From the NCBI GenBank assembly GCA_028699155.1, contig JAQVVD010000003.1, forward strand, positions 1 through 64,000: a stretch of DNA of 64,000 bases, in the 5' to 3' direction. The notes beneath the pieces were generated by a model that ran no database searches, was not told the DNA's origin, and saw only the letters and a program-made list of their open reading frames with translations. Of the stretch, positions 1-64,000 are shown one piece after another (position 1 is the first letter of the stretch; the number at the start of each line of letters is the position of its first letter). The position numbers and the translations under genes were made by a program. This stretch comes from Candidatus Peribacteraceae bacterium. GTDB taxonomy: Bacteria > Patescibacteriota > Gracilibacteria > Peribacterales > Peribacteraceae.

Positions 1-1987
1 CGCCGGCCTGGAACTTGATGTTCGCGAGGACGGCATCGTTGCTGTCACGCGTGTAGTCCTGCGTGGAAGGCCCGCTGATGCCGATCGTGAATTCGCCGGC
101 ATCGATGTACACGGTATCCGCCGCCACCGTCGTGCTGAGGGTGACCTGGGAACCGTAGAGCTGGCCGTTCACTCCGTAGCCGTAGAGCGATCCGACTGCG
201 AAGATGTCTGAACTCTCTTCGAAGTGCATGATGATGGAATCGCCCGCGCCGCCGACGATGTCGCCGATGACCTCGAGCGTGATTCTGTCGCCCTCAAGGA
301 CGGTGAACGGCGGGTCGAAGACGAGGGTCACGAAGTCGCCAACCGTGGCGGCAACGGTGTTCGTAAGCACCGTGCCATCCGTGCGGCGGATTGCGATATT
401 CGTGAAGTCGCCATCGGAGGCCGAGCTGTTCTGCTCCAGTGTCATGGAGTAGAAGGTCTGGTCCTCAACGGAGTCGGATGCAACCTCGAACTTACCGATG
501 ACCGCGCCTGCATCGCCTACCCGAAGCTGATCGGGGCTGACGGTGCGGTACGACACGGTGACGGTGCCGCTCGTGACGGCTGCAACACGGAAGGTCTTTC
601 CGCGTGCCGGGAAGTTCCCGGTCGTAGAGCGCGCGTTGGAGACGATATCAGATGCGAGCTCCAACACCAGGTTGTGCTCTGCGGATGAGGCAGCCGTGGA
701 CGTGAAGTCCGCGACGACGTCGACCGTGACCGTCTCGCAACGGTCAATGACGAGCGGGGAGGAGAACCTCAGTTCTGAGATCTGGTTCTCCGAGTTGATG
801 GTGCGCTTGCGCGTGACGCGTGCTCCATCCACTGCGGCGTAGAGGCCGCTGATGTCGGAGCTGGCGCCGAAGCCTTCATGCAAAACAGTCAAATCCTCTA
901 TGAGGACGCTGTCATCGCAGGAAGCCGTGAGGTCCACGGAGAGCATCACGACGCCGACTGCCCCTTTCGGGACGGTGTCGCCCATGGGGTTGCTCGCAGC
1001 GAGCGAGACCTCCAGGATACCATCGCCCATAACGAGCGGGGAGTAGCCTGTGAATGTCATGGAGTCGGAAAACTCCTCTCCATCGGCAGTCGCGAGGTCT
1101 TCGACCGTCAGCGTGTAATCATGGTTCGCCTCCATCGCTGTGCCGAGGGTGAGCTCGACTGTGTCGTTGCTGACCAACTGGGCTGCGTTCACGGGGAGCT
1201 CCGGGGAGCCGGTCACCGTGTAGACTCCGACGTCTTCGGCGGAATCCTCGTCAAGCGCCATGTTGAACTCAACTTCCACCGTGGTGGCGGATGTTGCAAC
1301 GACATCGGTGATCATGGGAACAGAGACCTGGTCACGACCGCAGTCAATGCCGAAGGTCAGACCCTGATCGACGCGATTGAGCATCACGACCATCTCGGCG
1401 CGGTTCATGTTGTCGCCGGGGCGGACGCGGCCCGTGGAGTCGTCACCCTGCAGGACGCAGTGGTCGGCGGCTGTCTGAATGACATCCGTGTACCACTGGC
1501 CGGACGGGTTATCAACGAACTGGGCTGCCTCCCCTGTGTCTTCCAGCGCGAATGCGCGGACGATGAGGGCTGCTGCCTCAGCACGGTTGATGTTGGCGGA
1601 AGGGCGGGAGTAGCAAGGATGGCTGCCGTAGCAGTCACCGTCGCCGCGGACCCAACCTTCCTTCCCGGCTTCTTCCATGTACCCGTAGTACCAGGCACCA
1701 GGTGCAACATCTTCAAAACTGGCGACGGCCGGCGGGGTGGAAAGGATTCCACCGTTGAGCTCAACCACCAGTTTGACGAATTCTGCACGGTTCGCCGAGT
1801 CACCTGGGCGGAACCGCGCTTGCGTGGCATCGAGGTAACCGGCCGACACGAATGCGTCGACGGCGTCCTTGTACCACGCTCCCGCTGGGACATCGCTGTA
1901 TGCGGCGAACACGACACCCGCCTGGGTGAGGGAGATCGCTGCCACAGAGACGCCCGCGAGGACTTTCTTCAAACGAGAAAGATCCAT
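1..1987 (-). CDS. S-layer protein with N-terminal SLH domains and Ig-like/beta-rich repeats (partial, runs off left edge)
   Basis: Reverse-strand translation from ATG at 1987: MDLSRLKKVLAGVSVAAISLTQAGVVFAAYSDVPAGAWYKDAVDAFVSAGYLDATQARFRPGDSANRAEFVKLVVEL..., SLH motifs (DVPxxxWYxDAV, FRPxxxxNRAEFxK) repeated about three times after a signal peptide, then Thr/Val-rich Ig-like sequence. Absent from ORF track because it has no stop inside the window. Confidence 0.9.
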   Translation of the reverse strand, partial: MDLSRLKKVLAGVSVAAISLTQAGVVFAAYSDVPAGAWYKDAVDAFVSAGYLDATQARFRPGDSANRAEFVKLVVELNGGILSTPPAVASFEDVAPGAWYYGYMEEAGKEGWVRGDGDCYGSHPCYSRPSANINRAEAAALIVRAFALEDTGEAAQFVDNPSGQWYTDVIQTAADHCVLQGDDSTGRVRPGDNMNRAEMVVMLNRVDQGLTFGIDCGRDQVSVPMITDVVATSATTVEVEFNMALDEDSAEDVGVYTVTGSPELPVNAAQLVSNDTVELTLGTAMEANHDYTLTVEDLATADGEEFSDSMTFTGYSPLVMGDGILEVSLAASNPMGDTVPKGAVGVVMLSVDLTASCDDSVLIEDLTVLHEGFGASSDISGLYAAVDGARVTRKRTINSENQISELRFSSPLVIDRCETVTVDVVADFTSTAASSAEHNLVLELASDIVSNARSTTGNFPARGKTFRVAAVTSGTVTVSYRTVSPDQLRVGDAGAVIGKFEVASDSVEDQTFYSMTLEQNSSASDGDFTNIAIRRTDGTVLTNTVAATVGDFVTLVFDPPFTVLEGDRITLEVIGDIVGGAGDSIIMHFEESSDIFAVGSLYGYGVNGQLYGSQVTLSTTVAADTVYIDAGEFTIGISGPSTQDYTRDSNDAVLANIKFQAG

Positions 1988-2710
1988 AGGAACGGTTGTG
2001 AAAAAAGAAATAAGAACGAGTGAAATTACAGAGGAATTACAGAGGAAGTACGCAATGGGTATCTGGTATGCGTTTCACAGAGATCAGTGGCGTACCACAC
2101 ATGCATAACTGCACTCTCGTGTGGAGGGAACGAGCAAGAAAAAGGGCGGTAGTCCGCCGGGCTCTCCTCCTTATGTATAAAGAGAAGACACGAGCACAGG
2201 AATGAAATGAAAAGGGTGGGAAGCCACCTACAAAACACGATCCTACATTCGGCCCTTCTATCTATAATAAGGTAGAAGGCGTTGTATGGGATGTGAACTT
2301 GTCTCCCGCATCCTGAGATGGAAAGGCAAGGTGCCGAATTGTAAATGATCGTGTACACGGATCACCCCGCAGGTGCGGGGCAGATCGGCGGGATAGTACG
2401 AGTTCTGCCCTCTGTAAGCAAGACAACGCAATCTATCCGTGCATACAGAGAAACGTTCCAGTACGGGTTCTGTTACAGGGCATTCCTACGGATACGTGCC
2501 TGTTTCTGTACTAAATTTTTTATCAAATCGGCGATTTGCTGAGCGATTCGTGGTGCAAAACACGGTTCCTACACAGAAATCCGCCCCTTCAATTACGATT
2601 GCATTATAATAATAATATTGTTTAATACAATTAAAAAACGCGCAGAAAGAAAAAGATTGTTTGCAATGGGTGCAGGGAAACTTGTCATTTGTGAAGGAAA
2701 GTATTGAACG

Positions 2711-2813
2711 GGTAGTGGTTAGTGAGTAGTGAGTAGTTTTGAAATTCCCAAATAGTTCCCGAAAACTACCCACTCACCACTCGCCACTAACCACTACCCA
2801 CTCGTCACTCGTC
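2711..2813. repeat. Inverted arrays of degenerate 7-nt repeats (TAGTGAG... / CTACCCACTCACCACT...)
   Basis: ggtagtggttagtgagtagtgagtagtttt followed by aaaactacccactcaccactcgccactaaccactacccactcgtcactcg. Confidence 0.85.
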
Positions 2814-4241
2814 TCACAGCTTCTCCACGCGCTGCCCACCTGCTTCGTCGCGCACTTCGTACCCTCGTGCGCGGATCTGATCGCGAAGTTCATCGGAGGC
2901 TGCAAAGTCTTTCGCGTCGCGCGCAGCTTTGCGCTGATCGAGGAGAGAGCGCACCTCGGCAGGAATCGCCGATACCTCTTCCGGCTCGAAACAGCCGAAG
3001 GTATCGCGGATGAGTGCGACAAATTTCTTGCAGGAACCCTGCGCCGATTTGGTGCGGGACCATGCCATGCAATCGAAGACCGCCGCGAGCGCGCCGGGCG
3101 TATTGAGATCCGCATTCATCGCAGCACGGAATTTTTCTTCGTACTCCTTCTCCTTTGCTTCCTTTGAATCTTTTTCTTCTTTTGATTCCTCCACTTCCCC
3201 CATCCACTCCATAATCTTCCGCCGCGCTTTGTGCGCGTCCTCCAACCCCTTCTCCGTGAACTTGAGCTGCGTGCGGTAGTGCACGGAGAGGAAGTAGTAG
3301 CGCAGGTCCATGGGAGTGAACCCCGCAGCCCGGATGTCATCCAATGTTTTTACATTGCCAAGGCTCTTGCTCATCTTCTCCTCCCCCATATTGATGCGCC
3401 GCTTGTGCACCCACATGCGCACGAACGGTTTCTTGCCGCACGCGCACTCGCTCTGCGCAATCTCGCACTCATGGTGCGGAAAGATGTTGTCCTCGCCGCC
3501 CGTGTGCACATCGATCTGCTCACCAAGGAACCTGGTGCTCATGGCTGAGCACTCAATGTGCCAGCCGGGGAACCCGGGACCCCAGGGGGAATCCCAGCGC
3601 AGTACGTGGTTTTCGTTCTTCCCCACGCACTTCTTCCAGAGTGCGAAATCCGCGGGATGGCGCTTGTTCTCATCCACCGCAATGCGCGCGCCGGATTCCA
3701 GATTCTCCAGCGTGTTGCCGGAAAGCGTGCCGTACGGCGTGAGCGGATCGGAATGGACATCGAAGTAGATGCCATCCTCCGTTTCGTACGCGTGCTTCTT
3801 CTGTAGGAGTGACTGAACCAGCGCGATCATCTCCGGAATCGTCTCCGTTGCGCGCGGACGGTGCTCCGGCTCAATCAGATTGAGTGCGCGCTCGTCTTCC
3901 AGATACATCTGCTCGTACTTGCGGGCAATGGCGATCACGGAATCGTGCGTGACTTCGCCATGCTCTTCGCGCGCCTGCTTTTCTACCTTGTCTTCGCCTG
4001 TCTCTGCATCGGCAACCAGGTGCCCGACATCGGTGATGTTCTTCACATGCGTGACTTTGTACCCCAAGCCATACTGCAACCATCTGCGCAGCAGATCCGC
4101 CATGAGGAACGAGGAGTAGTTGCCGATGTGCGGCCGCCCGTACACGGTGGGGCCGCAGGTGTACATGCGCACCTTACCCTCTTGGATCGGCGAGAATTCT
4201 TCCTCTCCTTTGGTGAGCGTGTTGTAGAGCTTGAGCGGCAT
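2814..4241 (-). CDS. cysS: Cysteine--tRNA ligase
   Basis: MPLKLYNTLTKGEEEF..YTCGPTVYGRPHIGNY..WHIECSAMS..GGEDNIFPHHECEIAQSE..KMSKSLGN. Confidence 0.97.
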   Translation of the reverse strand: MPLKLYNTLTKGEEEFSPIQEGKVRMYTCGPTVYGRPHIGNYSSFLMADLLRRWLQYGLGYKVTHVKNITDVGHLVADAETGEDKVEKQAREEHGEVTHDSVIAIARKYEQMYLEDERALNLIEPEHRPRATETIPEMIALVQSLLQKKHAYETEDGIYFDVHSDPLTPYGTLSGNTLENLESGARIAVDENKRHPADFALWKKCVGKNENHVLRWDSPWGPGFPGWHIECSAMSTRFLGEQIDVHTGGEDNIFPHHECEIAQSECACGKKPFVRMWVHKRRINMGEEKMSKSLGNVKTLDDIRAAGFTPMDLRYYFLSVHYRTQLKFTEKGLEDAHKARRKIMEWMGEVEESKEEKDSKEAKEKEYEEKFRAAMNADLNTPGALAAVFDCMAWSRTKSAQGSCKKFVALIRDTFGCFEPEEVSAIPAEVRSLLDQRKAARDAKDFAASDELRDQIRARGYEVRDEAGGQRVEKL

Positions 4242-4333
4242 CGGAGACAGCATAGCGAAGCAAGCAGGCGCAGGGAACAAGCTCTCTGCCACGAATCAAG
4301 CTGCATGCGTTCCTGCGTGCGGCTTGTAAAGAA

Positions 4334-4367
4334 AGTCCCACCCCATGCTCGCGCATGGAATGGGACT
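4334..4367 (-). terminator. Intrinsic terminator downstream of csrA
   Basis: Minus strand AGTCCCATTCCATGCGCGAGCATGGGGTGGGACTTTCTTT. Confidence 0.75.
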
Positions 4368-4394
4368 CTGCAGGGACACTTCTCCTCCGCCTAC

Positions 4395-4796
4395 TTAGCT
4401 CTTGCTCTTCTGGGCAGCCTTTGCCTCTTCCTGAATGACCTTCCAGACTTCGAACCGGTGCACCGGCACCTCCGGCGGTGCCTGGATCCCGAGGCGAACT
4501 TTGTCGCCGCGGATATTGAGAACGGTCAGGACGATATCCTGGCCGATTACGACGCTTTCGTTGCGCCGTCGGGAAAGGATCAGCATCCCCCCACTCTCCA
4601 GGCCAGCCAGAGACACCACCGGAGCATCGGGGTTCGCGCGTTTGAGCGCATCGAACACCTCCTTGCGGAACACCGGGATTTCTCGCGGTGCCTGGATCCC
4701 GAGGCGAACTTTGTCGCCCCGGATGTCGACAATCATGATGACAATGTTGCCACCGATGACCACGCTGTCGTCTGGCTTCCGTAAAAGAACGAGCAT
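4395..4796 (-). CDS. csrA: Tandem (single-chain) CsrA-CsrA RNA-binding protein
   Basis: 133 aa with two complete CsrA domains: MLVLLRKPDDSVVIGGNIVIMIVDIRGDKVRLGIQAPREIPVFRKEVF and MLILSRRRNESVVIGQDIVLTVLNIRGDKVRLGIQAPPEVPVHRFEVW. Confidence 0.95.
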   Translation of the reverse strand: MLVLLRKPDDSVVIGGNIVIMIVDIRGDKVRLGIQAPREIPVFRKEVFDALKRANPDAPVVSLAGLESGGMLILSRRRNESVVIGQDIVLTVLNIRGDKVRLGIQAPPEVPVHRFEVWKVIQEEAKAAQKSKS

Positions 4797-4821
4797 GGCA
4801 CAGTCTCCTTATCAGTGTGCC
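4797..4821 (-). promoter_or_regulatory. Leader hairpin with AAGGAG (SD/ANGGA) in the loop, abutting the csrA start codon
   Basis: Minus strand GGCACA-CTGATAAGGAGAC-TGTGCC-ATG. Confidence 0.65.
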
Positions 4822-4896
4822 CAAGATGGAACCCCGTCGGTTGCCAGCACACGCGTGCTGGTATCGGAGCCTGCACATGGTACAGAAAGAATTAGT

Positions 4897-4928
4897 ATTA
4901 TCAAGTAATATTTATTACATTATGTCAA
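4897..4928 (-). promoter_or_regulatory. Possible sigma70-type promoter of csrA
   Basis: Minus strand TTGACA ... TTGATAAT; spacing longer than ideal. Confidence 0.4.
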
Positions 4929-5049
4929 TTCTCCTTACAGAGGCATCCTCCTTGGTATGATGACCTCTGCCACACGAGAAACCGGCTTCTCCCGCCCGGA
5001 AGACAATGAGGCGCTCAACATAAGCAATTCCTTTATTTGGTCGAGAACC

Positions 5050-5859
5050 TCACGTGTTATGAGCACGAATTCTCAGTCTCCCAAACAATCGTACGCACCG
5101 AAAGAAGAAGTATCGTATGACAAAAAACAGCTTCGGTAATGTGCCTGCGTATAACACACGCAGATACAGGCGGCGCCAGTTTGCATCGAACGCAGGATCC
5201 ATGGCATACGTTCCCGCAGCCAGTGCCATACGATGCGGAATAACATTCTCCAGCTGCCAATCGTGGCACGCCGCATCTGCATCGTTGATTGCCAGCAAAT
5301 CAAAACGTGCGCGCGGAAATTTGCTGCGGATGATATCGCGCAGTTCCGCCGCTTCTGCCTTGCGTATGTGATACCGGACCAGAAGGGTGCTCTCGCCTGA
5401 ATCAAGGGCGGCAAACATGCGAATCGTCCGCCGCCGGAACGCTGCCTCCACTTCTGCAAAAGAGTGCAGGAAATGTCCACGGCTCTTAAATGCATGCGGA
5501 AAGTTAATATTGTATTTGGTATTTATGACGGGAAACCAGGCGTGATTCCCCTGCCTCACAAACGCTTCCATGAACTTTTCGTCGGGCACGATCACGCCCT
5601 TGGCAAAGAAATCTTCCAAATCATTCTGAAGGACTGCTGTTAAGCTCTCGAACGTGATGCGCGTCGCATCGAAGGGGTACGCGCATTTGCGCAGACCATT
5701 GCGCTGCAAATGAATGACAATCTGGCATGCGCGCCCCATTGGGATGATATGCGTATATTTGGGCTCACAATGAAACCGCCGCCGACAGAATGCATTGGGC
5801 TCCTGCAAAAACAGGAATGTATTCTCTGCATGCCTTGTATATGATTCGGTACCCTGCAC
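5050..5859 (-). CDS. DUF1796-like putative papain-like cysteine peptidase family protein (start uncertain)
   Basis: IIPMGRACQIVIHLQRNGLRKCAYPFDATRITFESLTAVLQNDLEDFF resembles the DUF1796 N-terminal signature; GTG at 5859 plausible, ORF is open to 5937. Confidence 0.6.
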   Translation of the reverse strand: MQGTESYTRHAENTFLFLQEPNAFCRRRFHCEPKYTHIIPMGRACQIVIHLQRNGLRKCAYPFDATRITFESLTAVLQNDLEDFFAKGVIVPDEKFMEAFVRQGNHAWFPVINTKYNINFPHAFKSRGHFLHSFAEVEAAFRRRTIRMFAALDSGESTLLVRYHIRKAEAAELRDIIRSKFPRARFDLLAINDADAACHDWQLENVIPHRMALAAGTYAMDPAFDANWRRLYLRVLYAGTLPKLFFVIRYFFFRCVRLFGRLRIRAHNT

Positions 5860-5975
5860 GTCTCTATGATACAGTAATAGACCGCTGCCGCGCGCTCTTC
5901 GCCTGCATGCGCGATACCATTCGCCGCCGCATCGCATCGTTCACCGAGCTGGCAATCATGATGCGGTGAGCCTTT

Positions 5976-6022
5976 AAAAAAACCGGCCCGGATACATCCA
6001 CGAGGGACGCACCGGACCGGCT
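5976..6022 (-). terminator. Intrinsic terminator after small ORF 6066-6299
   Basis: Minus strand AGCCGGTCCGG...CCGGGCCGGTTTTTTT. Confidence 0.8.
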
Positions 6023-6065
6023 TAAGCGCCGGGAGGAAACCGTACCTCCCGACTCTTGGCAGCGC

Positions 6066-6299
6066 CTAGTTCCTGCTGCGAGCGCGGCGGAGTTGCCGGG
6101 TGGCAACCTGCTGCAGCGTGTGATCACTGGCGCCTGCGCGAGCGCAGACAGCCAGCGTCGTCACGAGCGCCGCGCCGAATGCGGTCGCGACGAATGCGGG
6201 GACACGCTGTTGGGGTGCACCCGTGCGCTGCAGAACAGCACATAGCACATCACGCGCACGGTCGTAGGGGAACGGACTTTGAGAAGGAACAGCTTGCAT
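6066..6299 (-). CDS. Small hypothetical protein (77 aa) with one hydrophobic segment
   Basis: Strong SD (AAAGGAG) before ATG at 6299, followed by a good terminator. Confidence 0.6.
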   Translation of the reverse strand: MQAVPSQSPFPYDRARDVLCAVLQRTGAPQQRVPAFVATAFGAALVTTLAVCARAGASDHTLQQVATRQLRRARSRN

Positions 6300-6610
6300 G
6301 GCAATACTCCTTTGTATGCCAGGTACTCCGTTACGCAACTCCACAATGGAGCTGCCAATGGATGAAGTATAGGAGTATTAAAAGCTTTTTGCAATACTTT
6401 TTTATTTTGTCAAATTTCTTCCGTCGGTACGGTAAGAACATCAGCAAGGTCTGATAGGGTACAAATCGCTCACAGCTAAAGTCGCAGAGGGCAGGAAATT
6501 CTCTCGCGCGCCGATGCGGAGGCACTCGTGCGAGTCATGAGGAACATGCCCCTGCCTCTACGCGTATCAACGCGAAGAGTTGCGGACGCAGCGCGTATCG
6601 TTTTTGCGCG

Positions 6611-7147
6611 TCATTGCGATGACGCGGTGAGACCGGCATGAAGCCGTGATTCGCCTTGCATGGAGCGAGACGATACCGATTCCAGGAATTGCCGTAACTG
6701 CTCCTGAGCTTCTTCTCTGCTCAGTGCGTCGTTGTCGATGACCGCATCGGGCGACGCCGGAGGTTCGTAGGGGCGATCGTGCGCTTCCAGGCCGCTACGC
6801 TTGATGTACACCCACAGAGGAGAGCAAATTGCACTGGTTTCGCTGCGCACGCGCTCAAAGGGGGCAATGACGGCAACAATGACCAGATGTCCGGCTTCGT
6901 GCAGCAGTTTCGCCAAACGCGCAACACGGAGATTGTGGCGCCTGCGATCCTCGGGCGAGAGACCTTCGTCTACGGAGATGGATGCGCGCATTTCATCGCC
7001 ATCCAGGACGATGATGCGGCGCGAGAGCGAATGCTCCAGCGGGGCGCGGCAATTGAAAAACTCACGCATCGCGAATGCCAGCGTGGATTTGCCTGCACCG
7101 GTATTGCCGGTCAGCCAAATCACCGGAAGAAGTTTTGGCTCGGTCAT
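6611..7147 (-). CDS. Adenylylsulfate kinase-like P-loop kinase
   Basis: VIWLTGNTGAGKSTLA (Walker A), IIVLDGDEMR, DRRRHNLRVARLAKLL. Confidence 0.85.
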   Translation of the reverse strand: MTEPKLLPVIWLTGNTGAGKSTLAFAMREFFNCRAPLEHSLSRRIIVLDGDEMRASISVDEGLSPEDRRRHNLRVARLAKLLHEAGHLVIVAVIAPFERVRSETSAICSPLWVYIKRSGLEAHDRPYEPPASPDAVIDNDALSREEAQEQLRQFLESVSSRSMQGESRLHAGLTASSQ

Positions 7148-7521
7148 TTCACCTTTTGGGGGGCGCGGGGATCGAACTCTTTGCCCGCTTCGCGGTACAA
7201 CTTGCGACGCACGTCCGTAGCAGAGATAGATTCGGTAGCGGCATCCAGCTGAATGAGTTCATAGCCGACATCCCGGCCGATGTAGACCGCAAGCTCTGCA
7301 TCCCTGTCTTCAAAACGCACAATGCTCACTTTGGACTCGTCGGAAAACTGTGCACGGATCATGCCGGCGCGCTTTTCAAAATCGAATGGATTCTTCTCTG
7401 TGGCGGGCGTGTCGCGCAGCATGATGATGCAATGGCCACACTCCTCCAGAATATGGTCCACGCAACGGCGGTGCCCTTCGTGAAAGGGCTGAAAACGGCC
7501 TATGAAAACACCGGTACGCAT
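7144..7521 (-). CDS. Small nucleotidyltransferase (NMN adenylyltransferase/cytidylyltransferase-like)
   Basis: [39 protein letters not shown] overlap with downstream kinase. Confidence 0.85.
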
Positions 7522-7631
7522 TGGCTAAAGGTAGACGTGCGCAGGGTATCATGCTCAAACAGCCGGAGCAAAACGAATGCGCGAACATTCCGACGATGGT
7601 ACCCTACCGGCAGTATTCCCCCACTGCATCT

Positions 7632-8702
7632 ATGGCTATGACCTACTCCGATATTGTGAACCTCCTCGCAGACGATGCGAAGAACCTTCTGCAGCACGAG
7701 TGCAAGACGATCGCGAAGGAACGTCTGCATCTGCCGGGTCCGGCTTCTATGGAGACGGTTTTCTCCCAGTCCGACCGTTCCAAAGACGTGATAAAGAACT
7801 TAAAGGCGCTGTACGGTCACGGGCGTCTGGCGAATACCGGCTACCTCTCCATCCTGCCCGTAGACCAGGGGATCGAGCATTCGGGCGGCGCATCGTTTGC
7901 CAGGAACCCCGACTACTTCGATCCGGAGAACATCATCAAATTGGCGATAGAAGGCGGATGCAACGGCGTCGCCTCCACCTTCGGCGTGCTGGGAATCATG
8001 GCCAGGAAGTACGCGGACAAGATCCCCTTCATCGTGAAGATCAACCACAACGAGCTGCTCACCTACCCAAACAAATTCGACCAGGTGATGTTCGGCACGG
8101 TGCAGCAGGCGTACGACATGGGCGCCAAGGCAGTGGGTGCGACGATCTACTTCGGATCCGACCAATCCACGCGCCAGATCGTGGAGGTCGGGGAGGCGTT
8201 CGCAGAGGCACACAGGCTGGGCATGTTCACAGTGCTCTGGTGCTACCTGCGCAACAGCAAATTTAAGAAAGACAAGGATTACCACGTCTCCGCAGATCTC
8301 ACAGGACAGGCCAACCACCTGGGCGTGACACTGGAGGCAGACATCATCAAGCAGAAGCTTCCGGAGAATAACGGGGGATACCTGGCGCTCGGGCAGGAGT
8401 CTTCCTACGGCAAGACGGACAAGCGCGTGTACGAGCAGCTCACCAGCGACCACCCGATCGACCTCACGCGCTACCAGGTAGCCAACTGCTACATGGGACG
8501 CATCGGTCTGATCAACTCCGGCGGTGCGAGCGGAGAGAACGACCTGCAACAGGCGGTGGCGACGGCAGTCATCAACAAGCGCGCAGGCGGCTCCGGCCTC
8601 ATCTCCGGTCGCAAAGCCTTCCAGAAGCCCCTCGCTCAGGGGGTGGAGATCCTCAACGCCATCCAGGATGTGTACCTGTGTGAAGAAGTTACTATCGCGT
8701 AA
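7632..8702 (+). CDS. fbaB: Class I fructose-bisphosphate aldolase
   Basis: [78 protein letters not shown]. Confidence 0.93.
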
Positions 8703-8704
8703 TC

Positions 8705-9643
8705 ATGTCCCAAACTGACAATTTCCCATTCGTCTCCGTCATCATTCCTGTAAAAAATGGTGCAGACAGGTTGCGGCTGTGCCTGGAGGCGCTGAGGCAA
8801 CAAACGTATCCTCGCCATATGTATGAAATTATCGTTGCCGACAATGACTCAACAGATGACATTGCCTCAGTAGCGCGAGCGAACCCCGGCGTGTGTTTCG
8901 TACATGAAAAACTGCCGGGACCTGCCGCTGCCCGTAATGCCGGGGTCGCACAGGCAAAAGGAGAAATGCTGGCATTCACGGATGCAGACTGTATCCCCAA
9001 ACCGGAATGGATTGCAGAGGGAGTGTGCGCCCTTGAACACGCACAGATCATCGGCGGTCGTATCGATGTTATCCCCCCTCGATCACATGCTCCTTCGGTC
9101 ATCGAAAAATATTCCTATGCCACATCTTTTCGACAACATCATTTCGTCAACAACAATTCTTTTGCTGCTACCGGGAATATATTCATGCGCCGCAATACGT
9201 GGGCTGCCGTAGGTCCCTTCGACGCCAGATTGATTGCTCATGAAGATGTGGAATTCTGCCATAGGGCTAAAAAAAAGGGCATAGAGACCGTCTATGCACA
9301 CGCAGCTGTCGTTACACACCCTATACATTACAGCAACGTTGCTTCCCTTCTCCGTAAAGTCGCATACCACACACGGGGATCCGTGCAGTACTGGCGTTTG
9401 CAAGGTGGACATACGATGCCGCTTTTCTCTGCCTTGCTGAAGGACATATTCCCCATTGATGCGCTCTCGCGCACTACATCCCGTAGGCGCGAAGTTGGCT
9501 GTATGCGGATGCCTATCCTGCTCATTGCAACGATACGAATATTTCTTTTCGGACCCATTCAATTCTTTTCGCGGCTCTATTTTGCGGCACAAGGAAATCG
9601 AATCTTTATGAGGCAATACGCCCCGCCTGAGAAAGGCATTTGA
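8705..9643 (+). CDS. Family 2 glycosyltransferase
   Basis: FVSVIIPVKNGADRLRLCLEALRQQTYP..IIVADNDSTDD..PGPAAARNAGVAQAKGEMLAFTDADC. Confidence 0.92.
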   Translation: MSQTDNFPFVSVIIPVKNGADRLRLCLEALRQQTYPRHMYEIIVADNDSTDDIASVARANPGVCFVHEKLPGPAAARNAGVAQAKGEMLAFTDADCIPKPEWIAEGVCALEHAQIIGGRIDVIPPRSHAPSVIEKYSYATSFRQHHFVNNNSFAATGNIFMRRNTWAAVGPFDARLIAHEDVEFCHRAKKKGIETVYAHAAVVTHPIHYSNVASLLRKVAYHTRGSVQYWRLQGGHTMPLFSALLKDIFPIDALSRTTSRRREVGCMRMPILLIATIRIFLFGPIQFFSRLYFAAQGNRIFMRQYAPPEKGI

Positions 9644-9662
9644 TAGATTTGAACAGGGAAGA

Positions 9663-9695
9663 AGGGGCGCGGCATCCATGCCAGCGCCCCTCTTT
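9663..9695. terminator. Terminator hairpin between convergent genes
   Basis: GGGGCGCGGCATCCATGCCAGCGCCCCTCTTT. Confidence 0.75.
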
Positions 9696-9697
9696 GA

Positions 9698-10174
9698 TCA
9701 CGCCTGCCGCGTCTCGCGCTTCGCGCGCGCGTTGGCGATCGTCTTGCCGATGATCGCGCCGAAGATGCGCTCCAGTTCGCCCGCTTCCTTCAGCAGGCCT
9801 TCGCGCATCTCCTCGGACCGCTCCTCGAGGTCCCCCTCGAGGAGAGCCAGCCAGTGCGCGCTCTGGCGCGACTGGCGGCGGCAGTTGCCCATGTTGCGCA
9901 GGAACTCCTCGCGGCTGCCGGACTCGTCCGCATCGATGTACGACGCGCCGAGCAGGCCGGAAGAGCGAACGAGGTTGCGGCAGTCACTCAGCGACGCCAG
10001 CGTGCGCGGCGTCTTGCGAATGAACGTGCGCGCATCCCGCGCAAAGGTAGATGTCCGCCCGCGCAGATCTGCCTTGCGCGCCGCTGCGTCTGTCTTTGCC
10101 TCATACGAGGCAGTCTGTTCCTCCGCAGCCTTGGCGACGGGGGAGCCTGTGGTGGATGATTTGGTGGTAGGCAT
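9698..10174 (-). CDS. Four-helix-bundle protein (23S rRNA intervening-sequence-protein-like)
   Basis: LVRSSGLLGASYIDADESGSREEFLRNMGNCRRQSRQSAHWLALL matches the family signature. Confidence 0.7.
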   Translation of the reverse strand: MPTTKSSTTGSPVAKAAEEQTASYEAKTDAAARKADLRGRTSTFARDARTFIRKTPRTLASLSDCRNLVRSSGLLGASYIDADESGSREEFLRNMGNCRRQSRQSAHWLALLEGDLEERSEEMREGLLKEAGELERIFGAIIGKTIANARAKRETRQA

Positions 10175-10275
10175 GCACGCAAAGTACGGCTGTCTCCTCA
10201 ATCGCGGAAGATGCCGGAGGAACACATAAGCATCCTTTATGGTTTTTTGCGCTTTGCAAAGCCCACAATGACGTT

Positions 10276-11268
10276 CTACGTTCCCGGAGAACACTTCTGA
10301 TTTCTCCTCATTCCATAGGATCGAGAATGTATGAAAAAATCATAGAGTCTCTGCATGCCGTAGGAGACCACGAAAATAACCGGCACACATATGCATGCCA
10401 GATAGAACACCTGCCAGAGTTGCCCCTCCGGGAAATACAGTATTGTAAGAATCCGATACAGCACCCGGTGGAAGAGGTACATCGTGTACATCGCATAGGC
10501 AACCGGTGCAAGAATGCGCGCCATGGCGCTCATGCGCCACTGGGAGAGGAACAACAACAAAAATGTCGGTATGATGGCTGTCAGCGGAACATCTGAGATA
10601 AACCGCAGAAACGGAACCTGAATAGGATCCATGGCCATCGCGATGCTTGCCGCGCTGGCTGCCACGAGCAATGTCCATAGCCCAGCGTGCATTCGCCCCG
10701 ATGCCCCTTGCATTCTGCGCCGCAACAGCAAGCCCCATGTAAACGCAGGAAAATGCAGGAGGATTCGAGGGCTGAATGGCACTCCAAAAAAACCGAGGCA
10801 CAGATGCAGGCCAATGAACGCAGCAACTGTCAGCACAAAACGCGGCGCTGTCGTGCAGAATCGCGCCAAGAACGGAGCGAGTATGTAGAATTGAAGAAGC
10901 ATAACGATGTACCAGAGCGTCATAGGCAACGGCAATGCATACATCGATGTGAGAAATACGGCTTTTATGAGCCTTTCGGGCGATTCCAAACCCGAAACGT
11001 AAAAACAGGCAACCGCCAGGAGGAATAAAGGGTAGATGCGAATGACGCGATTGCGGTAAAAGGCCAGAGGAGACTCATGAGCCGCTTTCGGGAACAGCAG
11101 GTACCCCGATGAAAACGTGAATGTACCCATGACGACCGTAATCATCCGGAGTGTCAGCCAGTTTGTGTACCCGGGGAACGCATCTGTGTAGTTAAACAGA
11201 TGCCAATACCCAACGATGAACAGTATCGCAACACTCCGTACAATTGTGAGTGCATGACTCTGATTCAT
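10276..11268 (-). CDS. Acyltransferase 3-family membrane protein
   Basis: MNQSHALTIVRSVAILFIVGYWHLF..FYRNRVIRIYPLFLLA, about 10 hydrophobic segments. Confidence 0.8.
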   Translation of the reverse strand: MNQSHALTIVRSVAILFIVGYWHLFNYTDAFPGYTNWLTLRMITVVMGTFTFSSGYLLFPKAAHESPLAFYRNRVIRIYPLFLLAVACFYVSGLESPERLIKAVFLTSMYALPLPMTLWYIVMLLQFYILAPFLARFCTTAPRFVLTVAAFIGLHLCLGFFGVPFSPRILLHFPAFTWGLLLRRRMQGASGRMHAGLWTLLVAASAASIAMAMDPIQVPFLRFISDVPLTAIIPTFLLLFLSQWRMSAMARILAPVAYAMYTMYLFHRVLYRILTILYFPEGQLWQVFYLACICVPVIFVVSYGMQRLYDFFIHSRSYGMRRNQKCSPGT

Positions 11269-11388
11269 TGGCAATTCCTGTGTTTTTCTCTCTTGCATAG
11301 CGCCAACAATAACACAGCACATGCCCCGATCAATGCATCCGCTGCGCGTCTGCCTTCGGCGCGGTGCCGGTGGATGAGGAAGAGCACA

Positions 11389-12633
11389 TCACACTTTCAG
11401 GTGCTCTCTATTCACCACGAGCTGCTGCCCGATGGCGAAGAGCGTGCTGATTCCCCAGTAGAGCGATACCGCCGCCGGGAACTTGATTGCGGAGAATCCG
11501 ATCATGAACGGCAGCCCGTACATCATCACCTTCTGCTGCATCTGCTGCGATTGCAGGGCATCTTCCGGCTTCTTCTCCTTCTTCGGCGTCACGTCGATCA
11601 CATCCTTCTTGCCATTCTTCTTCTTGCGGTTTGCGATGGCGAAGCTCAGTTTCATCTGCAGGAACTGCAGGATGACAAGGAGCGGCGGGAAGATGTACAC
11701 GCTGGGCCTCGTGAGGTCAAAGCCGAGGAAATTGGTGCCGAATTGCCATGTGAGATTCTGGTACGGCGCGTAGAGCAGATGCCGGGAAAGTTCGAGCGCG
11801 GCCCCGTCCTGAATGACGTAGAAGAGCCCGATGAGGAAAGGGAACTGTAGGAGGATGGGCAGGCACGACTGGAACGGATTGATCTTCTCCTGCTTCCAGA
11901 GCTTGAGCGTCTCCTGGTTCATGCGCTGCGGGTCTTCTTTGTACTTGCGCCGGATCTCCTCGATCTTCGGCTGAATCAGCTGCAGCTTCTTCTGCCCCTC
12001 CAGCGCGTGCTGCGTGGGGATGAAGAGAATCAGTTTGACGATGATGGTGAGAATGATGATCGCAACCCCCAGGTTGTACCCCGGCGTCAGCGACGCGATG
12101 AGGATGAGGAGGTTGAGCATCGGCTTCGTGATGAACGTGCGGAAGACGTGCGTAATCGAGCCGGGTTCGTAGATCTGGAACTGTGCGGTCAGCTCCTCCC
12201 CACTCCCGGGCAGGGCAAGCGAGAGCGCGTACGTCGCGCGTTCGTTGAAGAGCGAGTACTTCCAGGGCGCCAGGCTGTATTGAATGTGCGCGCCCGCAGG
12301 GATCAGAGTGAGCGGCTCGCAGGGCTGTACGGTTTCCACCGCCGTAAGTGGGATGCGCTGCTCTCCCTCTACCTTCCATACCTGGAACGGCGGCATGGGG
12401 CACGTGTCCGGCAGCGTAATATCCTGCCCGCTCTCGTTGCGAACCGCGATGACAGGGTGATGGTCGCCCTTCACCGTCGCATCGACCGCGCGCATCGTCA
12501 CCACGCTCTGCCCATTCTCCCCCGGCGTCTCCTGTGGCAGGAAGTAACGCATGAGCAGATTGGTGCCCATGTAGATGATCAGAAAAATGAGGGCGAAACG
12601 CACCAGGGACAGAGCTTTGTTCTCTTGTGCCAT
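11389..12633 (-). CDS. yidC: Membrane protein insertase YidC
   Basis: GYNLGVAIIILTIIVKLILFIPTQHALEGQKKLQLIQPKIEEIRRKYKEDPQRMNQETLKLWKQEKINPFQSCLPILLQFPFLIGLF. Confidence 0.95.
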   Translation of the reverse strand: MAQENKALSLVRFALIFLIIYMGTNLLMRYFLPQETPGENGQSVVTMRAVDATVKGDHHPVIAVRNESGQDITLPDTCPMPPFQVWKVEGEQRIPLTAVETVQPCEPLTLIPAGAHIQYSLAPWKYSLFNERATYALSLALPGSGEELTAQFQIYEPGSITHVFRTFITKPMLNLLILIASLTPGYNLGVAIIILTIIVKLILFIPTQHALEGQKKLQLIQPKIEEIRRKYKEDPQRMNQETLKLWKQEKINPFQSCLPILLQFPFLIGLFYVIQDGAALELSRHLLYAPYQNLTWQFGTNFLGFDLTRPSVYIFPPLLVILQFLQMKLSFAIANRKKKNGKKDVIDVTPKKEKKPEDALQSQQMQQKVMMYGLPFMIGFSAIKFPAAVSLYWGISTLFAIGQQLVVNREHLKV

Positions 12634-12990
12634 TCAAACGGTGGAAAGAAATTTTTGCACGTCCTGCAGGATGTCCGCGAACGCACAGTCGAGACTAGAG
12701 GAACGCGGCGCGATCAACAACTGAAGCGTCGGCAATTTTTCCACTTCACGCACGGTGATCCGCAGCGCCTCGCGGCAGCGGCGGCGCATGCGGTTGCGCT
12801 TCACGGCGGATTTTTCCAGCTTGGCGGAAACGGCGGTCCCCACGTAGAGCGCCATTGCAGCGGGGTCGACATTCGGATGCTTGGGAGCTCCGCGGAACCA
12901 GCGGATGGTCATGCATCTGCCCTTCCATACGTTTCCTTTCCTCAGGACGTAATCATTCACCTTTCGCCCGTGGAGACGCGAGAGCTTCAT
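12634..12990 (-). CDS. rnpA: Ribonuclease P protein component
   Basis: MKLSRLHGRKVNDYVLRKG..AVSAKLEKSAVKRNRMRRRCREALR. Confidence 0.88.
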   Translation of the reverse strand: MKLSRLHGRKVNDYVLRKGNVWKGRCMTIRWFRGAPKHPNVDPAAMALYVGTAVSAKLEKSAVKRNRMRRRCREALRITVREVEKLPTLQLLIAPRSSSLDCAFADILQDVQKFLSTV

Positions 12991-13000
12991 GCCACGAGTA

Positions 13001-13109
13001 TGAAATTGAAAATGGAAAATGGAAAATGGAAAATGGTTGAATCTGATATGCCCTTCGGAGGTTACTACCCTCCCCATTTTCAATTCTCCATTTTCAATTT
13101 TCCATTTCC
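13001..13109. repeat. Inverted arrays of 7-nt repeats (GAAAATG)n ... (CATTTTC/AATTTTC)n
   Basis: gaaattgaaaatggaaaatggaaaatggaaaatgg ... ccattttcaattctccattttcaattttccatttcc. Confidence 0.85.
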
Positions 13110-13136
13110 TGCAGTGCTGCGCTATTCTCCTCGCGT

Positions 13137-13433
13137 ATGGCAACCATAAGCCACGACGATGTCCGGCACATCGCGAAGCTCTGCCGCCTCTCGCTTGAGG
13201 AGGACAAGGTGGAGAAATTCAGCAAGGAACTCACATCGATCCTCACGTACATCGATCGCCTGCAGGAGGTGGATACCAAGGGAGTGGAACCGCTTAAGAG
13301 CGTCACCGGGCTGACGAATGCAATGCGGGAAGATGCCGTGCGGGCAGACGGCACATCGCCGGATGCGCTGCTTGAGTGCAGCCCGTTGCCCGTCGTAGAC
13401 CGCCAAATTCAAACGCCTTCTGCGCATGGGTAA
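13137..13433 (+). CDS. gatC: Asp/Glu-tRNA amidotransferase subunit C
   Basis: DDVRHIAKLCRLSLEEDKVEKFSKELTSILTYIDRLQEVDTKGVEPLKSVTGLTNAMREDAV. Confidence 0.93.
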   Translation: MATISHDDVRHIAKLCRLSLEEDKVEKFSKELTSILTYIDRLQEVDTKGVEPLKSVTGLTNAMREDAVRADGTSPDALLECSPLPVVDRQIQTPSAHG

Positions 13434-14913
13434 CATCTCTTCGCTCACCATCGCGCAGGCACACGAGAAATTGCGCTCCAAAGCAATCAGTTCCGTCGAA
13501 CTGGTACAGTCGTGCATCGACCGGATCGAGCAGGTGGATTCGAAAATCAATGCAATCGTACATCGGAATTTTGAGGAAGCATTGGAGTGCGCGAAAGAGG
13601 TGGATGCAGCGGGGAAGTTCGACCACCCGCTCGCCGGCATCCCGTACCTCGCGAAAGATGTGTTCTGCGAGGAGGGAGTGAAGACGACTGCGTGCTCGAA
13701 TGTCCTGCGTGAGAAGGACTACGTGGCGCCGTTTGATTCCACCACGACCAAACGGTTGAAAGCCGTTGGCGCAATCAGCTTGGGCAAAACCAATACGGAC
13801 GAATTCACGCAGGGGGCGAGCACGGAGAGTTCCTGCTACGGCGTGACTGCCTGCCCGTGGGATACGGAGCGTGTTGCGGGAGGTTCCTCCGGCGGATCGG
13901 CAGCCGCCGTTGCGGCAGATGAGTGCATCTTCGCGCTGGGGACCGATACGGGCGGCTCCATCCGCCAGCCTGCCGGCTTCTGCGGATGCACGGGCATGCG
14001 CATGACCTACGGCCGAACCAGCCGGTACGGCGTGATGAGCATGGCAAGCTCACTCGATACCATCGGCGGGCTCACCAGGAACGTAGAGGACTACGCCCTG
14101 CTCCTCTCTGCAATCGCGGGGCAGGATCCCCTGGATGCTACGACATCTGATCGGGAGGTGCCCGATTACGTTTCAGCCCTAAAGGAAGGCATAAAAGGCA
14201 TGAAGATAGGATTGCCGAAAGAGTACTTTATTGAGGGGATAGACCCGCAAGTGGAAGCTGCTGTTCGCAATGCCGCAGATGTCCTGAAGGGGTTGGGGGC
14301 AAAGATCACGGAGATCTCACTGCCGCATACGCAGTACGCCATCGCGACCTACTACATCATCGTGCCGTCGGAAGTGAGTTCTAATATGGCGCGATACGAT
14401 GGCATTCGCTACGGCCACACCCCACTCCGCCAAAGCTCCGCGGGGCAGGCGGAAGAAGCAAACGACCTGATCGACTACTACTTCAAGGCGCGCTCAGCCG
14501 GATTCGGAGACGAGGTGAAGCGGCGCATCATGATCGGCACGTACGCGCTCTCCGCCGGGTACTTCGATGCGTACTACCGGCAGGCACAGAGAGTGCGCGC
14601 ACTCATCAAGCACGATTTCGATGAAGCATTTCAGAAAGTGGATGTGATTCTTTCGCCCGTCTCCCCGACTCCGGCATTCAAGATCGGCGCGCATGAGAAT
14701 GATCCGCTCGCACTCTACCTGGAAGATATTTTCACTGTCTCCCAGCCACTGGCCGGTGTTCCTGCACTCTCGATCCCCTGCGGATTCTCGAAAGAGAATC
14801 TGCCGATAGGCCTGCAACTCACCGGACCGCAGTGGGGCGAAGACACGCTCCTGAAGGTTGGCTACGCCTACGAGCAGGCGACGGATTGGCTTACAAAGAA
14901 GCCTGCACTCTAG
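13426..14913 (+). CDS. gatA: Asp/Glu-tRNA amidotransferase subunit A
   Basis: Amidase signature GTDTGGSIRQPAGFCG, AGGSSGGSAAAVAA; overlaps gatC. Confidence 0.96.
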   Translation: MGNISSLTIAQAHEKLRSKAISSVELVQSCIDRIEQVDSKINAIVHRNFEEALECAKEVDAAGKFDHPLAGIPYLAKDVFCEEGVKTTACSNVLREKDYVAPFDSTTTKRLKAVGAISLGKTNTDEFTQGASTESSCYGVTACPWDTERVAGGSSGGSAAAVAADECIFALGTDTGGSIRQPAGFCGCTGMRMTYGRTSRYGVMSMASSLDTIGGLTRNVEDYALLLSAIAGQDPLDATTSDREVPDYVSALKEGIKGMKIGLPKEYFIEGIDPQVEAAVRNAADVLKGLGAKITEISLPHTQYAIATYYIIVPSEVSSNMARYDGIRYGHTPLRQSSAGQAEEANDLIDYYFKARSAGFGDEVKRRIMIGTYALSAGYFDAYYRQAQRVRALIKHDFDEAFQKVDVILSPVSPTPAFKIGAHENDPLALYLEDIFTVSQPLAGVPALSIPCGFSKENLPIGLQLTGPQWGEDTLLKVGYAYEQATDWLTKKPAL

Positions 14914-14958
14914 CAAGCAGAGCTGAACGCTTACCCTCCCGCTGGAAAACGGCGCGTT

Positions 14959-15303
14959 TCAGCGAATCGAAGAGTGCTCGCCCCGCTTCTTCTCTTCTTC
15001 CGCATGACGCACGCACACTGCCGCGACGCGCTGCAAATCTCTGTGCGTAATCCGTGCACCGTCATGAAAAAATAGTGCTAGGCTCTCCTGCGCATCCGCA
15101 ATCACTGCTGCGGTTTCAGCAGTGGTGAGCCATTCCTCCTGCGCGGGTCCCACGCGCATTGCTTCCTGATTCACTGCGCCAGCCAGGCAATCACGCCAGT
15201 TCACTCTGCGTTGGTCAATGGCTTGCTCGCCTGGCGATTGCGGGGATTGAATCAATTGTGCCTCATCTGCTTCCGGTGTTCTGAGGGGTTCTGCTGTAGG
15301 CAT
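14959..15303 (-). CDS. Hypothetical protein
   Basis: ORF MPTAEPLRTPEADEAQLIQ...; no recognised family. Confidence 0.4.
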   Translation of the reverse strand: MPTAEPLRTPEADEAQLIQSPQSPGEQAIDQRRVNWRDCLAGAVNQEAMRVGPAQEEWLTTAETAAVIADAQESLALFFHDGARITHRDLQRVAAVCVRHAEEEKKRGEHSSIR

Positions 15304-15404
15304 AGGATAGGGGTAATACTTTTCGAAGAGCAAAATACCCTTCTATCAAAATTAGTCAACCCTATGTAATGGTTCAATACCTTCGCATCACCCTGCGTTA
15401 CGGT

Positions 15405-16289
15405 ATGGACATGTCCTACACCACCAATCCGCACTTTCCCCGTCTGCGCCTCGAAGCAGCGAGACTTGTTTTGAAGGATGGCTGGAGCACCCGCGAAGTC
15501 GCCCGACACACGGGCTTCAACCAGAGCAGCATCGTCCGTTGGGTGAACTATGCGAAATTGAATCATGTTGACCATACCATCCCCACACAAAGCTCACGAC
15601 CGCATCATCATCCGCGGCAACTGTCCTCAGACGTCGTGCATGCCATTCTGGAGTACCGGCAGAAACACCGGCGTTGTGCTGAGGTATTGCACTACCTCCT
15701 CACGAAGGATGGATATATTGTCAGTCTTTCCAGTGTGAAACGCACGCTGAAGCGAGCAGGCGTGACCCGGTATTCCAAATGGAAGCGCTGGCACCGGTAC
15801 GAGCCTCGTCCGATGCCCGAAAAGCCGGGTCTCCTCGTGGAAATCGACACCATCGTCGATGGACAGTTCACGGATCGTCTTTACATCTACACACTCATCG
15901 ATGTCTGCTCCCGCTGGACATACGCATACCCTCTGGAGAAGATCAGCACGCACGCAAGTTGGGCATTCGTACGGTCGGCACAGAAAGAACTCCCGTTTCC
16001 TCTCAGGCTGCTGCAATCAGATCATGGTGCTGAATTCTCCAAACACTTCAGCAAGCAACTTCTCGCTCATGATATTCAGCATCGTCATACGCATGTCCGC
16101 AGTCCCACGGAGAACGGACACCTCGAACGGTTCAATCGGACGATCCAGGAAGAATGCCTGAATAGAATTCCAAAGACGCTTCAGGCGTACCGTAAAGCCA
16201 TTCCGGAATACCTGCATTTCTACAACACGGAAAGACCTCATATGGCTCTTCAAATGCAAACGCCTCTCAAAGTGATGCAAAGCTATTGA
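15405..16289 (+). mobile_element. IS481-like DDE transposase (element ends not resolved)
   Basis: N-terminal HTH (GWSTREVARHTGFNQSSIVRW) and rve catalytic domain: LVEIDTIVDG, LQSDHGAEFSKHF, TENGHLERFNRTIQEECLN, YNTERPHMALQMQTP. Confidence 0.88.
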
Positions 16290-16345
16290 TTCTTAAACAC
16301 CCTAGAAGGAGGCCTTTCCGCTCACACTCTTCCGCCCGGTGCGGG

Positions 16346-16750
16346 TTAGAAGAGTTCTCTCTTGATGAGCAACCGCTCCAGGCTCCATGCCCCGGCGCCG
16401 TAGAGGAAGAGCACTACGAATGCGGCAATGTAGAGCAATGGGAGCTCCCCCCTGTTCTGGATCGGGAGCAGCCCGTTGCCCATATGCGCCGTAGTGTAGG
16501 CTCCGATGAGCAGTATGGTTCCCAATACCGCCACGAGCCTCGTCCACACCCCAAAGAAGATGGCCAGACCGCCGGCCAGTTCACAGAGGCCGATGAATCC
16601 CATGAACCCGTTCACCTGGAAACCGCCATCCAGCATGCCGAGCTTCTGCAGCCCATGCTGGAGGAAGAGGAAGCCGACGAGAATGCGGAACAGGAGGTAG
16701 AGCGGCTGGCTGCCCGCATGCGCGATTCTGGAGAAGAGTGGCGTTGTCAT
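16346..16750 (-). CDS. DoxX family membrane protein
   Basis: LLFRILVGFLFLQHGLQKLGMLDG..GFIGLCELAGGLAIFFGVWTRLVAVLG. Confidence 0.85.
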   Translation of the reverse strand: MTTPLFSRIAHAGSQPLYLLFRILVGFLFLQHGLQKLGMLDGGFQVNGFMGFIGLCELAGGLAIFFGVWTRLVAVLGTILLIGAYTTAHMGNGLLPIQNRGELPLLYIAAFVVLFLYGAGAWSLERLLIKRELF

Positions 16751-16888
16751 AGAGAGAATGATGAAAGTGCCACCAGTATGGATCGCAACGCCGTATTCTT
16801 ACAGTTCACCAGAACGGGAATTGTGTGGGATGTTACAGAAAATGGCTGGTCACAATAGAAATACCTGAGAGAAACCTGCGGCTTCCTC

Positions 16889-17146
16889 TCAGCAAAGACT
16901 CTTCTTAATTCTGGCCATGAGCGATTTCCAAGAAGAACCACTTTCCTTTACGCAGGCTTCTCTGCATCTCACAGCCTTTTCATTGGTGTATGCCTCGTAG
17001 TACACAAGACGAAGAGGGCGATATGCTCGGGTTGAATCCACATCTCCACTCTGGTGTTCCTGGAATCTCCTGCGAAGATCATTGGTTGAGCCTTTATAAA
17101 ACCAGTTGGAATTTTTAAGGCTTTGAAGAACATAGAAGTACCACAT
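16889..17146 (-). CDS. GIY-YIG nuclease domain protein
   Basis: MWYFYVLQSLKNSNWFYKGSTNDLRRRFQEHQSG...LVYYEAYTNEKAVRCREACVKESGSSWKSLMARI. Confidence 0.85.
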   Translation of the reverse strand: MWYFYVLQSLKNSNWFYKGSTNDLRRRFQEHQSGDVDSTRAYRPLRLVYYEAYTNEKAVRCREACVKESGSSWKSLMARIKKSLC

Positions 17147-17314
17147 GGAAATACCATGTTCTGTGTCGAAATAGAAAGACAGTCCCCCTGGATAATATCC
17201 GAAAGCAGAATGGAGAATTCGCTTTCCAGAAAGGCAAAAAACCGTTCCATACTCTCTTAGAACGTCTGAGTATGGTACTGGTATGTTACTCCGTACACAT
17301 GAGAAATGGCGGGA

Positions 17315-17421
17315 CTCGCATGAAAGAGGGCTGGCGGGACTCGCCTGACGTGTCAGGCGGGTCGGGCCACGCCTCGCATGAAAGAGGGCTGGCGGGCCAC
17401 GCCTCGCATGCGAGGCGTGGC
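17315..17421. repeat. Direct 24-bp repeats and a 26-bp perfect palindrome next to the tRNA-Asp 3' end
   Basis: ctcgcatgaaagagggctggcggg at 17315-17338 and 17373-17396; GCCACGCCTCGCATGCGAGGCGTGGC at 17396-17421. Confidence 0.85.
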
Positions 17422-17494
17422 GGGGATGACGGGACTCGAACCCGCGACCTTCCGCGTGACAGGCGGACGCTCTAACCAGCTGAGCTACACCCCC
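17418..17494 (-). tRNA. tRNA-Asp (anticodon GTC), CCA encoded
   Basis: GGGGGTGTAGCTCAGCTGGTTAGAGCGTCCGCCTGTCACGCGGAAGGTCGCGGGTTCGAGTCCCGTCATCCCCGCCA. Confidence 0.95.
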
Positions 17495-17587
17495 ACAGGT
17501 GTATTCGCAGAATACTTGTAAAGATCAATGCCTCTTCAGGCGAGGCTGGAAGCTGCCTGCCCGCCGAAGTCCTTAGGACGAAGGCGG

Positions 17588-17607
17588 GAGCTACACCCCC
17601 ACAGGTG
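17588..17607 (-). repeat. 20-bp duplicate of the tRNA-Asp 5' end plus upstream flank
   Basis: gagctacacccccacaggtg at 17482-17501 and again at 17588-17607. Confidence 0.8.
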
Positions 17608-17722
17608 AATCGGGTTTTGAGAAAAGAACAGGCGGCGAAACAGTACAGCAGAACTGCGAGGTCTGACAACGAAATAGCAGGGTTTAGGATACGAATGGCA
17701 AAGACGAGCTATAGCGGTACTC

Positions 17723-18754
17723 TCACTGAATATACAGCAACGGATTCTTCTTCACGCCACGCAGCTGTACCTCGAAGTGCACGTGGATGCCCGTCGGACC
17801 GTACACCAAACCCGTAGCCCCCATGTCTGCGATCTTCTGCCCGCGCTGCGCATAGTCCCCTGCCTTCACATTGAGCGCCTTGTTGTGCCCGTACAGCGTG
17901 ATGAGACCGTTCCCGTGGTCAATCTCAATCACGTTTCCGTATCCACCATTCCAGCCGTAATCGGCACGAATGACCGTGCCGGCTTCCGCCGCGTAAATGG
18001 GACCTCCTCCGCGCTCCTGCAGATCGAGCGCGTAGTGCCCCGCATGGTAGTACTGCGTGATGAAACATACGTCGCTGCAAGGTTTCTGCAGGACGCCGCC
18101 GCTCGGCTCCGGCGTATAGACCGTGGGTGCCGCGACAGCCTGCTGCTGTTCTTGCACAGAAGGCTGGGTCGTGGGCTGTTGCACCGGACGCGGCGCAGTT
18201 GCAACCTGCGTCGGGGCACGTACGATCGGCTTGCCGCCCGGAATAATGAGTTCCTGGCCTGCCATGATGAACCCACCGCTGATTCGATTCTGCGATGCAA
18301 TCTGGTCTATCGGCACCCCGTAGATTTCTGCGATGCCAAGCAGCGTCTGCCCGCGCTTCACGCTGTGCAACACGCCATCGACGGGCAGAATGAGCAACTC
18401 CTGATTCGGCTGTATCGCTGTGCCCTGTTCCAGATTATTCGACCAGACAATCGTCTCGACGCTGATACCGTACCGGCTTGCCAGCTTCTCCAGGCTCTCG
18501 CCTGCTTTCACCGTGTGGTACGTTCCTTTCGCATACGCGCGACGCGCACCCTGTTGCGTGAGGGAGGAAGACTTCATGAGGAATCCGTCCTCCACCAGGA
18601 GAAACTGCTGCGTCGGCTGCGTCACTTCTTCAGGCGCGAGAGCTGCTTTGGGTATGTACGGCGGAAGGAGCGTGCTCACGATAAATCCAACTGTGCAGAG
18701 CGCTTTGACGCGCCTGGACAGCCAAAGGACAGTGGGATCTGCAGGAGGATACAC
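17723..18754 (-). CDS. M23 peptidase with two LysM domains
   Basis: YHTVKAGESLEKLASRYGISVETIVWSNNL, HSVKRGQTLLGIAEIYGVPIDQIA; HYALDLQ..GNGLITLYGHN..HVHFEVQ. Confidence 0.9.
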   Translation of the reverse strand: MYPPADPTVLWLSRRVKALCTVGFIVSTLLPPYIPKAALAPEEVTQPTQQFLLVEDGFLMKSSSLTQQGARRAYAKGTYHTVKAGESLEKLASRYGISVETIVWSNNLEQGTAIQPNQELLILPVDGVLHSVKRGQTLLGIAEIYGVPIDQIASQNRISGGFIMAGQELIIPGGKPIVRAPTQVATAPRPVQQPTTQPSVQEQQQAVAAPTVYTPEPSGGVLQKPCSDVCFITQYYHAGHYALDLQERGGGPIYAAEAGTVIRADYGWNGGYGNVIEIDHGNGLITLYGHNKALNVKAGDYAQRGQKIADMGATGLVYGPTGIHVHFEVQLRGVKKNPLLYIQ

Positions 18755-18764
18755 GAATGGAGGG

Positions 18765-19613
18765 TTACAACAACGTGGTGCTCATCGCACTCATGATTGA
18801 TTTCATGTCTTCGTAGCGTGCGATGGAATAGAGCAGAACGGCAATGTACTGCCTGCCACCTACTTCGAATGTGGACATCAGGCACTGCCTGGCGCCGTCT
18901 GTCGTCCCTGTCTTCCCTGCTATGAGCTCATGAGACTTATGGAGCAATGCATGCGTGTGGCTCAAATTCACCTCTGTGCCCTCCAGGCTCCAGATGCGTT
19001 CCCATCGCATCTGCATGCGTTCAGCAAGCTCCTCTTTGCCCAGTACGAACTTCGTAAGCAGCGCGATATCCCGGGGCGTGGAGTACTGGGTTCCATGATC
19101 CAGGCCGATCGGATCAGCGTACGACGTTCCGCTGAGACCCAGCTGCTGCGCACGCTCATTCATTGCAATCACAAACTCTGCTACCGAACCGCTGTGAAAT
19201 TCTGCGAGCGCCGTTGCAGCATCGTTGCCCGATGCAATAAGCAGCGCAGAGAGGAGATCCCCCACAGTGAAACGTTCCCCCTGCGGGAGGTACGCGCGAT
19301 TCCCAATGGCAACCGCTGCGTTCCTGGAAATGGTTACCACCTCGTCCATCGCATGATTCTCCACGATCAGCAACGCTGTCATTAACTTCGTGAGGCTCGC
19401 CATGGGCCGTTGCATTGTCGCCTGCATGGCGTAAACCGGCTGACCGCTCTCCGCATCTACCACAATGACGCCTGATGCGGACAGCGGGGTGCGCAGCTCA
19501 AGGGTACGGGCAGGAGGCGCAACGGCGAGGTACTCCACAGCGCTGCTCTGTCCCGACATGCCTACGAGAGGCAATACTCCGAGAAGGAGCGCCGACAGGA
19601 GTGAAGCATACAT
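18765..19613 (-). CDS. Serine-type D-Ala-D-Ala carboxypeptidase (S11)
   Basis: MASLTKLMTALL (SxxK), SGNDAATALAE (SGN), AGKTGTTDGARQCL (KTG); start uncertain. Confidence 0.9.
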   Translation of the reverse strand: MYASLLSALLLGVLPLVGMSGQSSAVEYLAVAPPARTLELRTPLSASGVIVVDAESGQPVYAMQATMQRPMASLTKLMTALLIVENHAMDEVVTISRNAAVAIGNRAYLPQGERFTVGDLLSALLIASGNDAATALAEFHSGSVAEFVIAMNERAQQLGLSGTSYADPIGLDHGTQYSTPRDIALLTKFVLGKEELAERMQMRWERIWSLEGTEVNLSHTHALLHKSHELIAGKTGTTDGARQCLMSTFEVGGRQYIAVLLYSIARYEDMKSIMSAMSTTLL

Positions 19614-19699
19614 CTCAAGCAGGATACGAGGCTTCCCCGGAGCGGTGAAGTGAATCCTCAAATTTTACTGAACGGTTTTGCCGGTACGGTCAAGCAAAC

Positions 19700-20734
19700 T
19701 CACTTGTATACAACGCGATCTTTCAGGCGAAGATCTATGTACTCTTGCGCAGCATCTGGTCCGAGAGCTTTGAGGAATGTTCGATATCTCTGCAAGTGCT
19801 CTTCTACGCTGCTGCGGGCATCGAACCAGAGCACCGGTCGTAGGACTCCACTCTCCGCCGCACGCTCAACCAGGAGGTGGTACTCCTGCCCCCGGAGGAA
19901 GACGGTCCGTTCCAGCGTCACGAATCCCAACTGCGATAAGAGCGCCTGTTCCGTGTCATGGATGCGCTGCAGGAATGCGGGAATGAGTACGATGCCCCCC
20001 GGCTGCGGTCTCGCACCCCAGTCTACCAGGCGGATAACGGGGAGATCGGGCTGCGGATCAGCGGCAGTGACATACATGCCCTCATTCGTCAGGAAGTCGT
20101 ACAACGCTCCCGATCCGGCGGTTGGCTGCCCCCCATCCCCCGGTGCATCCGGGCTCACAATGACCATCTGCGCCACCAGAGGATCGAGTGTCACTGTGAC
20201 AGACACATCGGACGGATACTCTTTGGCAATGTTCACCCGATCAATATCCGGCACCGCATCGCGCAGTAACGAGAGCACCTCGAGATTCGAGAGGAACGCG
20301 GTATGCCTGCCGAAGATGGGAGCGAGCGCCATCTGGACTTTCTCGATATCCAGGCGCGGATCCGTGCGCTTGATATGCACTGCACGCACCTGTACCACGG
20401 GGGAAAAGAGCAGGAACCCCAGGACGAACATGAGCGCCGCCAGCACTCCTGCCAGGAACCACCGCACGATAAACCGCTGCCAGTCAACGTACAGATGCTG
20501 CATCCGACGCATCATCCGACGCATTTTCTCTTTGCGTAATTGCTTTCTGGTCGTACGCCTCCGGTCTGCCAGATCGCGCATGCGCCTGGAGACAGGCCGA
20601 TTGTACTGGCGCGGCAAACGCCGCGCGGACCGTAGAGACATGGTCACATCATACGAGATATCGCCAGTGAGACACCTGCCTGCGGCGAGTTGTCCGATTG
20701 TTAAATCGCTCAATTGTTTCTTGGCAGTATTCAT
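19700..20734 (-). CDS. ftsQ: FtsQ/DivIB-type POTRA cell-division protein
   Basis: Single TM then VVQVRAVHIKRTDPRLDIEKVQMALAPIFGRHTAFLSNLEVLSLLRDAVPDIDRVNIAKEYPSDVSVTV. Confidence 0.75.
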   Translation of the reverse strand: MNTAKKQLSDLTIGQLAAGRCLTGDISYDVTMSLRSARRLPRQYNRPVSRRMRDLADRRRTTRKQLRKEKMRRMMRRMQHLYVDWQRFIVRWFLAGVLAALMFVLGFLLFSPVVQVRAVHIKRTDPRLDIEKVQMALAPIFGRHTAFLSNLEVLSLLRDAVPDIDRVNIAKEYPSDVSVTVTLDPLVAQMVIVSPDAPGDGGQPTAGSGALYDFLTNEGMYVTAADPQPDLPVIRLVDWGARPQPGGIVLIPAFLQRIHDTEQALLSQLGFVTLERTVFLRGQEYHLLVERAAESGVLRPVLWFDARSSVEEHLQRYRTFLKALGPDAAQEYIDLRLKDRVVYK

Positions 20735-20808
20735 GAATGCAACAGTGCCTGAACAATTTAGCCATTTAACAATTCCGAACTCTCTGTTGGAGAGGCATGA
20801 TACCGGTC

Positions 20809-21921
20809 ATGAAGGTCGCCCTTGTCGCAGACTGGCTCCCGGTATTCGCAGGCGCCGAGCACGTCATTGAGGAATTCTGCGCTCTCTGGCCGGATGCTCC
20901 GCTCTACACAACCGTTGCGCGACGCGATCATCTGGGGCCGCTCAACCGGCGGCGCATCCTCACCGGAAGGCTGCAGTGGCCGTACCGCCTTCTCCAGAAC
21001 CATAAGCTTCTCCTTCCATGGATGCCCCAGGTGCTCGAACGCATCGACCTGCGCGGATACGATGCCGTCCTGAGTTCATCCCATGCGGTCGGCAAAGGCA
21101 TCATTCCTCCCAGCGGTGCCGTACACGTCTGCTACTGCCATACTCCGATGCGCTACGCCTGGGAGATGGAACAGCAGTACCTCGCGGACTTCCGCGTGCC
21201 CAAGCTTCTGCGCAAATTGGTACAACGCAAGCTGAAGGAACTGCGGCGGTGGGACCTCACGACCGCCAAACGCGTTGATGCGTTCGTCGCGAACTCCTCT
21301 GCAACGCAGGAACGCATCCGCAGAATTTACAATCGCGAGAGCACGGTGATCCCGCCGCCGGTGAATGACGAGTTCTTCGACCATGCTCTGGTTCCGGCTG
21401 CAGACAGAAATGCTTACTTTCTCGCCGTCGGACGACTGGTCCCCTACAAACGTTTTGATTTGCTCATTACGGCGGCGAACGCGCTGCGGTTCTCCCTCAA
21501 AATCGTAGGAACGGGGAGCGAAGCATCCAAACTGAAGCGCATTGCCGGTCCGACGGTGGAGTTCCTGGGCTACGTGCCGGATGAGGAGCTGCCCCCTCTC
21601 TACGCCCATGCCAAAGCGCTGCTCTTTCCGCAGGTGGAAGATGCCGGCGTCGTCCCGCTGGAAGCGCAGGCATGCGGCACTCCGGTCATCGCGCTGGGCG
21701 AGGGGGGAATCTGCGACACGGTGATTGCCGGGAAGACGGGCATTTTCTTTGCTGAGCAGACAGTCGCCGCGATCGGCGATGCGCTCTGCGCATTCGCCGC
21801 ACGCTCCTTCTCTGCAGAAACTATCCGCTCCCACGCGCAGCAGTACAGCGCGAGAAACTTCCGCGAACAGATTCTGCAGATGCTGGAGAAAACGCGCCGG
21901 GATGTGCGCGGCGATCACTGA
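20809..21921 (+). CDS. Family 4 glycosyltransferase
   Basis: MKVALVADWLPVFAGAEHVIEEF..GYVPDEELPPLYAHAKALLFPQVEDAGVVPLEAQACGTPVIAL. Confidence 0.92.
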   Translation: MKVALVADWLPVFAGAEHVIEEFCALWPDAPLYTTVARRDHLGPLNRRRILTGRLQWPYRLLQNHKLLLPWMPQVLERIDLRGYDAVLSSSHAVGKGIIPPSGAVHVCYCHTPMRYAWEMEQQYLADFRVPKLLRKLVQRKLKELRRWDLTTAKRVDAFVANSSATQERIRRIYNRESTVIPPPVNDEFFDHALVPAADRNAYFLAVGRLVPYKRFDLLITAANALRFSLKIVGTGSEASKLKRIAGPTVEFLGYVPDEELPPLYAHAKALLFPQVEDAGVVPLEAQACGTPVIALGEGGICDTVIAGKTGIFFAEQTVAAIGDALCAFAARSFSAETIRSHAQQYSARNFREQILQMLEKTRRDVRGDH

Positions 21922-22895
21922 TCTTCCCGTGCGTCGCGCTCGTCTTCTATCTCTCCGACGAGTTCCTCTATCACGTCTTCCAGCGTCACCAGCCCGACCG
22001 TCTTGCCGTCTTCCTGCACGACCGCCTGATGCTTGCTGCTGTCCCTAAACAGCATGAGCAAGCGGTCGCCGCGCGTGCCTGTGGATACGACCAGCGTCGG
22101 TTCCATGATGGCACGCACTTTCTTTTTTCCCTGCCCCTCCACAACCGCCTGGAGGATGTCGTAACTCATCACCACTCCGCGTATGTCATTGATCGAGCGG
22201 CCTGCCACCGGGTAACGGGAATGGTTCTCGCGAAATACTTTCTGCACCGCCTCTTCGATCTTCTCGCCCTCCTCCAGGTACACGATGTCTTTGAGCGGCG
22301 TCATGATATCGTGCGCGGTTTTGTCGTTGAGAATGAATGCCCGGTGCACGAGCTGCCCTTCGTCGCTCTCGATGTGCCCCGCCTTGCGGCCGATTGTCGC
22401 GAGGGAACGTATCTGCTGCTCCGTACCGATCTTCCTTGCCTCCCCGCGCTTGAAGAGATCGGTCATCTTCTCCATCAGCACGATGACAGGCAACAGGACG
22501 GTGGTGAGAGCGCGTATGGGGAACGCAACCGGAATCGCAACGCGATGGGCATAGTGTATGCCGATGCTCTTGGGCAGGATCTCGGAGAAGATGATGACGC
22601 TGAACGTGAGCGCCGCGGTGGTGATTGCCAGCATCGCATCGCCGTAGAGATGCAGGACCCTGTTCCCCACGAGCACGGAACCCACGATGTTCACGACGTT
22701 GTTCATGATGACGATGCCGATGATTGCGCGGTTGAGTGACTGCTGGACGCTCTTGAGCACAAGCGCGCCCTTCCGTTTCTCGCGCAGGAACGTTTCGACC
22801 TCCGCCTGCGAAATGGAGAGCAACGCCGCTTCCGCTCCGGAGAAGAAAGCGGAAAAAATCAGGACGCCGACAATGAGCAACATCAGCCCGGTCAT
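21915..22895 (-). CDS. CNNM (DUF21) + CBS domain transporter-like protein
   Basis: SAFFSGAEAALLSISQAEVETFLREKRKGA..IIFSEILPKSIGIHYA..TAHDIMTPLKDIVYLEEGEKIEEAVQKVFRENHSRYPV. Confidence 0.88.
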   Translation of the reverse strand: MTGLMLLIVGVLIFSAFFSGAEAALLSISQAEVETFLREKRKGALVLKSVQQSLNRAIIGIVIMNNVVNIVGSVLVGNRVLHLYGDAMLAITTAALTFSVIIFSEILPKSIGIHYAHRVAIPVAFPIRALTTVLLPVIVLMEKMTDLFKRGEARKIGTEQQIRSLATIGRKAGHIESDEGQLVHRAFILNDKTAHDIMTPLKDIVYLEEGEKIEEAVQKVFRENHSRYPVAGRSINDIRGVVMSYDILQAVVEGQGKKKVRAIMEPTLVVSTGTRGDRLLMLFRDSSKHQAVVQEDGKTVGLVTLEDVIEELVGEIEDERDAREDQ

Positions 22896-22989
22896 AGCCT
22901 GTTATGATTTTGGTGATTTCTTTGGAGGGGGTCTTCCATCTGCGCGTCCACAGTAGCAAAGAAGCTGTTTTTTTTGTAGTATTTTCCCC

Positions 22990-23787
22990 ATGGAACGTAA
23001 TCCTGATTCCCACAAAGGGGAGAACGGAATCGTCGCAATCGTCGGCGGATCTGCCACGATGCACGGGGCGCCGCTCTTCTCCGCGCTCGCAGCGGAAGCC
23101 AGCGGCGTCGACCTGGTGCACGTGATGCTTCCCCGCTGCCACGCGGACGCAGCGAAAGCGATGTCGCTCAACTTTCAGGTGCGCCTGTTTGCGGGTGATG
23201 AGCTCGCTGCACAAGATACGGAAGCTGTCCTGGAGTGCCTGGCAAGCGTGGACTGTGCGGTTCTCGGTCCGGGTATCGCGCACGGCAATGCCGCCTCCAT
23301 CCGCGCGCTGGAAGCGATTATAGAAGGCGCCGCATGCCCGCTGGTACTGGATGCCGCCGCGCTCCAGCCGACGACGCTCTCGCTGGTCCAAGGGAAGACC
23401 GCAGTGCTCACGCCGCATTTGGGGGAATTGGAACGAATGGAAGTGCGGCCGGAATTGATCGGAGAAGTAGCCACGCAGAACAATGTCACCCTCTTCCTCA
23501 AAGGTCCGACTGACAGGCTGGCACTCCCCGACGATGAAATTCTCTCCATCAAAGGCGGGAATGCGGGGCTGACGGTAGGAGGAACGGGTGATGCTCTTGC
23601 AGGGCTTATTGCAGGGCTGATCGGGCAGGGCATGCCGCCCGGAAAAGCATGCCTCCTGGCAGGAGAACTGATGAAGAAGGCAGCGGAAGAACTCTTTGCA
23701 GACCTGTGGTTCGCATACCGCACGCAGGATGTGATTGCGCGCATTCCTCACCTCCTCTGCCGGACGTTCGATACCCATCATGTTTGA
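22990..23787 (+). CDS. nnrD: ADP-dependent NAD(P)H-hydrate dehydratase (YjeF C-terminal domain)
   Basis: DCAVLGPGIAH..LVLDAAAL..AVLTPHLGELERM..GNAGLTVGGTGDALAGLIAGLIGQG. Confidence 0.88.
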   Translation: MERNPDSHKGENGIVAIVGGSATMHGAPLFSALAAEASGVDLVHVMLPRCHADAAKAMSLNFQVRLFAGDELAAQDTEAVLECLASVDCAVLGPGIAHGNAASIRALEAIIEGAACPLVLDAAALQPTTLSLVQGKTAVLTPHLGELERMEVRPELIGEVATQNNVTLFLKGPTDRLALPDDEILSIKGGNAGLTVGGTGDALAGLIAGLIGQGMPPGKACLLAGELMKKAAEELFADLWFAYRTQDVIARIPHLLCRTFDTHHV

Positions 23788-24454
23788 AAATCCGTTCCCG
23801 CTGTTTGAACAATTCGCGGATCGGTTACGCGTCACGATTTTCCGGCGTGAGGACGGGTTCTCTGATGCAGCGGCGCTGCGCCACTTCGGCGGAGCAGGAG
23901 GAGCAAGCCTGTGGCAGGTGCACGGCGGGGAATCTCTCGTTGTGCGACAACCGACTGAACGTGCGGAGAAAGCCGACGGCGTAGCGACCGATACAACCGG
24001 ACTCGTGCTGAGCATCCGCTGGGCGGACTGCCAGAACTTCGTCATCTATGCTCCGAACCAGCATGTGGCAGGCATCCTTCACGCCGGATGGCGCGGGCTC
24101 GCTGCCGATGCGCTGGCAAACCACTACGCCCTCCTGAAGGAAGAGTGGGGCATCCTGCCGGAGGAAACGTACGTCGGCGCAGGACCGTCGCTCTGTACGG
24201 CATGCGCGGAATTCTCGGATCCTGCAGCTGAATTACCCGGCGCTGACCCGCAGTTCTCCCATGGAAAGCACGTTGATCTGCGCGGCATCGCAGATGCGCA
24301 ACTGGATGCAATCGGAGTCCCGCGGAGCCAGAGGGAACGTATAGAAAACTGTCCATGCTGCTGCCCGAATGAGTACTGGACGTACCGCGGCGGGGATAGG
24401 GAATCCGTCCTGAGCGGCCGCACGAATGCACTGGCATGCATGCTCCTTGCATGA
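23780..24454 (+). CDS. pgeF: Peptidoglycan editing factor PgeF (YfiH-like)
   Basis: LWQVHGGESL, SIRWADCQNFVIYAP, AGILHAGWRGLAADAL, GAGPSLCTACAEF. Confidence 0.88.
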   Translation: MFENPFPLFEQFADRLRVTIFRREDGFSDAAALRHFGGAGGASLWQVHGGESLVVRQPTERAEKADGVATDTTGLVLSIRWADCQNFVIYAPNQHVAGILHAGWRGLAADALANHYALLKEEWGILPEETYVGAGPSLCTACAEFSDPAAELPGADPQFSHGKHVDLRGIADAQLDAIGVPRSQRERIENCPCCCPNEYWTYRGGDRESVLSGRTNALACMLLA

Positions 24455-24465
24455 GGAGACAAATC

Positions 24466-24486
24466 AACTGTACAAGATGTACAGTT
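24466..24486. promoter_or_regulatory. Perfect inverted repeat AACTGTACA-AGA-TGTACAGTT
   Basis: 9-bp arms, 3-nt spacer, in the gap after pgeF. Confidence 0.5.
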
Positions 24487-24906
24487 TGCTTACGGGACAT
24501 TTATTCTTAGCAAGAAAATGCAGTACGACTGTTTTCTGCTTTCACAAGGGAAGAACGTGGACTTTCTGGCATCGAAAACAGTAGAGTTTCCTCAGTCTCA
24601 ACGTCCCGTTAGTGCAGTCACGTTTCTTCTCAATCAGCTTGTAAACGGGAGGCCTAATCTCCGCCGGTTGCGATCGACGGATGCGGTCACCCACCTAACC
24701 ATCAGGGGACAAGCGCTGCTGCACGACGGTCGTTTGGACAAACAATCGTGAATGGAAAACCTACGGTTTTCCCCTCACGGACACCCCTTTCCCTTTGAGC
24801 GGTGTCGCTCCAGCGTCGGGGCCCGCCTGCGGCACCCAACGCTTCGCGACGATTCTTTCGCAATTTAACAGTGTGGCCTTGCGGCATTGCGCTGTATTCT
24901 TTCCGT

Positions 24907-26049
24907 GTGCAGCCTCTCCAGGAAAGAACCCGGCTGGCAGATTCTCTCCTCGCGCCCTATGCAGTGAAGCACGGCGACGGGTTGGGTCGTATGCAGCAGG
25001 AGGAAGAAGATACAACCCGGCTCAAGTTCCAACGGGACCGCGGTCGCATCGTACACACGCAGGAATTCCGTCGGCTCAAAGGGAAGACGCAGGTTTTCGT
25101 CGGGGGCGGCGGCGACCACTTTCGCACGCGCCTGACGCATACGATGGAGGTCGCAGGCATCAGCAGGGACATCGCACGCGCGCTCAGGCTCAATGAAGAC
25201 CTGTCGGAGTGCATTGCCCTCGCACATGACTTGGGACACCCGCCCTTCGGCCATGCGGGGGAAGAGGCGCTGGACGCCTGGATGAAGGGACAGGATTCCT
25301 CCTTTGAACACAACGTGCAATCGCACCGCGTGGTCACGATTCTGGCTGAACATTCTGCGCTGTTCCAAGGGCTCAATCTGAATCAGGAAATCCTGGATGG
25401 GTTGCTCAAACACCGCACACCACACGATGAGCCGGGGCAGAAAGGCGACCTGCGTGCGCCATCCCTCGAGGCGCAGGTCGTGAACATCGCAGATGAGATC
25501 GCCTACTCCGCGCACGATTGCGAGGACGGGCTCGGAGCAGGACTCTTCACTGCCAGGCAATTGGGAGGCATCCCGCTTGCGAAAGAGGCGTACATGCGCG
25601 CGCATGCGCGCGGCACTTCCCTGCGCGGCGCGCTGATTCATCTGCTCATAACAGACTTGTACCAGGCGACCGAAGAGGAAATCGCGTCTCATCGTATTAC
25701 AACGCTGGACGGCGTCTATGCAGCACACGCACCCCTCGTGCATTTCTCTGCTGTAATGCAATCTCTGCTCACTGAACTCCGGCAATTCCTGTGGGACCAC
25801 ATGTACAACCACCCATCGGTGCTGGAAATGAGCAGCGCGGGGAAGGCTGTGGTCACATCGCTCTGCGGGATATACGTGCAAGAGCCAACGGAGAAAGTGC
25901 TCTCGCTGCAGAATCGTACGAAGGGTTCGTTGCCCGAAGCGGTGAAAGATTACGTTGCGGGGATGACAGATGCGTACGCCTTTCTGCAGGCAGAGGGGAA
26001 TGGAATTCCCATGGCAACGATGCGTACAATTCTCGGGAGAAACGAATGA
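24907..26049 (+). CDS. dgt: Deoxyguanosinetriphosphate triphosphohydrolase-like HD protein (GTG start)
   Basis: IVHTQEFRRLKGKTQVF..DHFRTRLTHTMEVAGISRDIARAL..ALAHDLGHPPFGHAGEEAL..FEHNVQSHRVV..NIADEIAYSAHDCEDGL. Confidence 0.93.
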   Translation: MQPLQERTRLADSLLAPYAVKHGDGLGRMQQEEEDTTRLKFQRDRGRIVHTQEFRRLKGKTQVFVGGGGDHFRTRLTHTMEVAGISRDIARALRLNEDLSECIALAHDLGHPPFGHAGEEALDAWMKGQDSSFEHNVQSHRVVTILAEHSALFQGLNLNQEILDGLLKHRTPHDEPGQKGDLRAPSLEAQVVNIADEIAYSAHDCEDGLGAGLFTARQLGGIPLAKEAYMRAHARGTSLRGALIHLLITDLYQATEEEIASHRITTLDGVYAAHAPLVHFSAVMQSLLTELRQFLWDHMYNHPSVLEMSSAGKAVVTSLCGIYVQEPTEKVLSLQNRTKGSLPEAVKDYVAGMTDAYAFLQAEGNGIPMATMRTILGRNE

Positions 26050-26130
26050 TTGTGCTATTGCTCTATTGTTCGCAAACAGAGTGCAGGTTTGCTTCGATGG
26101 TTTTAGCAATAAAGCAATGAAGCAATGCAA
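26048..26130. repeat. Inverted arrays of about 8-nt repeats (ATTGYTCT)n / (AGCAATRA)n
   Basis: attgtgctattgctctattgtt ... agcaataaagcaatgaagcaatgc. Confidence 0.75.
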
Positions 26131-26155
26131 AAATGCTGCGGAGATACTCGTCCAA

Positions 26156-27031
26156 TTACTCCGCATCGTACCGCCACGGCGGCAGCAGCGTGAGCGGATC
26201 TACGTGCGCTCCGTTTACGATTGTTTCGAAGTGCAGATGCGGTCCCGTCGAGAGCGAGCCGGCACCCTTGCTCCCCGGCCTGCCGCCGGAGAGGGCGATC
26301 GGATCGCCCTGCCGCACTATCTGTCCTTCCTGCACGAGGAAGGAGGAAACGTGCCCGTACAGCGTCGCAACGCCCTGATGACTGAGAATCAGATAGCTGT
26401 ACCCCAGCCCGTTATCCGCAACCTCCATCACTTCTCCGTCTGCAGGGGCACGTATCACCGAATTCTGCTCCACGGGAATGTCTATCGCATAGTGGGGCAG
26501 GCCGAACCGCTCTTCGTACGCCGCATCCATGAATCGTGCGGAGAGCCCGAGAAGCGGTTCAACCGGCCAGATGAGTGAGGCAACCGGACCGCGCAGCGCC
26601 GCACTGATTCGCCCTCCGCGCAGTTCTGCTTCCCAGACCTGCGTGAGCGATGCAAGTAGTTCCTGCTCTGCTGCGCGGCGATTCTTGAGGAGCTCCACCA
26701 GCCGGTCCCGCGCCTCCGCGAATGCCCGCTGCAGATCCGGGTCCTCCCGATCCCGCACGAGTTCCTGCTCCTGCTCCAGAGCGCGCAGTTGGAAACGCAG
26801 GATTTCTTCCTTGCGTTCCAGAACCGCATCCTGCTGACGCGCCTGCCGCACTCCCTCCTCCGCATCCCTCATATCCTGCTGTGCGCCTTGTGCGGCTCCT
26901 CCCGTAGAAGCCTCCAGTCGTCCACTGCTCGCGGGCGGCACGGTTTTCACCGTCCACACCATAAAACCCACGATGCTGATGAGCACCGCGAGCGTCGCCC
27001 ATGGCCGCGAGATGTGGATACGTATATGCAT
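26156..27031 (-). CDS. M23 metallopeptidase with N-terminal TM and coiled coil
   Basis: HYAIDIPVEQNSVIRAPADGEVMEV..GVATLYGHVSSFLVQEGQIVRQGDPIALSGGRPGSKGAGSLSTGPHLHFE. Confidence 0.92.
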   Translation of the reverse strand: MHIRIHISRPWATLAVLISIVGFMVWTVKTVPPASSGRLEASTGGAAQGAQQDMRDAEEGVRQARQQDAVLERKEEILRFQLRALEQEQELVRDREDPDLQRAFAEARDRLVELLKNRRAAEQELLASLTQVWEAELRGGRISAALRGPVASLIWPVEPLLGLSARFMDAAYEERFGLPHYAIDIPVEQNSVIRAPADGEVMEVADNGLGYSYLILSHQGVATLYGHVSSFLVQEGQIVRQGDPIALSGGRPGSKGAGSLSTGPHLHFETIVNGAHVDPLTLLPPWRYDAE

Positions 27032-27082
27032 CGAACTATTGTAGCAGAAAACAACTTTCTGAACCAGATCGAGGGGATGTAC

Positions 27083-27196
27083 AGAGATCAGAAGTCAGAA
27101 GTCAGAAATCAGAAGTCAGAGGTCAGAGGTCAGAGACCAGAAAACTGACTTCTGCTCTCTGCTCTCTGCTCTCTGCTCTCTGATATCTGTTCTCTT
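27083..27196. repeat. Inverted arrays of 7-nt repeats (AGAAGTC)n / (CTCTCTG)n
   Basis: agatcagaagtcagaagtcagaaatcagaagtcagaggtcagaggtcagagaccagaaaactgacttctgctctctgctctctgctctctgctctctgatatctgttctctt. Confidence 0.9.
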
Positions 27197-27971
27197 ACTT
27201 CTCCGCCGCCACAAATCGCTTCATGAACGCAGTGACCAATTTACCAAAGATCTCGTGGAACTCCTGAACGCGCGCTGGAATCGCTTCGAAGGAATCCGGC
27301 TTCACATAGAGCCCCTGGTTGATCTCTATCTGGATTCCCGGAACGAGGAATGGGGGAATCCTGCGGCGATGGCAGTGGTGCCCCAGAATGTACTTGCCGG
27401 TGTAGGGGAAGTTGATGCGGACGGTGTAGCCGCGCTCCTCGAAGAACTCGCGAAAGAAGACCGTGTGTTCGCGTGAGCAGGTGGAAAAATTCATATTCCC
27501 CAGGTTGATATCCGGCCGCTCTTCCCCGTTGTCCACCTTGAGTTTTGGGCCCACGGGAAGGTACGAGTGGCCGTCTATGAGGAACTGCACGTTGGGCATG
27601 TATTTATCAATCTGCTCATGGTACGGATCATGGTGTTTGCGGATGAGGACGTCTGCGATTTCCTGGGAAGGCTCCTTGCTGTAGACGCTCTTCTCATCCC
27701 ACGTCGTGTGCACGATCACGCCCTCTGCCGCCTGTTCGTACTCACGCGAGATGTCATCCGGCGCGCGGTTCACATCTACAATCACGCGCGAAATGTTCGT
27801 ACTCACGACATACGCGTTTTCGATTCTGAAAATCTGGTCCGTGTAGAGGTCGGTATATCCCAGGAGTTCCTGATCGCTCAGGGAGATGATATCAGCCACT
27901 TCCTCAGGGACCTCCGATCCTGCATGGGGAATGGAGATGAGGAGAGGTTGCAGATCATTCCTGTTCTCCAT
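27195..27971 (-). CDS. N-formylglutamate amidohydrolase-like protein
   Basis: LLISIPHAGSEVPEEV..SRVIVDVNRAPDD..FLIDGHSYLPVGP..IQIEINQGLYV. Confidence 0.8.
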   Translation of the reverse strand: MENRNDLQPLLISIPHAGSEVPEEVADIISLSDQELLGYTDLYTDQIFRIENAYVVSTNISRVIVDVNRAPDDISREYEQAAEGVIVHTTWDEKSVYSKEPSQEIADVLIRKHHDPYHEQIDKYMPNVQFLIDGHSYLPVGPKLKVDNGEERPDINLGNMNFSTCSREHTVFFREFFEERGYTVRINFPYTGKYILGHHCHRRRIPPFLVPGIQIEINQGLYVKPDSFEAIPARVQEFHEIFGKLVTAFMKRFVAAEK

Positions 27972-28803
27972 GGTGCTGCGTGATCGTATAGGTGGAAGTG
28001 AAGAACTTGAGAGCGGGAAGGACGATGCGCTGTCCATTGGATCCGAGGATCACGCTCGTGAGCGTGAACGCCTGTACCATGCCTGCGGAGCCTTCGATCA
28101 TGAGCGTGTCACCGACATGCACGTGCTGCCTGAGTTGGTAGCACGCGCACATATTCTCGAGCAGCGTCTTGCAGGAGATGATGAAGGCGATCCCCAACAA
28201 AACCAGGAATGCTACGAACGCCAGCAGCACGTTCGTCGTGATGATCGAGAGGTCGAATCCCAGCTGGACGAAGACGAGGTGCAGCACGAGGAGCAGCACC
28301 GCGATGTAGACCACCTTGCCTGCGATAATCGAAAAATTCACATGGGCTCTGCCAAGCGTCTGCTCTACGAATACCTGCAGGAACTTGGCGAGCAGCATGC
28401 CGAAAACGACGATGAGCAGCGCGGCGATGATCTGCGGGATGAACCGCGTGACGATTGCGAGCGCATTGGAGACCTGTTCCAGGTTGAGCACGTCTGCAGC
28501 GAAGATCAGGGTGACGAGCACTCCCAGCCAGAAGATGAGCAGGGCAAGAATGTGCGAAATGTTCTTGTGAATGCCGACGTTGTGCAGCATTTTCTGGAGC
28601 GGCGTTTTTCCTGCCAGCTTATCCAGCGCGAAGAACTCCATAATGCGTATGGCCAGAAAGTAGAGCCCTGCAGAAATCAGGAGCCCCACGCCTATGATGA
28701 TGACGGCAATCACCGCCTCCGGGAGGATGTTGCCGATTTTTTCGTACGTTTGGCTGGCCGCAGAACCCAGCATTCCTTTCAGCTGCGAAAAAACGTTTTC
28801 CAT
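27955..28803 (-). CDS. Conserved TM helix / MscS-like mechanosensitive channel protein
   Basis: Repeated TM helices; NALAIVTRFIPQIIAALLIVVFGMLLAKFLQVFVEQTLG; HVGDTLMIEGSAGMVQAFTLTSVIL. Confidence 0.7.
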   Translation of the reverse strand: MENVFSQLKGMLGSAASQTYEKIGNILPEAVIAVIIIGVGLLISAGLYFLAIRIMEFFALDKLAGKTPLQKMLHNVGIHKNISHILALLIFWLGVLVTLIFAADVLNLEQVSNALAIVTRFIPQIIAALLIVVFGMLLAKFLQVFVEQTLGRAHVNFSIIAGKVVYIAVLLLVLHLVFVQLGFDLSIITTNVLLAFVAFLVLLGIAFIISCKTLLENMCACYQLRQHVHVGDTLMIEGSAGMVQAFTLTSVILGSNGQRIVLPALKFFTSTYTITQHHGEQE

Positions 28804-28880
28804 ACGGAGAAGAGTAGCACAATTCTTTGCTGAAATTCAGAAAAAGCCCCAGGAGATAACTTGTCTTTCTCTTTTTATTT

Positions 28881-30161
28881 TTATTTCTCCTGCGTGTTCA
28901 TTTTCTTCTGCAGAGATGCAATGTACTCATCGATCTTCAGCTCCTTCTGCGCCACCCCCGTTTCCATGGCCGCTTTCGCGACTGCCGGAGCGACGCGCAG
29001 CACCACGCGCGGATCGAGCGGCTTGGGGATGATGTACGTCCTCCCAAAAGAGAGCGACTTGAGCTTGTATGCGGCAAGCACTGCATCCGGCACGTCTTCC
29101 TTTGCCAGATCCGAGAGCGCCCGGACGGCTGCCAGTTTCATCGCATCGTTGATCGCAGTCGCACGCGTATCCAGCGCGCCGCGGAAGACCGCCGGGAACG
29201 CCAGGACGTTATTCACCTGATTGGGATAATCACTCCTGCCGGTGGCGATAATCGGTTCTCCGCGCGCCTGTTGCGCTTCCTCGTACGTAATTTCCGGCTC
29301 GGGATTCGCGAGCGCGAAGATGATGGGATTCTCCACCATGCTCTGCGCCATACCTTTGGAAACGCAGTGAGCAGTGGAAACGCCGATGAAGACGTCTGCC
29401 CCTTTGAGCACATCGGCAATGGTACGCAGCTGTGTTTCGGATGCGAGTTCGAACTTGTGCGGCTTCATATTCTCCTCCCTCCCTTTGTAAATCACCCCCT
29501 TGGAATCGCAGACAACGATGTTCTCCCTACGCGCGCCGAGCTGAGCGAGCATCTGTACGATTGCATGCGCTGCTGCGCCTGCGCCGCAGAACACAATGCG
29601 CACGTCGGGGAGCCGTTTATCGGCAATCTCCAGCGCATTGAGCAACGCCGCAGAGACAACGATCGCCGTCCCGTGCTGGTCATCGTGGAAGACGGGGATG
29701 GAGAGCTTTGCAATCAGTGCTTTCTCCACGGCGAAACACTCGGGCGATTTGATATCCTCCAGGCAGATTGCGCCGAAGGTCGGCGCGATGCGCTGCGCAA
29801 TGTTGATGATCTCTTCGGGTTCCTGCGTATCCAGCTCTATGTCGAATACGTCTATGTCGGCGAACCGCTTGAAGAGCACGGCCTTCCCCTCCATCACCGG
29901 TTTCGCCGGAACCGGCCCCTGGTTCCCGAGCCCCAGGAGCGAGGTGCCATTGGAAAGGAGACCCACCAGATTGCCCTTGCTTGTGAAGTCGTACGCCTTC
30001 AGATGATCCTTCGCGATTTCCTTGCACACTTCGGCTACGCCCGGCGTGTACGCCAGGGCGAGGTCCGCCTGCGTCGCGAGCGGCTTGGTCGGAATGACTT
30101 CGATTTTCCCGGGGCGATCTCCCCTGTGGTATGCCAGTACGTCTTCTTTTATGACTTTCAT
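28881..30161 (-). CDS. NAD(P)-dependent malic enzyme
   Basis: YTPGVAEVCKEIAKD..GTSLLGLGNQGPVPAKPVMEGKAVLFKRFADIDVFDIEL..PVFHDDQHGTAIVVSAALLNAL..IVFCGAGAAAHAI. Confidence 0.95.
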   Translation of the reverse strand: MKVIKEDVLAYHRGDRPGKIEVIPTKPLATQADLALAYTPGVAEVCKEIAKDHLKAYDFTSKGNLVGLLSNGTSLLGLGNQGPVPAKPVMEGKAVLFKRFADIDVFDIELDTQEPEEIINIAQRIAPTFGAICLEDIKSPECFAVEKALIAKLSIPVFHDDQHGTAIVVSAALLNALEIADKRLPDVRIVFCGAGAAAHAIVQMLAQLGARRENIVVCDSKGVIYKGREENMKPHKFELASETQLRTIADVLKGADVFIGVSTAHCVSKGMAQSMVENPIIFALANPEPEITYEEAQQARGEPIIATGRSDYPNQVNNVLAFPAVFRGALDTRATAINDAMKLAAVRALSDLAKEDVPDAVLAAYKLKSLSFGRTYIIPKPLDPRVVLRVAPAVAKAAMETGVAQKELKIDEYIASLQKKMNTQEK

Positions 30162-30232
30162 AAGGTGATTCCAGACTACAGGAGCTACTTTTAAAAATCC
30201 AAAATACGAAATGAAAAGCGCGGTCCCCCTTC

Positions 30233-30327
30233 GTCCGCCTGTGGCGGACCACGTCCCACGTCAAATCGCTTCTCGCTCTGCTGCGAGCGATTTTACGTGG
30301 CAGGTCACGTCGTTCGCGAACGACGTG
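30233..30327. repeat. Cluster of palindromes beyond the broken tRNA-Trp copy
   Basis: GTCCGCCTGTGGCGGAC (30233-30249); CCACGTCAAATCGCT...AGCGATTTTACGTGG; CACGTCGTTCGCGAACGACGTG (30306-30327). Confidence 0.8.
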
Positions 30328-30447
30328 GCAGGCGCGGCAGGGATCGAACCTGCGACCCCAGGTTTTGGAGACCCATGCGCTGCGCGCATCAATCTTATTG
30401 ATTGCCCGCTCGGACAAGCCTCGCGGGGCCAACTGAGCTACGCGCCG
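30326..30447 (-). pseudogene. Disrupted duplicate of tRNA-Trp (55-nt block replaces the D-arm 3' strand)
   Basis: 75-bp identity (30299-30373 versus 30461-30535), then 30374-30428 replaces tgtgctcta, then ccaactgagctacgcgcc resumes. Confidence 0.8.
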
Positions 30448-30487
30448 ACTGCGGATGTTTGGCAGGTCACGTCGTTCGCGAACGACG

Positions 30488-30563
30488 TGGCAGGCGCGGC
30501 AGGGATCGAACCTGCGACCCCAGGTTTTGGAGACCTGTGCTCTACCAACTGAGCTACGCGCCT
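30488..30563 (-). tRNA. tRNA-Trp (anticodon CCA), CCA encoded
   Basis: AGGCGCGTAGCTCAGTTGGTAGAGCACAGGTCTCCAAAACCTGGGGTCGCAGGTTCGATCCCTGCCGCGCCTGCCA. Confidence 0.95.
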
Positions 30564-30606
30564 ACGCTGCAAAAGACAGCATGTATAGTACTTTGCGGAA
30601 GTCGTA

Positions 30607-30689
30607 AGAGAAACAGAGAAATGGAAAATTAAAAATTGATAATTATTCATTTCAATTCTCAATTTTCCATTATTCATTATTTTCTCTTC
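30607..30689. repeat. AT-rich inverted degenerate 7-nt repeats at the topA 3' end
   Basis: gagaaacagagaaatggaaaattaaaaattgataattattcatttcaattctcaattttccattattcattattttctc. Confidence 0.7.
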
Positions 30690-33010
30690 CACTTCCTCGG
30701 CGGAGCATTGCGTTTTTTATCCAGCAACTGCGCCGCGAGTACGAGATCGACGTCTTCCGGCAGTATGCGTTTGGGGAGTGATGCGTTCGTTTTTCCATCA
30801 GTGACGTACGGGCCATAACGTCCGTCTTTCACCTGGATCTCCCCGCCGCTCGTGGGGTCTTTGCCCAGCACTTTGATCGGCTCCGCCTGCTTCTTCTTCT
30901 GCTCCTTCATGTCCTCCATGTACTGCACCGCATCTTCCAGCGTGACGGAGGCGGGGGATTTGTCCTTGGGGACGGAGACGTTCTTCTCGCCGATTTTGAG
31001 GTACGGGCCAAAGCGGCCGATGGTGACGATCACTGTTTCGCCATTGAGTTCCCCTATCTCTTTGGGGAAGATGAGGAGACCGAGCGCCTCCTCCAGCGTC
31101 ACATCTTCCGTTGTCTTGCCTTTGGCGAGTGATGCGCTGCGCGGCTTTGTCCCTTTCTTCAGATCCTCCTCCCTCCCCAGTTGGACATACGGACCGAAAC
31201 GGCCGGATTTCGCTATGACTTCCAGCCCGGTCTTCGGATCTGTACCGAGTATGCGCTCCTTCATCACTTCCGCCTTGGAGAGCGTCTTCGTCTTCGATTC
31301 GACCAACATGTTGAACGGCTCATAGAAACGTGCGAGGAATGCGCCGCCCTTCAGCGTTCCCTCTGCGATATCATCCAGGGACTGCTCCATCTTTGCGGTG
31401 AACTGGATGTCGACGATATCGGAAAAGTGCTCCGTGAGCAGGTCCGTAACACGGAATGCAATGTCTTCCGGAATGAGCTGTTTCCCTTCTTTGCGTATGT
31501 ACCCGCGCTGCTGCACGGTACTGATGGTCGGAGCGTAGGTACTCGGGCGGCCGATGCCTTCTTCCTCCAGCTTCTTGACCAAACTCGCTTCTGTGTAGCG
31601 CGGCGGCGGCTTGGTGAAGTGCTGCTGAGACTGAAGTTCGTTGCAGGTAAGAGCATCCCCTTGCTTGAGCGGCGGCAGATGTTTTTCGCCATCGCCCGCA
31701 TCTTCCTTTCTAAAATCATCCTCCGATTCATCCGTTCCTTCGGAATACACGCGGAAGTAGCCGTCGAAGGTCACTGTCTGCCCCGTTGCACGGAACGTGT
31801 ATGCGCCCGCGGAGATATCTGCGCCGACACGCTTGAGTTCCGCCACCGGCATCTGCGTGGCGATCGTCCTCAGCCAGATGAGCGTGTAGAGCTTGAGTTG
31901 CTGCGTATCGAGCACGTCCTTCAGAGATTCCGGCGTTCGCTCCATCTCCGTGGGACGGATTGCTTCATGCGCTTCCTGCGCGCCCTTGCTCTTCGTCTGG
32001 TACTTGCGCGGCTCGGAGAGGATGTACTCCCGGCCGTAGAGCTTCTCGATCGTGCGTTTGGCGTCTTCGAGCGCCTTGGTACTCAAATTGACGGAGTCAG
32101 TACGCATGTAGGTGATGAGACCCATCGCACCTTCTCCTTTGCCCAGGCTGATGCCTTCGTAGAGTTGCTGCGCCACAAGCATCGTCTGTTTCACGGAGAA
32201 TCCCAGTTTTCTGCCCGCCTCCTGCTGGAGCGTAGAAGTCGTGAACGGCGGAGGGGGAGATTTGCGCACCTCTTTCTCTTCTATCTGTGAAACTTCGTAC
32301 GAAGCTCCCTTGAGATCCTGTAGAACCGAGGAAGCCTCGCTCTCATTTGCCGGCACGAATTTTTTGCCGTTCTTGTTCCTGAGTTCAGCGATGCACTGCT
32401 CCTGTCCGGAAGTCAGCAGATCTGCCTCGATCGTCCAGTACTCCTGTGGCTTGAATGCCTGTATGGTGCGCTCGCGATCGACGAGGATGCGCACCGCCAC
32501 GGATTGGACTCGGCCTGCGGAGAGACCGCGGTAGACCTTCTTCCAGAGGAACGGCGAGAGGGTGTACCCCACTAACCGGTCCAAAATCCTGCGCGCCTGC
32601 TGCGCATCGACCAGGTGCATATCGATTGTCCGCGGGCTCTGTATTGCTTCCTGAATCGCGCTCTCCGTAATCTCATGGAACACGATGCGTTTGATTTTCT
32701 TCTCCTTCCCGGGCTTGAGCACCTCGACCAGATGCCAGCCGATTGCTTCTCCCTCGCGATCTTCGTCTGTTGCGATCCAGAGGTCATCTGCTTCTTTGAG
32801 CGCATCTTTCAACTTCTTTACCGTCGTTTTCTTCTCGGCGGGAACTTCGTACGTAGGCAGGAAATCCGCATCGGTATCCACGCCAAGCGTGGACTTCGGC
32901 AGATCGCGAACATGCCCCATGCTCGCATGCACGTCGTAGTCCTTCCCGAGGAAACGTTTGATAGTCTTGGCCTTTGTGGGGCTTTCTACAATGACGAGGT
33001 GGCTGGGCAT
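30677..33010 (-). CDS. topA: DNA topoisomerase I
   Basis: MPSHLVIVESPTKAKTIKRFLGKDYDVHASMGHVRDLP..YMRTDSVNLS..EAHEAIRPT; C-terminal GRFGPY repeats. Confidence 0.97.
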   Translation of the reverse strand: MPSHLVIVESPTKAKTIKRFLGKDYDVHASMGHVRDLPKSTLGVDTDADFLPTYEVPAEKKTTVKKLKDALKEADDLWIATDEDREGEAIGWHLVEVLKPGKEKKIKRIVFHEITESAIQEAIQSPRTIDMHLVDAQQARRILDRLVGYTLSPFLWKKVYRGLSAGRVQSVAVRILVDRERTIQAFKPQEYWTIEADLLTSGQEQCIAELRNKNGKKFVPANESEASSVLQDLKGASYEVSQIEEKEVRKSPPPPFTTSTLQQEAGRKLGFSVKQTMLVAQQLYEGISLGKGEGAMGLITYMRTDSVNLSTKALEDAKRTIEKLYGREYILSEPRKYQTKSKGAQEAHEAIRPTEMERTPESLKDVLDTQQLKLYTLIWLRTIATQMPVAELKRVGADISAGAYTFRATGQTVTFDGYFRVYSEGTDESEDDFRKEDAGDGEKHLPPLKQGDALTCNELQSQQHFTKPPPRYTEASLVKKLEEEGIGRPSTYAPTISTVQQRGYIRKEGKQLIPEDIAFRVTDLLTEHFSDIVDIQFTAKMEQSLDDIAEGTLKGGAFLARFYEPFNMLVESKTKTLSKAEVMKERILGTDPKTGLEVIAKSGRFGPYVQLGREEDLKKGTKPRSASLAKGKTTEDVTLEEALGLLIFPKEIGELNGETVIVTIGRFGPYLKIGEKNVSVPKDKSPASVTLEDAVQYMEDMKEQKKKQAEPIKVLGKDPTSGGEIQVKDGRYGPYVTDGKTNASLPKRILPEDVDLVLAAQLLDKKRNAPPRKWKRK

Positions 33011-33303
33011 CTTCTTCCTGTTTTGGGAGAGCGTACAGGCACCGAGCCTAGTGAGAAACATTACTCCTTGTCAAAGAATTGGCGCATGGGGTTCCTGGCT
33101 CTTCGTTCTTGGTTACGGCCCACGCCGGCAGCGAAGTACCAGTGCAGTGGCTACCAACCAGGAAGCATTTTCTATGCACTCTCACCTATGCACGGTGCGC
33201 CAGCATCCTGAATCAACCACCTGCCATTCTTTGCAGGATATCTGCTGCCAAACGCCGAAATACCATGTTTTCCCCAATTTGTGAGTATCTTTCTTGATCA
33301 TCA

Positions 33304-33348
33304 TTTTTGGCTTATTGAAGCCATTCTCACGATGAGAAGCCAAAAAAC
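33304..33348. other. Alternative-hairpin region upstream of the HU gene
   Basis: TTTTTGGCTT-ATTGAAGCC-ATTCTCACGATGAG-AAGCCAAAAA, flanked by direct repeats AATACCATGTTTT. Confidence 0.5.
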
Positions 33349-33432
33349 AGCCACGAATACCATGTTTTGCGCTTGATGATGCGAAGAAGGGGCATACACT
33401 GGACCTTGGCTTATTTCTTACCCCACTTCTTT

Positions 33433-33708
33433 ATGTCCAAGCAGGACCTTATCAACGCCATTGCGGACTCTGCGGGGATCACCAAGCGTGCTGCAGGGGA
33501 TGCACTCGAGGCTTTCATCGCCTACGTGACGAAGAACCTCAGGGCTGGCAAGAACGTCACCGTGACAGGCTTCGGAACCTACAAAGTTTCCAAGCGTGCA
33601 GCTCGTCAGGGCGTGAACCCCCGCAACCCGAGCCAGCGGATTTCCATCCCTGCCATGAAGGTCCCTACCTTCAAGGCCGGCAAGACGCTCAAGGATGCAG
33701 TTCGCTGA
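33433..33708 (+). CDS. HU family DNA-binding protein
   Basis: MSKQDLINAIADSAGITKRAAGDALEAFIAYVTKNLRAGKNVTVTGFGTYKVSKRAARQGVNPRNPSQRISIPAMKVPTFKAGKTLKDAV. Confidence 0.96.
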   Translation: MSKQDLINAIADSAGITKRAAGDALEAFIAYVTKNLRAGKNVTVTGFGTYKVSKRAARQGVNPRNPSQRISIPAMKVPTFKAGKTLKDAVR

Positions 33709-33742
33709 TCCACTAGTATAATTTTGTGACTTGAACACGGGA

Positions 33743-33775
33743 AGAAACCTCCATGAACATGGGGGTTTCTTTTTA
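33743..33775 (+). terminator. Intrinsic terminator of the HU gene
   Basis: AGAAACCTCCATGAACATGGGGGTTTCTTTTT. Confidence 0.9.
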
Positions 33776-33778
33776 GGA

Positions 33779-33848
33779 AAAAACGGGAAAAGGGAATGTG
33801 GCGATACACAGAAACTCTTTTCCCTCTTTTCCTTTTCCCTCTTCCACT
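33779..33848. repeat. Inverted short tandem repeats (GGGAAAA / TTTTCCC)
   Basis: aaaacgggaaaagggaa ... ctcttttccctcttttccttttccctctt. Confidence 0.65.
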
Positions 33849-33882
33849 TGCAACCTCTCGATCAGTCGCTATCCTGACGCGC

Positions 33883-34431
33883 ATGGACGCAGCGCTCGTA
33901 CGAGAAACACTCGGCTCTCTCCTCACGCACCTCAATCTTCCTTTCGATGCCATCGAGCTTGCGGATGGAGAAGGATTCACGCGTATCGATATACGCTCCC
34001 CATCAGCCAGCCGCATCATCGGCTGGCATGGTGAGACGCTCAACTCGATCCAGCACCTGCTCAAGGCGATCATCCGCACCAAGGAACAGTCGGAAAAGAG
34101 TCCGTTCCTCGTGCTGGATATTGACGGCTACCGCCGTGATCAGGAAGAGAAAGTCTGCAAGGCGGCAGAGCGCAAAGCAGATTTCGTACGAAGGACCGGG
34201 AACAGGGTGGCCCTGCCCCCCATGAGCCCATACTTCCGGCGCATCGTGCACCTGCACATCGCCAATACTCCCGAACTGCAGGACCTCACGACTGCCAGCA
34301 CGGGGGAGGGTGAGTACAGGCAGATCGTGCTCCAGTTAAAAGAGAAACGAGCAGGGCAGGAGCAGGGGGAGGAACTGTCTCCCGTGATCTCCGAGAATGA
34401 AGATAACGGTCTGGAGAATCTGGACATCTAA
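33883..34431 (+). CDS. jag: Jag-type KH-R3H RNA-binding protein
   Basis: SASRIIGWHGETLNSIQHLLKAII (KH) ... GYRRDQEEKVCKAAERKADFVRRTGNRVALPPMSPYFRRIVHLHI (R3H). Confidence 0.9.
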   Translation: MDAALVRETLGSLLTHLNLPFDAIELADGEGFTRIDIRSPSASRIIGWHGETLNSIQHLLKAIIRTKEQSEKSPFLVLDIDGYRRDQEEKVCKAAERKADFVRRTGNRVALPPMSPYFRRIVHLHIANTPELQDLTTASTGEGEYRQIVLQLKEKRAGQEQGEELSPVISENEDNGLENLDI

Positions 34432-34440
34432 ACGAGCGGG

Positions 34441-34515
34441 GAGTGAGTAGTGGCTAGTGAAAATGTCGTACTCATCACTAACCACTCACCACTACTCACT
34501 ACTCACTATTCACTG
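34441..34515. repeat. Inverted arrays of 7-nt repeats (GAGTAGT / CACTACT)
   Basis: gagtgagtagtggctagtga ... tcactaaccactcaccactactcactactcactattcactgc. Confidence 0.85.
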
Positions 34516-35580
34516 CAATTTCCTCCATTCCTCCATGAGTTCCTTCTCCTTGCGCGAGAGCTTCTTGGGGATCTCCACCTGCACCGTCACATAGTGGTCG
34601 CCGTGGCGTGAGCTGCTCAAGACCGGCAGTCCTTTCCCCTGCAGACGCAATACCTGCCCGGGTTGCGTTGCATCGGGAATCCTGAGCGTGACGGGGCCGT
34701 GCACTGTCTCCACCGAGACTTCCGTGCCGAGGATCGCATCGATTGCAGGAATCGTAATTGAGGAACGAATGTCTTCCCGCTCACGCTCGAAACGGTGGTC
34801 GGGTTTGATGCGTATGTGCACGAAGAGATCTCCCGCGGGAGCACCCTGCCGCCCCGCTTCTCCCTCGCCGCGCACGCGGAGCGTCTGCCCGTCATCGATG
34901 CCCGCAGGCACATCGACCGTCACAGTGGTTTTTTCCTCTTTGCGCCCTTCCCCGCCGCAAGCGGAACACGGCGTTTCCGGCACTTTGCCGCTCCCTGCGC
35001 ATGCGGGACACACGACGCTCTGCTGGATCGTACCGAAGAATGACTGAGCAGAGCGGGTGACCTGCCCGGTACCGCTGCATGTGGAACACGTAACAAGTTT
35101 TGTCCCTTCTTTCGCTCCGGAGCCCCCGCATGCGCCGCATGTGTTCTGCTTGCGCAGTGACAGCGCGTGCTGCGCTCCGTGGACAACATCCTGGAGCGTG
35201 ATGATGAGTTCCACTTCCATGTCGCTGCCGCGCCGGTCGCGCGCCTGCTGCCTGCCTGCCCCCTGCCCTCCAAAGAAACTCTCGAAAATGTCGGAAAATC
35301 CTGAGAAATCCGCCTGATTGAATCCGCTGAATCCTCCAAACCCTCCGCCGCCCGGTCCGGCTGAGCCGAACTGGTCGTACATCTGCCGCTTCTTCGGATC
35401 GTTGAGCGTCTCGTACGCCTCGTTGATCTCCTTGTAACGCTGCTCCACGTCTTTATCCCCCTTATCCCCCTTGTGCTTATCGGGATGGAACTCTTTGCTC
35501 AGGCGGCGGTATGCGCGCTTGATCTCCTCCTGCGTCGCAGAACGGCCTACCCCCAGCACTTCGTAGAAATCCTTTGCCAT
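34510..35580 (-). CDS. dnaJ: Chaperone DnaJ
   Basis: MAKDFYEVLGVGRSATQEEIKRAYRRLSKEFHPDKHKGDK; four CxxCxGxG zinc motifs. Confidence 0.97.
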   Translation of the reverse strand: MAKDFYEVLGVGRSATQEEIKRAYRRLSKEFHPDKHKGDKGDKDVEQRYKEINEAYETLNDPKKRQMYDQFGSAGPGGGGFGGFSGFNQADFSGFSDIFESFFGGQGAGRQQARDRRGSDMEVELIITLQDVVHGAQHALSLRKQNTCGACGGSGAKEGTKLVTCSTCSGTGQVTRSAQSFFGTIQQSVVCPACAGSGKVPETPCSACGGEGRKEEKTTVTVDVPAGIDDGQTLRVRGEGEAGRQGAPAGDLFVHIRIKPDHRFEREREDIRSSITIPAIDAILGTEVSVETVHGPVTLRIPDATQPGQVLRLQGKGLPVLSSSRHGDHYVTVQVEIPKKLSRKEKELMEEWRKLQ

Positions 35581-35640
35581 ATGCGAGCGGCATTCTAGCG
35601 AGGGATGGCGGGGAATGCCATTTTGTGCTATCATATTCTG

Positions 35641-36708
35641 ATGTTTCTGCAGTGGAATCACCACCATGCGCAACGCCTCACGGGGTGGGCAACACTATCG
35701 CTTGGCATCGTCTTTACCGCGCTTGTGGGATACGGCGCTCTGCAGGGGGGAGTGGGGAACGAAGATGAGCAACTCGCGGCGCGCCTGCTCCCGGCGCACA
35801 TGCGCGGGGAGGTGGAGTGGAAGACGATCAGCGCAGAGGATGTGGATGAGGGAGCCACGGTTCCTCCGCATGTGAATGTGATCTTCCACTTGCCGCTGGA
35901 TATGGAACGCACCACGCGCAAGGTGCTCCTGGGTCCCAGCGGTCAGACCGTGCGCTACTGGGGATACTGCTTCCCGGAGAGCATGGCCGACGAGGACAAT
36001 GCGAACACATGGGGGCTCCCTGGGAAAATCTTCCTCTCGGAAATGGAACAGACGAAAGTCCAGGAAACGCTGCAAGCCAACGAGCGGGAACGTTTTACGA
36101 CTCCCCGCGGTTTCACGGAGGAAACGTTTGAGGACGCAAATAGCATCCGCGGAATCATCCGGCACCAGAAGGAAGTATTCGAAGCGGGTGAAACGTGTTA
36201 CCTCATGACGGAAGAAGTGCTGCCTATCGGAACGGATAACGACAAGGATGGCGCGAATTCCCGCGTGGAGAAACAGTACAAAACCCTCCCCTACAATACA
36301 GATACGGATGGAGACGGCATCGTAGACGGGCTCGAAATTTACGGCGGAACAAACCCCCTCATACGCGATAGTGACGGGGACGGCATCATCGACGGTATTG
36401 AGGACAAGAACCAAAACGGCCGCATAGACTCCGGTGAGACGGACCCGAGGCTCTGGGACAGCGATCGCGACGGGCTGTGCGACGGGTACTGCGTCGTAGA
36501 TTACAGCGCGCGCACCGGCTACAGCGCTCCGCAGGGATTTACGCCGCAGCAGAAGACCAAGTACGTGTACTGGGAGGATAAGAACCTCAACGGGCAGCTG
36601 GACGACGGCGAGACGGACCCCCTCAACGCAGACACGGATGGGGATGGAGTTCCGGATGACATAGAATTCTACCGTTGCTACATCACGAAAGAGGATGATT
36701 GCAACTGA
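35641..36708 (+). CDS. Membrane-anchored protein with Ca-binding (thrombospondin type 3/EF-hand-like) repeats
   Basis: NTDTDGDGIVDGLEIYGGTNPLIRDSDGDGIIDGIEDKNQNGRIDSGETDPRLWDSDRDGLCDG...NADTDGDGVPDDIE. Confidence 0.85.
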   Translation: MFLQWNHHHAQRLTGWATLSLGIVFTALVGYGALQGGVGNEDEQLAARLLPAHMRGEVEWKTISAEDVDEGATVPPHVNVIFHLPLDMERTTRKVLLGPSGQTVRYWGYCFPESMADEDNANTWGLPGKIFLSEMEQTKVQETLQANERERFTTPRGFTEETFEDANSIRGIIRHQKEVFEAGETCYLMTEEVLPIGTDNDKDGANSRVEKQYKTLPYNTDTDGDGIVDGLEIYGGTNPLIRDSDGDGIIDGIEDKNQNGRIDSGETDPRLWDSDRDGLCDGYCVVDYSARTGYSAPQGFTPQQKTKYVYWEDKNLNGQLDDGETDPLNADTDGDGVPDDIEFYRCYITKEDDCN

Positions 36709-36727
36709 TACAAAAATCTGCTACAAT
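36699..36727 (+). promoter_or_regulatory. Promoter TTGCAA-17-TACAAT ahead of 36734 ORF
   Basis: -10 ends 6 nt before ATG at 36734. Confidence 0.55.
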
Positions 36728-36730
36728 ACT

Positions 36731-37318
36731 ATGATGACTTTGCAATTTCGGACACTGGCGCTCACGGCACTCCTCACGATCGTGCTCGCACCTGCAGCGC
36801 ACGCATACGTGAATCCCTACGACGTGCTGCTTGCCAACGAACTGCTCCTGCCTCCGCAGCCGCGCATGACAGAGGACCGCTTAGACAGGCAGCAATTGGA
36901 AAGTGCTGCCCGGAGAGAAGAGGAACAGGCCGCGATTTTTGCAGAACAGCAACCGCCCGCAGTCGTGCAGCTTGAATCAGAGACTGAGGGGGAATCTCAT
37001 ACTGCCGCATCAGAGGAAACAACGGCATCCACGCCGGAGAGCATGGAACTGCTCTCGCTCATGCGCGCGCTCGAGCGCATTAAGACGAGCCAGGCGCAGG
37101 CCAAAGCAGAGGAAGCAGTACGCCAGCAGGCATTCCTGCTCCTGCAACAGAACGGCATTGAGCTGCACGGAGGTGCGCCCCTCCTGCAGGGCAAAGGAAA
37201 CAATCTGGCTCCTACCGGTGCCGGTACAGTTGCAGCAGTCATTCTTGCGCTTGCAGGCATTGCCTGGACCATGCGCAGGGCCTACCGCTCTTCGCGGCTG
37301 GCACACACACACTCCTAA
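36731..37318 (+). CDS. Secreted protein with C-terminal LAPTG-TM-positive tail (sortase-like sorting signal)
   Basis: Signal peptide MMTLQFRTLALTALLTIVLAPAAHA; C-term NNLAPTGAGTVAAVILALAGIAWTMRRAYRSSR. Confidence 0.7.
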   Translation: MMTLQFRTLALTALLTIVLAPAAHAYVNPYDVLLANELLLPPQPRMTEDRLDRQQLESAARREEEQAAIFAEQQPPAVVQLESETEGESHTAASEETTASTPESMELLSLMRALERIKTSQAQAKAEEAVRQQAFLLLQQNGIELHGGAPLLQGKGNNLAPTGAGTVAAVILALAGIAWTMRRAYRSSRLAHTHS

Positions 37319-37351
37319 ACGCATTGAAGATCTGCTAGGGTAGTCATCCAT

Positions 37352-38971
37352 ATGATGACCACTGCGCTTTCGCTGACCGGCAAACGATGGATTCTGCCGC
37401 GCGCAGATTCTGCCGCGCACCCAACGGCTGCCGCGCTGCCGGAACGGCTCTTGCATGAACGCATGCTCAACGCACCTGCACAATCAGGTACGCTGCCGGA
37501 TATGCCGAGAGCCGTGGAGAGGATTCGCACAGCAATGGAGCATGGAGAATGCATTGGCGTCTTCGGAGACTACGACTGCGACGGCATCACCGCCGTTGCG
37601 CAGATTGTGCGCTTCTTCCGCCGCAACGGCATCACGCCGTTCGTGCGGCTTCCGCATCGCGTGCAGGATGGCTATGGCCTGAATCAATCGCTCGTGCGGG
37701 AATTTCTGGACCAGGGTGTTTCACTACTCCTCACGGCAGATACCGGCGTCTCTTCCGCGCCGGAAATTGCCGCGCTCAAGGCAGCGGGCGTCGATACCAT
37801 CGTCACGGACCACCACGCCGTGCCGCAGGAACTCCCCGACGCATTTGCACTCCTGCATCCGGCAACCGATCCTGCCTATCCCGCGCCGCATCCCTCCGGC
37901 GCCGGGGTCGTGTTCCAGCTGGTACGCGCCCTGGAGCATGATGCGTGGAAGGAGCGCGATACCGATGCCGCGCTCGCGATGATCGGCACGATTGCGGATC
38001 TGGTGGAACTGCGTGGGCAGAACCGCGCATTGGTACGGGAGGGCCTCGCCTCCCTCGGGCGCATTCCGGCGGAGTCGCCTCTGCGCATGCTCGTAGAAAT
38101 CTCCGGCATCCATGGCACGGAAGTCACGAGTACGGATATTGCGTTCCGCATCGCCCCGCGCATCAATGCGTCGGGGCGGATCGCCGATCCGCAGCTCGCG
38201 CTGCAGGCGCTGCTGGATGGCGGAGCTGCGATTGCGCAACTCGATGCACTGAACAGGGAACGCCAGGAACAAACCGACACGTACGTCTCGGATGCGCTGG
38301 AAACAATCGGTGCGACGAGCTCTCAGAACGTGCTGCTCAGCGCACTGAAACCGGAGTACCCGCATGGCATCATCGGCCTGATCGCAGGCAAGCTCACGGA
38401 ACAATTCGGCAGGCCGAGCATCGTGGCAACCGTGGATGATGGAATATGCACGGCATCGCTGCGCAGCACCAGTTGCTACCACGTGACGGAGGGACTCACC
38501 CGCTGCGCGCACCTGCTCTCCCGCTACGGCGGGCACGCGCAGGCGGCGGGCTGCACGCTGCAGCGGGGGAACTGGGAACCACTCATAGAAGCGCTCTCTG
38601 CAGATATCGCCAAGAGAACGTCTCCGGCAGAACTGGTCCCCACGCTCCATGCGGATGCGACACTGCGCGCCGAAGACATCACGCCTGATCTGGTACGCAG
38701 GCTGCGAGCGCTGGAACCGTACGGCCAGGGAAACAGGGAACCTCTCTTCCTGCTGGAGAATGTTGCATGTGCAGGCGCACGCCGCGTCGGGCGCGAATCG
38801 GCGCACCTGCAGTGCAGGGTCGCAGGGAGGAAAGGGATAGGATTCGGGCTGGGACACCTCCATCAGTACTGCGAAGGCACGATGAATATCCTCTGCCGCC
38901 TCGGCATGGATTCCTGGCAGGGTCTGACTGAACCGCAGGTATTCATTGTGGATATGAAAAGAAATACTTGA
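37352..38971 (+). CDS. recJ: Single-stranded-DNA exonuclease RecJ
   Basis: CIGVFGDYDCDGITAVAQI..LLTADTGVSSAPEIAALKAAGVDTIVTDHHAVPQELPDAFALLHP; SRYGGHAQAAGCTL. Confidence 0.94.
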   Translation: MMTTALSLTGKRWILPRADSAAHPTAAALPERLLHERMLNAPAQSGTLPDMPRAVERIRTAMEHGECIGVFGDYDCDGITAVAQIVRFFRRNGITPFVRLPHRVQDGYGLNQSLVREFLDQGVSLLLTADTGVSSAPEIAALKAAGVDTIVTDHHAVPQELPDAFALLHPATDPAYPAPHPSGAGVVFQLVRALEHDAWKERDTDAALAMIGTIADLVELRGQNRALVREGLASLGRIPAESPLRMLVEISGIHGTEVTSTDIAFRIAPRINASGRIADPQLALQALLDGGAAIAQLDALNRERQEQTDTYVSDALETIGATSSQNVLLSALKPEYPHGIIGLIAGKLTEQFGRPSIVATVDDGICTASLRSTSCYHVTEGLTRCAHLLSRYGGHAQAAGCTLQRGNWEPLIEALSADIAKRTSPAELVPTLHADATLRAEDITPDLVRRLRALEPYGQGNREPLFLLENVACAGARRVGRESAHLQCRVAGRKGIGFGLGHLHQYCEGTMNILCRLGMDSWQGLTEPQVFIVDMKRNT

Positions 38972-38972
38972 A

Positions 38973-39113
38973 TTGAACATTGAAAATGGAAACAGAAAAA
39001 TTGTCATCCCGAGCTTTGTTGAAGGGCGACAATTTGATGCATGTCTGGTTCGACAGAGCTCACCATGACATAGTCACCCATTTTCAATTTTCAATTTTCA
39101 ATTTTCAATTTTT
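38973..39113. repeat. Inverted 7-nt repeats flanking nested palindromes
   Basis: gaattgaacattgaaaatgg ... cattttcaattttcaattttcaattttcaattttt; interior tgtcatcccgagctttgttgaagggcgaca. Confidence 0.8.
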
Positions 39114-39338
39114 TCACACAGGCACCAGGTTCCCCTCCATAGAGAACACTTCGCTGATCGGCGCCTCCAGTGCCGCAGCGATCTTATATGCAAGGAGCAC
39201 CGACGGATTCGTCTGCCCGCGCTCGATACTCATGATGGTCTGGCGGCTCACGCCTGTGCGCAGTGCGAGTTCCTCCTGGGTCATGTGCCTTTCGAATCGA
39301 AGGCGACGGATCGTGTTGCGGAGGATTGGGCCAGACAT
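39114..39338 (-). CDS. XRE-family HTH transcriptional regulator
   Basis: LRFERHMTQEELALRTGVSRQTIMSIERGQTNPSVLLAYKIAAALEAPISEVF. Confidence 0.95.
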   Translation of the reverse strand: MSGPILRNTIRRLRFERHMTQEELALRTGVSRQTIMSIERGQTNPSVLLAYKIAAALEAPISEVFSMEGNLVPV

Positions 39339-39434
39339 ACAAAGTAAAGGAAAGTTGTAATCGCGGGAAGTGGAGGCATTGTACTGAGCAATGCTAAAGA
39401 ATCAAGTCTACTCACAGAGGAAATATACGGCTGG

Positions 39435-40226
39435 TCACACGGCGAATGCGAGCAGGAAGAACGCGAGCGGAACCAGATACAGCGTGAACCAGGCAAGACT
39501 GTGCCGCGCGACGAATTTCCTCAGAGAGAGAATGGCGATGACGCTGACGCCGAAGGAAGAGAGGAATCCTGCGAGTACCGCCGCGAGCGGAAGGGGCACG
39601 ACATTTCCGCTCATGACATCGGCGCATGCGGAGAGGCTTGCCCCCACGATAATCGGGAATGCCATGAGGAAAGAGAAGTCGAGCGCTTGCGCCCTGGTCA
39701 ATCCTGTCAGCTGCCCCGCGCTGATCGTGGAGCCGGAACGGGAAATACCGGGAATGAGCGCGACCGCCTGGATGAGCCCAATGGGGAGCACGTGTTTCCA
39801 CGTCATGCGCGCTGTCGTAAGGCTGCCGCGCGCCCGATGCGCGATGAGCAGCAGCGCGCTGGTGGCGAGGAACGCGAACGCGACCGATTCCACCGAGCGC
39901 AGCGAACCTGCGACCGTTTCCTCGAAGAACACGCCTGCAACCGCTCCGGGAATCGTCGCAATAATGAGCAGGAGGAGCAATCGCCGATGCACCCTGTCTC
40001 CGGTGAACGGCGATGCGGCGATCCGCCACCATGTGCCCGCATAGCAGAGCAGCAATGCCAGCGCGGTGGCGGCATGCAGAAGGATGTCGAAGGTAAGCAA
40101 GCTGCGCGGATCGGCGCTGAGCGGCAACCACGCCTCCAGCAGGATCAGGTGCCCCGAGCTGGAAACGGGAAGGAACTCTGTGAGCCCCTGGAGTATGCCG
40201 AGGAGGAGAGCCTGCAGGGCTGTCAT
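39435..40226 (-). CDS. uppP: Undecaprenyl-diphosphatase
   Basis: LLGILQGLTEFLPVSSSGHLILLE..LIQAVALIPGISRSGSTISAGQLTGL. Confidence 0.95.
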   Translation of the reverse strand: MTALQALLLGILQGLTEFLPVSSSGHLILLEAWLPLSADPRSLLTFDILLHAATALALLLCYAGTWWRIAASPFTGDRVHRRLLLLLIIATIPGAVAGVFFEETVAGSLRSVESVAFAFLATSALLLIAHRARGSLTTARMTWKHVLPIGLIQAVALIPGISRSGSTISAGQLTGLTRAQALDFSFLMAFPIIVGASLSACADVMSGNVVPLPLAAVLAGFLSSFGVSVIAILSLRKFVARHSLAWFTLYLVPLAFFLLAFAV

Positions 40227-40283
40227 GCAGCCGTAGCTTACAGGTTTATTCTCACGAGGGCGACGACGGCAACCTTCGTACGG

Positions 40284-41195
40284 CTACACACGTCGGCACT
40301 GCCCTTTGATGTTCGCCAGCCGCTCCAGGAGAATGATGACTACTATGCCCGCCACCATGAGCACAATGGGCATCACTGCCTCTGCCTGCAGCGTTCCGTT
40401 CTCCAGGAAGACCGGCAGTCTGTTCTGTTGCAGCAATTCCGCGCCGCTCCCCGTGACCTTCCACGGCCAGATGCGGCGCAGGCTCCCGAGCATCAGCCCC
40501 GTGAGCACCGCCATCGTCACATCGTGGTAGCGGCGCAGGAGCCATCCGAGCACCTGAGTGAATCCGATGATTCCTGCTCCGGCGCCGATTGAGAAGAGGA
40601 GAATGCTCCCCACATCCCGTTCATTGACGGCGCGCAGAATGAATTCGTACTTCCCGAGGAGCACGAGCAGGAATGAGCCCGAAACTCCCGGGAGGATCAT
40701 GGCGCAAATCGCAACCGCCCCGCTGAAGATCAGGAACCACCACGTCTCGGGCGTCTCCACGGGAACGAGTCCTACAATGATGTATGCAGATACGGCGCCT
40801 ATGATGAGCGCCATGAGGAGTGGCGTATTCCACCGGGCAATGCGCCTGCCTACAATGAGCACCGATGCGAGGACCAACCCGAAGAAGAAGCTCCAGACGT
40901 ACGTAGGGTACGCCGTGAGCGCGAATTCTATGCTGTGTGCCAGCGTGGCAATCGCGGCGAGAATCCCCGCGCCCACCGAGAGCAGGAACGCCAGGTTCAT
41001 CTCCTTCCAGATTCTCCGTATGCGCGCCGTCAGGAGTACCTGTACGCATTCGATTCTTCCAAAGGCGCGAATGGAATACACGAGCTCCTCGTAGATGCCG
41101 AGAATGAATGCCATCGTCCCTCCGGAAACGCCCGGCACGATGTCGGCACACCCCATGCAGAAGCCCGAAAGGAAAAACCGAACATACGCGCGCAT
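40284..41195 (-). CDS. DUF368 membrane protein (PopT-type polyprenyl-phosphate transporter family)
   Basis: FFLSGFCMGCADIVPGVSGGTMAFILGIYEELVYSI..ICAMILPGVSGSFLLVLLGKYEFIL. Confidence 0.92.
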   Translation of the reverse strand: MRAYVRFFLSGFCMGCADIVPGVSGGTMAFILGIYEELVYSIRAFGRIECVQVLLTARIRRIWKEMNLAFLLSVGAGILAAIATLAHSIEFALTAYPTYVWSFFFGLVLASVLIVGRRIARWNTPLLMALIIGAVSAYIIVGLVPVETPETWWFLIFSGAVAICAMILPGVSGSFLLVLLGKYEFILRAVNERDVGSILLFSIGAGAGIIGFTQVLGWLLRRYHDVTMAVLTGLMLGSLRRIWPWKVTGSGAELLQQNRLPVFLENGTLQAEAVMPIVLMVAGIVVIILLERLANIKGQCRRV

Positions 41196-41351
41196 ACCGC
41201 GGCGGCACTTGGCGTTGACAGCAGACATGTGGGAATGCTTGGAAGAAAAAGATGGAGGACGCGCGTTACAACCTACCATCTGCACCTCATGAGTTACCAG
41301 TCCATAAAGCAGAATATCTCACAACTTCCGCATGTGAGCTACTCCTCATTT

Positions 41352-41381
41352 TTGCAGTCACGCACTCACTCTCTGTATCAT
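41352..41381 (+). promoter_or_regulatory. Promoter TTGCAG-18-TATCAT ahead of hsp20
   Basis: -10 ends 8 nt before ATG at 41390. Confidence 0.4.
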
Positions 41382-41389
41382 TGCATGAA

Positions 41390-41878
41390 ATGAACCCCTC
41401 TCCGTTCCACGGAATCTTCTCCTTCGGCGCCACTCAGGGTGAATCCTTCGGCAAGATGCAGGAGGATGTCCAGGCGGTGCAGATACCGGAATCGATGGTT
41501 TCTTCGCGGCAGCACACTGCGACGATCCCGGCGGTGCAGCAACGGCCCGTGGGGCAGATTGCGGTGGATATCTACGAGCAGGATGACTACTACATCATCC
41601 GCGCTCCGATCGCGGGGGTCCGCCTGAGCGATCTGGATATTGAAGTGGATGAGAAAATCCTCACCATCAGGGGAACCAGGCGCGTGAGCGATACGATCCC
41701 CGAGGATCAGTTCTACCTGCAGGAATGTTTCTGGGGAGAATTCAGCCGGAGCATTACGATGCCATTCTCCGTAGACCCCAAGAAGGTGAAGGCGACATTC
41801 TCCAAAGACTCGATCCTCAAAGTCATCATCCCGAAAGAGGACAAGGTGAAGGTCATCCGGATTAACGAGGGAAGCTGA
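41390..41878 (+). CDS. Hsp20/alpha-crystallin small heat-shock protein
   Basis: IAVDIYEQDDYYIIRAPIAGVRLSDLDIEVDEKILTIRGTRR..FSRSITMPFSVDPKKVKATFSKDSILKVIIPKED. Confidence 0.93.
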   Translation: MNPSPFHGIFSFGATQGESFGKMQEDVQAVQIPESMVSSRQHTATIPAVQQRPVGQIAVDIYEQDDYYIIRAPIAGVRLSDLDIEVDEKILTIRGTRRVSDTIPEDQFYLQECFWGEFSRSITMPFSVDPKKVKATFSKDSILKVIIPKEDKVKVIRINEGS

Positions 41879-41883
41879 TCCCG

Positions 41884-42279
41884 CTATTTCTTCTTCTTAT
41901 TCTTCGCAGCGGTCTTCTTTTTGGCTGCAGGTTTCGCCCTGGTATGCACTTTCTTCGCCAGCTTCTTCTTGGGAACGGTCTTCGCCTTTTTCGAGGCGGT
42001 TTTCCTGGCTGGAGAGGCAACTTGTTTCTTTGCCGCCTGAGGACTGTTGATCTTCCGCACAATCTGTTGCTGCACGTCCTTCAGGCTATCGAGTACGTCT
42101 TCTCCTCCCATGTACCGCCAGTCCGCCTGCCGGAGGAGCGAGGAGAATTCCCGCATGCGTTCCCTGGCCACGCGGCGCTCCTGCGGATCGGAGAGATCGC
42201 TGTGGAGGAACTCGGCGAGGTCCACCTGCAGCAGGTACAGGTTCTGCACCACGGAGAGATCTGACTTGGAAACTTTCAT
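41884..42279 (-). CDS. Hypothetical protein with Lys/Ala-rich histone-H1-like tail
   Basis: C-term KKQVASPARKTASKKAKTVPKKKLAKKVHTRAKPAAKKKTAAKNKKKK. Confidence 0.75.
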   Translation of the reverse strand: MKVSKSDLSVVQNLYLLQVDLAEFLHSDLSDPQERRVARERMREFSSLLRQADWRYMGGEDVLDSLKDVQQQIVRKINSPQAAKKQVASPARKTASKKAKTVPKKKLAKKVHTRAKPAAKKKTAAKNKKKK

Positions 42280-42412
42280 GGTATTTGTGTGGGAAGTTTC
42301 TGATCATTGTAGAGGAAAGGCTTCAAGAAGTCAAAAGAGCTGCATGTAAGAAGAGGATACCTTAGTTTCCACATGCAGATCCCTGTGGGAAATGCTACCT
42401 TGTTTCCGCCCC

Positions 42413-43234
42413 ATGCAACTCACGCAAGCAATCCTCCCTGTGGCAGGTCTTGGCACGCGCTTCCTCCCCTGGACGAAAGCGGTGCCAAAGGAACTCCTCC
42501 CGCTCGGCAACGAGCCGATCATCGCGCATATCGTCGATGAGTGCATGGATGCGGGAATCACCGATATCTGCTTCGTGATCAGTAAAGGCAAGGAATCCAT
42601 CCCGCAGTACTTCTACGACAACCCCGCGCTGGAGGCGGAACTGGAGAGGCGCGGCAAGCGTCATCTGCTGGAAACGTTGCAGCGGTACAACGATGTACGT
42701 TTCCACACCGTGTACCAGGAGGAACAACTGGGGGACGGCCATGCAATCCTGCAGGCGAAGGACTGGGTGAAGAGCGACGCTGTCGCGGTGCTGTTCGGCG
42801 ATGATCTATTCGCCGAAGATGAGCCGGGTCTGGTTCAACTCCGCAAAGCGCATGAACGTATAAAGGGCGCGGGAGCGGTGATCGCGCTGGAAAATATTCC
42901 GCGCGAATTAACGTATAAATACGGCATAGCGGAGGTATCGGATGAAGACACCGGCGCACCGGGCCTCCGGAGGATCAAGAACATGGTGGAGAAGCCCGAT
43001 CCCAAAGATGCGCCTTCCACGCTCGGCATTGTGGGGCGCTACATTATTCCGCGCTCCACGTTCGACGTGCTGCCGGATGTCACATCCGGGCACGGCGGCG
43101 AGATACGCCTGATAGACGCACTGATTGCGCAGATACAAGACGGCGTGCCCGTGTACGGCTGCACATGCGCCGGCAAGCGCATAGATACCGGCACTCCGGA
43201 AGGGTACAAAGCCGCATTAAAAGTCTTTGGATGA
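42413..43234 (+). CDS. galU: UTP--glucose-1-phosphate uridylyltransferase
   Basis: MQLTQAILPVAGLGTRFLPWTKAVPKELLPLGNEPIIAHIVDECMDAGITDICFV..FGDDLF..VYGCTCAGKRIDTGTPEGYKAAL. Confidence 0.96.
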   Translation: MQLTQAILPVAGLGTRFLPWTKAVPKELLPLGNEPIIAHIVDECMDAGITDICFVISKGKESIPQYFYDNPALEAELERRGKRHLLETLQRYNDVRFHTVYQEEQLGDGHAILQAKDWVKSDAVAVLFGDDLFAEDEPGLVQLRKAHERIKGAGAVIALENIPRELTYKYGIAEVSDEDTGAPGLRRIKNMVEKPDPKDAPSTLGIVGRYIIPRSTFDVLPDVTSGHGGEIRLIDALIAQIQDGVPVYGCTCAGKRIDTGTPEGYKAALKVFG

Positions 43235-43249
43235 TCAATGTTCCACTTC

Positions 43250-43654
43250 TTACTTACATCCCTCGAACTCTCTGGGGGACCACTGGCTCGTGCGGCGAAC
43301 CGTGTAGTTGTAGCAGCGTGACTGCGGCGCGGGCACCGGCTGCGCGGGCACCAACTGACCGTTGTAGTACAGGTCTTCCAGGTACTGGTAGAACTCCGGA
43401 CGCGTCACGCGGCACGGCGGAGCCTGCCTGGTGTAGTACGTATTGCGGTAGTAGGGGTGCAACGCATGCGTCACGCTCCGGTACGGGCTTGCGTAGATGT
43501 AATCCTCCTCGTAGTAGCGCGCCTGCCAATCCGTTCCGCCGTAGCGGGTCGTGTCACTGTCCTCCGCACGGAAGAGTTTGTAAGAAGCAGCTTCTGCCGT
43601 CCCGAGCGGAATCAGGGTTGCGACGGAGAGAACGAGAGCGGTGAGAATGCGCAT
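43250..43654 (-). CDS. Secreted hypothetical protein, Tyr-rich
   Basis: Signal peptide MRILTALVLSVATLIPLGTAEA, then YYEEDYIYASPYRSVTHALHPYYRNTYY. Confidence 0.6.
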   Translation of the reverse strand: MRILTALVLSVATLIPLGTAEAASYKLFRAEDSDTTRYGGTDWQARYYEEDYIYASPYRSVTHALHPYYRNTYYTRQAPPCRVTRPEFYQYLEDLYYNGQLVPAQPVPAPQSRCYNYTVRRTSQWSPREFEGCK

Positions 43655-43793
43655 AGCGGTTCTTGAAAGAATACAAAAGAGTGTTATCGTAGTGTTCTCA
43701 CACACGGAATGTCAAGAATACCGCACGCAATTATGCCCCCTGCTCGTTTGACTGACTGCATACGCACTGCCGAGGATAGCAACAGATCCCTTC

Positions 43794-45773
43794 CTACAAC
43801 TCCCTCCTGAGCAGCTCTATTTCATCGCGCAGATCCGCGGCTTTCTCAAACTCCATGTTCTGAGCGGCTAGCTCCATCTGCTGCTCAAGCTCCTCCATGA
43901 GGCGCTTGCGCTCATCTCTCGGGATCTTGGTGTGATCGCGCTTGGGCCGCCGGAGTTCCAGTTTCTTGTCTTCCTCGGCGATATCATGCACCGCCTTCTC
44001 GATGCTCTTAGGCGTGATGTTATGTTTCTCATTGTACTTCTGCTGGATTGCCCGACGGCGATTCGTCTCACTCAGGGCGCCTCGTATCGCATCGGTCTCC
44101 CTATCCGCATAGAGCGTCACATGACCATGCACATTACGCGCAGCGCGGCCGATCGTCTGGATGAGCGCATCGCGGGAACGGAGGAACCCCTGTTTATCCG
44201 CATCCAGAATGGCGATGAAGCTGACTTCCGGGAGATCCAGCCCCTCGCGCAGGAGATTGATCCCGACAATCATATCGATCTCCCCCGTACGCAACTGCCG
44301 CAGGATTTCTATGCGTTCCATCGTCTCAATGTCGCTGTGGAGGTACCGCACTTTGTAGTCGTGCTCCTGCAGGTACTGTGTGAGATCTTCTGAGCTCTTC
44401 TTGGTGAGCGTCGTAATGAGCACGCGCTCCTTGCGTGCAATCGCATGGTTGATCTCCTCCGTCAGATCGTCAATCTGGTGCTTGGTCGGTTTCACCTGCA
44501 CCGGCGGATCCAGCAGCCCTGTCGGACGGATGATCTGCTCCACAATCCGCTCTTTCCGCGTGTTCGTGTACTCGTAGTGCCCCGGCGTCGCGGATACGTA
44601 CACCGCCTGGCTGACCCGCGCCTCGAATTCATCGAATTTGAGCGGGCGGTTATCATGCGAACTCGGCAGGCGAAACCCGTAATCAATGAGCGTCTGCTTG
44701 CGGCTGCGATTGCCTTCGTACATGCCGCCGACCTGCGGAATGCTCATGTGCGACTCGTCGATGAACAGGAGGAAATCTTTGGGGAAGTAATCCAGCAGCG
44801 TGCTGGGCGGCTTGCCGGGCTCCTGGTTATTGAGGTAACGCACGTAGTTCTCTATCCCCGTGCAGTACCCCGTCTCTTTGAGCATCTCGATATCGTACTC
44901 CGTGCGCGTGCGGATCCGCTCGGCTTTCGCCAGCTCTCCGGCTTTGAGCAGTTCCTGTTCGCGGATCGCCATATCGGCAAGGATCTGGTCGCATGCCTGG
45001 TCGATCTTCTCCTGCGTCGTCACGTTGTGGCTCGCGGGGAAGATGTGGACTTCGCGTAAATCCTTGATGAGCTCCCCCGTGAAACAGTCCACTTCCTGAA
45101 TGACATCGACTTCATCGAATGGCATCTCGATGCGGATGACTGTGTCGCCGCCTGGGGGAAATACTTCGACGGTGTCGCCGAGCGCGTGGAACATCCCCTG
45201 CCTGAACTCCATGTCGCTGCGCCTGTACCGGATGTCCGTGAGCCGGCGCAGGAACGTGTCGCGCTGTATCGGCTGGCCGCGCTCCAGCTTGATCGCGAGC
45301 GCTTCGTAGTCCTGCACGTTGCCCAGGCCGTAGATGCAGGAGACGGAGGCGACGATCAGAACGTCGCGCCGCGTGAGGAGGTTCATGGTCGCCGCGTGGC
45401 GGAACTTCTCGATCTCCTCGTTGATGCTGGCGTCCTTCTCTATGTAGGTATCCGTCGTCGGCAGGTACGCTTCCGGCTGGTAGTAGTCGTAGTAGGAGAC
45501 GAAGTACGAAACCGCGTTCTCGGGAAAGAAGTTCTGGAACTCGCTGCACAGCTGCGCCGCGAGCGTTTTATTGTGCGCGAGCACCAGCGTCGGCCGTTGC
45601 AGCTCATGCACGATGTTCGCCATCGTGAAGGTCTTGCCCGTGCCCGTAGCCCCCAGGAGCGTCTGGTGCCGCTCGCCCGCCTGCACTCCTTCTATGAGCT
45701 TCTTGATCGCCCCCGGCTGGTCGCCCGTAGGCTGAAAGTGGGAAACGAGTTTGAATGGTATCTGCTCAGGCAT
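43794..45773 (-). CDS. uvrB: Excinuclease ABC subunit B
   Basis: FQPTGDQPGAIKKLIEG..TLLGATGTGKTFTMANI..YYDYYQPEAYLP..VYVSATPGHYE..GINLLREGLDLPEVSFIAILDADKQGFLRS. Confidence 0.98.
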   Translation of the reverse strand: MPEQIPFKLVSHFQPTGDQPGAIKKLIEGVQAGERHQTLLGATGTGKTFTMANIVHELQRPTLVLAHNKTLAAQLCSEFQNFFPENAVSYFVSYYDYYQPEAYLPTTDTYIEKDASINEEIEKFRHAATMNLLTRRDVLIVASVSCIYGLGNVQDYEALAIKLERGQPIQRDTFLRRLTDIRYRRSDMEFRQGMFHALGDTVEVFPPGGDTVIRIEMPFDEVDVIQEVDCFTGELIKDLREVHIFPASHNVTTQEKIDQACDQILADMAIREQELLKAGELAKAERIRTRTEYDIEMLKETGYCTGIENYVRYLNNQEPGKPPSTLLDYFPKDFLLFIDESHMSIPQVGGMYEGNRSRKQTLIDYGFRLPSSHDNRPLKFDEFEARVSQAVYVSATPGHYEYTNTRKERIVEQIIRPTGLLDPPVQVKPTKHQIDDLTEEINHAIARKERVLITTLTKKSSEDLTQYLQEHDYKVRYLHSDIETMERIEILRQLRTGEIDMIVGINLLREGLDLPEVSFIAILDADKQGFLRSRDALIQTIGRAARNVHGHVTLYADRETDAIRGALSETNRRRAIQQKYNEKHNITPKSIEKAVHDIAEEDKKLELRRPKRDHTKIPRDERKRLMEELEQQMELAAQNMEFEKAADLRDEIELLRREL

Positions 45774-45841
45774 GTCCGAAGATTGTAGTGCCCATGCCAT
45801 GCGCAGGGAACCGATAACCCCGCAAAACCGGGTGCGGATGC

Positions 45842-45870
45842 TTGCCTAATTTATATTTTTGTATTTTAAT
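45842..45870 (+). promoter_or_regulatory. Promoter TTGCCT-17-TTTAAT ahead of 45877 ORF
   Basis: -10 ends 6 nt before ATG. Confidence 0.5.
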
Positions 45871-45876
45871 AATACT

Positions 45877-46368
45877 ATGGGAATCGGCACCAGGGATGAC
45901 GAGCGCGTGTCTCCCGAAAGCATCGTACAGACACTGCGTGAATCCGGCAGTTCACTCGTGCAAACACCTCTGATTCAGGAGGGCTCTCCTGCCTGGCGGC
46001 ATGAAGTGCTGCAACTCATGCGTACCGTCGCAAGAGAAATGCGTACCGTTCTGGATTTCGTACCTACAAGCATTGAGGAGAACTGGTACTTAGCGCCGAT
46101 CGTGCGTGATTGTATTCGGCGGGCATGCGTGCAGGGCGATCGCACCGTTGCGCTCTCTCCCCCAACGGATATTCTCTCTCTCTTCTTCGATCAGGCATAC
46201 GGGCTGTCCTACGAAAATCTGGTACGGTTTGCCTCGCAGGATAAGGAAGATCATTCGCCGGAGCTACCGCCTGGCATCCCACTGCCGACGCAGCAGTATC
46301 TTGCGAGACTGCAGGAAGAGCTGCATACGCCGGAGAGGCAAGAACAGAAAGATTCTGATGCAGCCTGA
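45877..46368 (+). CDS. Hypothetical protein
   Basis: ORF MGIGTRDDERVSPESIVQTLRE...; promoter-like sequence immediately upstream. Confidence 0.65.
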   Translation: MGIGTRDDERVSPESIVQTLRESGSSLVQTPLIQEGSPAWRHEVLQLMRTVAREMRTVLDFVPTSIEENWYLAPIVRDCIRRACVQGDRTVALSPPTDILSLFFDQAYGLSYENLVRFASQDKEDHSPELPPGIPLPTQQYLARLQEELHTPERQEQKDSDAA

Positions 46369-46392
46369 CGGATTTTTCGATACGCTCTCTGC

Positions 46393-47700
46393 ATGATTGA
46401 TTTGAGCGATCTCCGTGCAAGGCCCGATGTGTACAGGAAAGCCATAAAGGATAAGCGGCTCTCCGCCGATGTGGACGCATTCCTGAAGCTCGATGAGGAT
46501 CGCCGCGCGCTGATTGCGGAAGTGGAAGAAATGCGCGCCAGGAAGAATGACGTGAGCAAGCGCGTTCCCACGCTCTCCGGGAAGGAGAAGGAGAAACTGG
46601 TCGCCGAGATGCAGAAGCTGAATACATCGCTCAAGGAGAAAGAGGAGAAACTGAAGAGCATAGAAGAACGGTGGAAGGAACAGCAGTATGAGTTCCCGAG
46701 CATTCCTCATGAGAACACGCCTGTGGGAAAGGATGATTCCGGCAACGTGGAAGCATTCCGGCACGGCGACCTGCCGACCTTCGATTTTGAGCCCCGGGAC
46801 CACACCGCACTCGGCGAGGCACTGGATATCATCGACATTCCCCGCGGCGCCAAGGTTTCCGGTGCGCGCAACTACTACCTCAAGGGAGACGGCGCGCGCC
46901 TGCATCGCGCAGTACTCAACTTCACGATGGACCACCTGGCGGCAAAGGGCTGGACGCTGTTCAGCCCCCCATTGCTCGCAACGTACGACTGCTTCTTCGG
47001 AACAGGATTCTTCCCCGGCGTAGACCAGAACAACATCTACGCGGTAGGCGGCCAGGAGGAGAAAGATGCGCCGATTGAGCCGGATAACCTGCACTTGATC
47101 GGTACGTCGGAAGTCACGGTCTGCAGCTACCACAGGGACGAGGTGCTCAGGGAAGCAGATCTGCCGAAGCGTTACGCGGGGTACAGCGCGTGTTTCCGGC
47201 GCGAGGCAGGAACGTACGGCAAGGACACGCACGGACTCTACCGCGTGCACCAGTTCGAGAAGGTGGAACAGGTCGTGCTCTGCCGCGCCGATGAAGAGGA
47301 GAGCATGAAGCTGTTTGAGGAAATCCGCACGAACGCGGAGGAGGTGCTGCAGGCGCTTAAATTACCCTACCGCGTGCTCACGATCTGCACCGGCGACATG
47401 GGGAAGGGCAAGGTATTCATGCAGGATATTGAGACGTGGATGCCCTCGCGCAACGCGTACGGGGAAACGCACAGCTGCAGCTACCTCGGGAGTTTCCAGT
47501 CGCGCAGGCTCAACATCAAGTACGAAACGGCAGGCGGAGGAAAGGAGTTCGTGCACACGCTGAATAACACCTGCATCGCCAGCCCGAGAATCCTCATCCC
47601 GCTCCTGGAAATCTACCAGAAGAAGGATGGCAGCGTGACCGTGCCGGATGTGCTGCAGCCGTACATGGGCGGGCAGAAGAACATCGTCGTCCCGTCGTGA
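46393..47700 (+). CDS. serS: Serine--tRNA ligase
   Basis: MIDLSDLRARPDVYRKAIKDKR..LIGTSEVTVCSYHRDEVL..GYSACFRREAGTYGKDTHGLYRVHQFEKVEQVV..EERHSCSYLGSFQSRR-like motif 3. Confidence 0.96.
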   Translation: MIDLSDLRARPDVYRKAIKDKRLSADVDAFLKLDEDRRALIAEVEEMRARKNDVSKRVPTLSGKEKEKLVAEMQKLNTSLKEKEEKLKSIEERWKEQQYEFPSIPHENTPVGKDDSGNVEAFRHGDLPTFDFEPRDHTALGEALDIIDIPRGAKVSGARNYYLKGDGARLHRAVLNFTMDHLAAKGWTLFSPPLLATYDCFFGTGFFPGVDQNNIYAVGGQEEKDAPIEPDNLHLIGTSEVTVCSYHRDEVLREADLPKRYAGYSACFRREAGTYGKDTHGLYRVHQFEKVEQVVLCRADEEESMKLFEEIRTNAEEVLQALKLPYRVLTICTGDMGKGKVFMQDIETWMPSRNAYGETHSCSYLGSFQSRRLNIKYETAGGGKEFVHTLNNTCIASPRILIPLLEIYQKKDGSVTVPDVLQPYMGGQKNIVVPS

Positions 47701-48398
47701 ATCACATGAACGCCAAACGTACAGCAGCCGGCATCCTCTTGCTGGCGGCGCTGCCCTTCCTGGTGAAGATCGCTGCGCTCGGAACCACCGGCTACGCACT
47801 GCAATCGCTCTACAAGCTCGCGCAGCTGGGAATCCCTGTCACATGGCGACTCAAGAAGAAGCGGGGAATGCACGTATTATGGCCATTCGATGAACCGCGC
47901 CCCGCGCTGTTGGGATGGATGACCGGCGCGCTCTTGGGATGTGCTCTCGCCCTGATGGGAATCATCGCCATTCAGATTGGAACAGGGTTCGGGCTGGTTG
48001 ATCCCGTGAGCATTCGCGCCGGATTCGACCAGCGCTTTACGGTACATGCGCCTCTTGCTGTCGCCATCGTCCTCTTCCTCTCCACGCTCAATGCCGCGCT
48101 GGAAGAGCTCCACTTCCGCGCGTGGCTTGACCGTGAACTGAGCGCGCTCTGCGGCAACGCCGCGGGGATAGGAATTTCTGCGCTTGCCTTCGGCGGCATG
48201 CACATCCTGATTTTCTGGGGGATGCCGTGGTTCTCGCTGCAGGCGATACTGATGATCGCCGGAGCGCTCGCGCTCGCGGGAGCAGTGTGGAGTGCTCTGG
48301 CCCGCATGAGGGGCGGCATCCACCTCGCATTCTTCAGCCACGCCGTTACCGATGTTCTCCTCCTCACCTGGGGGCTCTTCTGGCTGGGCTATATGTAA
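47697..48398 (+). CDS. CPBP family intramembrane metalloprotease
   Basis: AALEELHFRAWLDREL (EExxxR), ISALAFGGMHILIFW, AFFSHAVTDVLLL. Confidence 0.82.
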   Translation: MNHMNAKRTAAGILLLAALPFLVKIAALGTTGYALQSLYKLAQLGIPVTWRLKKKRGMHVLWPFDEPRPALLGWMTGALLGCALALMGIIAIQIGTGFGLVDPVSIRAGFDQRFTVHAPLAVAIVLFLSTLNAALEELHFRAWLDRELSALCGNAAGIGISALAFGGMHILIFWGMPWFSLQAILMIAGALALAGAVWSALARMRGGIHLAFFSHAVTDVLLLTWGLFWLGYM

Positions 48399-48483
48399 TA
48401 AAAACTTAACATCTCTGCCAAAAAGACGTACAATAGATGCATGGGAGGAGACCGATACGCAGGGATGGATAGGAAATCTGGGA

Positions 48484-48512
48484 TTGAAGCTGAAGCGCTT
48501 TTTCGCTATAAT
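48484..48512 (+). promoter_or_regulatory. Promoter TTGAAG-17-TATAAT ahead of 48520 ORF
   Basis: Consensus -10; ends 7 nt before ATG at 48520. Confidence 0.65.
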
Positions 48513-48519
48513 GATTCGA

Positions 48520-48825
48520 ATGCCAAACACAAAAAACCAAAAAGTCTGTCGCCATGTCGTCCCCATGTTCGCCGGGGCGATACTCGTTGTCTGCAGCGTC
48601 GTGCTCTCGCAGACATCTTCGTCCTCCGGGCGCCTGTCTGCGATGCTCCAGGAGGAATCGCTCAATGAAATCGTGCAGCGAACGCACCGGGAGTACGCTG
48701 CAATGCGCGCGCTCCCTCCTGCTACGGAAGGATGGGAGATGCATGCCAGTGCGCCAGCGAAACAGCCGGAAGGGTGGGTGGCTGCCGTGATTGATGAAGT
48801 CGCGCGGTGGTTCGGACTCAATTAA
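48520..48825 (+). CDS. Small secreted/membrane-anchored hypothetical protein
   Basis: MPNTKNQKVCRHVVPMFAGAILVVCSVVLSQTSSSSGRLSAMLQEES... Confidence 0.6.
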   Translation: MPNTKNQKVCRHVVPMFAGAILVVCSVVLSQTSSSSGRLSAMLQEESLNEIVQRTHREYAAMRALPPATEGWEMHASAPAKQPEGWVAAVIDEVARWFGLN

Positions 48826-48826
48826 A

Positions 48827-48890
48827 AAGAATGCAAGGAATGCAAAGATAACAAGGATTCGTTGCTTCCCTTGCATTCTTTGCATTCCTG
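48827..48890. repeat. Inverted arrays of about 9-nt repeats (AAGGAATGC / CTTTGCATT)
   Basis: aaagaatgcaaggaatgcaaagataacaagga ... tcccttgcattctttgcattcc. Confidence 0.85.
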
Positions 48891-48902
48891 TATACTCACT
48901 CC

Positions 48903-49997
48903 ATGCGAATCTTGTTCACTCGTTTCCCGCTGGAGAGCGCGTACGGCGGAGCGGAAGTGCAGACACTCTCGCTGATGCGGGGGCTGCAGGAGCGCGGGCA
49001 CGAGGTTTCGTTCCTCGGCAGCTGCCCGGTACTGCTGAAAGAAGGTGCAAAATACAACATAGGAAGCACGAAACTGGAGATAGGCGTTCCTCCCGTGAGC
49101 AAATGGGGAATGCTCTCTTTCCTCCGCAAGCAGTTCGGCATGCGCAGAACGTTGCTCCGGGCTCTTTCTTCCATGCAGAAACCGGATGCGATCGTGATGC
49201 TCAGCATGAGCGAAAAGTTGCTGCTCACGCATGCCGCAACGCGGCAGGGCATTGCGGTGTACTGGCTGGAGCACGACCGCATCGGCCGGTGGCTTACCTG
49301 GAACCCCTGGCTGCCGCGCCTGCGCAAACTGAGCAGAACAGCAACCACCATCTGCGTCTCCGCCTTAAGCAAAAGCCTCTACGTGCAGCTGGGATGGCCG
49401 GCGGAAAATACGGTGGATATCCCCAATGGGATTGCTATGCAGCGATTCGCACAATGCGAGAGGGTCCCGCGCGAAAGCGGTGCGCTGCGCGTCGGATGCG
49501 TAGCCCGCCTCACGCAGGACAAAGGAGTGGACCTGCTCGTGCGAGCAATCGCACAGATCCCCGATGTGACACTGACCATTATCGGAACGGGGCGCGATGA
49601 GGATTGCGTGCGTGCGCTCATCTCGCAATTGCATCTTGAAGATCGCGTGACTCTCCAGCCGTCACATCCGGACCTCGGCAATTTCTACTGCACGATAGAT
49701 GTGCTGGTGCTCCCCTCGCGCGAGCACGATCCCTTCGGGCTCGTTGCTGCGGAGGCAATGGCGCTGGGCACGCCCGTGATCGTCACGGATGCCTGCGGTA
49801 TTGCCAGCTACCTCGGTCACGAGAGTTTCATCGTTCCTGCCAATTCCCAGGAAGCCCTTGCAGAAGCCATGCGTAAGCTCCGTGACCCGATGCTGCGCAC
49901 CCACCTGAGCGAGGCGGCGAAGCGGACGGCGCATGAGAAATTCTCCTTGCCAAAAATGCTCGATGCATATGAGAAGCTCCTTATGAAGGACCGGTAA
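48903..49997 (+). CDS. Family 4 glycosyltransferase
   Basis: MRILFTRFPLESAYGGAEVQTLSLMRGLQERGHEV..GCVARLTQDKGVDLLVRAIAQIP..LPSREHDPFGLVAAEAMALGTPVIVTD. Confidence 0.93.
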   Translation: MRILFTRFPLESAYGGAEVQTLSLMRGLQERGHEVSFLGSCPVLLKEGAKYNIGSTKLEIGVPPVSKWGMLSFLRKQFGMRRTLLRALSSMQKPDAIVMLSMSEKLLLTHAATRQGIAVYWLEHDRIGRWLTWNPWLPRLRKLSRTATTICVSALSKSLYVQLGWPAENTVDIPNGIAMQRFAQCERVPRESGALRVGCVARLTQDKGVDLLVRAIAQIPDVTLTIIGTGRDEDCVRALISQLHLEDRVTLQPSHPDLGNFYCTIDVLVLPSREHDPFGLVAAEAMALGTPVIVTDACGIASYLGHESFIVPANSQEALAEAMRKLRDPMLRTHLSEAAKRTAHEKFSLPKMLDAYEKLLMKDR

Positions 49998-50016
49998 CTG
50001 TATACTGCACGCCTCG

Positions 50017-52431
50017 ATGCGTCTGCCACTCTGCATCATCGGATGGGCCATGCCCTGCGCGCTCCTGTTCTCTTCCGCGTACGGCGAACTGCAAACGTTC
50101 AGCGAACCGATTGATGCGCTGAGCATCGGGTTGCACGGGCAGGCGGCGCATGCGCAGGTGAGCGCCATGGAACACGGTCATTGGACGCCATGGAAAACCC
50201 TGGAAATCGACAATGAGACAGAGCCGGATTCCACCCACACCGAACTGCTGCTGTTCGATGCGCCCGTCACGACTGTGCGCATTCGCGTAGCAGCCGCGCA
50301 GTACACGCTCTACCCGCTGCAGATCTCACAGGAACCACCCAGCTACGAAGTGGCTGCGCTGAACCCCGCCGGCAAGCCGAACATCTACAGCCGCCGGCAG
50401 TGGGGAGCGGATGAAGAACTGCTCATCGACGACGAGAAACCGCAGGAGGAGGATGCGAATTTTAGCGAGTACGCAACCAACGGCAACGGCGAATCTTCTG
50501 CGCGCGAGCAGCAGTGCCTGCAGTGGCAGAAAGACTACCCGGCTGAGTTTGCCGTGGAGCGCACGCAGGAAACGGATGCACAGGGCAGAACGTACCGATG
50601 GCCACAGGGATACTCCGCTGACGTGAAGGTGCTGGTGGTGCACCACACTGCAATGAAGGTAACCGGCGACACGCGCACGGGGCATGAGCGCATGCGCGCC
50701 CTCTACCAGTACCATACGGAAAGCCGCGGCTGGGGAGACATCGGCTACCACTACGTGATTGATGAAACCGGACAGATCTTCGAGGGGCGCGCGGGAGGGC
50801 AGTACGTCATCGGGGGCCATGTGTACTGCTCCAACACGGGGACGCTCGGAATCTCGCTCATGGGGAACTTCGATGAGGAACGCCCGACCCAATCGCAGGC
50901 CAAGGCGCTGCAGTGGCTGCTCAAAACGCTGGCGGACGACTACGGGATCAACCTCTCGCAAAAAACCACCTTCCACGGCATCAGCATGTACCCGGTCATC
51001 GGGCACCGGAATCTGGTAGCGACAGCGTGCCCCGGGTACTACCTGTACGAAGTGCTTAGTCAGATACGGACCAATGCCGCCGCGGGGAACACCGACTCCC
51101 CCGTACGCTTCCCCTCGCTCACGAGGAAAGTCGTGACGGATACCATCGAGAGAATCAGTGTGACGGGACCGACAATCACCGCGGTCGGATCGACGGATAT
51201 TTCCGGGCTGCCGGGAGGGCAGACGCGCATCAGCCTGCTCTACCGCCCAGGGAACGTCGCGGGGAAAAGAGGGAACAGAGTCGCGGATGTCGTTCGATCC
51301 AACCCGCGCATCGGAATCTGGCAGAATACGGGCGACCGCGAGATCCGCGTGCGTAGTGAGCTCATCCTCCCCCGCAACGTCAACAAGGGCGAAACGCTCA
51401 TCTTCACCCTTAGATTGCAGCTCCCCCGTGACCCCGGCACGTACACGCTGCAGGTCGGCGACGTGCGTTACTCACTCACCGCTACCGGCAGGAGAACGCG
51501 TGTGACGGAGACGCTGCCGCTCCCGCAAACCGACCAGCCTGCGGTCCGGCCGCAGGAGAGCATTGTGCGTCCGCGACCGACTGTCACGAGCGCGGCGGAG
51601 GATTCTGATCCCACAGAGAGCACGACTTCTATCCGCATACGCCTGGGGTACGAAGGGGATACTGCCACCCTCTCTTCCACCAGAGGGCTCGTGCTGGAAG
51701 GCGATACGACGAGCCGTACGTCTCTCGAGCTGAGGAAAGACGGCACCCAGTGTGCGGCCTACGATGGGAGCAGGTTGCTCAGACGCGGAACGCTGCGCAT
51801 TGATTCCCGCGATGATGTGACGATCATCTCGAGCTGGCAGAAGAACACCAACCGTTTCCGGGGAGTGATCGAGTGCCGCGTGATCGACGGCGCTCTCGCG
51901 CTGATTAACGAAGTCCCGATGGAAGACTACATGGCGGGACTGGCGGAAGAGCCCGATACGGAAGCCTTTGAGAAGCAGCGCGCCTTCGCCATCGCAGCGC
52001 GCAGCTACGCCACCCACTACACAGAGAGCGCCAACCGCAAGTTCCCGGGCATGCCCTACGATGGCGATGATTCCCCCGCGCGGTTCCAGATGTACGGCGG
52101 CGTCGTGTTTGAGGAGAAGAACCCCGCATGGGTGCGCGCCGTCCGCGATACGGCGGGCGTCGTCCTGCTCAAAGACGGACAGGTGGTGAAAGCCGCGTAC
52201 TTCTCCTCGGATGACGGGCGGACGCGCTCGCCGGAAGAGAATGGGTGGCGGGGATTCCCGTTCGCGGAAGTATTCGCCTCCAAACCGGACCCCTGGTGCA
52301 GTGGCATGCCGCTCCACGGCCACGGTGTGGGCATGTCCGGCTGCGGCGCCAAAGGGCAGGCGCAGGAGGGGAAGACTGCGGAAGAAATCCTGCAGTACTA
52401 CTACCCCGGGACGATTCTCGGGAAACGGTAG
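50017..52431 (+). CDS. Fusion of PGRP/amidase_2-type N-acetylmuramoyl-L-alanine amidase and SpoIID/LytB domain
   Basis: N-term: IYSRRQWGADEE..VKVLVVHHTA..GWGDIGYHYVIDETGQIFEGR..VIGHRNLVATACPG; C-term: EVPMEDYMAGLAEEPDTEAFEKQRAFAIAARSYA..HGHGVGMSGCGAKGQAQEGKTAEEILQYYYPGT. Confidence 0.93.
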   Translation: MRLPLCIIGWAMPCALLFSSAYGELQTFSEPIDALSIGLHGQAAHAQVSAMEHGHWTPWKTLEIDNETEPDSTHTELLLFDAPVTTVRIRVAAAQYTLYPLQISQEPPSYEVAALNPAGKPNIYSRRQWGADEELLIDDEKPQEEDANFSEYATNGNGESSAREQQCLQWQKDYPAEFAVERTQETDAQGRTYRWPQGYSADVKVLVVHHTAMKVTGDTRTGHERMRALYQYHTESRGWGDIGYHYVIDETGQIFEGRAGGQYVIGGHVYCSNTGTLGISLMGNFDEERPTQSQAKALQWLLKTLADDYGINLSQKTTFHGISMYPVIGHRNLVATACPGYYLYEVLSQIRTNAAAGNTDSPVRFPSLTRKVVTDTIERISVTGPTITAVGSTDISGLPGGQTRISLLYRPGNVAGKRGNRVADVVRSNPRIGIWQNTGDREIRVRSELILPRNVNKGETLIFTLRLQLPRDPGTYTLQVGDVRYSLTATGRRTRVTETLPLPQTDQPAVRPQESIVRPRPTVTSAAEDSDPTESTTSIRIRLGYEGDTATLSSTRGLVLEGDTTSRTSLELRKDGTQCAAYDGSRLLRRGTLRIDSRDDVTIISSWQKNTNRFRGVIECRVIDGALALINEVPMEDYMAGLAEEPDTEAFEKQRAFAIAARSYATHYTESANRKFPGMPYDGDDSPARFQMYGGVVFEEKNPAWVRAVRDTAGVVLLKDGQVVKAAYFSSDDGRTRSPEENGWRGFPFAEVFASKPDPWCSGMPLHGHGVGMSGCGAKGQAQEGKTAEEILQYYYPGTILGKR

Positions 52432-52469
52432 ATCCGGAATGCGAGCGTGTTCTCTGTCTGTTGTGTGCA

Positions 52470-52501
52470 ATGAACCGCACGCATGAAAGCGTGCGGCTCA
52501 T
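52470..52501. terminator. Hairpin of the AGCCGCACGC family
   Basis: ATGAACCGCACGC-ATGAAA-GCGTGCGGCTCAT. Confidence 0.7.
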
Positions 52502-52523
52502 TGCCTCTTCTCTCATCGAGCGG

Positions 52524-53783
52524 CTACTGATGATTTTTAGAATTTTTTTCCTTATCGAAATACCCCACTTCCAGAAGGCGGCGAATACACCACGCCGTAC
52601 CGGCGCCGGCGTCTCTGATGGTTTCATGAGTTTTAATTTTCAGAGGGTTGCCCTCTGCGGGTTTCGTGAGAGTGATGGTACTTTGACCGTTCGGCGATGC
52701 AAGGGAACGACCATAAACAACGGCGCCACTACTATCGCGGAGAACACAAATTTCCTGCCCGGAACTCTTCTCTAATATTTTTTCCTGCGCCATCGCACCT
52801 ACGGACACATAGGCATCGGGGGGCAGGAGTTCGTACCCGCCGTTTAATTCTAGAGAAGGCTGTTTCCGCAGCCGAAACTCATTGGGTTTTTTCTGGTTCA
52901 CATTGATGGTCGGTACGACAGAAGCAAATTCATCGCCGAGATCGCCAAAACCCAACACAGGTCCATCCAGCCCCGCCACTTCCTGCAGCAAAAACTGCGT
53001 CGATATCGTTTTGCCGGAATCCCTGTGCACAAAATCTACCGTTGTTCTGGCTGCCTTCAGCGCGATTTTGCTCCAATCAATTTCCGGGTGCTGCGCCTGC
53101 ATGCTTTCGATAAGCGTAATGACGTCTTTTGGCGTACCCTCGGGCAAATTTTTCAAGCTCACGATGTATTCGCGTTGCAGCCCGGCAGATTCAGCAAGAT
53201 GGTCGGCGACCAGGCAACCATTGTAACGTTCGGTATTTACAAATTCCTGTTCGAGGAATGCCCGCAATTCTGCTTTTTGCGGAACGTGCATTTCATGCAG
53301 CCGTTTCCAACTGAATTCGAGCATGTTTTCCTGCACGTAAATGTTCTGGATGATCAGCAGAGCTGAACCATTTTCCGGCTGCAGGTACACGTGATGAAAG
53401 AGCGCCTGCACATCCATCTGCGGATCCCTTTTTTCAAGCTCATTATAGAGCGGATCTAACACCGTGCGTTCAATTCTGTAGCGGGTTGCGCCACTATTGA
53501 AGACCAGATTGCCTCCTTTGTGCAGGAACTCGCTCATGGCGCTTATTGCATCCCTTTCGATTGCGTACTTCTTCCCCGGCACCGTAAGCGTGCCATCAAT
53601 GTCCAGAAAAAGCGTTCCGTGAATGTCTCGCATTCTATGCGTGTGGCGCGGCGTGGGCTGTGATTGGATCGACCAAATAAGCTCATGTTTGTCTGGGTCG
53701 TTTTGCCGGGAACGACTCTGAGGCTTTTGCGAAGCGTCATCGAGAGGAGTTTCGGTATGCCACTGAAGTTCTCTTTCAGGCAT
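52524..53783 (-). CDS. HAD superfamily hydrolase
   Basis: GTLFLDIDGTLTVPGKKYAIERDAISAMSEFLHKGGNLVFNSGATR ... GPVLGFGDLGDEFASV. Confidence 0.85.
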   Translation of the reverse strand: MPERELQWHTETPLDDASQKPQSRSRQNDPDKHELIWSIQSQPTPRHTHRMRDIHGTLFLDIDGTLTVPGKKYAIERDAISAMSEFLHKGGNLVFNSGATRYRIERTVLDPLYNELEKRDPQMDVQALFHHVYLQPENGSALLIIQNIYVQENMLEFSWKRLHEMHVPQKAELRAFLEQEFVNTERYNGCLVADHLAESAGLQREYIVSLKNLPEGTPKDVITLIESMQAQHPEIDWSKIALKAARTTVDFVHRDSGKTISTQFLLQEVAGLDGPVLGFGDLGDEFASVVPTINVNQKKPNEFRLRKQPSLELNGGYELLPPDAYVSVGAMAQEKILEKSSGQEICVLRDSSGAVVYGRSLASPNGQSTITLTKPAEGNPLKIKTHETIRDAGAGTAWCIRRLLEVGYFDKEKNSKNHQ

Positions 53784-53791
53784 GTAAATAT

Positions 53792-53820
53792 ATTACATTC
53801 GCAATAATGCTTATTGTCAA
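53792..53820 (-). promoter_or_regulatory. Promoter TTGACA-17-TGTAAT ahead of HAD gene
   Basis: Minus strand TTGACAATAAGCATTATTGCGAATGTAATATATTTACATG; -10 ends 8 nt before ATG. Confidence 0.65.
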
Positions 53821-53935
53821 TGTCTCGCAGTGACTTCTGAAGGCGATAGAATCATTTCCAAACAATGACCGCACTGCGCTCCGTTCCCCGTACTACCTGC
53901 AGAGGCCAGTAGGAGGTGAAGCGTGGAGAAAAAAT

Positions 53936-54637
53936 CTATTGGCTCTCTCCAGAGGATTTCATGATGCGCAGCGGTTCTGCGTGGTAGGCGGGGATTTCCT
54001 GAGGCGCGAACCGGCCATGCGCGGATCGCTCTGCGGCATCCAGCAATTCCCGGTAGAGCACCGGCGTCATGCTCACCAGCAGCTCGCCCGGGGCATAGAA
54101 TCCCTTCGCCTGTACCTCCCGGTCGAAGTAATCGATGAAGTTTATGTGGATGCGCTCCGGCTCGATGAGCGGGCGGTAGATTGCCGCACAGGTCGGAGCT
54201 GCCGGAATGGCATCAATCACGAACTGATTCCGATATCCGGATAAGCCAAGAATCCTGCTCGCCTGCTGTGCCTGTGCAATGAGGACCACTACGTCCGCAT
54301 CATCTGCGATCTTTGGCGTAAAGAGAATGTAACGGCTTCGTACAGGGCTGCGTTGCACGGTATCCAGAAAGGCATGTGCTGTCTGCGCATCGGGAAAGAC
54401 ATGTTCCTGTTCCACGTATGTACGCACGATCTCACTACGTGGAATCGTGCGATGACATGCGAAGTAGCTGCCGGCGGAGTAGCGTTTCCGCCGGCAGCTG
54501 ATCGCAAGAACCGCTCCGCACTTGGCAGCCCGCGCGATGGCGTTGCTCACTTCATCCCCCGTAAGAGAAGAATCGGGAGGGAGCGTGTCCGAGAACCGGA
54601 CAGAGACAGGCCGATAATCAGTGAAAAGCGGCATCAT
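53936..54637 (-). CDS. DUF169 family protein
   Basis: RPVSVRFSDTLPPDSSLTGDEVSNAIARAAKCG..ADVVVLIAQAQQASRILGLSGYRNQFVIDAIPAAPTCAAIYRPL. Confidence 0.7.
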   Translation of the reverse strand: MMPLFTDYRPVSVRFSDTLPPDSSLTGDEVSNAIARAAKCGAVLAISCRRKRYSAGSYFACHRTIPRSEIVRTYVEQEHVFPDAQTAHAFLDTVQRSPVRSRYILFTPKIADDADVVVLIAQAQQASRILGLSGYRNQFVIDAIPAAPTCAAIYRPLIEPERIHINFIDYFDREVQAKGFYAPGELLVSMTPVLYRELLDAAERSAHGRFAPQEIPAYHAEPLRIMKSSGESQ

Positions 54638-55814
54638 TCTTTCTATGGAGAAGCGAACAACCTTCCGCATGCTCGGCGGGGCATCCTTCGCAGCTCTGTG
54701 GCGCCATGATGGTTGGATCATTGCGCACTTCTGGCGGAATGCGATGGCACGCAGGCGAACTGGCGCGCGGGCATCCGAACCGCAGCACAGCCTCTCCGCG
54801 GCACCCTCCTTTGCAGGTATCGTAGAGTTCGCAATCGCGGCACGGACCAACAATGTAGGTGTCCTGATCGCGGTACACAGCGAGCGTTGGGCTCTTGAGA
54901 ATCTCCTCGAGCGACTGCTCCTTGAGATCCCCATGCCTCAGATGCTGCGCGCAGCACGAGTACACGCCGCCGTAGTCGCCGCTGCCGAAATTCTTCACGT
55001 GCACGCCCGTAATCGGCATGGTGCACGGGTTCCCGTATGCCGGGGGATGAATGTGCTGCGCAGCTTTTTCTGGAAAGTGTGCAGCATCAAAGGCCTGAAA
55101 ACGCTCGAAGAGTTGGCGTATCTGTTCCGGTGTCACGGAACTCGTCGGCTGGCCGCGGTCGTTGCTCCGGCTGATTTCTATAAAAGGAACGACTTGCCGT
55201 TCCCGGCAGTAGCGGAAGAATTCGAACGCATGGGGATAGAGCGAATCCACGAGCGGCATTTCCAAAACAAGCGTCACATCCTTGAGCCGTGCAAGATTAT
55301 CGATCGCACGCTTAAGAATTTCCGCATACCCTTTCCTGCCGGAGTACGCATCGATACTCCTATGTTCCCCGTTCCCGTTTTCGGGAATGTACGCATGCGT
55401 CACGATGGTGGTGGCTGTGCCTTCCAGTTTTTCCGCTTCGCCATCTTTCGCGAAACGTATGCCGTTCGTTGCCAGGATCGGCGTCATATTCTTGTCTCGT
55501 ATATGGCGGATTATATGGAAAACATCACGATGCAGCGTCGGTTCCCCGCCGAGGAGCGCGACCTCCCGGAAACCCGCCTCCTGCGCCTGGGAGATATAAT
55601 CCGTGGCATCTGCGAGCGGGGTGTCTTCCTGTGCATTCTCTCTTTGGCAAGCAACTGAGATTCTCTCTCTCGTGCGCTTGTAGCAGGCCTCGCACTGCAG
55701 CTGGCACCTGGTGCCGGGGACGATCTCGATGCCGAAACACTGGTTCCCCGTATGCTCTTTCTCGCGGAATGCATTCGGACTCGCCGATGATGGATAGAAA
55801 CTAGACTCAGTCAT
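54618..55814 (-). CDS. Radical SAM protein with SPASM-like Cys-rich C-terminus
   Basis: GIEIVPGTRCQLQCEACYKR (CxxxCxxC), EVALLGGEPTLHRDV; C-term CRDCELYDTCKGGCRGEAVLRFGCPRASSPAC..CEGCPAEHAEGC. Confidence 0.92.
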   Translation of the reverse strand: MTESSFYPSSASPNAFREKEHTGNQCFGIEIVPGTRCQLQCEACYKRTRERISVACQRENAQEDTPLADATDYISQAQEAGFREVALLGGEPTLHRDVFHIIRHIRDKNMTPILATNGIRFAKDGEAEKLEGTATTIVTHAYIPENGNGEHRSIDAYSGRKGYAEILKRAIDNLARLKDVTLVLEMPLVDSLYPHAFEFFRYCRERQVVPFIEISRSNDRGQPTSSVTPEQIRQLFERFQAFDAAHFPEKAAQHIHPPAYGNPCTMPITGVHVKNFGSGDYGGVYSCCAQHLRHGDLKEQSLEEILKSPTLAVYRDQDTYIVGPCRDCELYDTCKGGCRGEAVLRFGCPRASSPACHRIPPEVRNDPTIMAPQSCEGCPAEHAEGCSLLHRKNDAAFH

Positions 55815-55837
55815 TGTGAAGGTGGGAAATGCAAAAT

Positions 55838-55869
55838 AAAAAACCGCCGCCGCTGTAGAGCGGGGCGGT
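55838..55869 (-). terminator. Terminator upstream of radical SAM gene
   Basis: Minus strand ACCGCCCCGCTCTACAGCGGCGGCGGTTTTTT. Confidence 0.8.
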
Positions 55870-55877
55870 AGAGAAAT

Positions 55878-55982
55878 CTATTTCACCAGCGCCAGCTGTA
55901 CAGCGGATTCCTTGCTGCCAGCCACCATGTGCGGTTCTGTGCCTGTGTGAGAATGTACCGTTGCACCAGTACAACTGTACAT
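55878..55982 (-). CDS. Candidate 34-aa peptide ORF ahead of radical SAM gene
   Basis: MYSCTGATVHSHTGTEPHMVAGSKESAVQLALVK; GAGGAG 3 nt before ATG; below the ORF-track length cutoff. Confidence 0.3.
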   Translation of the reverse strand: MYSCTGATVHSHTGTEPHMVAGSKESAVQLALVK

Positions 55983-56013
55983 AGGCTCCTCTGTAGAGTC
56001 AAGTGTATTTCAC

Positions 56014-56703
56014 CTACTGCAGCACCACGACGGTTCTCCCCGTTGCCAGCGCAATCTGGAGTGGAAATCGTACGGGATCAGGTTCTGCTTTCACGCATTC
56101 TTCAAATACCTTCTTCTTTTCCGCGCCTTTCAGGAGGAGCAGATGCGACTGTGCGGACATGATGACGAGCGGGGAAACCGAGATTCGGTCGCGTACGGCG
56201 AATGTCCCGGTCGTCGTATGCAGCGCGATGACTTCGCCGAACGCATCCTCCGCGACAGGAGGGAAGAGCGAGGCAATGTGCCCGTCATTCCCCAACCCGA
56301 GCGTCATGCAATCGGGCGCATGTTCCCTCAAGAGGTGTACCAGCGCTTCAGTATAAGCGATCACGCACGCCTCAATCGGGAGTGATGTATCCGGAAAGTA
56401 GCACTGGTTTGCCGGGATAGCCGCATTCTTCAGGAGCGTATCATGCACGAGTTTCTGGTTACTCTCCGCGCTTTTCGCGGGAACGTAGCGCTCATCTGCC
56501 AGGAAGAGCTTTATCTTCGACCAATCGATACCTTCTTCTTTTCCAAGTGCTTCGTACACCGGGCGCGGCGTAGAGCCGCCGGAGAGACCGAGGATACACT
56601 CGCCGCGCGCGGCGAGTGACTCTGTTATTTTCTGCTGGAGCAGCGCGACGGCCTGTGCGGTGAACGCTGCATCCGACTGCGTCTCGATCATCTGATAATC
56701 CAT
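56014..56703 (-). CDS. pgl: 6-phosphogluconolactonase
   Basis: ILGLSGGSTPRPVYEALGKEEGIDWSKIKLFLADERYVP..MTLGLGNDGHIASLFPP. Confidence 0.92.
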   Translation of the reverse strand: MDYQMIETQSDAAFTAQAVALLQQKITESLAARGECILGLSGGSTPRPVYEALGKEEGIDWSKIKLFLADERYVPAKSAESNQKLVHDTLLKNAAIPANQCYFPDTSLPIEACVIAYTEALVHLLREHAPDCMTLGLGNDGHIASLFPPVAEDAFGEVIALHTTTGTFAVRDRISVSPLVIMSAQSHLLLLKGAEKKKVFEECVKAEPDPVRFPLQIALATGRTVVVLQ

Positions 56704-56706
56704 GCG

Positions 56707-58152
56707 CTAGAGGTGGAGCCAGGGGAGAGAGTCGCGGGCGATCCATTCATCCATTTCCTCCGGACCGCGCGAGCCTGCCGCGTAGGGGTAGAGAGGAGTA
56801 TCTGCTTTCGCCAGATGCGATTGTATGGGATCGATCAGCCGCCATGCCGTGTGCACTTCCTCGAAGGAGGGGAACCACTGCCGTACGCCGTGGATCGCCT
56901 CCAGAATCAGCAATCCGTGTTCCGGCAGGCAGTCGCCGACGCACACGAGCGGATCAGAGAGCACGAGCGGTCGGAACGCAGGTTCTGTTCCTCCCAGCTT
57001 CGTCTGCAGCTCAAAGCGCATGCCCGCCTCGCCCTGCAAAATGATGTGCAGGCGGTTCGGTGCGCTATCCTTCCCCACGGGGTGCGGCGTCTGGAACTGG
57101 ATGGAAATGCGGGTCTCCTTCTTGTCCAGCCGCTTGCCGGAACGCAGGTAGAACGGGACTCCCTCCCAGCGCGCAGAACGGGACATCAGGTGCAGCGCGG
57201 CGAACGTATTCGTCCGCGATGCCGCATCAATGCCTTCTTCCTCCGTGTACCCCCGCACTTCCTCTCCCCGCACGTTCCCGGGCGCGTACTGCCCCTGCAA
57301 AACAATGTCGTTCAGATCAGCTGCGTGGGGCAGATAGATCTGGCTGAGCGCGTGCAGCCGCCCCTCGCGGATGGAACCATTCTGCTGCAGGCGCATAGTG
57401 AGCAATGACATCACCATGAGCAGGTGCGACTGGAACATGTCGCGGAACATGCCCGTCTGTTCAAAGTATCCCGCGCGCCCCTGAATTCCCACATCCTCCA
57501 TCGCGGTGATCTCTACATGGCTGATGAGGGAGTTTTCGAACAATCGTTCAAGGATTGGATTCGCAAAGCGCAGGTAGTACACGTTGCGCACAGCCTCTTT
57601 CCCTAAATAGTGGTCCAACAGGTAGATCTCCTCTTCCGAGAAACAGCGCAGCAGCATCTTCTTAATCTCCTCAAATCCCTTAAGGTTATGCCCCACGGGC
57701 TTCTCCACAATGCAGCGGAACGGGATGCTATGGTGATGCACGCCGCCTTTGCAGAGGTTTTCTGAAATCGTCGCGAATACCTCCGGCGGCACGGAGTAGT
57801 ACGCGAGGCGCACAGCGTCCTTCCACCCCCGTTCCAGCTTGCCGAGCCGGCCATTCAGTGCGGTGAAATCCGCCTCTGTATCATAGCGTCCCTGCTGGTA
57901 GTAGAAATGCTGCAGGAAACTTTTCAGCACCTGCTCGTTCGGTTCAATGACATGCGTGCGAATGGACTGTTCCACCAGCTTGCGGAATTGCTCATCATCC
58001 ATCTGCGAGCGCGCGAATCCGATGATGGCGCACTGCTCGGGGAGCCGCTTCTTCTGCCAGAGGAAGAAGAGCGCAGGGTAGAGCTTGAGCTGCGCCAGGT
58101 GGCCGGAAGCCCCGAAGAGAACGAGGCTGAATGGAGAAGAGGCGGAGAGCAT
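56707..58152 (-). CDS. zwf: Glucose-6-phosphate 1-dehydrogenase
   Basis: FGASGHLAQLKLYPALFFLWQKKRLP..CIVEKPVGHNLKGFEEI..LLDHYLGKEAVRNVYYLRFAN..PFYLRSGKRLDKKETRISIQF. Confidence 0.96.
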   Translation of the reverse strand: MLSASSPFSLVLFGASGHLAQLKLYPALFFLWQKKRLPEQCAIIGFARSQMDDEQFRKLVEQSIRTHVIEPNEQVLKSFLQHFYYQQGRYDTEADFTALNGRLGKLERGWKDAVRLAYYSVPPEVFATISENLCKGGVHHHSIPFRCIVEKPVGHNLKGFEEIKKMLLRCFSEEEIYLLDHYLGKEAVRNVYYLRFANPILERLFENSLISHVEITAMEDVGIQGRAGYFEQTGMFRDMFQSHLLMVMSLLTMRLQQNGSIREGRLHALSQIYLPHAADLNDIVLQGQYAPGNVRGEEVRGYTEEEGIDAASRTNTFAALHLMSRSARWEGVPFYLRSGKRLDKKETRISIQFQTPHPVGKDSAPNRLHIILQGEAGMRFELQTKLGGTEPAFRPLVLSDPLVCVGDCLPEHGLLILEAIHGVRQWFPSFEEVHTAWRLIDPIQSHLAKADTPLYPYAAGSRGPEEMDEWIARDSLPWLHL

Positions 58153-58285
58153 AAAGACGTGTTCCTGCGTGCATTGTAGTAGCACTCGTTGCCCCGCTCC
58201 ATCGTTCTCTCGGGCAATTACAAATTTGCGTATAAATTTCCATTCTCTAGCCTACGAGAGGGATGTTGATCTATTATAAATACCA

Positions 58286-58915
58286 GTGGTAATTCAATGC
58301 ATCTATTCAAAAATACGGCTTGCTCTCAGAAGGCTGGTCGCCCGTTTCCCGGATCGGATTAGGCGGGTGTTAGATACTGCGTTCCGCCTGGCAACGCCGG
58401 GCTCTTTATCGGTTGTTTCCATGCGGGATACCTCAGATCTTCAACAGGGATTAGCGGATTTGCTGTCCTATATGCATGATTCTCTCCCCACGGAAAAGAC
58501 TATGGTAGAAATAGGTTCCTACGCAGGAGAAAGCGCCGCAATATTTGCGAAAGCATTCACGGCAGTGTATGCCGTTGATCCATGGTCACTGGGTATGAGA
58601 CCAGTCGAGAAAGCATTCGATAAACGGACGAAAGATATCCGCAATATTACAAAAGTAAAAAAACGAAGCGAGGAAGCCGCCCGCTTCTTTGAGGATGAAT
58701 CACTGGATTTTGTCTATATCGATGCACTGCACGATTATCAGAGCGTAAAAGACGACATCCATTACTGGCTGCCAAAGATTAAGAAGGGTTGTTTTATTGG
58801 CGGGCACGATTATGAGACAGGTGAAAACGCCGGCGTTATCTATGCGGTGGATGAACTATTCGGTAAACCGGACAAAGTATTCATGGATTCTAGCTGGATA
58901 AAACAGGTTGAATAA
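58286..58915 (+). CDS. Class I SAM-dependent methyltransferase
   Basis: [68 protein letters not shown]. Confidence 0.85.
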
Positions 58916-59049
58916 TCGGCCCTCTGACCAATGATGTTGCCAAATTCTTGCGCCGCTGCGCGCCCCTGCGCTACCATTCCGCCACACTACCGCTCTATCA
59001 AGAGAGGCACGTAAGGGAACTGGCCTGTAGACGTGCCCCCCAACCCTTC

Positions 59050-59066
59050 GTCCGCCACAGGCGGAC
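59050..59066. repeat. Copy of the GTCCGCC-N3-GGCGGAC palindrome
   Basis: cttcGTCCGCCACAGGCGGACtcagg; reverse-orientation match to 30233-30249. Confidence 0.7.
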
Positions 59067-59205
59067 TCAGGACAAGCCCCAGGGCAAGCCCGATGAAGAA
59101 GGTGGGAAATCCAGACCCCTGCAAGGGGGAGAGATAGAAAAAGCAAGTAACTCTTCTCTCCTTAAGGGGAAGAGCGGTTTCCACTATCTCCTTCCCCACA
59201 AGAAC

Positions 59206-60363
59206 ATGCCGTATCTCTTCACCTCCGAATCCGTGACAGAGGGGCACCCCGATAAGGTCTGCGACCAGATCTCGGATGCCATTCTGGACGCAGCAATCCG
59301 GCAAGACCCGAAAGCGCACGTTGCATGCGAGTGCCTGGCGACGACCGGTCTCGTTATTGTCGCGGGAGAAATGCGCACAAAAGGGTATGTGGATATTGCG
59401 GGCGTTGCGCGCGAAACAATCCGGGAGATCGGGTACGACGATGCCGCCTACGGATTCGATCATCAGGCATGCGCCGTGATTGTGAGCATCGGCGAGCAGA
59501 GCGCGGATATCGCACAGGGAGTGGATGAAGACAAGAACTGCAATCACGAGCAGGGGGCGGGCGATCAGGGTCTCATGTTCGGATACGCGTGCGACGAAAC
59601 GCCGGAACTCATGCCGCTGCCGATCGCGCTGGCGCACAGGCTCACGCGCAAGCTGGCGAACGTGCGCAAGAACAAGGAGCTCACGTACCTGCGCCCGGAT
59701 GGCAAGAGCCAGGTGACCGTGCAGTACAGCGACGACGGCGTGCCGGAGCGCGTGGACTGCGTCGTGATTGCAACGCAGCACGCGGACGGGATTCCCCACG
59801 AGCAAATCTGTGCGGATGTGAAGGAGCACATCATCAAGCCCGTGTGCGGAGAGTTCATCGATGAGCGTACCAAGTACCACATCAATCCCACGGGACGTTT
59901 CGTCATCGGCGGCCCCCCGGGAGACTGCGGCTTAACCGGGCGCAAGATCATTGTGGATACCTACGGCGGCATGGGCAGGCACGGCGGCGGATGTTTCTCG
60001 GGCAAAGACCCGAGCAAAGTCGATCGCAGCGCCGCGTACGCGGCGCGCTGGGTCGCCAAGCACATTGTGAAAGCCGGTTTGGCCAAACGGTGCGAAGTGC
60101 AGCTGGCATACGCGATCGGAGTCGCGGAGCCTGTTTCCATTCTCATCAATACCTTCGATACGGGGAACGCGAACGAGGCGACGCTGGCCGATGCCGTGAC
60201 AAAGGTGTTCGATCTGCGCCCTGCAGCCATCATCAGGGACTTGGATCTCCTCAAGCCTCAGTACAAAGCGCTCGCTGCCTACGGGCACATGGGCAGGGAA
60301 GACCTGGGAGTGAAGTGGGAGGAATGCTCCAGAGTGGAGGAACTGCTGCGGGCCGTTCAATAA
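59206..60363 (+). CDS. metK: S-adenosylmethionine synthase
   Basis: [102 protein letters not shown]. Confidence 0.98.
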
Positions 60364-60389
60364 TCACGACAGCGCCCATTGAACAGACA

Positions 60390-60425
60390 ATAGAAGCCGC
60401 ACGCGTTCCCGCATGCGGCTTCTAT
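60390..60425 (+). terminator. Hairpin after metK, AGCCGCACGC family
   Basis: ATAGAAGCCGCACGCGTTCCCGCATGCGGCTTCTAT. Confidence 0.7.
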
Positions 60426-60466
60426 GCAAAGATTCTTTGACATTTCTTTCTTTTTATGACATAAAG

Positions 60467-62830
60467 ATGCAGATGAATGAGCGTGTTCCACGTACACCGG
60501 AATCGGGTGCATTCGACCCGTATCACAAATGGCTGGGCATTCCTCCGCAGGAACAGCCGCCCAATCATTACCGCCTGCTGGGCATCCCCCAGTTCGAGTC
60601 TGATGTCGATGTGATTTCACACGCCGCCGATCAACGGATGGCGCATGTGCGAACGTTGCAGGTCGGCAGGCATAGCGGCCTGTCTCAGCGCATCCTCAAT
60701 GAAATTTCCTCCGCACGGGTATGCCTGCTCGATGCGGGCAAGAGAGCCGTGTACGACACGCAATTGCGAAAGAAAATCCAGCGACAGGAGTCTCCCCCTC
60801 CCGCGCCCTCCGTTCTCACTGTAGGACCGGAGGTTCCCGCGATCTCTCCTGCAGCGCAGCGCCGCATCGAGCAGCAACAGAGGGCGGCACGCAGCAAGAC
60901 ACGCAACTGGCTGATCGCCGGAACACTAGGAGCCACTGTGGCTGTCGGCAGCATAGTCGGGTGGGTGCGCAGCAGGGTGGGAGGTCCGGAGGAAGAGAAG
61001 AAGCCCGCAGCTGCCAAGAACCTCTCTCAGAAAGAAGTGGATGCGGTGCGCGGGACTACCCCCGCTTCTCCTGCACCCCTCCCGGAAGAGAAGCCCCGAA
61101 TGAGGAGACCGGTACTCGTGGATATGCCGCAGGCACAAGCGCAGGATCCTAAGCAGGAACAAGTCGCCAGCCTTCCTGTTCTCCCGGAGCTTCCGGCGCT
61201 GCAGGAAGAGGAGCCGCAGGAAGTGGTGGAACCCCTGCCTGTTCCTCCTCCTGTTACAGATCCGGTAGTGCACGCTGAGGAAGGACAGGGAGAAGAACAG
61301 AAAGCGCAAGCAGAGCAGCAGTTCAGGCAGGCTGTCGGAGAAGCAATGACACGACTCAGCCCCGCGTACGTCAGTCTCCCCCCACAGAAGATTCTGGAGG
61401 GAGCGACGGGGGAACAGGACCCCGTGCTGCGCACCGCGCTCTTCGGCGTGGCTGTGCAGCAGGCAGCCGAGGATGGAGATACGGCGACCATGAACGATGC
61501 GCTCGCGCAGATGCAGCACGCAGGAGAGGAAGAAGGGCTGACCGCGCAGGATGCGTTCTTCTTCAAGCTCGCCACCATCCGCCGCATTGCCAACCCTCAC
61601 GGGCTCAATGCCATGGACGCAACGAAGCGCATGGCTCTGGCGCAGGATCTCTATGACAACTGCATCCCGGAGGCGTACAGGCAGGAGAACCTGGCACTTG
61701 CCAGAGAGCTGCGGGAGCTGGCTCTCCTGGGGTGTCTGAATACGGTGATTCCCAATTCCTTCCCGGCGAGCGGAAGAGTGGAGAGCACCGCTGCACTCAT
61801 CCAGCTGCGCAAGGCGTTGATAGCAGAGGAGAAGAAGCAGAAGGAGCTGCAAGGTCTCTACGATGCGCATGCGGCAGGATTGGATGCCGATGGGGAACCG
61901 CTGACCCCGGATGCGGAACGGAAGACCGGACTGTGGAAGATGTCGATCGGCAAGTGGGAGGAGGCGCTCGTGCACCTCATTCGCTCAGGAGATCCCATCG
62001 TGGCACGAGCTGCAAGGATGGAATCTGACGCACCGAAGCAACCTGCAGAACTGCTCGCCTGCATGCAGGCATGGATGGCGGCAGCAGAGAGCGATCCGGA
62101 GTATGCCAAACAGTGGTACGAGCGTGCAGCGGCGATGGTGTACCGTGCAAAGCAGCTGGGACCTACGGGGAAGATGGGACTGGATGTGACGACGGCGGAA
62201 GCGGAGCTGAAGAGGAGGGGGGTGGGAGAGACAACAAATAATCCGAGTAATTCGGATAAACCTAATGTGAAACCACCTGATAAGAATTGGACTCCGGTTG
62301 ATCTATCTAAACTGAGCGGTAAAGGTTTTACTTCTAGAAATAATGAAAATGTACTTTTGGCCCTTGGCTCACCTGTCAGCACAGAATTTATTCCAACAAA
62401 TAGCTACGAATTAGCAATGAAAATTACATTGAAAGGAAAAAATTATTTTGGGATTCATTTGCCTGTAGGCAATAACTCCGTATGGGTCCTTTTTTATGGT
62501 GGGAGCTCTAGACATGCCCTGTCTAAGGTACATGTTAATGGTCAAATGACTAACATCATCGCAGACGAACAGAATGAAACAAGAATCGAAACTGGAGAGA
62601 AGGTGGATATTAAAATCAGCGTGATTTACACGATGAACAATCGGACAGTATTCACTACCATCACCGTTTTTGTCCAAGGCAAGCAAGTGTTAGAACACAC
62701 TGCACCCACTACTGCTTTTGGTGTTTTACATGAGCACGGATGGAAAGATGCAAAAGGAATTGCATTCATGCAACATAGATCAACTATAGAAACCAACATC
62801 GACTCAGTGATGTTTCGCATCGTTCGATAA
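60467..62830 (+). CDS. Planctomycete-like modular membrane protein (J-like YHKWLGIPP N-terminal module, TM, large extracytoplasmic region)
   Basis: FDPYHKWLGIPPQEQPPNHYRLLGIPQFESDVDVISHAADQRMAHVRTLQVGRHSGLSQRILNEISSARVCLLDAGKRAVYDTQLRKK; TM at WLIAGTLGATVAVGSIVGWV. Confidence 0.9.
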   Translation: MQMNERVPRTPESGAFDPYHKWLGIPPQEQPPNHYRLLGIPQFESDVDVISHAADQRMAHVRTLQVGRHSGLSQRILNEISSARVCLLDAGKRAVYDTQLRKKIQRQESPPPAPSVLTVGPEVPAISPAAQRRIEQQQRAARSKTRNWLIAGTLGATVAVGSIVGWVRSRVGGPEEEKKPAAAKNLSQKEVDAVRGTTPASPAPLPEEKPRMRRPVLVDMPQAQAQDPKQEQVASLPVLPELPALQEEEPQEVVEPLPVPPPVTDPVVHAEEGQGEEQKAQAEQQFRQAVGEAMTRLSPAYVSLPPQKILEGATGEQDPVLRTALFGVAVQQAAEDGDTATMNDALAQMQHAGEEEGLTAQDAFFFKLATIRRIANPHGLNAMDATKRMALAQDLYDNCIPEAYRQENLALARELRELALLGCLNTVIPNSFPASGRVESTAALIQLRKALIAEEKKQKELQGLYDAHAAGLDADGEPLTPDAERKTGLWKMSIGKWEEALVHLIRSGDPIVARAARMESDAPKQPAELLACMQAWMAAAESDPEYAKQWYERAAAMVYRAKQLGPTGKMGLDVTTAEAELKRRGVGETTNNPSNSDKPNVKPPDKNWTPVDLSKLSGKGFTSRNNENVLLALGSPVSTEFIPTNSYELAMKITLKGKNYFGIHLPVGNNSVWVLFYGGSSRHALSKVHVNGQMTNIIADEQNETRIETGEKVDIKISVIYTMNNRTVFTTITVFVQGKQVLEHTAPTTAFGVLHEHGWKDAKGIAFMQHRSTIETNIDSVMFRIVR

Positions 62831-62869
62831 GCCGCACGTTGACAGAACAATAAGAACAGAACAACAAAC

Positions 62870-62899
62870 ATAGCCGCACGCTTTCATGCGTGCGGCTAT
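62870..62899 (+). repeat. Perfect hairpin of the AGCCGCACGC family
   Basis: ATAGCCGCACGC-TTTCAT-GCGTGCGGCTAT. Confidence 0.9.
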
Positions 62900-62916
62900 T
62901 TGAGGAAAACATGACA

Positions 62917-62942
62917 AGCCGCACCCCTTCGTGGGTGCGGCT
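62917..62942 (+). repeat. Second hairpin of the same family
   Basis: AGCCGCACCC-CTTCGT-GGGTGCGGCT. Confidence 0.85.
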
Positions 62943-63036
62943 ATGAATTATTCGATGCATTCGGAGTCATATGCTATTGACTCCCTTTTATTATGGGTAT
63001 ATATTCAAATCGTTCTCTTTCTTCCCAACCCATACT

Positions 63037-63288
63037 ATGCCAGCAATGGATGGAACCGGACCGCTCGGATACGGCCCGATGACCGGCAGGGGCGCAGGCT
63101 CCTGCGGACAGCAGGGGCAACGGCGCGGATTCTTCGGCCGCGGCGCCGCACGCGGCAGAGGCCGGTGCGGCTGCCCGTTCTTCTGGGGAAATGCTTCCTC
63201 CTCTCTGGAGGAACAGGAGCAATTCCTTGAGGAGGAATTGAAGGCGATCCGCGCGGAACGCGCAGCATCGGACAAGCAGAAGAAGTAA
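63037..63288 (+). CDS. DUF5320 family protein
   Basis: MPAMDGTGPLGYGPMTGRGAGSCGQQGQRRGFFGRG...LEEQEQFLEEELKAIRAE. Confidence 0.85.
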   Translation: MPAMDGTGPLGYGPMTGRGAGSCGQQGQRRGFFGRGAARGRGRCGCPFFWGNASSSLEEQEQFLEEELKAIRAERAASDKQKK

Positions 63289-63310
63289 CTTCTTGCTACC
63301 ATAGGAATGT

Positions 63311-63589
63311 ATGCCGCGCCCACGAGGTCTCCGCCGTATCTGTTTCACGCCAGGCGTGACCTACTACAAGCCCCGCGGCATTCCTATGACCCAGCTCAAA
63401 GTGACAGAACTCACTGCCGAAGAGCTGGAGGCACTGCGCCTGAAACACGTAGAAGGGCTGCACCAGGTAGCCTGTGCCAAGCAGATGCACACGTCGCAGA
63501 GCACATTCCAGCGCATCTTAAGCAGTGCGCAGAAGAAGCTCTCTTCTGCAGTGGTGCATGGCCATGCAATACAGATACGGACGGACTAG
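63311..63589 (+). CDS. DUF134 family HTH protein
   Basis: MPRPRGLRRICFTPGVTYYKPRGIPMTQLKVTELTAEELEALRLKHVEGLHQVACAKQMHTSQSTFQRILSSAQKKL. Confidence 0.9.
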   Translation: MPRPRGLRRICFTPGVTYYKPRGIPMTQLKVTELTAEELEALRLKHVEGLHQVACAKQMHTSQSTFQRILSSAQKKLSSAVVHGHAIQIRTD

Positions 63590-64000
63590 GCTTCTTATAC
63601 AGCCACCCAAACTGCATGGAAAGGAGAATGCCTATTCCAAGCAGGAGCAGAATCAGCCCGGCAAGGAGATGCAGATGCCGCAGCTGTTTCGTGCGCCATG
63701 CTTCCGCTTGCTCCACCGTCGTCATTCCCAGGTAAACCGCGATGGTGATGAGGACCATCGGAAGTATAAAAATAAGGTTGTAGAGCACCAGCAGTGCCAT
63801 AGCATGAGCGCGCGTAGAGGTCTTGGCGAGGAGCCCCAGTATCACAATGTAGGGACCGGACGTGCACGGGAGCAGGAAGAGGCTGACGAGGAATCCGATG
63901 CAGAACGCACCCGGAACGGATGTGACGCTTCGCAGGAGCGCCTTGAGCCTGGGGCGCCAGCTCATGGGGACTTCCATCAGGAACCATTTGCCGTACCAGA
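63411..64000 (-). CDS. CcdA/DsbD-like transmembrane protein (partial, 5' end beyond right edge)
   Basis: WYGKWFLMEVPMSWRPRLKALLRSVTSVPGAFCIGFLVSLFLLPCTSGPYIVILGLLAKTS; frame open to window end. Confidence 0.75.
   Translation of the reverse strand, partial: WYGKWFLMEVPMSWRPRLKALLRSVTSVPGAFCIGFLVSLFLLPCTSGPYIVILGLLAKTSTRAHAMALLVLYNLIFILPMVLITIAVYLGMTTVEQAEAWRTKQLRHLHLLAGLILLLLGIGILLSMQFGWLYKKPSPSVSVLHGHAPLQKRASSAHCLRCAGMCSATCASAWHRLPGAALLRVSGAVPPALRQ

Follow-up and report, generated by a model that had tools for sequence, protein, structure and literature searches.

We propose that P0001, a protein of a Candidatus Peribacteraceae bacterium, is probably a Planctomycete-type modular membrane protein whose architecture, anciently derived from Planctomycetes and since reshuffled, likely serves as a receptor or adhesin. 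Its gene lies in the window, by which we mean the whole 64-kb stretch analysed here (contig C35), and its parts succeed one another as J-like module, membrane span, proline-rich linker, helical GKW ectodomain and beta domain (Table 1). The reading frame is open from an ATG at 60413, translation likely begins at 60467 (MQMNERVPR...), and the stop is at 62830; the N-terminal and GKW segments that had first drawn attention to it are both found in it. P0001 matches nothing above cut-off in Pfam and NCBIfam and nothing in PHROGs. A patchwork protein of planctomycete build in so small a CPR bacterium, itself probably a symbiont, speaks for an early exchange of genes between these groups, and it offers a concrete case of cassette-wise surface-protein evolution within a 1.2-Mb genome.

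Table 1. Features of P0001 and of two reference genes, in window coordinates
Feature	Position	Strand	Evidence or role
Genuine DnaJ with intact HPD	34510..35673	-	The genome's sole DnaJ-family match over cut-off; contrast to the J-like module
metK (S-adenosylmethionine synthetase), directly upstream of P0001	59203..60363	+	Pfam; anchors the contig in the CPR lineage
P0001, mosaic membrane protein, 787 aa	60467..62830	+	ORF calls; full-length homologues in the same taxonomic family
J-like module, residues 13-105	60503..60781	+	Identity, structure model, Foldseek against PDB J domains, HPD absence
Single predicted transmembrane span, residues about 148-167	60908..60967	+	Hydropathy scan; segment common to three paralogues
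Acidic, proline-rich linker, residues 187-285, 18% Pro	61025..61321	+	Composition
Helical ectodomain, residues 286-586, GKW motif near 488-516	61322..62224	+	Planctomycete-only HMM, model, tree
C-terminal beta domain, residues 587-787, in low-GC cassette	62226..62830	+	GC; low-confidence beta model

The planctomycete character of the protein is clearest at its N-terminus, where the 91-residue J-like module is up to 73% identical to Pirellulales proteins, so that the planctomycete-type module claimed by the sequence-only reading is indeed there. The module is also typical of Planctomycetes, as that reading had it: all 10 relatives of P0001 found in a peptide scan of 84,980 species genomes belong to Planctomycetota (the scan used exact P0001 peptides, making it strong for close and weak for distant relatives, and phyla other than those searched by profile were covered by this pattern-limited scan only), the module occurs in each of 10 planctomycete genomes chosen via the matches, in 1-9 copies, and 19 of 119 genomes in a phylum-wide sample carry it. 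There it is joined to Ser/Thr kinase, FHA, WD40, LamG and C-type lectin domains. Several planctomycete proteins (L010, L141, L140 and L146 among them), of a family without a Pfam model match for either module or ectodomain, have the order seen in P0001: a FDPYHKWLGIPP J-like module, one span, a proline-rich linker, a helical GDW/GKW region and a C-terminal binding domain. The suspected likeness of the GKW segment to planctomycete proteins proved to be real homology, since an HMM built from planctomycete ectodomains only finds residues 276-563 of P0001 at E = 9e-11 and all ten Peribacteria proteins that reach the ectodomain at E = 3e-18 to 6e-7 (Z = 10,000 throughout), no shuffled decoy (20 were made per CPR protein) scoring better than E = 0.83. 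By HMM and hydropathy, P0001 thus carries the helical GKW/GDW ectodomain after one membrane span; residues 286-586 are helical in the structure model, with weak matches to TPR-like folds. On profile comparison, the order of J-like module and helical GKW ectodomain is homologous between Planctomycetota and Peribacteria.

The C-terminal tip is a different matter: several planctomycete C-termini can be recognised as LamG or C-type lectin domains, whereas that of P0001 matches neither by sequence (hhalign probability against planctomycete LamG 0.2-1.7%) and is low in GC. At position 62226 the GC content drops from 0.61 to 0.39 (likelihood-ratio statistic 89), and the stretch from there to 62830, encoding the last 200 residues, is the GC minimum among 600-bp stretches of the window. 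By composition, the foreign-looking piece of P0001 is therefore this tip and not the J module, because GC falls there and the GC3 of the J module is normal for the window. A similar drop occurs at residue 606 of the paralogue C11b, and the C-termini of the two are not recognisably alike; among homologues, GC declines mildly towards the C-terminus in G022 and not at all in G219 and G028. No relative of the cassette was found in Pfam, solved structures, viral contigs or phage records. Residues 587-787 gave a low-confidence beta model with weak matches to sialic-acid-binding, laminin-G (LG) and galectin-like folds.

How the architecture came to Peribacteria can be read in part from three paralogues in this genome, P0001, C11b (L021:11291-13780) and C11a (L021:1-1497, truncated by the contig end). 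In the J-like module, P0001 and C11b agree at about 95% of nucleotides, but C11a at only about 50%; the membrane segment is conserved in all three (about 80-90% identity); and downstream of it C11a and C11b resemble each other closely (about 90% in nucleotides), P0001 having about 25% amino acid identity to them. From these alignments the three genes are mosaics with sharp breakpoints. Nearest relatives also differ by segment: Pirellulales (73%) for the J module, and for the ectodomain Peribacteria G022, with which it shares 25-34% identity and groups at 99/97 support. Synonymous codons between the J module of P0001 and its nearest planctomycete counterpart are near saturation, so the transfer is not recent relative to that donor. 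The sequence-only reading had suggested inter-phylum transfer of a complete architecture, and this holds in part: the planctomycete-typical module, the shared order of J module, span and GKW region and the patchy presence in one CPR family all speak for it, whereas movement as a single unit is not supported, given the divergent affinities of J module and ectodomain and a 39%-GC C-terminus without demonstrable sequence relation to planctomycete LamG.

Most forks stay open in trees of the 91-residue J module, which were run with and without long branches and none of which settles the number of transfers. P0001 and C11b join a Pirellulales module with support of 86/11, 93/49 or 77/31 depending on sampling, hence weakly, and a single clade of CPR J modules is not rejected by the AU test (p = 0.21, 0.41 and 0.23 in three samplings), nor is a single clade of CPR ectodomains (p = 0.39). 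These tests are what keeps alive an alternative that we consider unlikely yet worth retaining, in which one ancient whole-gene transfer was the only event, the J module of P0001 and C11b evolves slowly and the differences among paralogues are rate effects; it sits poorly with the breakpoints and the abrupt change in GC within the gene, which together show exchange of segments, and with the different nearest relatives of J module and ectodomain. We favour the reshuffled architecture, which would have been an early acquisition of the Peribacteria lineage from Planctomycetes, persisted in a minority of Peribacteria lineages and later recombined at three joints (J-like module, membrane/ectodomain and C-terminal tip). 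The donor-like J module of P0001 may then be slow-evolving or a later domain-level import. The distribution, rather than a rooted tree, is our ground for taking Planctomycetes as the donor and Peribacteria as the recipient: presence is wide and in multiple contexts in Planctomycetota, whereas it is patchy in Peribacteria.

This patchiness is apparent at each level. With a full-length profile the architecture is recovered in 9 of the family's 74 genomes (G201 among them), and with the J-like profile the module in 9 of 353 class genomes, one of which, G048, is weak (E = 1e-4). Weak family matches, with E-values of roughly 1e-4 to 1e-6, covered profile positions about 24-97 in frames that were mostly 200-735 aa long; they were judged ordinary DnaJ proteins by size and position only. 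The J-like profile search at phylum level (287 genomes) gave three matches outside the family, in G597, G401 and G481, the first two being ordinary DnaJ proteins by sequence. The third, L074 (G481:C12), comes from another family of the phylum: a J-like protein of 226 aa, diverged and with a hydrophobic span at its C-terminus, it is the sole credible relative of the J-like kind that turned up beyond the Peribacteria family. We discount the carrier G201, since on its contig C82 ligA is 94% and the J-like gene 85% identical to G219, yet its FtsH is only 69% identical; C82 is likely binning contamination or an inter-genus transfer.

Where present, the gene keeps its company: it lies beside or one gene from ligA in G016, G028, G201, G216 and G219, and it adjoins an ftsH-PMT-GT2 block in G022 and on contig C11 of the present genome. 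On this gene order, the J-like/GKW gene is an old resident of the Peribacteria family because its neighbours are conserved there, either patchily kept or repeatedly moved; mapping the carriers onto an FtsH tree takes no fewer than five changes between presence and absence. The homologues (G022, G016, G028, G216, G217, G219 and G198) mostly resemble P0001 in length and architecture, although G016 has lost a recognisable J-like module, and their J-like modules have diverged much further (about 44% for G022, lower for the rest), in contrast to the donor-like module of P0001. Within Patescibacteria the architecture is patchy and limited to this family. It could be asked whether the common ancestor of Patescibacteria and Planctomycetota already had the architecture, which was then lost nearly everywhere else; the conserved neighbours and the deep divergence of most copies would fit, but we find vertical inheritance improbable given the very many losses needed to explain absence from nearly all of the class and phylum genomes and a scan that returned Planctomycetota only. 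Three genomes encode large FAD-dependent oxidoreductase-like proteins (1144-1265 aa) adjacent to the J-like gene or in its vicinity (L069, L072 and L073; Pfam-checked in L069 only).

What does the protein do? The module has a J-domain fold: it was modelled with a mean pLDDT of 93.5, and solved J domains top the list in a Foldseek search of the PDB, at probability 1.00 though with E-values no better than 0.05. This fold is what it shares with canonical J-domain proteins (DnaJ, HscB, CbpA), from which it differs by the absence of HPD and of a Pfam DnaJ match and by an extra N-terminal FDPYHKWLGIPP segment. Positions Y5, W8, L9, I11, P17, Y21, L73, Y82 and D83 are invariant in alignment A3, and P0001 fits throughout, following the pattern FDPYHKWLGIPP...YRLLG...LLNE...YD, with an N-terminal FDPYxxWLGI segment and then the YRLLG, LLNE and YD positions. 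A role as a functional co-chaperone, anchored in the membrane and able to recruit and stimulate DnaK, would have the fold in its favour, as well as a weak Pfam DnaJ match spanning the full profile in the relative G216; we reject this role as quite improbable because HPD is found in none of the 65 J-like modules examined, P0001 included, while the genome's own DnaJ retains it. For the same reason, the J-like module probably serves as a cytoplasmic docking domain, and not as an Hsp70-stimulating co-chaperone, within a receptor or adhesin of the cell surface whose tip can be exchanged. The N-terminus is probably inside the cell because a basic stretch precedes the membrane span in the hydropathy scan. 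We hypothesize that this one span anchors P0001 while the proline-rich linker carries the TPR-like ectodomain outward, where the exchangeable, lectin-like beta tip would bind a ligand or a neighbouring cell surface. The protein would most likely function as a receptor or adhesin at the cell surface.

All of this presumes that the gene belongs to the genome in which it was found. Absence of ribosomal protein uL30 is a hallmark of CPR bacteria, and uL30 is missing from all 20 genomes searched (this one and 19 relatives), while 13 of 14 controls have it. With an assembly of 1.18 Mb, the earlier impression of a CPR-like genome is therefore confirmed; a curated complete Ca. Peribacteria genome from Lake Fargette measures 1,239,242 bp (PMC9040852). 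The contig of P0001 is native to the CPR genome, judging by the adjacent metK, which is 84% identical to that of G022 and 73-79% to those of most other family members; contig C11, which carries the two paralogues, also encodes a single-copy FtsH 82% identical to that of G022. Contamination by a planctomycete contig during assembly or binning, for which one could invoke the 44 contigs, the estimated contamination of 1.6% and the 73% planctomycete-like J module, is rejected as extremely improbable in the face of these native genes and of homologues in independent genomes of the family, the single-contig G028 among them.

P0001 is not the only planctomycete feature of this genome: a second hallmark is provided by Planc_extracel proteins (PF07595, LEPLEDR), although these form a protein family other than that of P0001. 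Contig C11 encodes (L021:2746-6504, + strand) a protein of 1252 aa that combines two LamG domains with a VanY/M15 peptidase domain and carries a planctomycete LEPLEDRCMLSA N-terminus; it begins MDHRNRRLSMEPLEDRCMLSA after an in-frame upstream start and matches Planc_extracel below cut-off. The last 600 bp of this gene are also low in GC (0.40-0.44). Across the family, the N-terminal motif is found in 12 of 74 genomes at E <= 0.001, four of them over cut-off, and in one of 14 controls, sub-threshold. It occurs in 6 of 9 J-like carriers against 6 of 65 other genomes (Fisher p = 0.0003, a value that ignores shared ancestry and includes the doubtful G201).

Viral sequences may have had a part in spreading the module. 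Two viral contigs (L216:452-1342 and L217:2968-3645) encode a J-like module with 60-64% identity; L217 also encodes a phage portal protein and a ParB-like protein, and the genes next to the module on L216 look phage-like but match nothing in PHROGs. Searches of plasmid and phage records for the J-like module came back empty. A phage route is possible.

To our knowledge, the hosts of most CPR lineages, Peribacteria included, are unknown, and the literature searched holds no description of a J-like/GKW protein family in CPR. A partnership with Planctomycetes has been hinted at: Jaffe et al. proposed from co-enrichment that Planctomycetes interact with CPR bacteria (PMC9040852), and in a groundwater study a Planctomycetes organism was co-abundant with several CPR bacteria (PMC7906910). 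The shared surface-protein architecture and the second hallmark motif would turn this hint into a testable prediction. We therefore raise, as a speculation that is rather unlikely to be right as a whole, that some Peribacteria are episymbionts of Planctomycetes that took surface-protein parts (J-like/GKW and LEPLEDR-type) from their hosts, possibly via phages, and whose swappable tips recognise or mimic the host's surface. In the single-contig Peribacteria genome G028, a LEPLEDR-like N-terminus precedes an open frame reported as 14,636 aa (L209, G028:C1:206392), possibly a giant surface protein.
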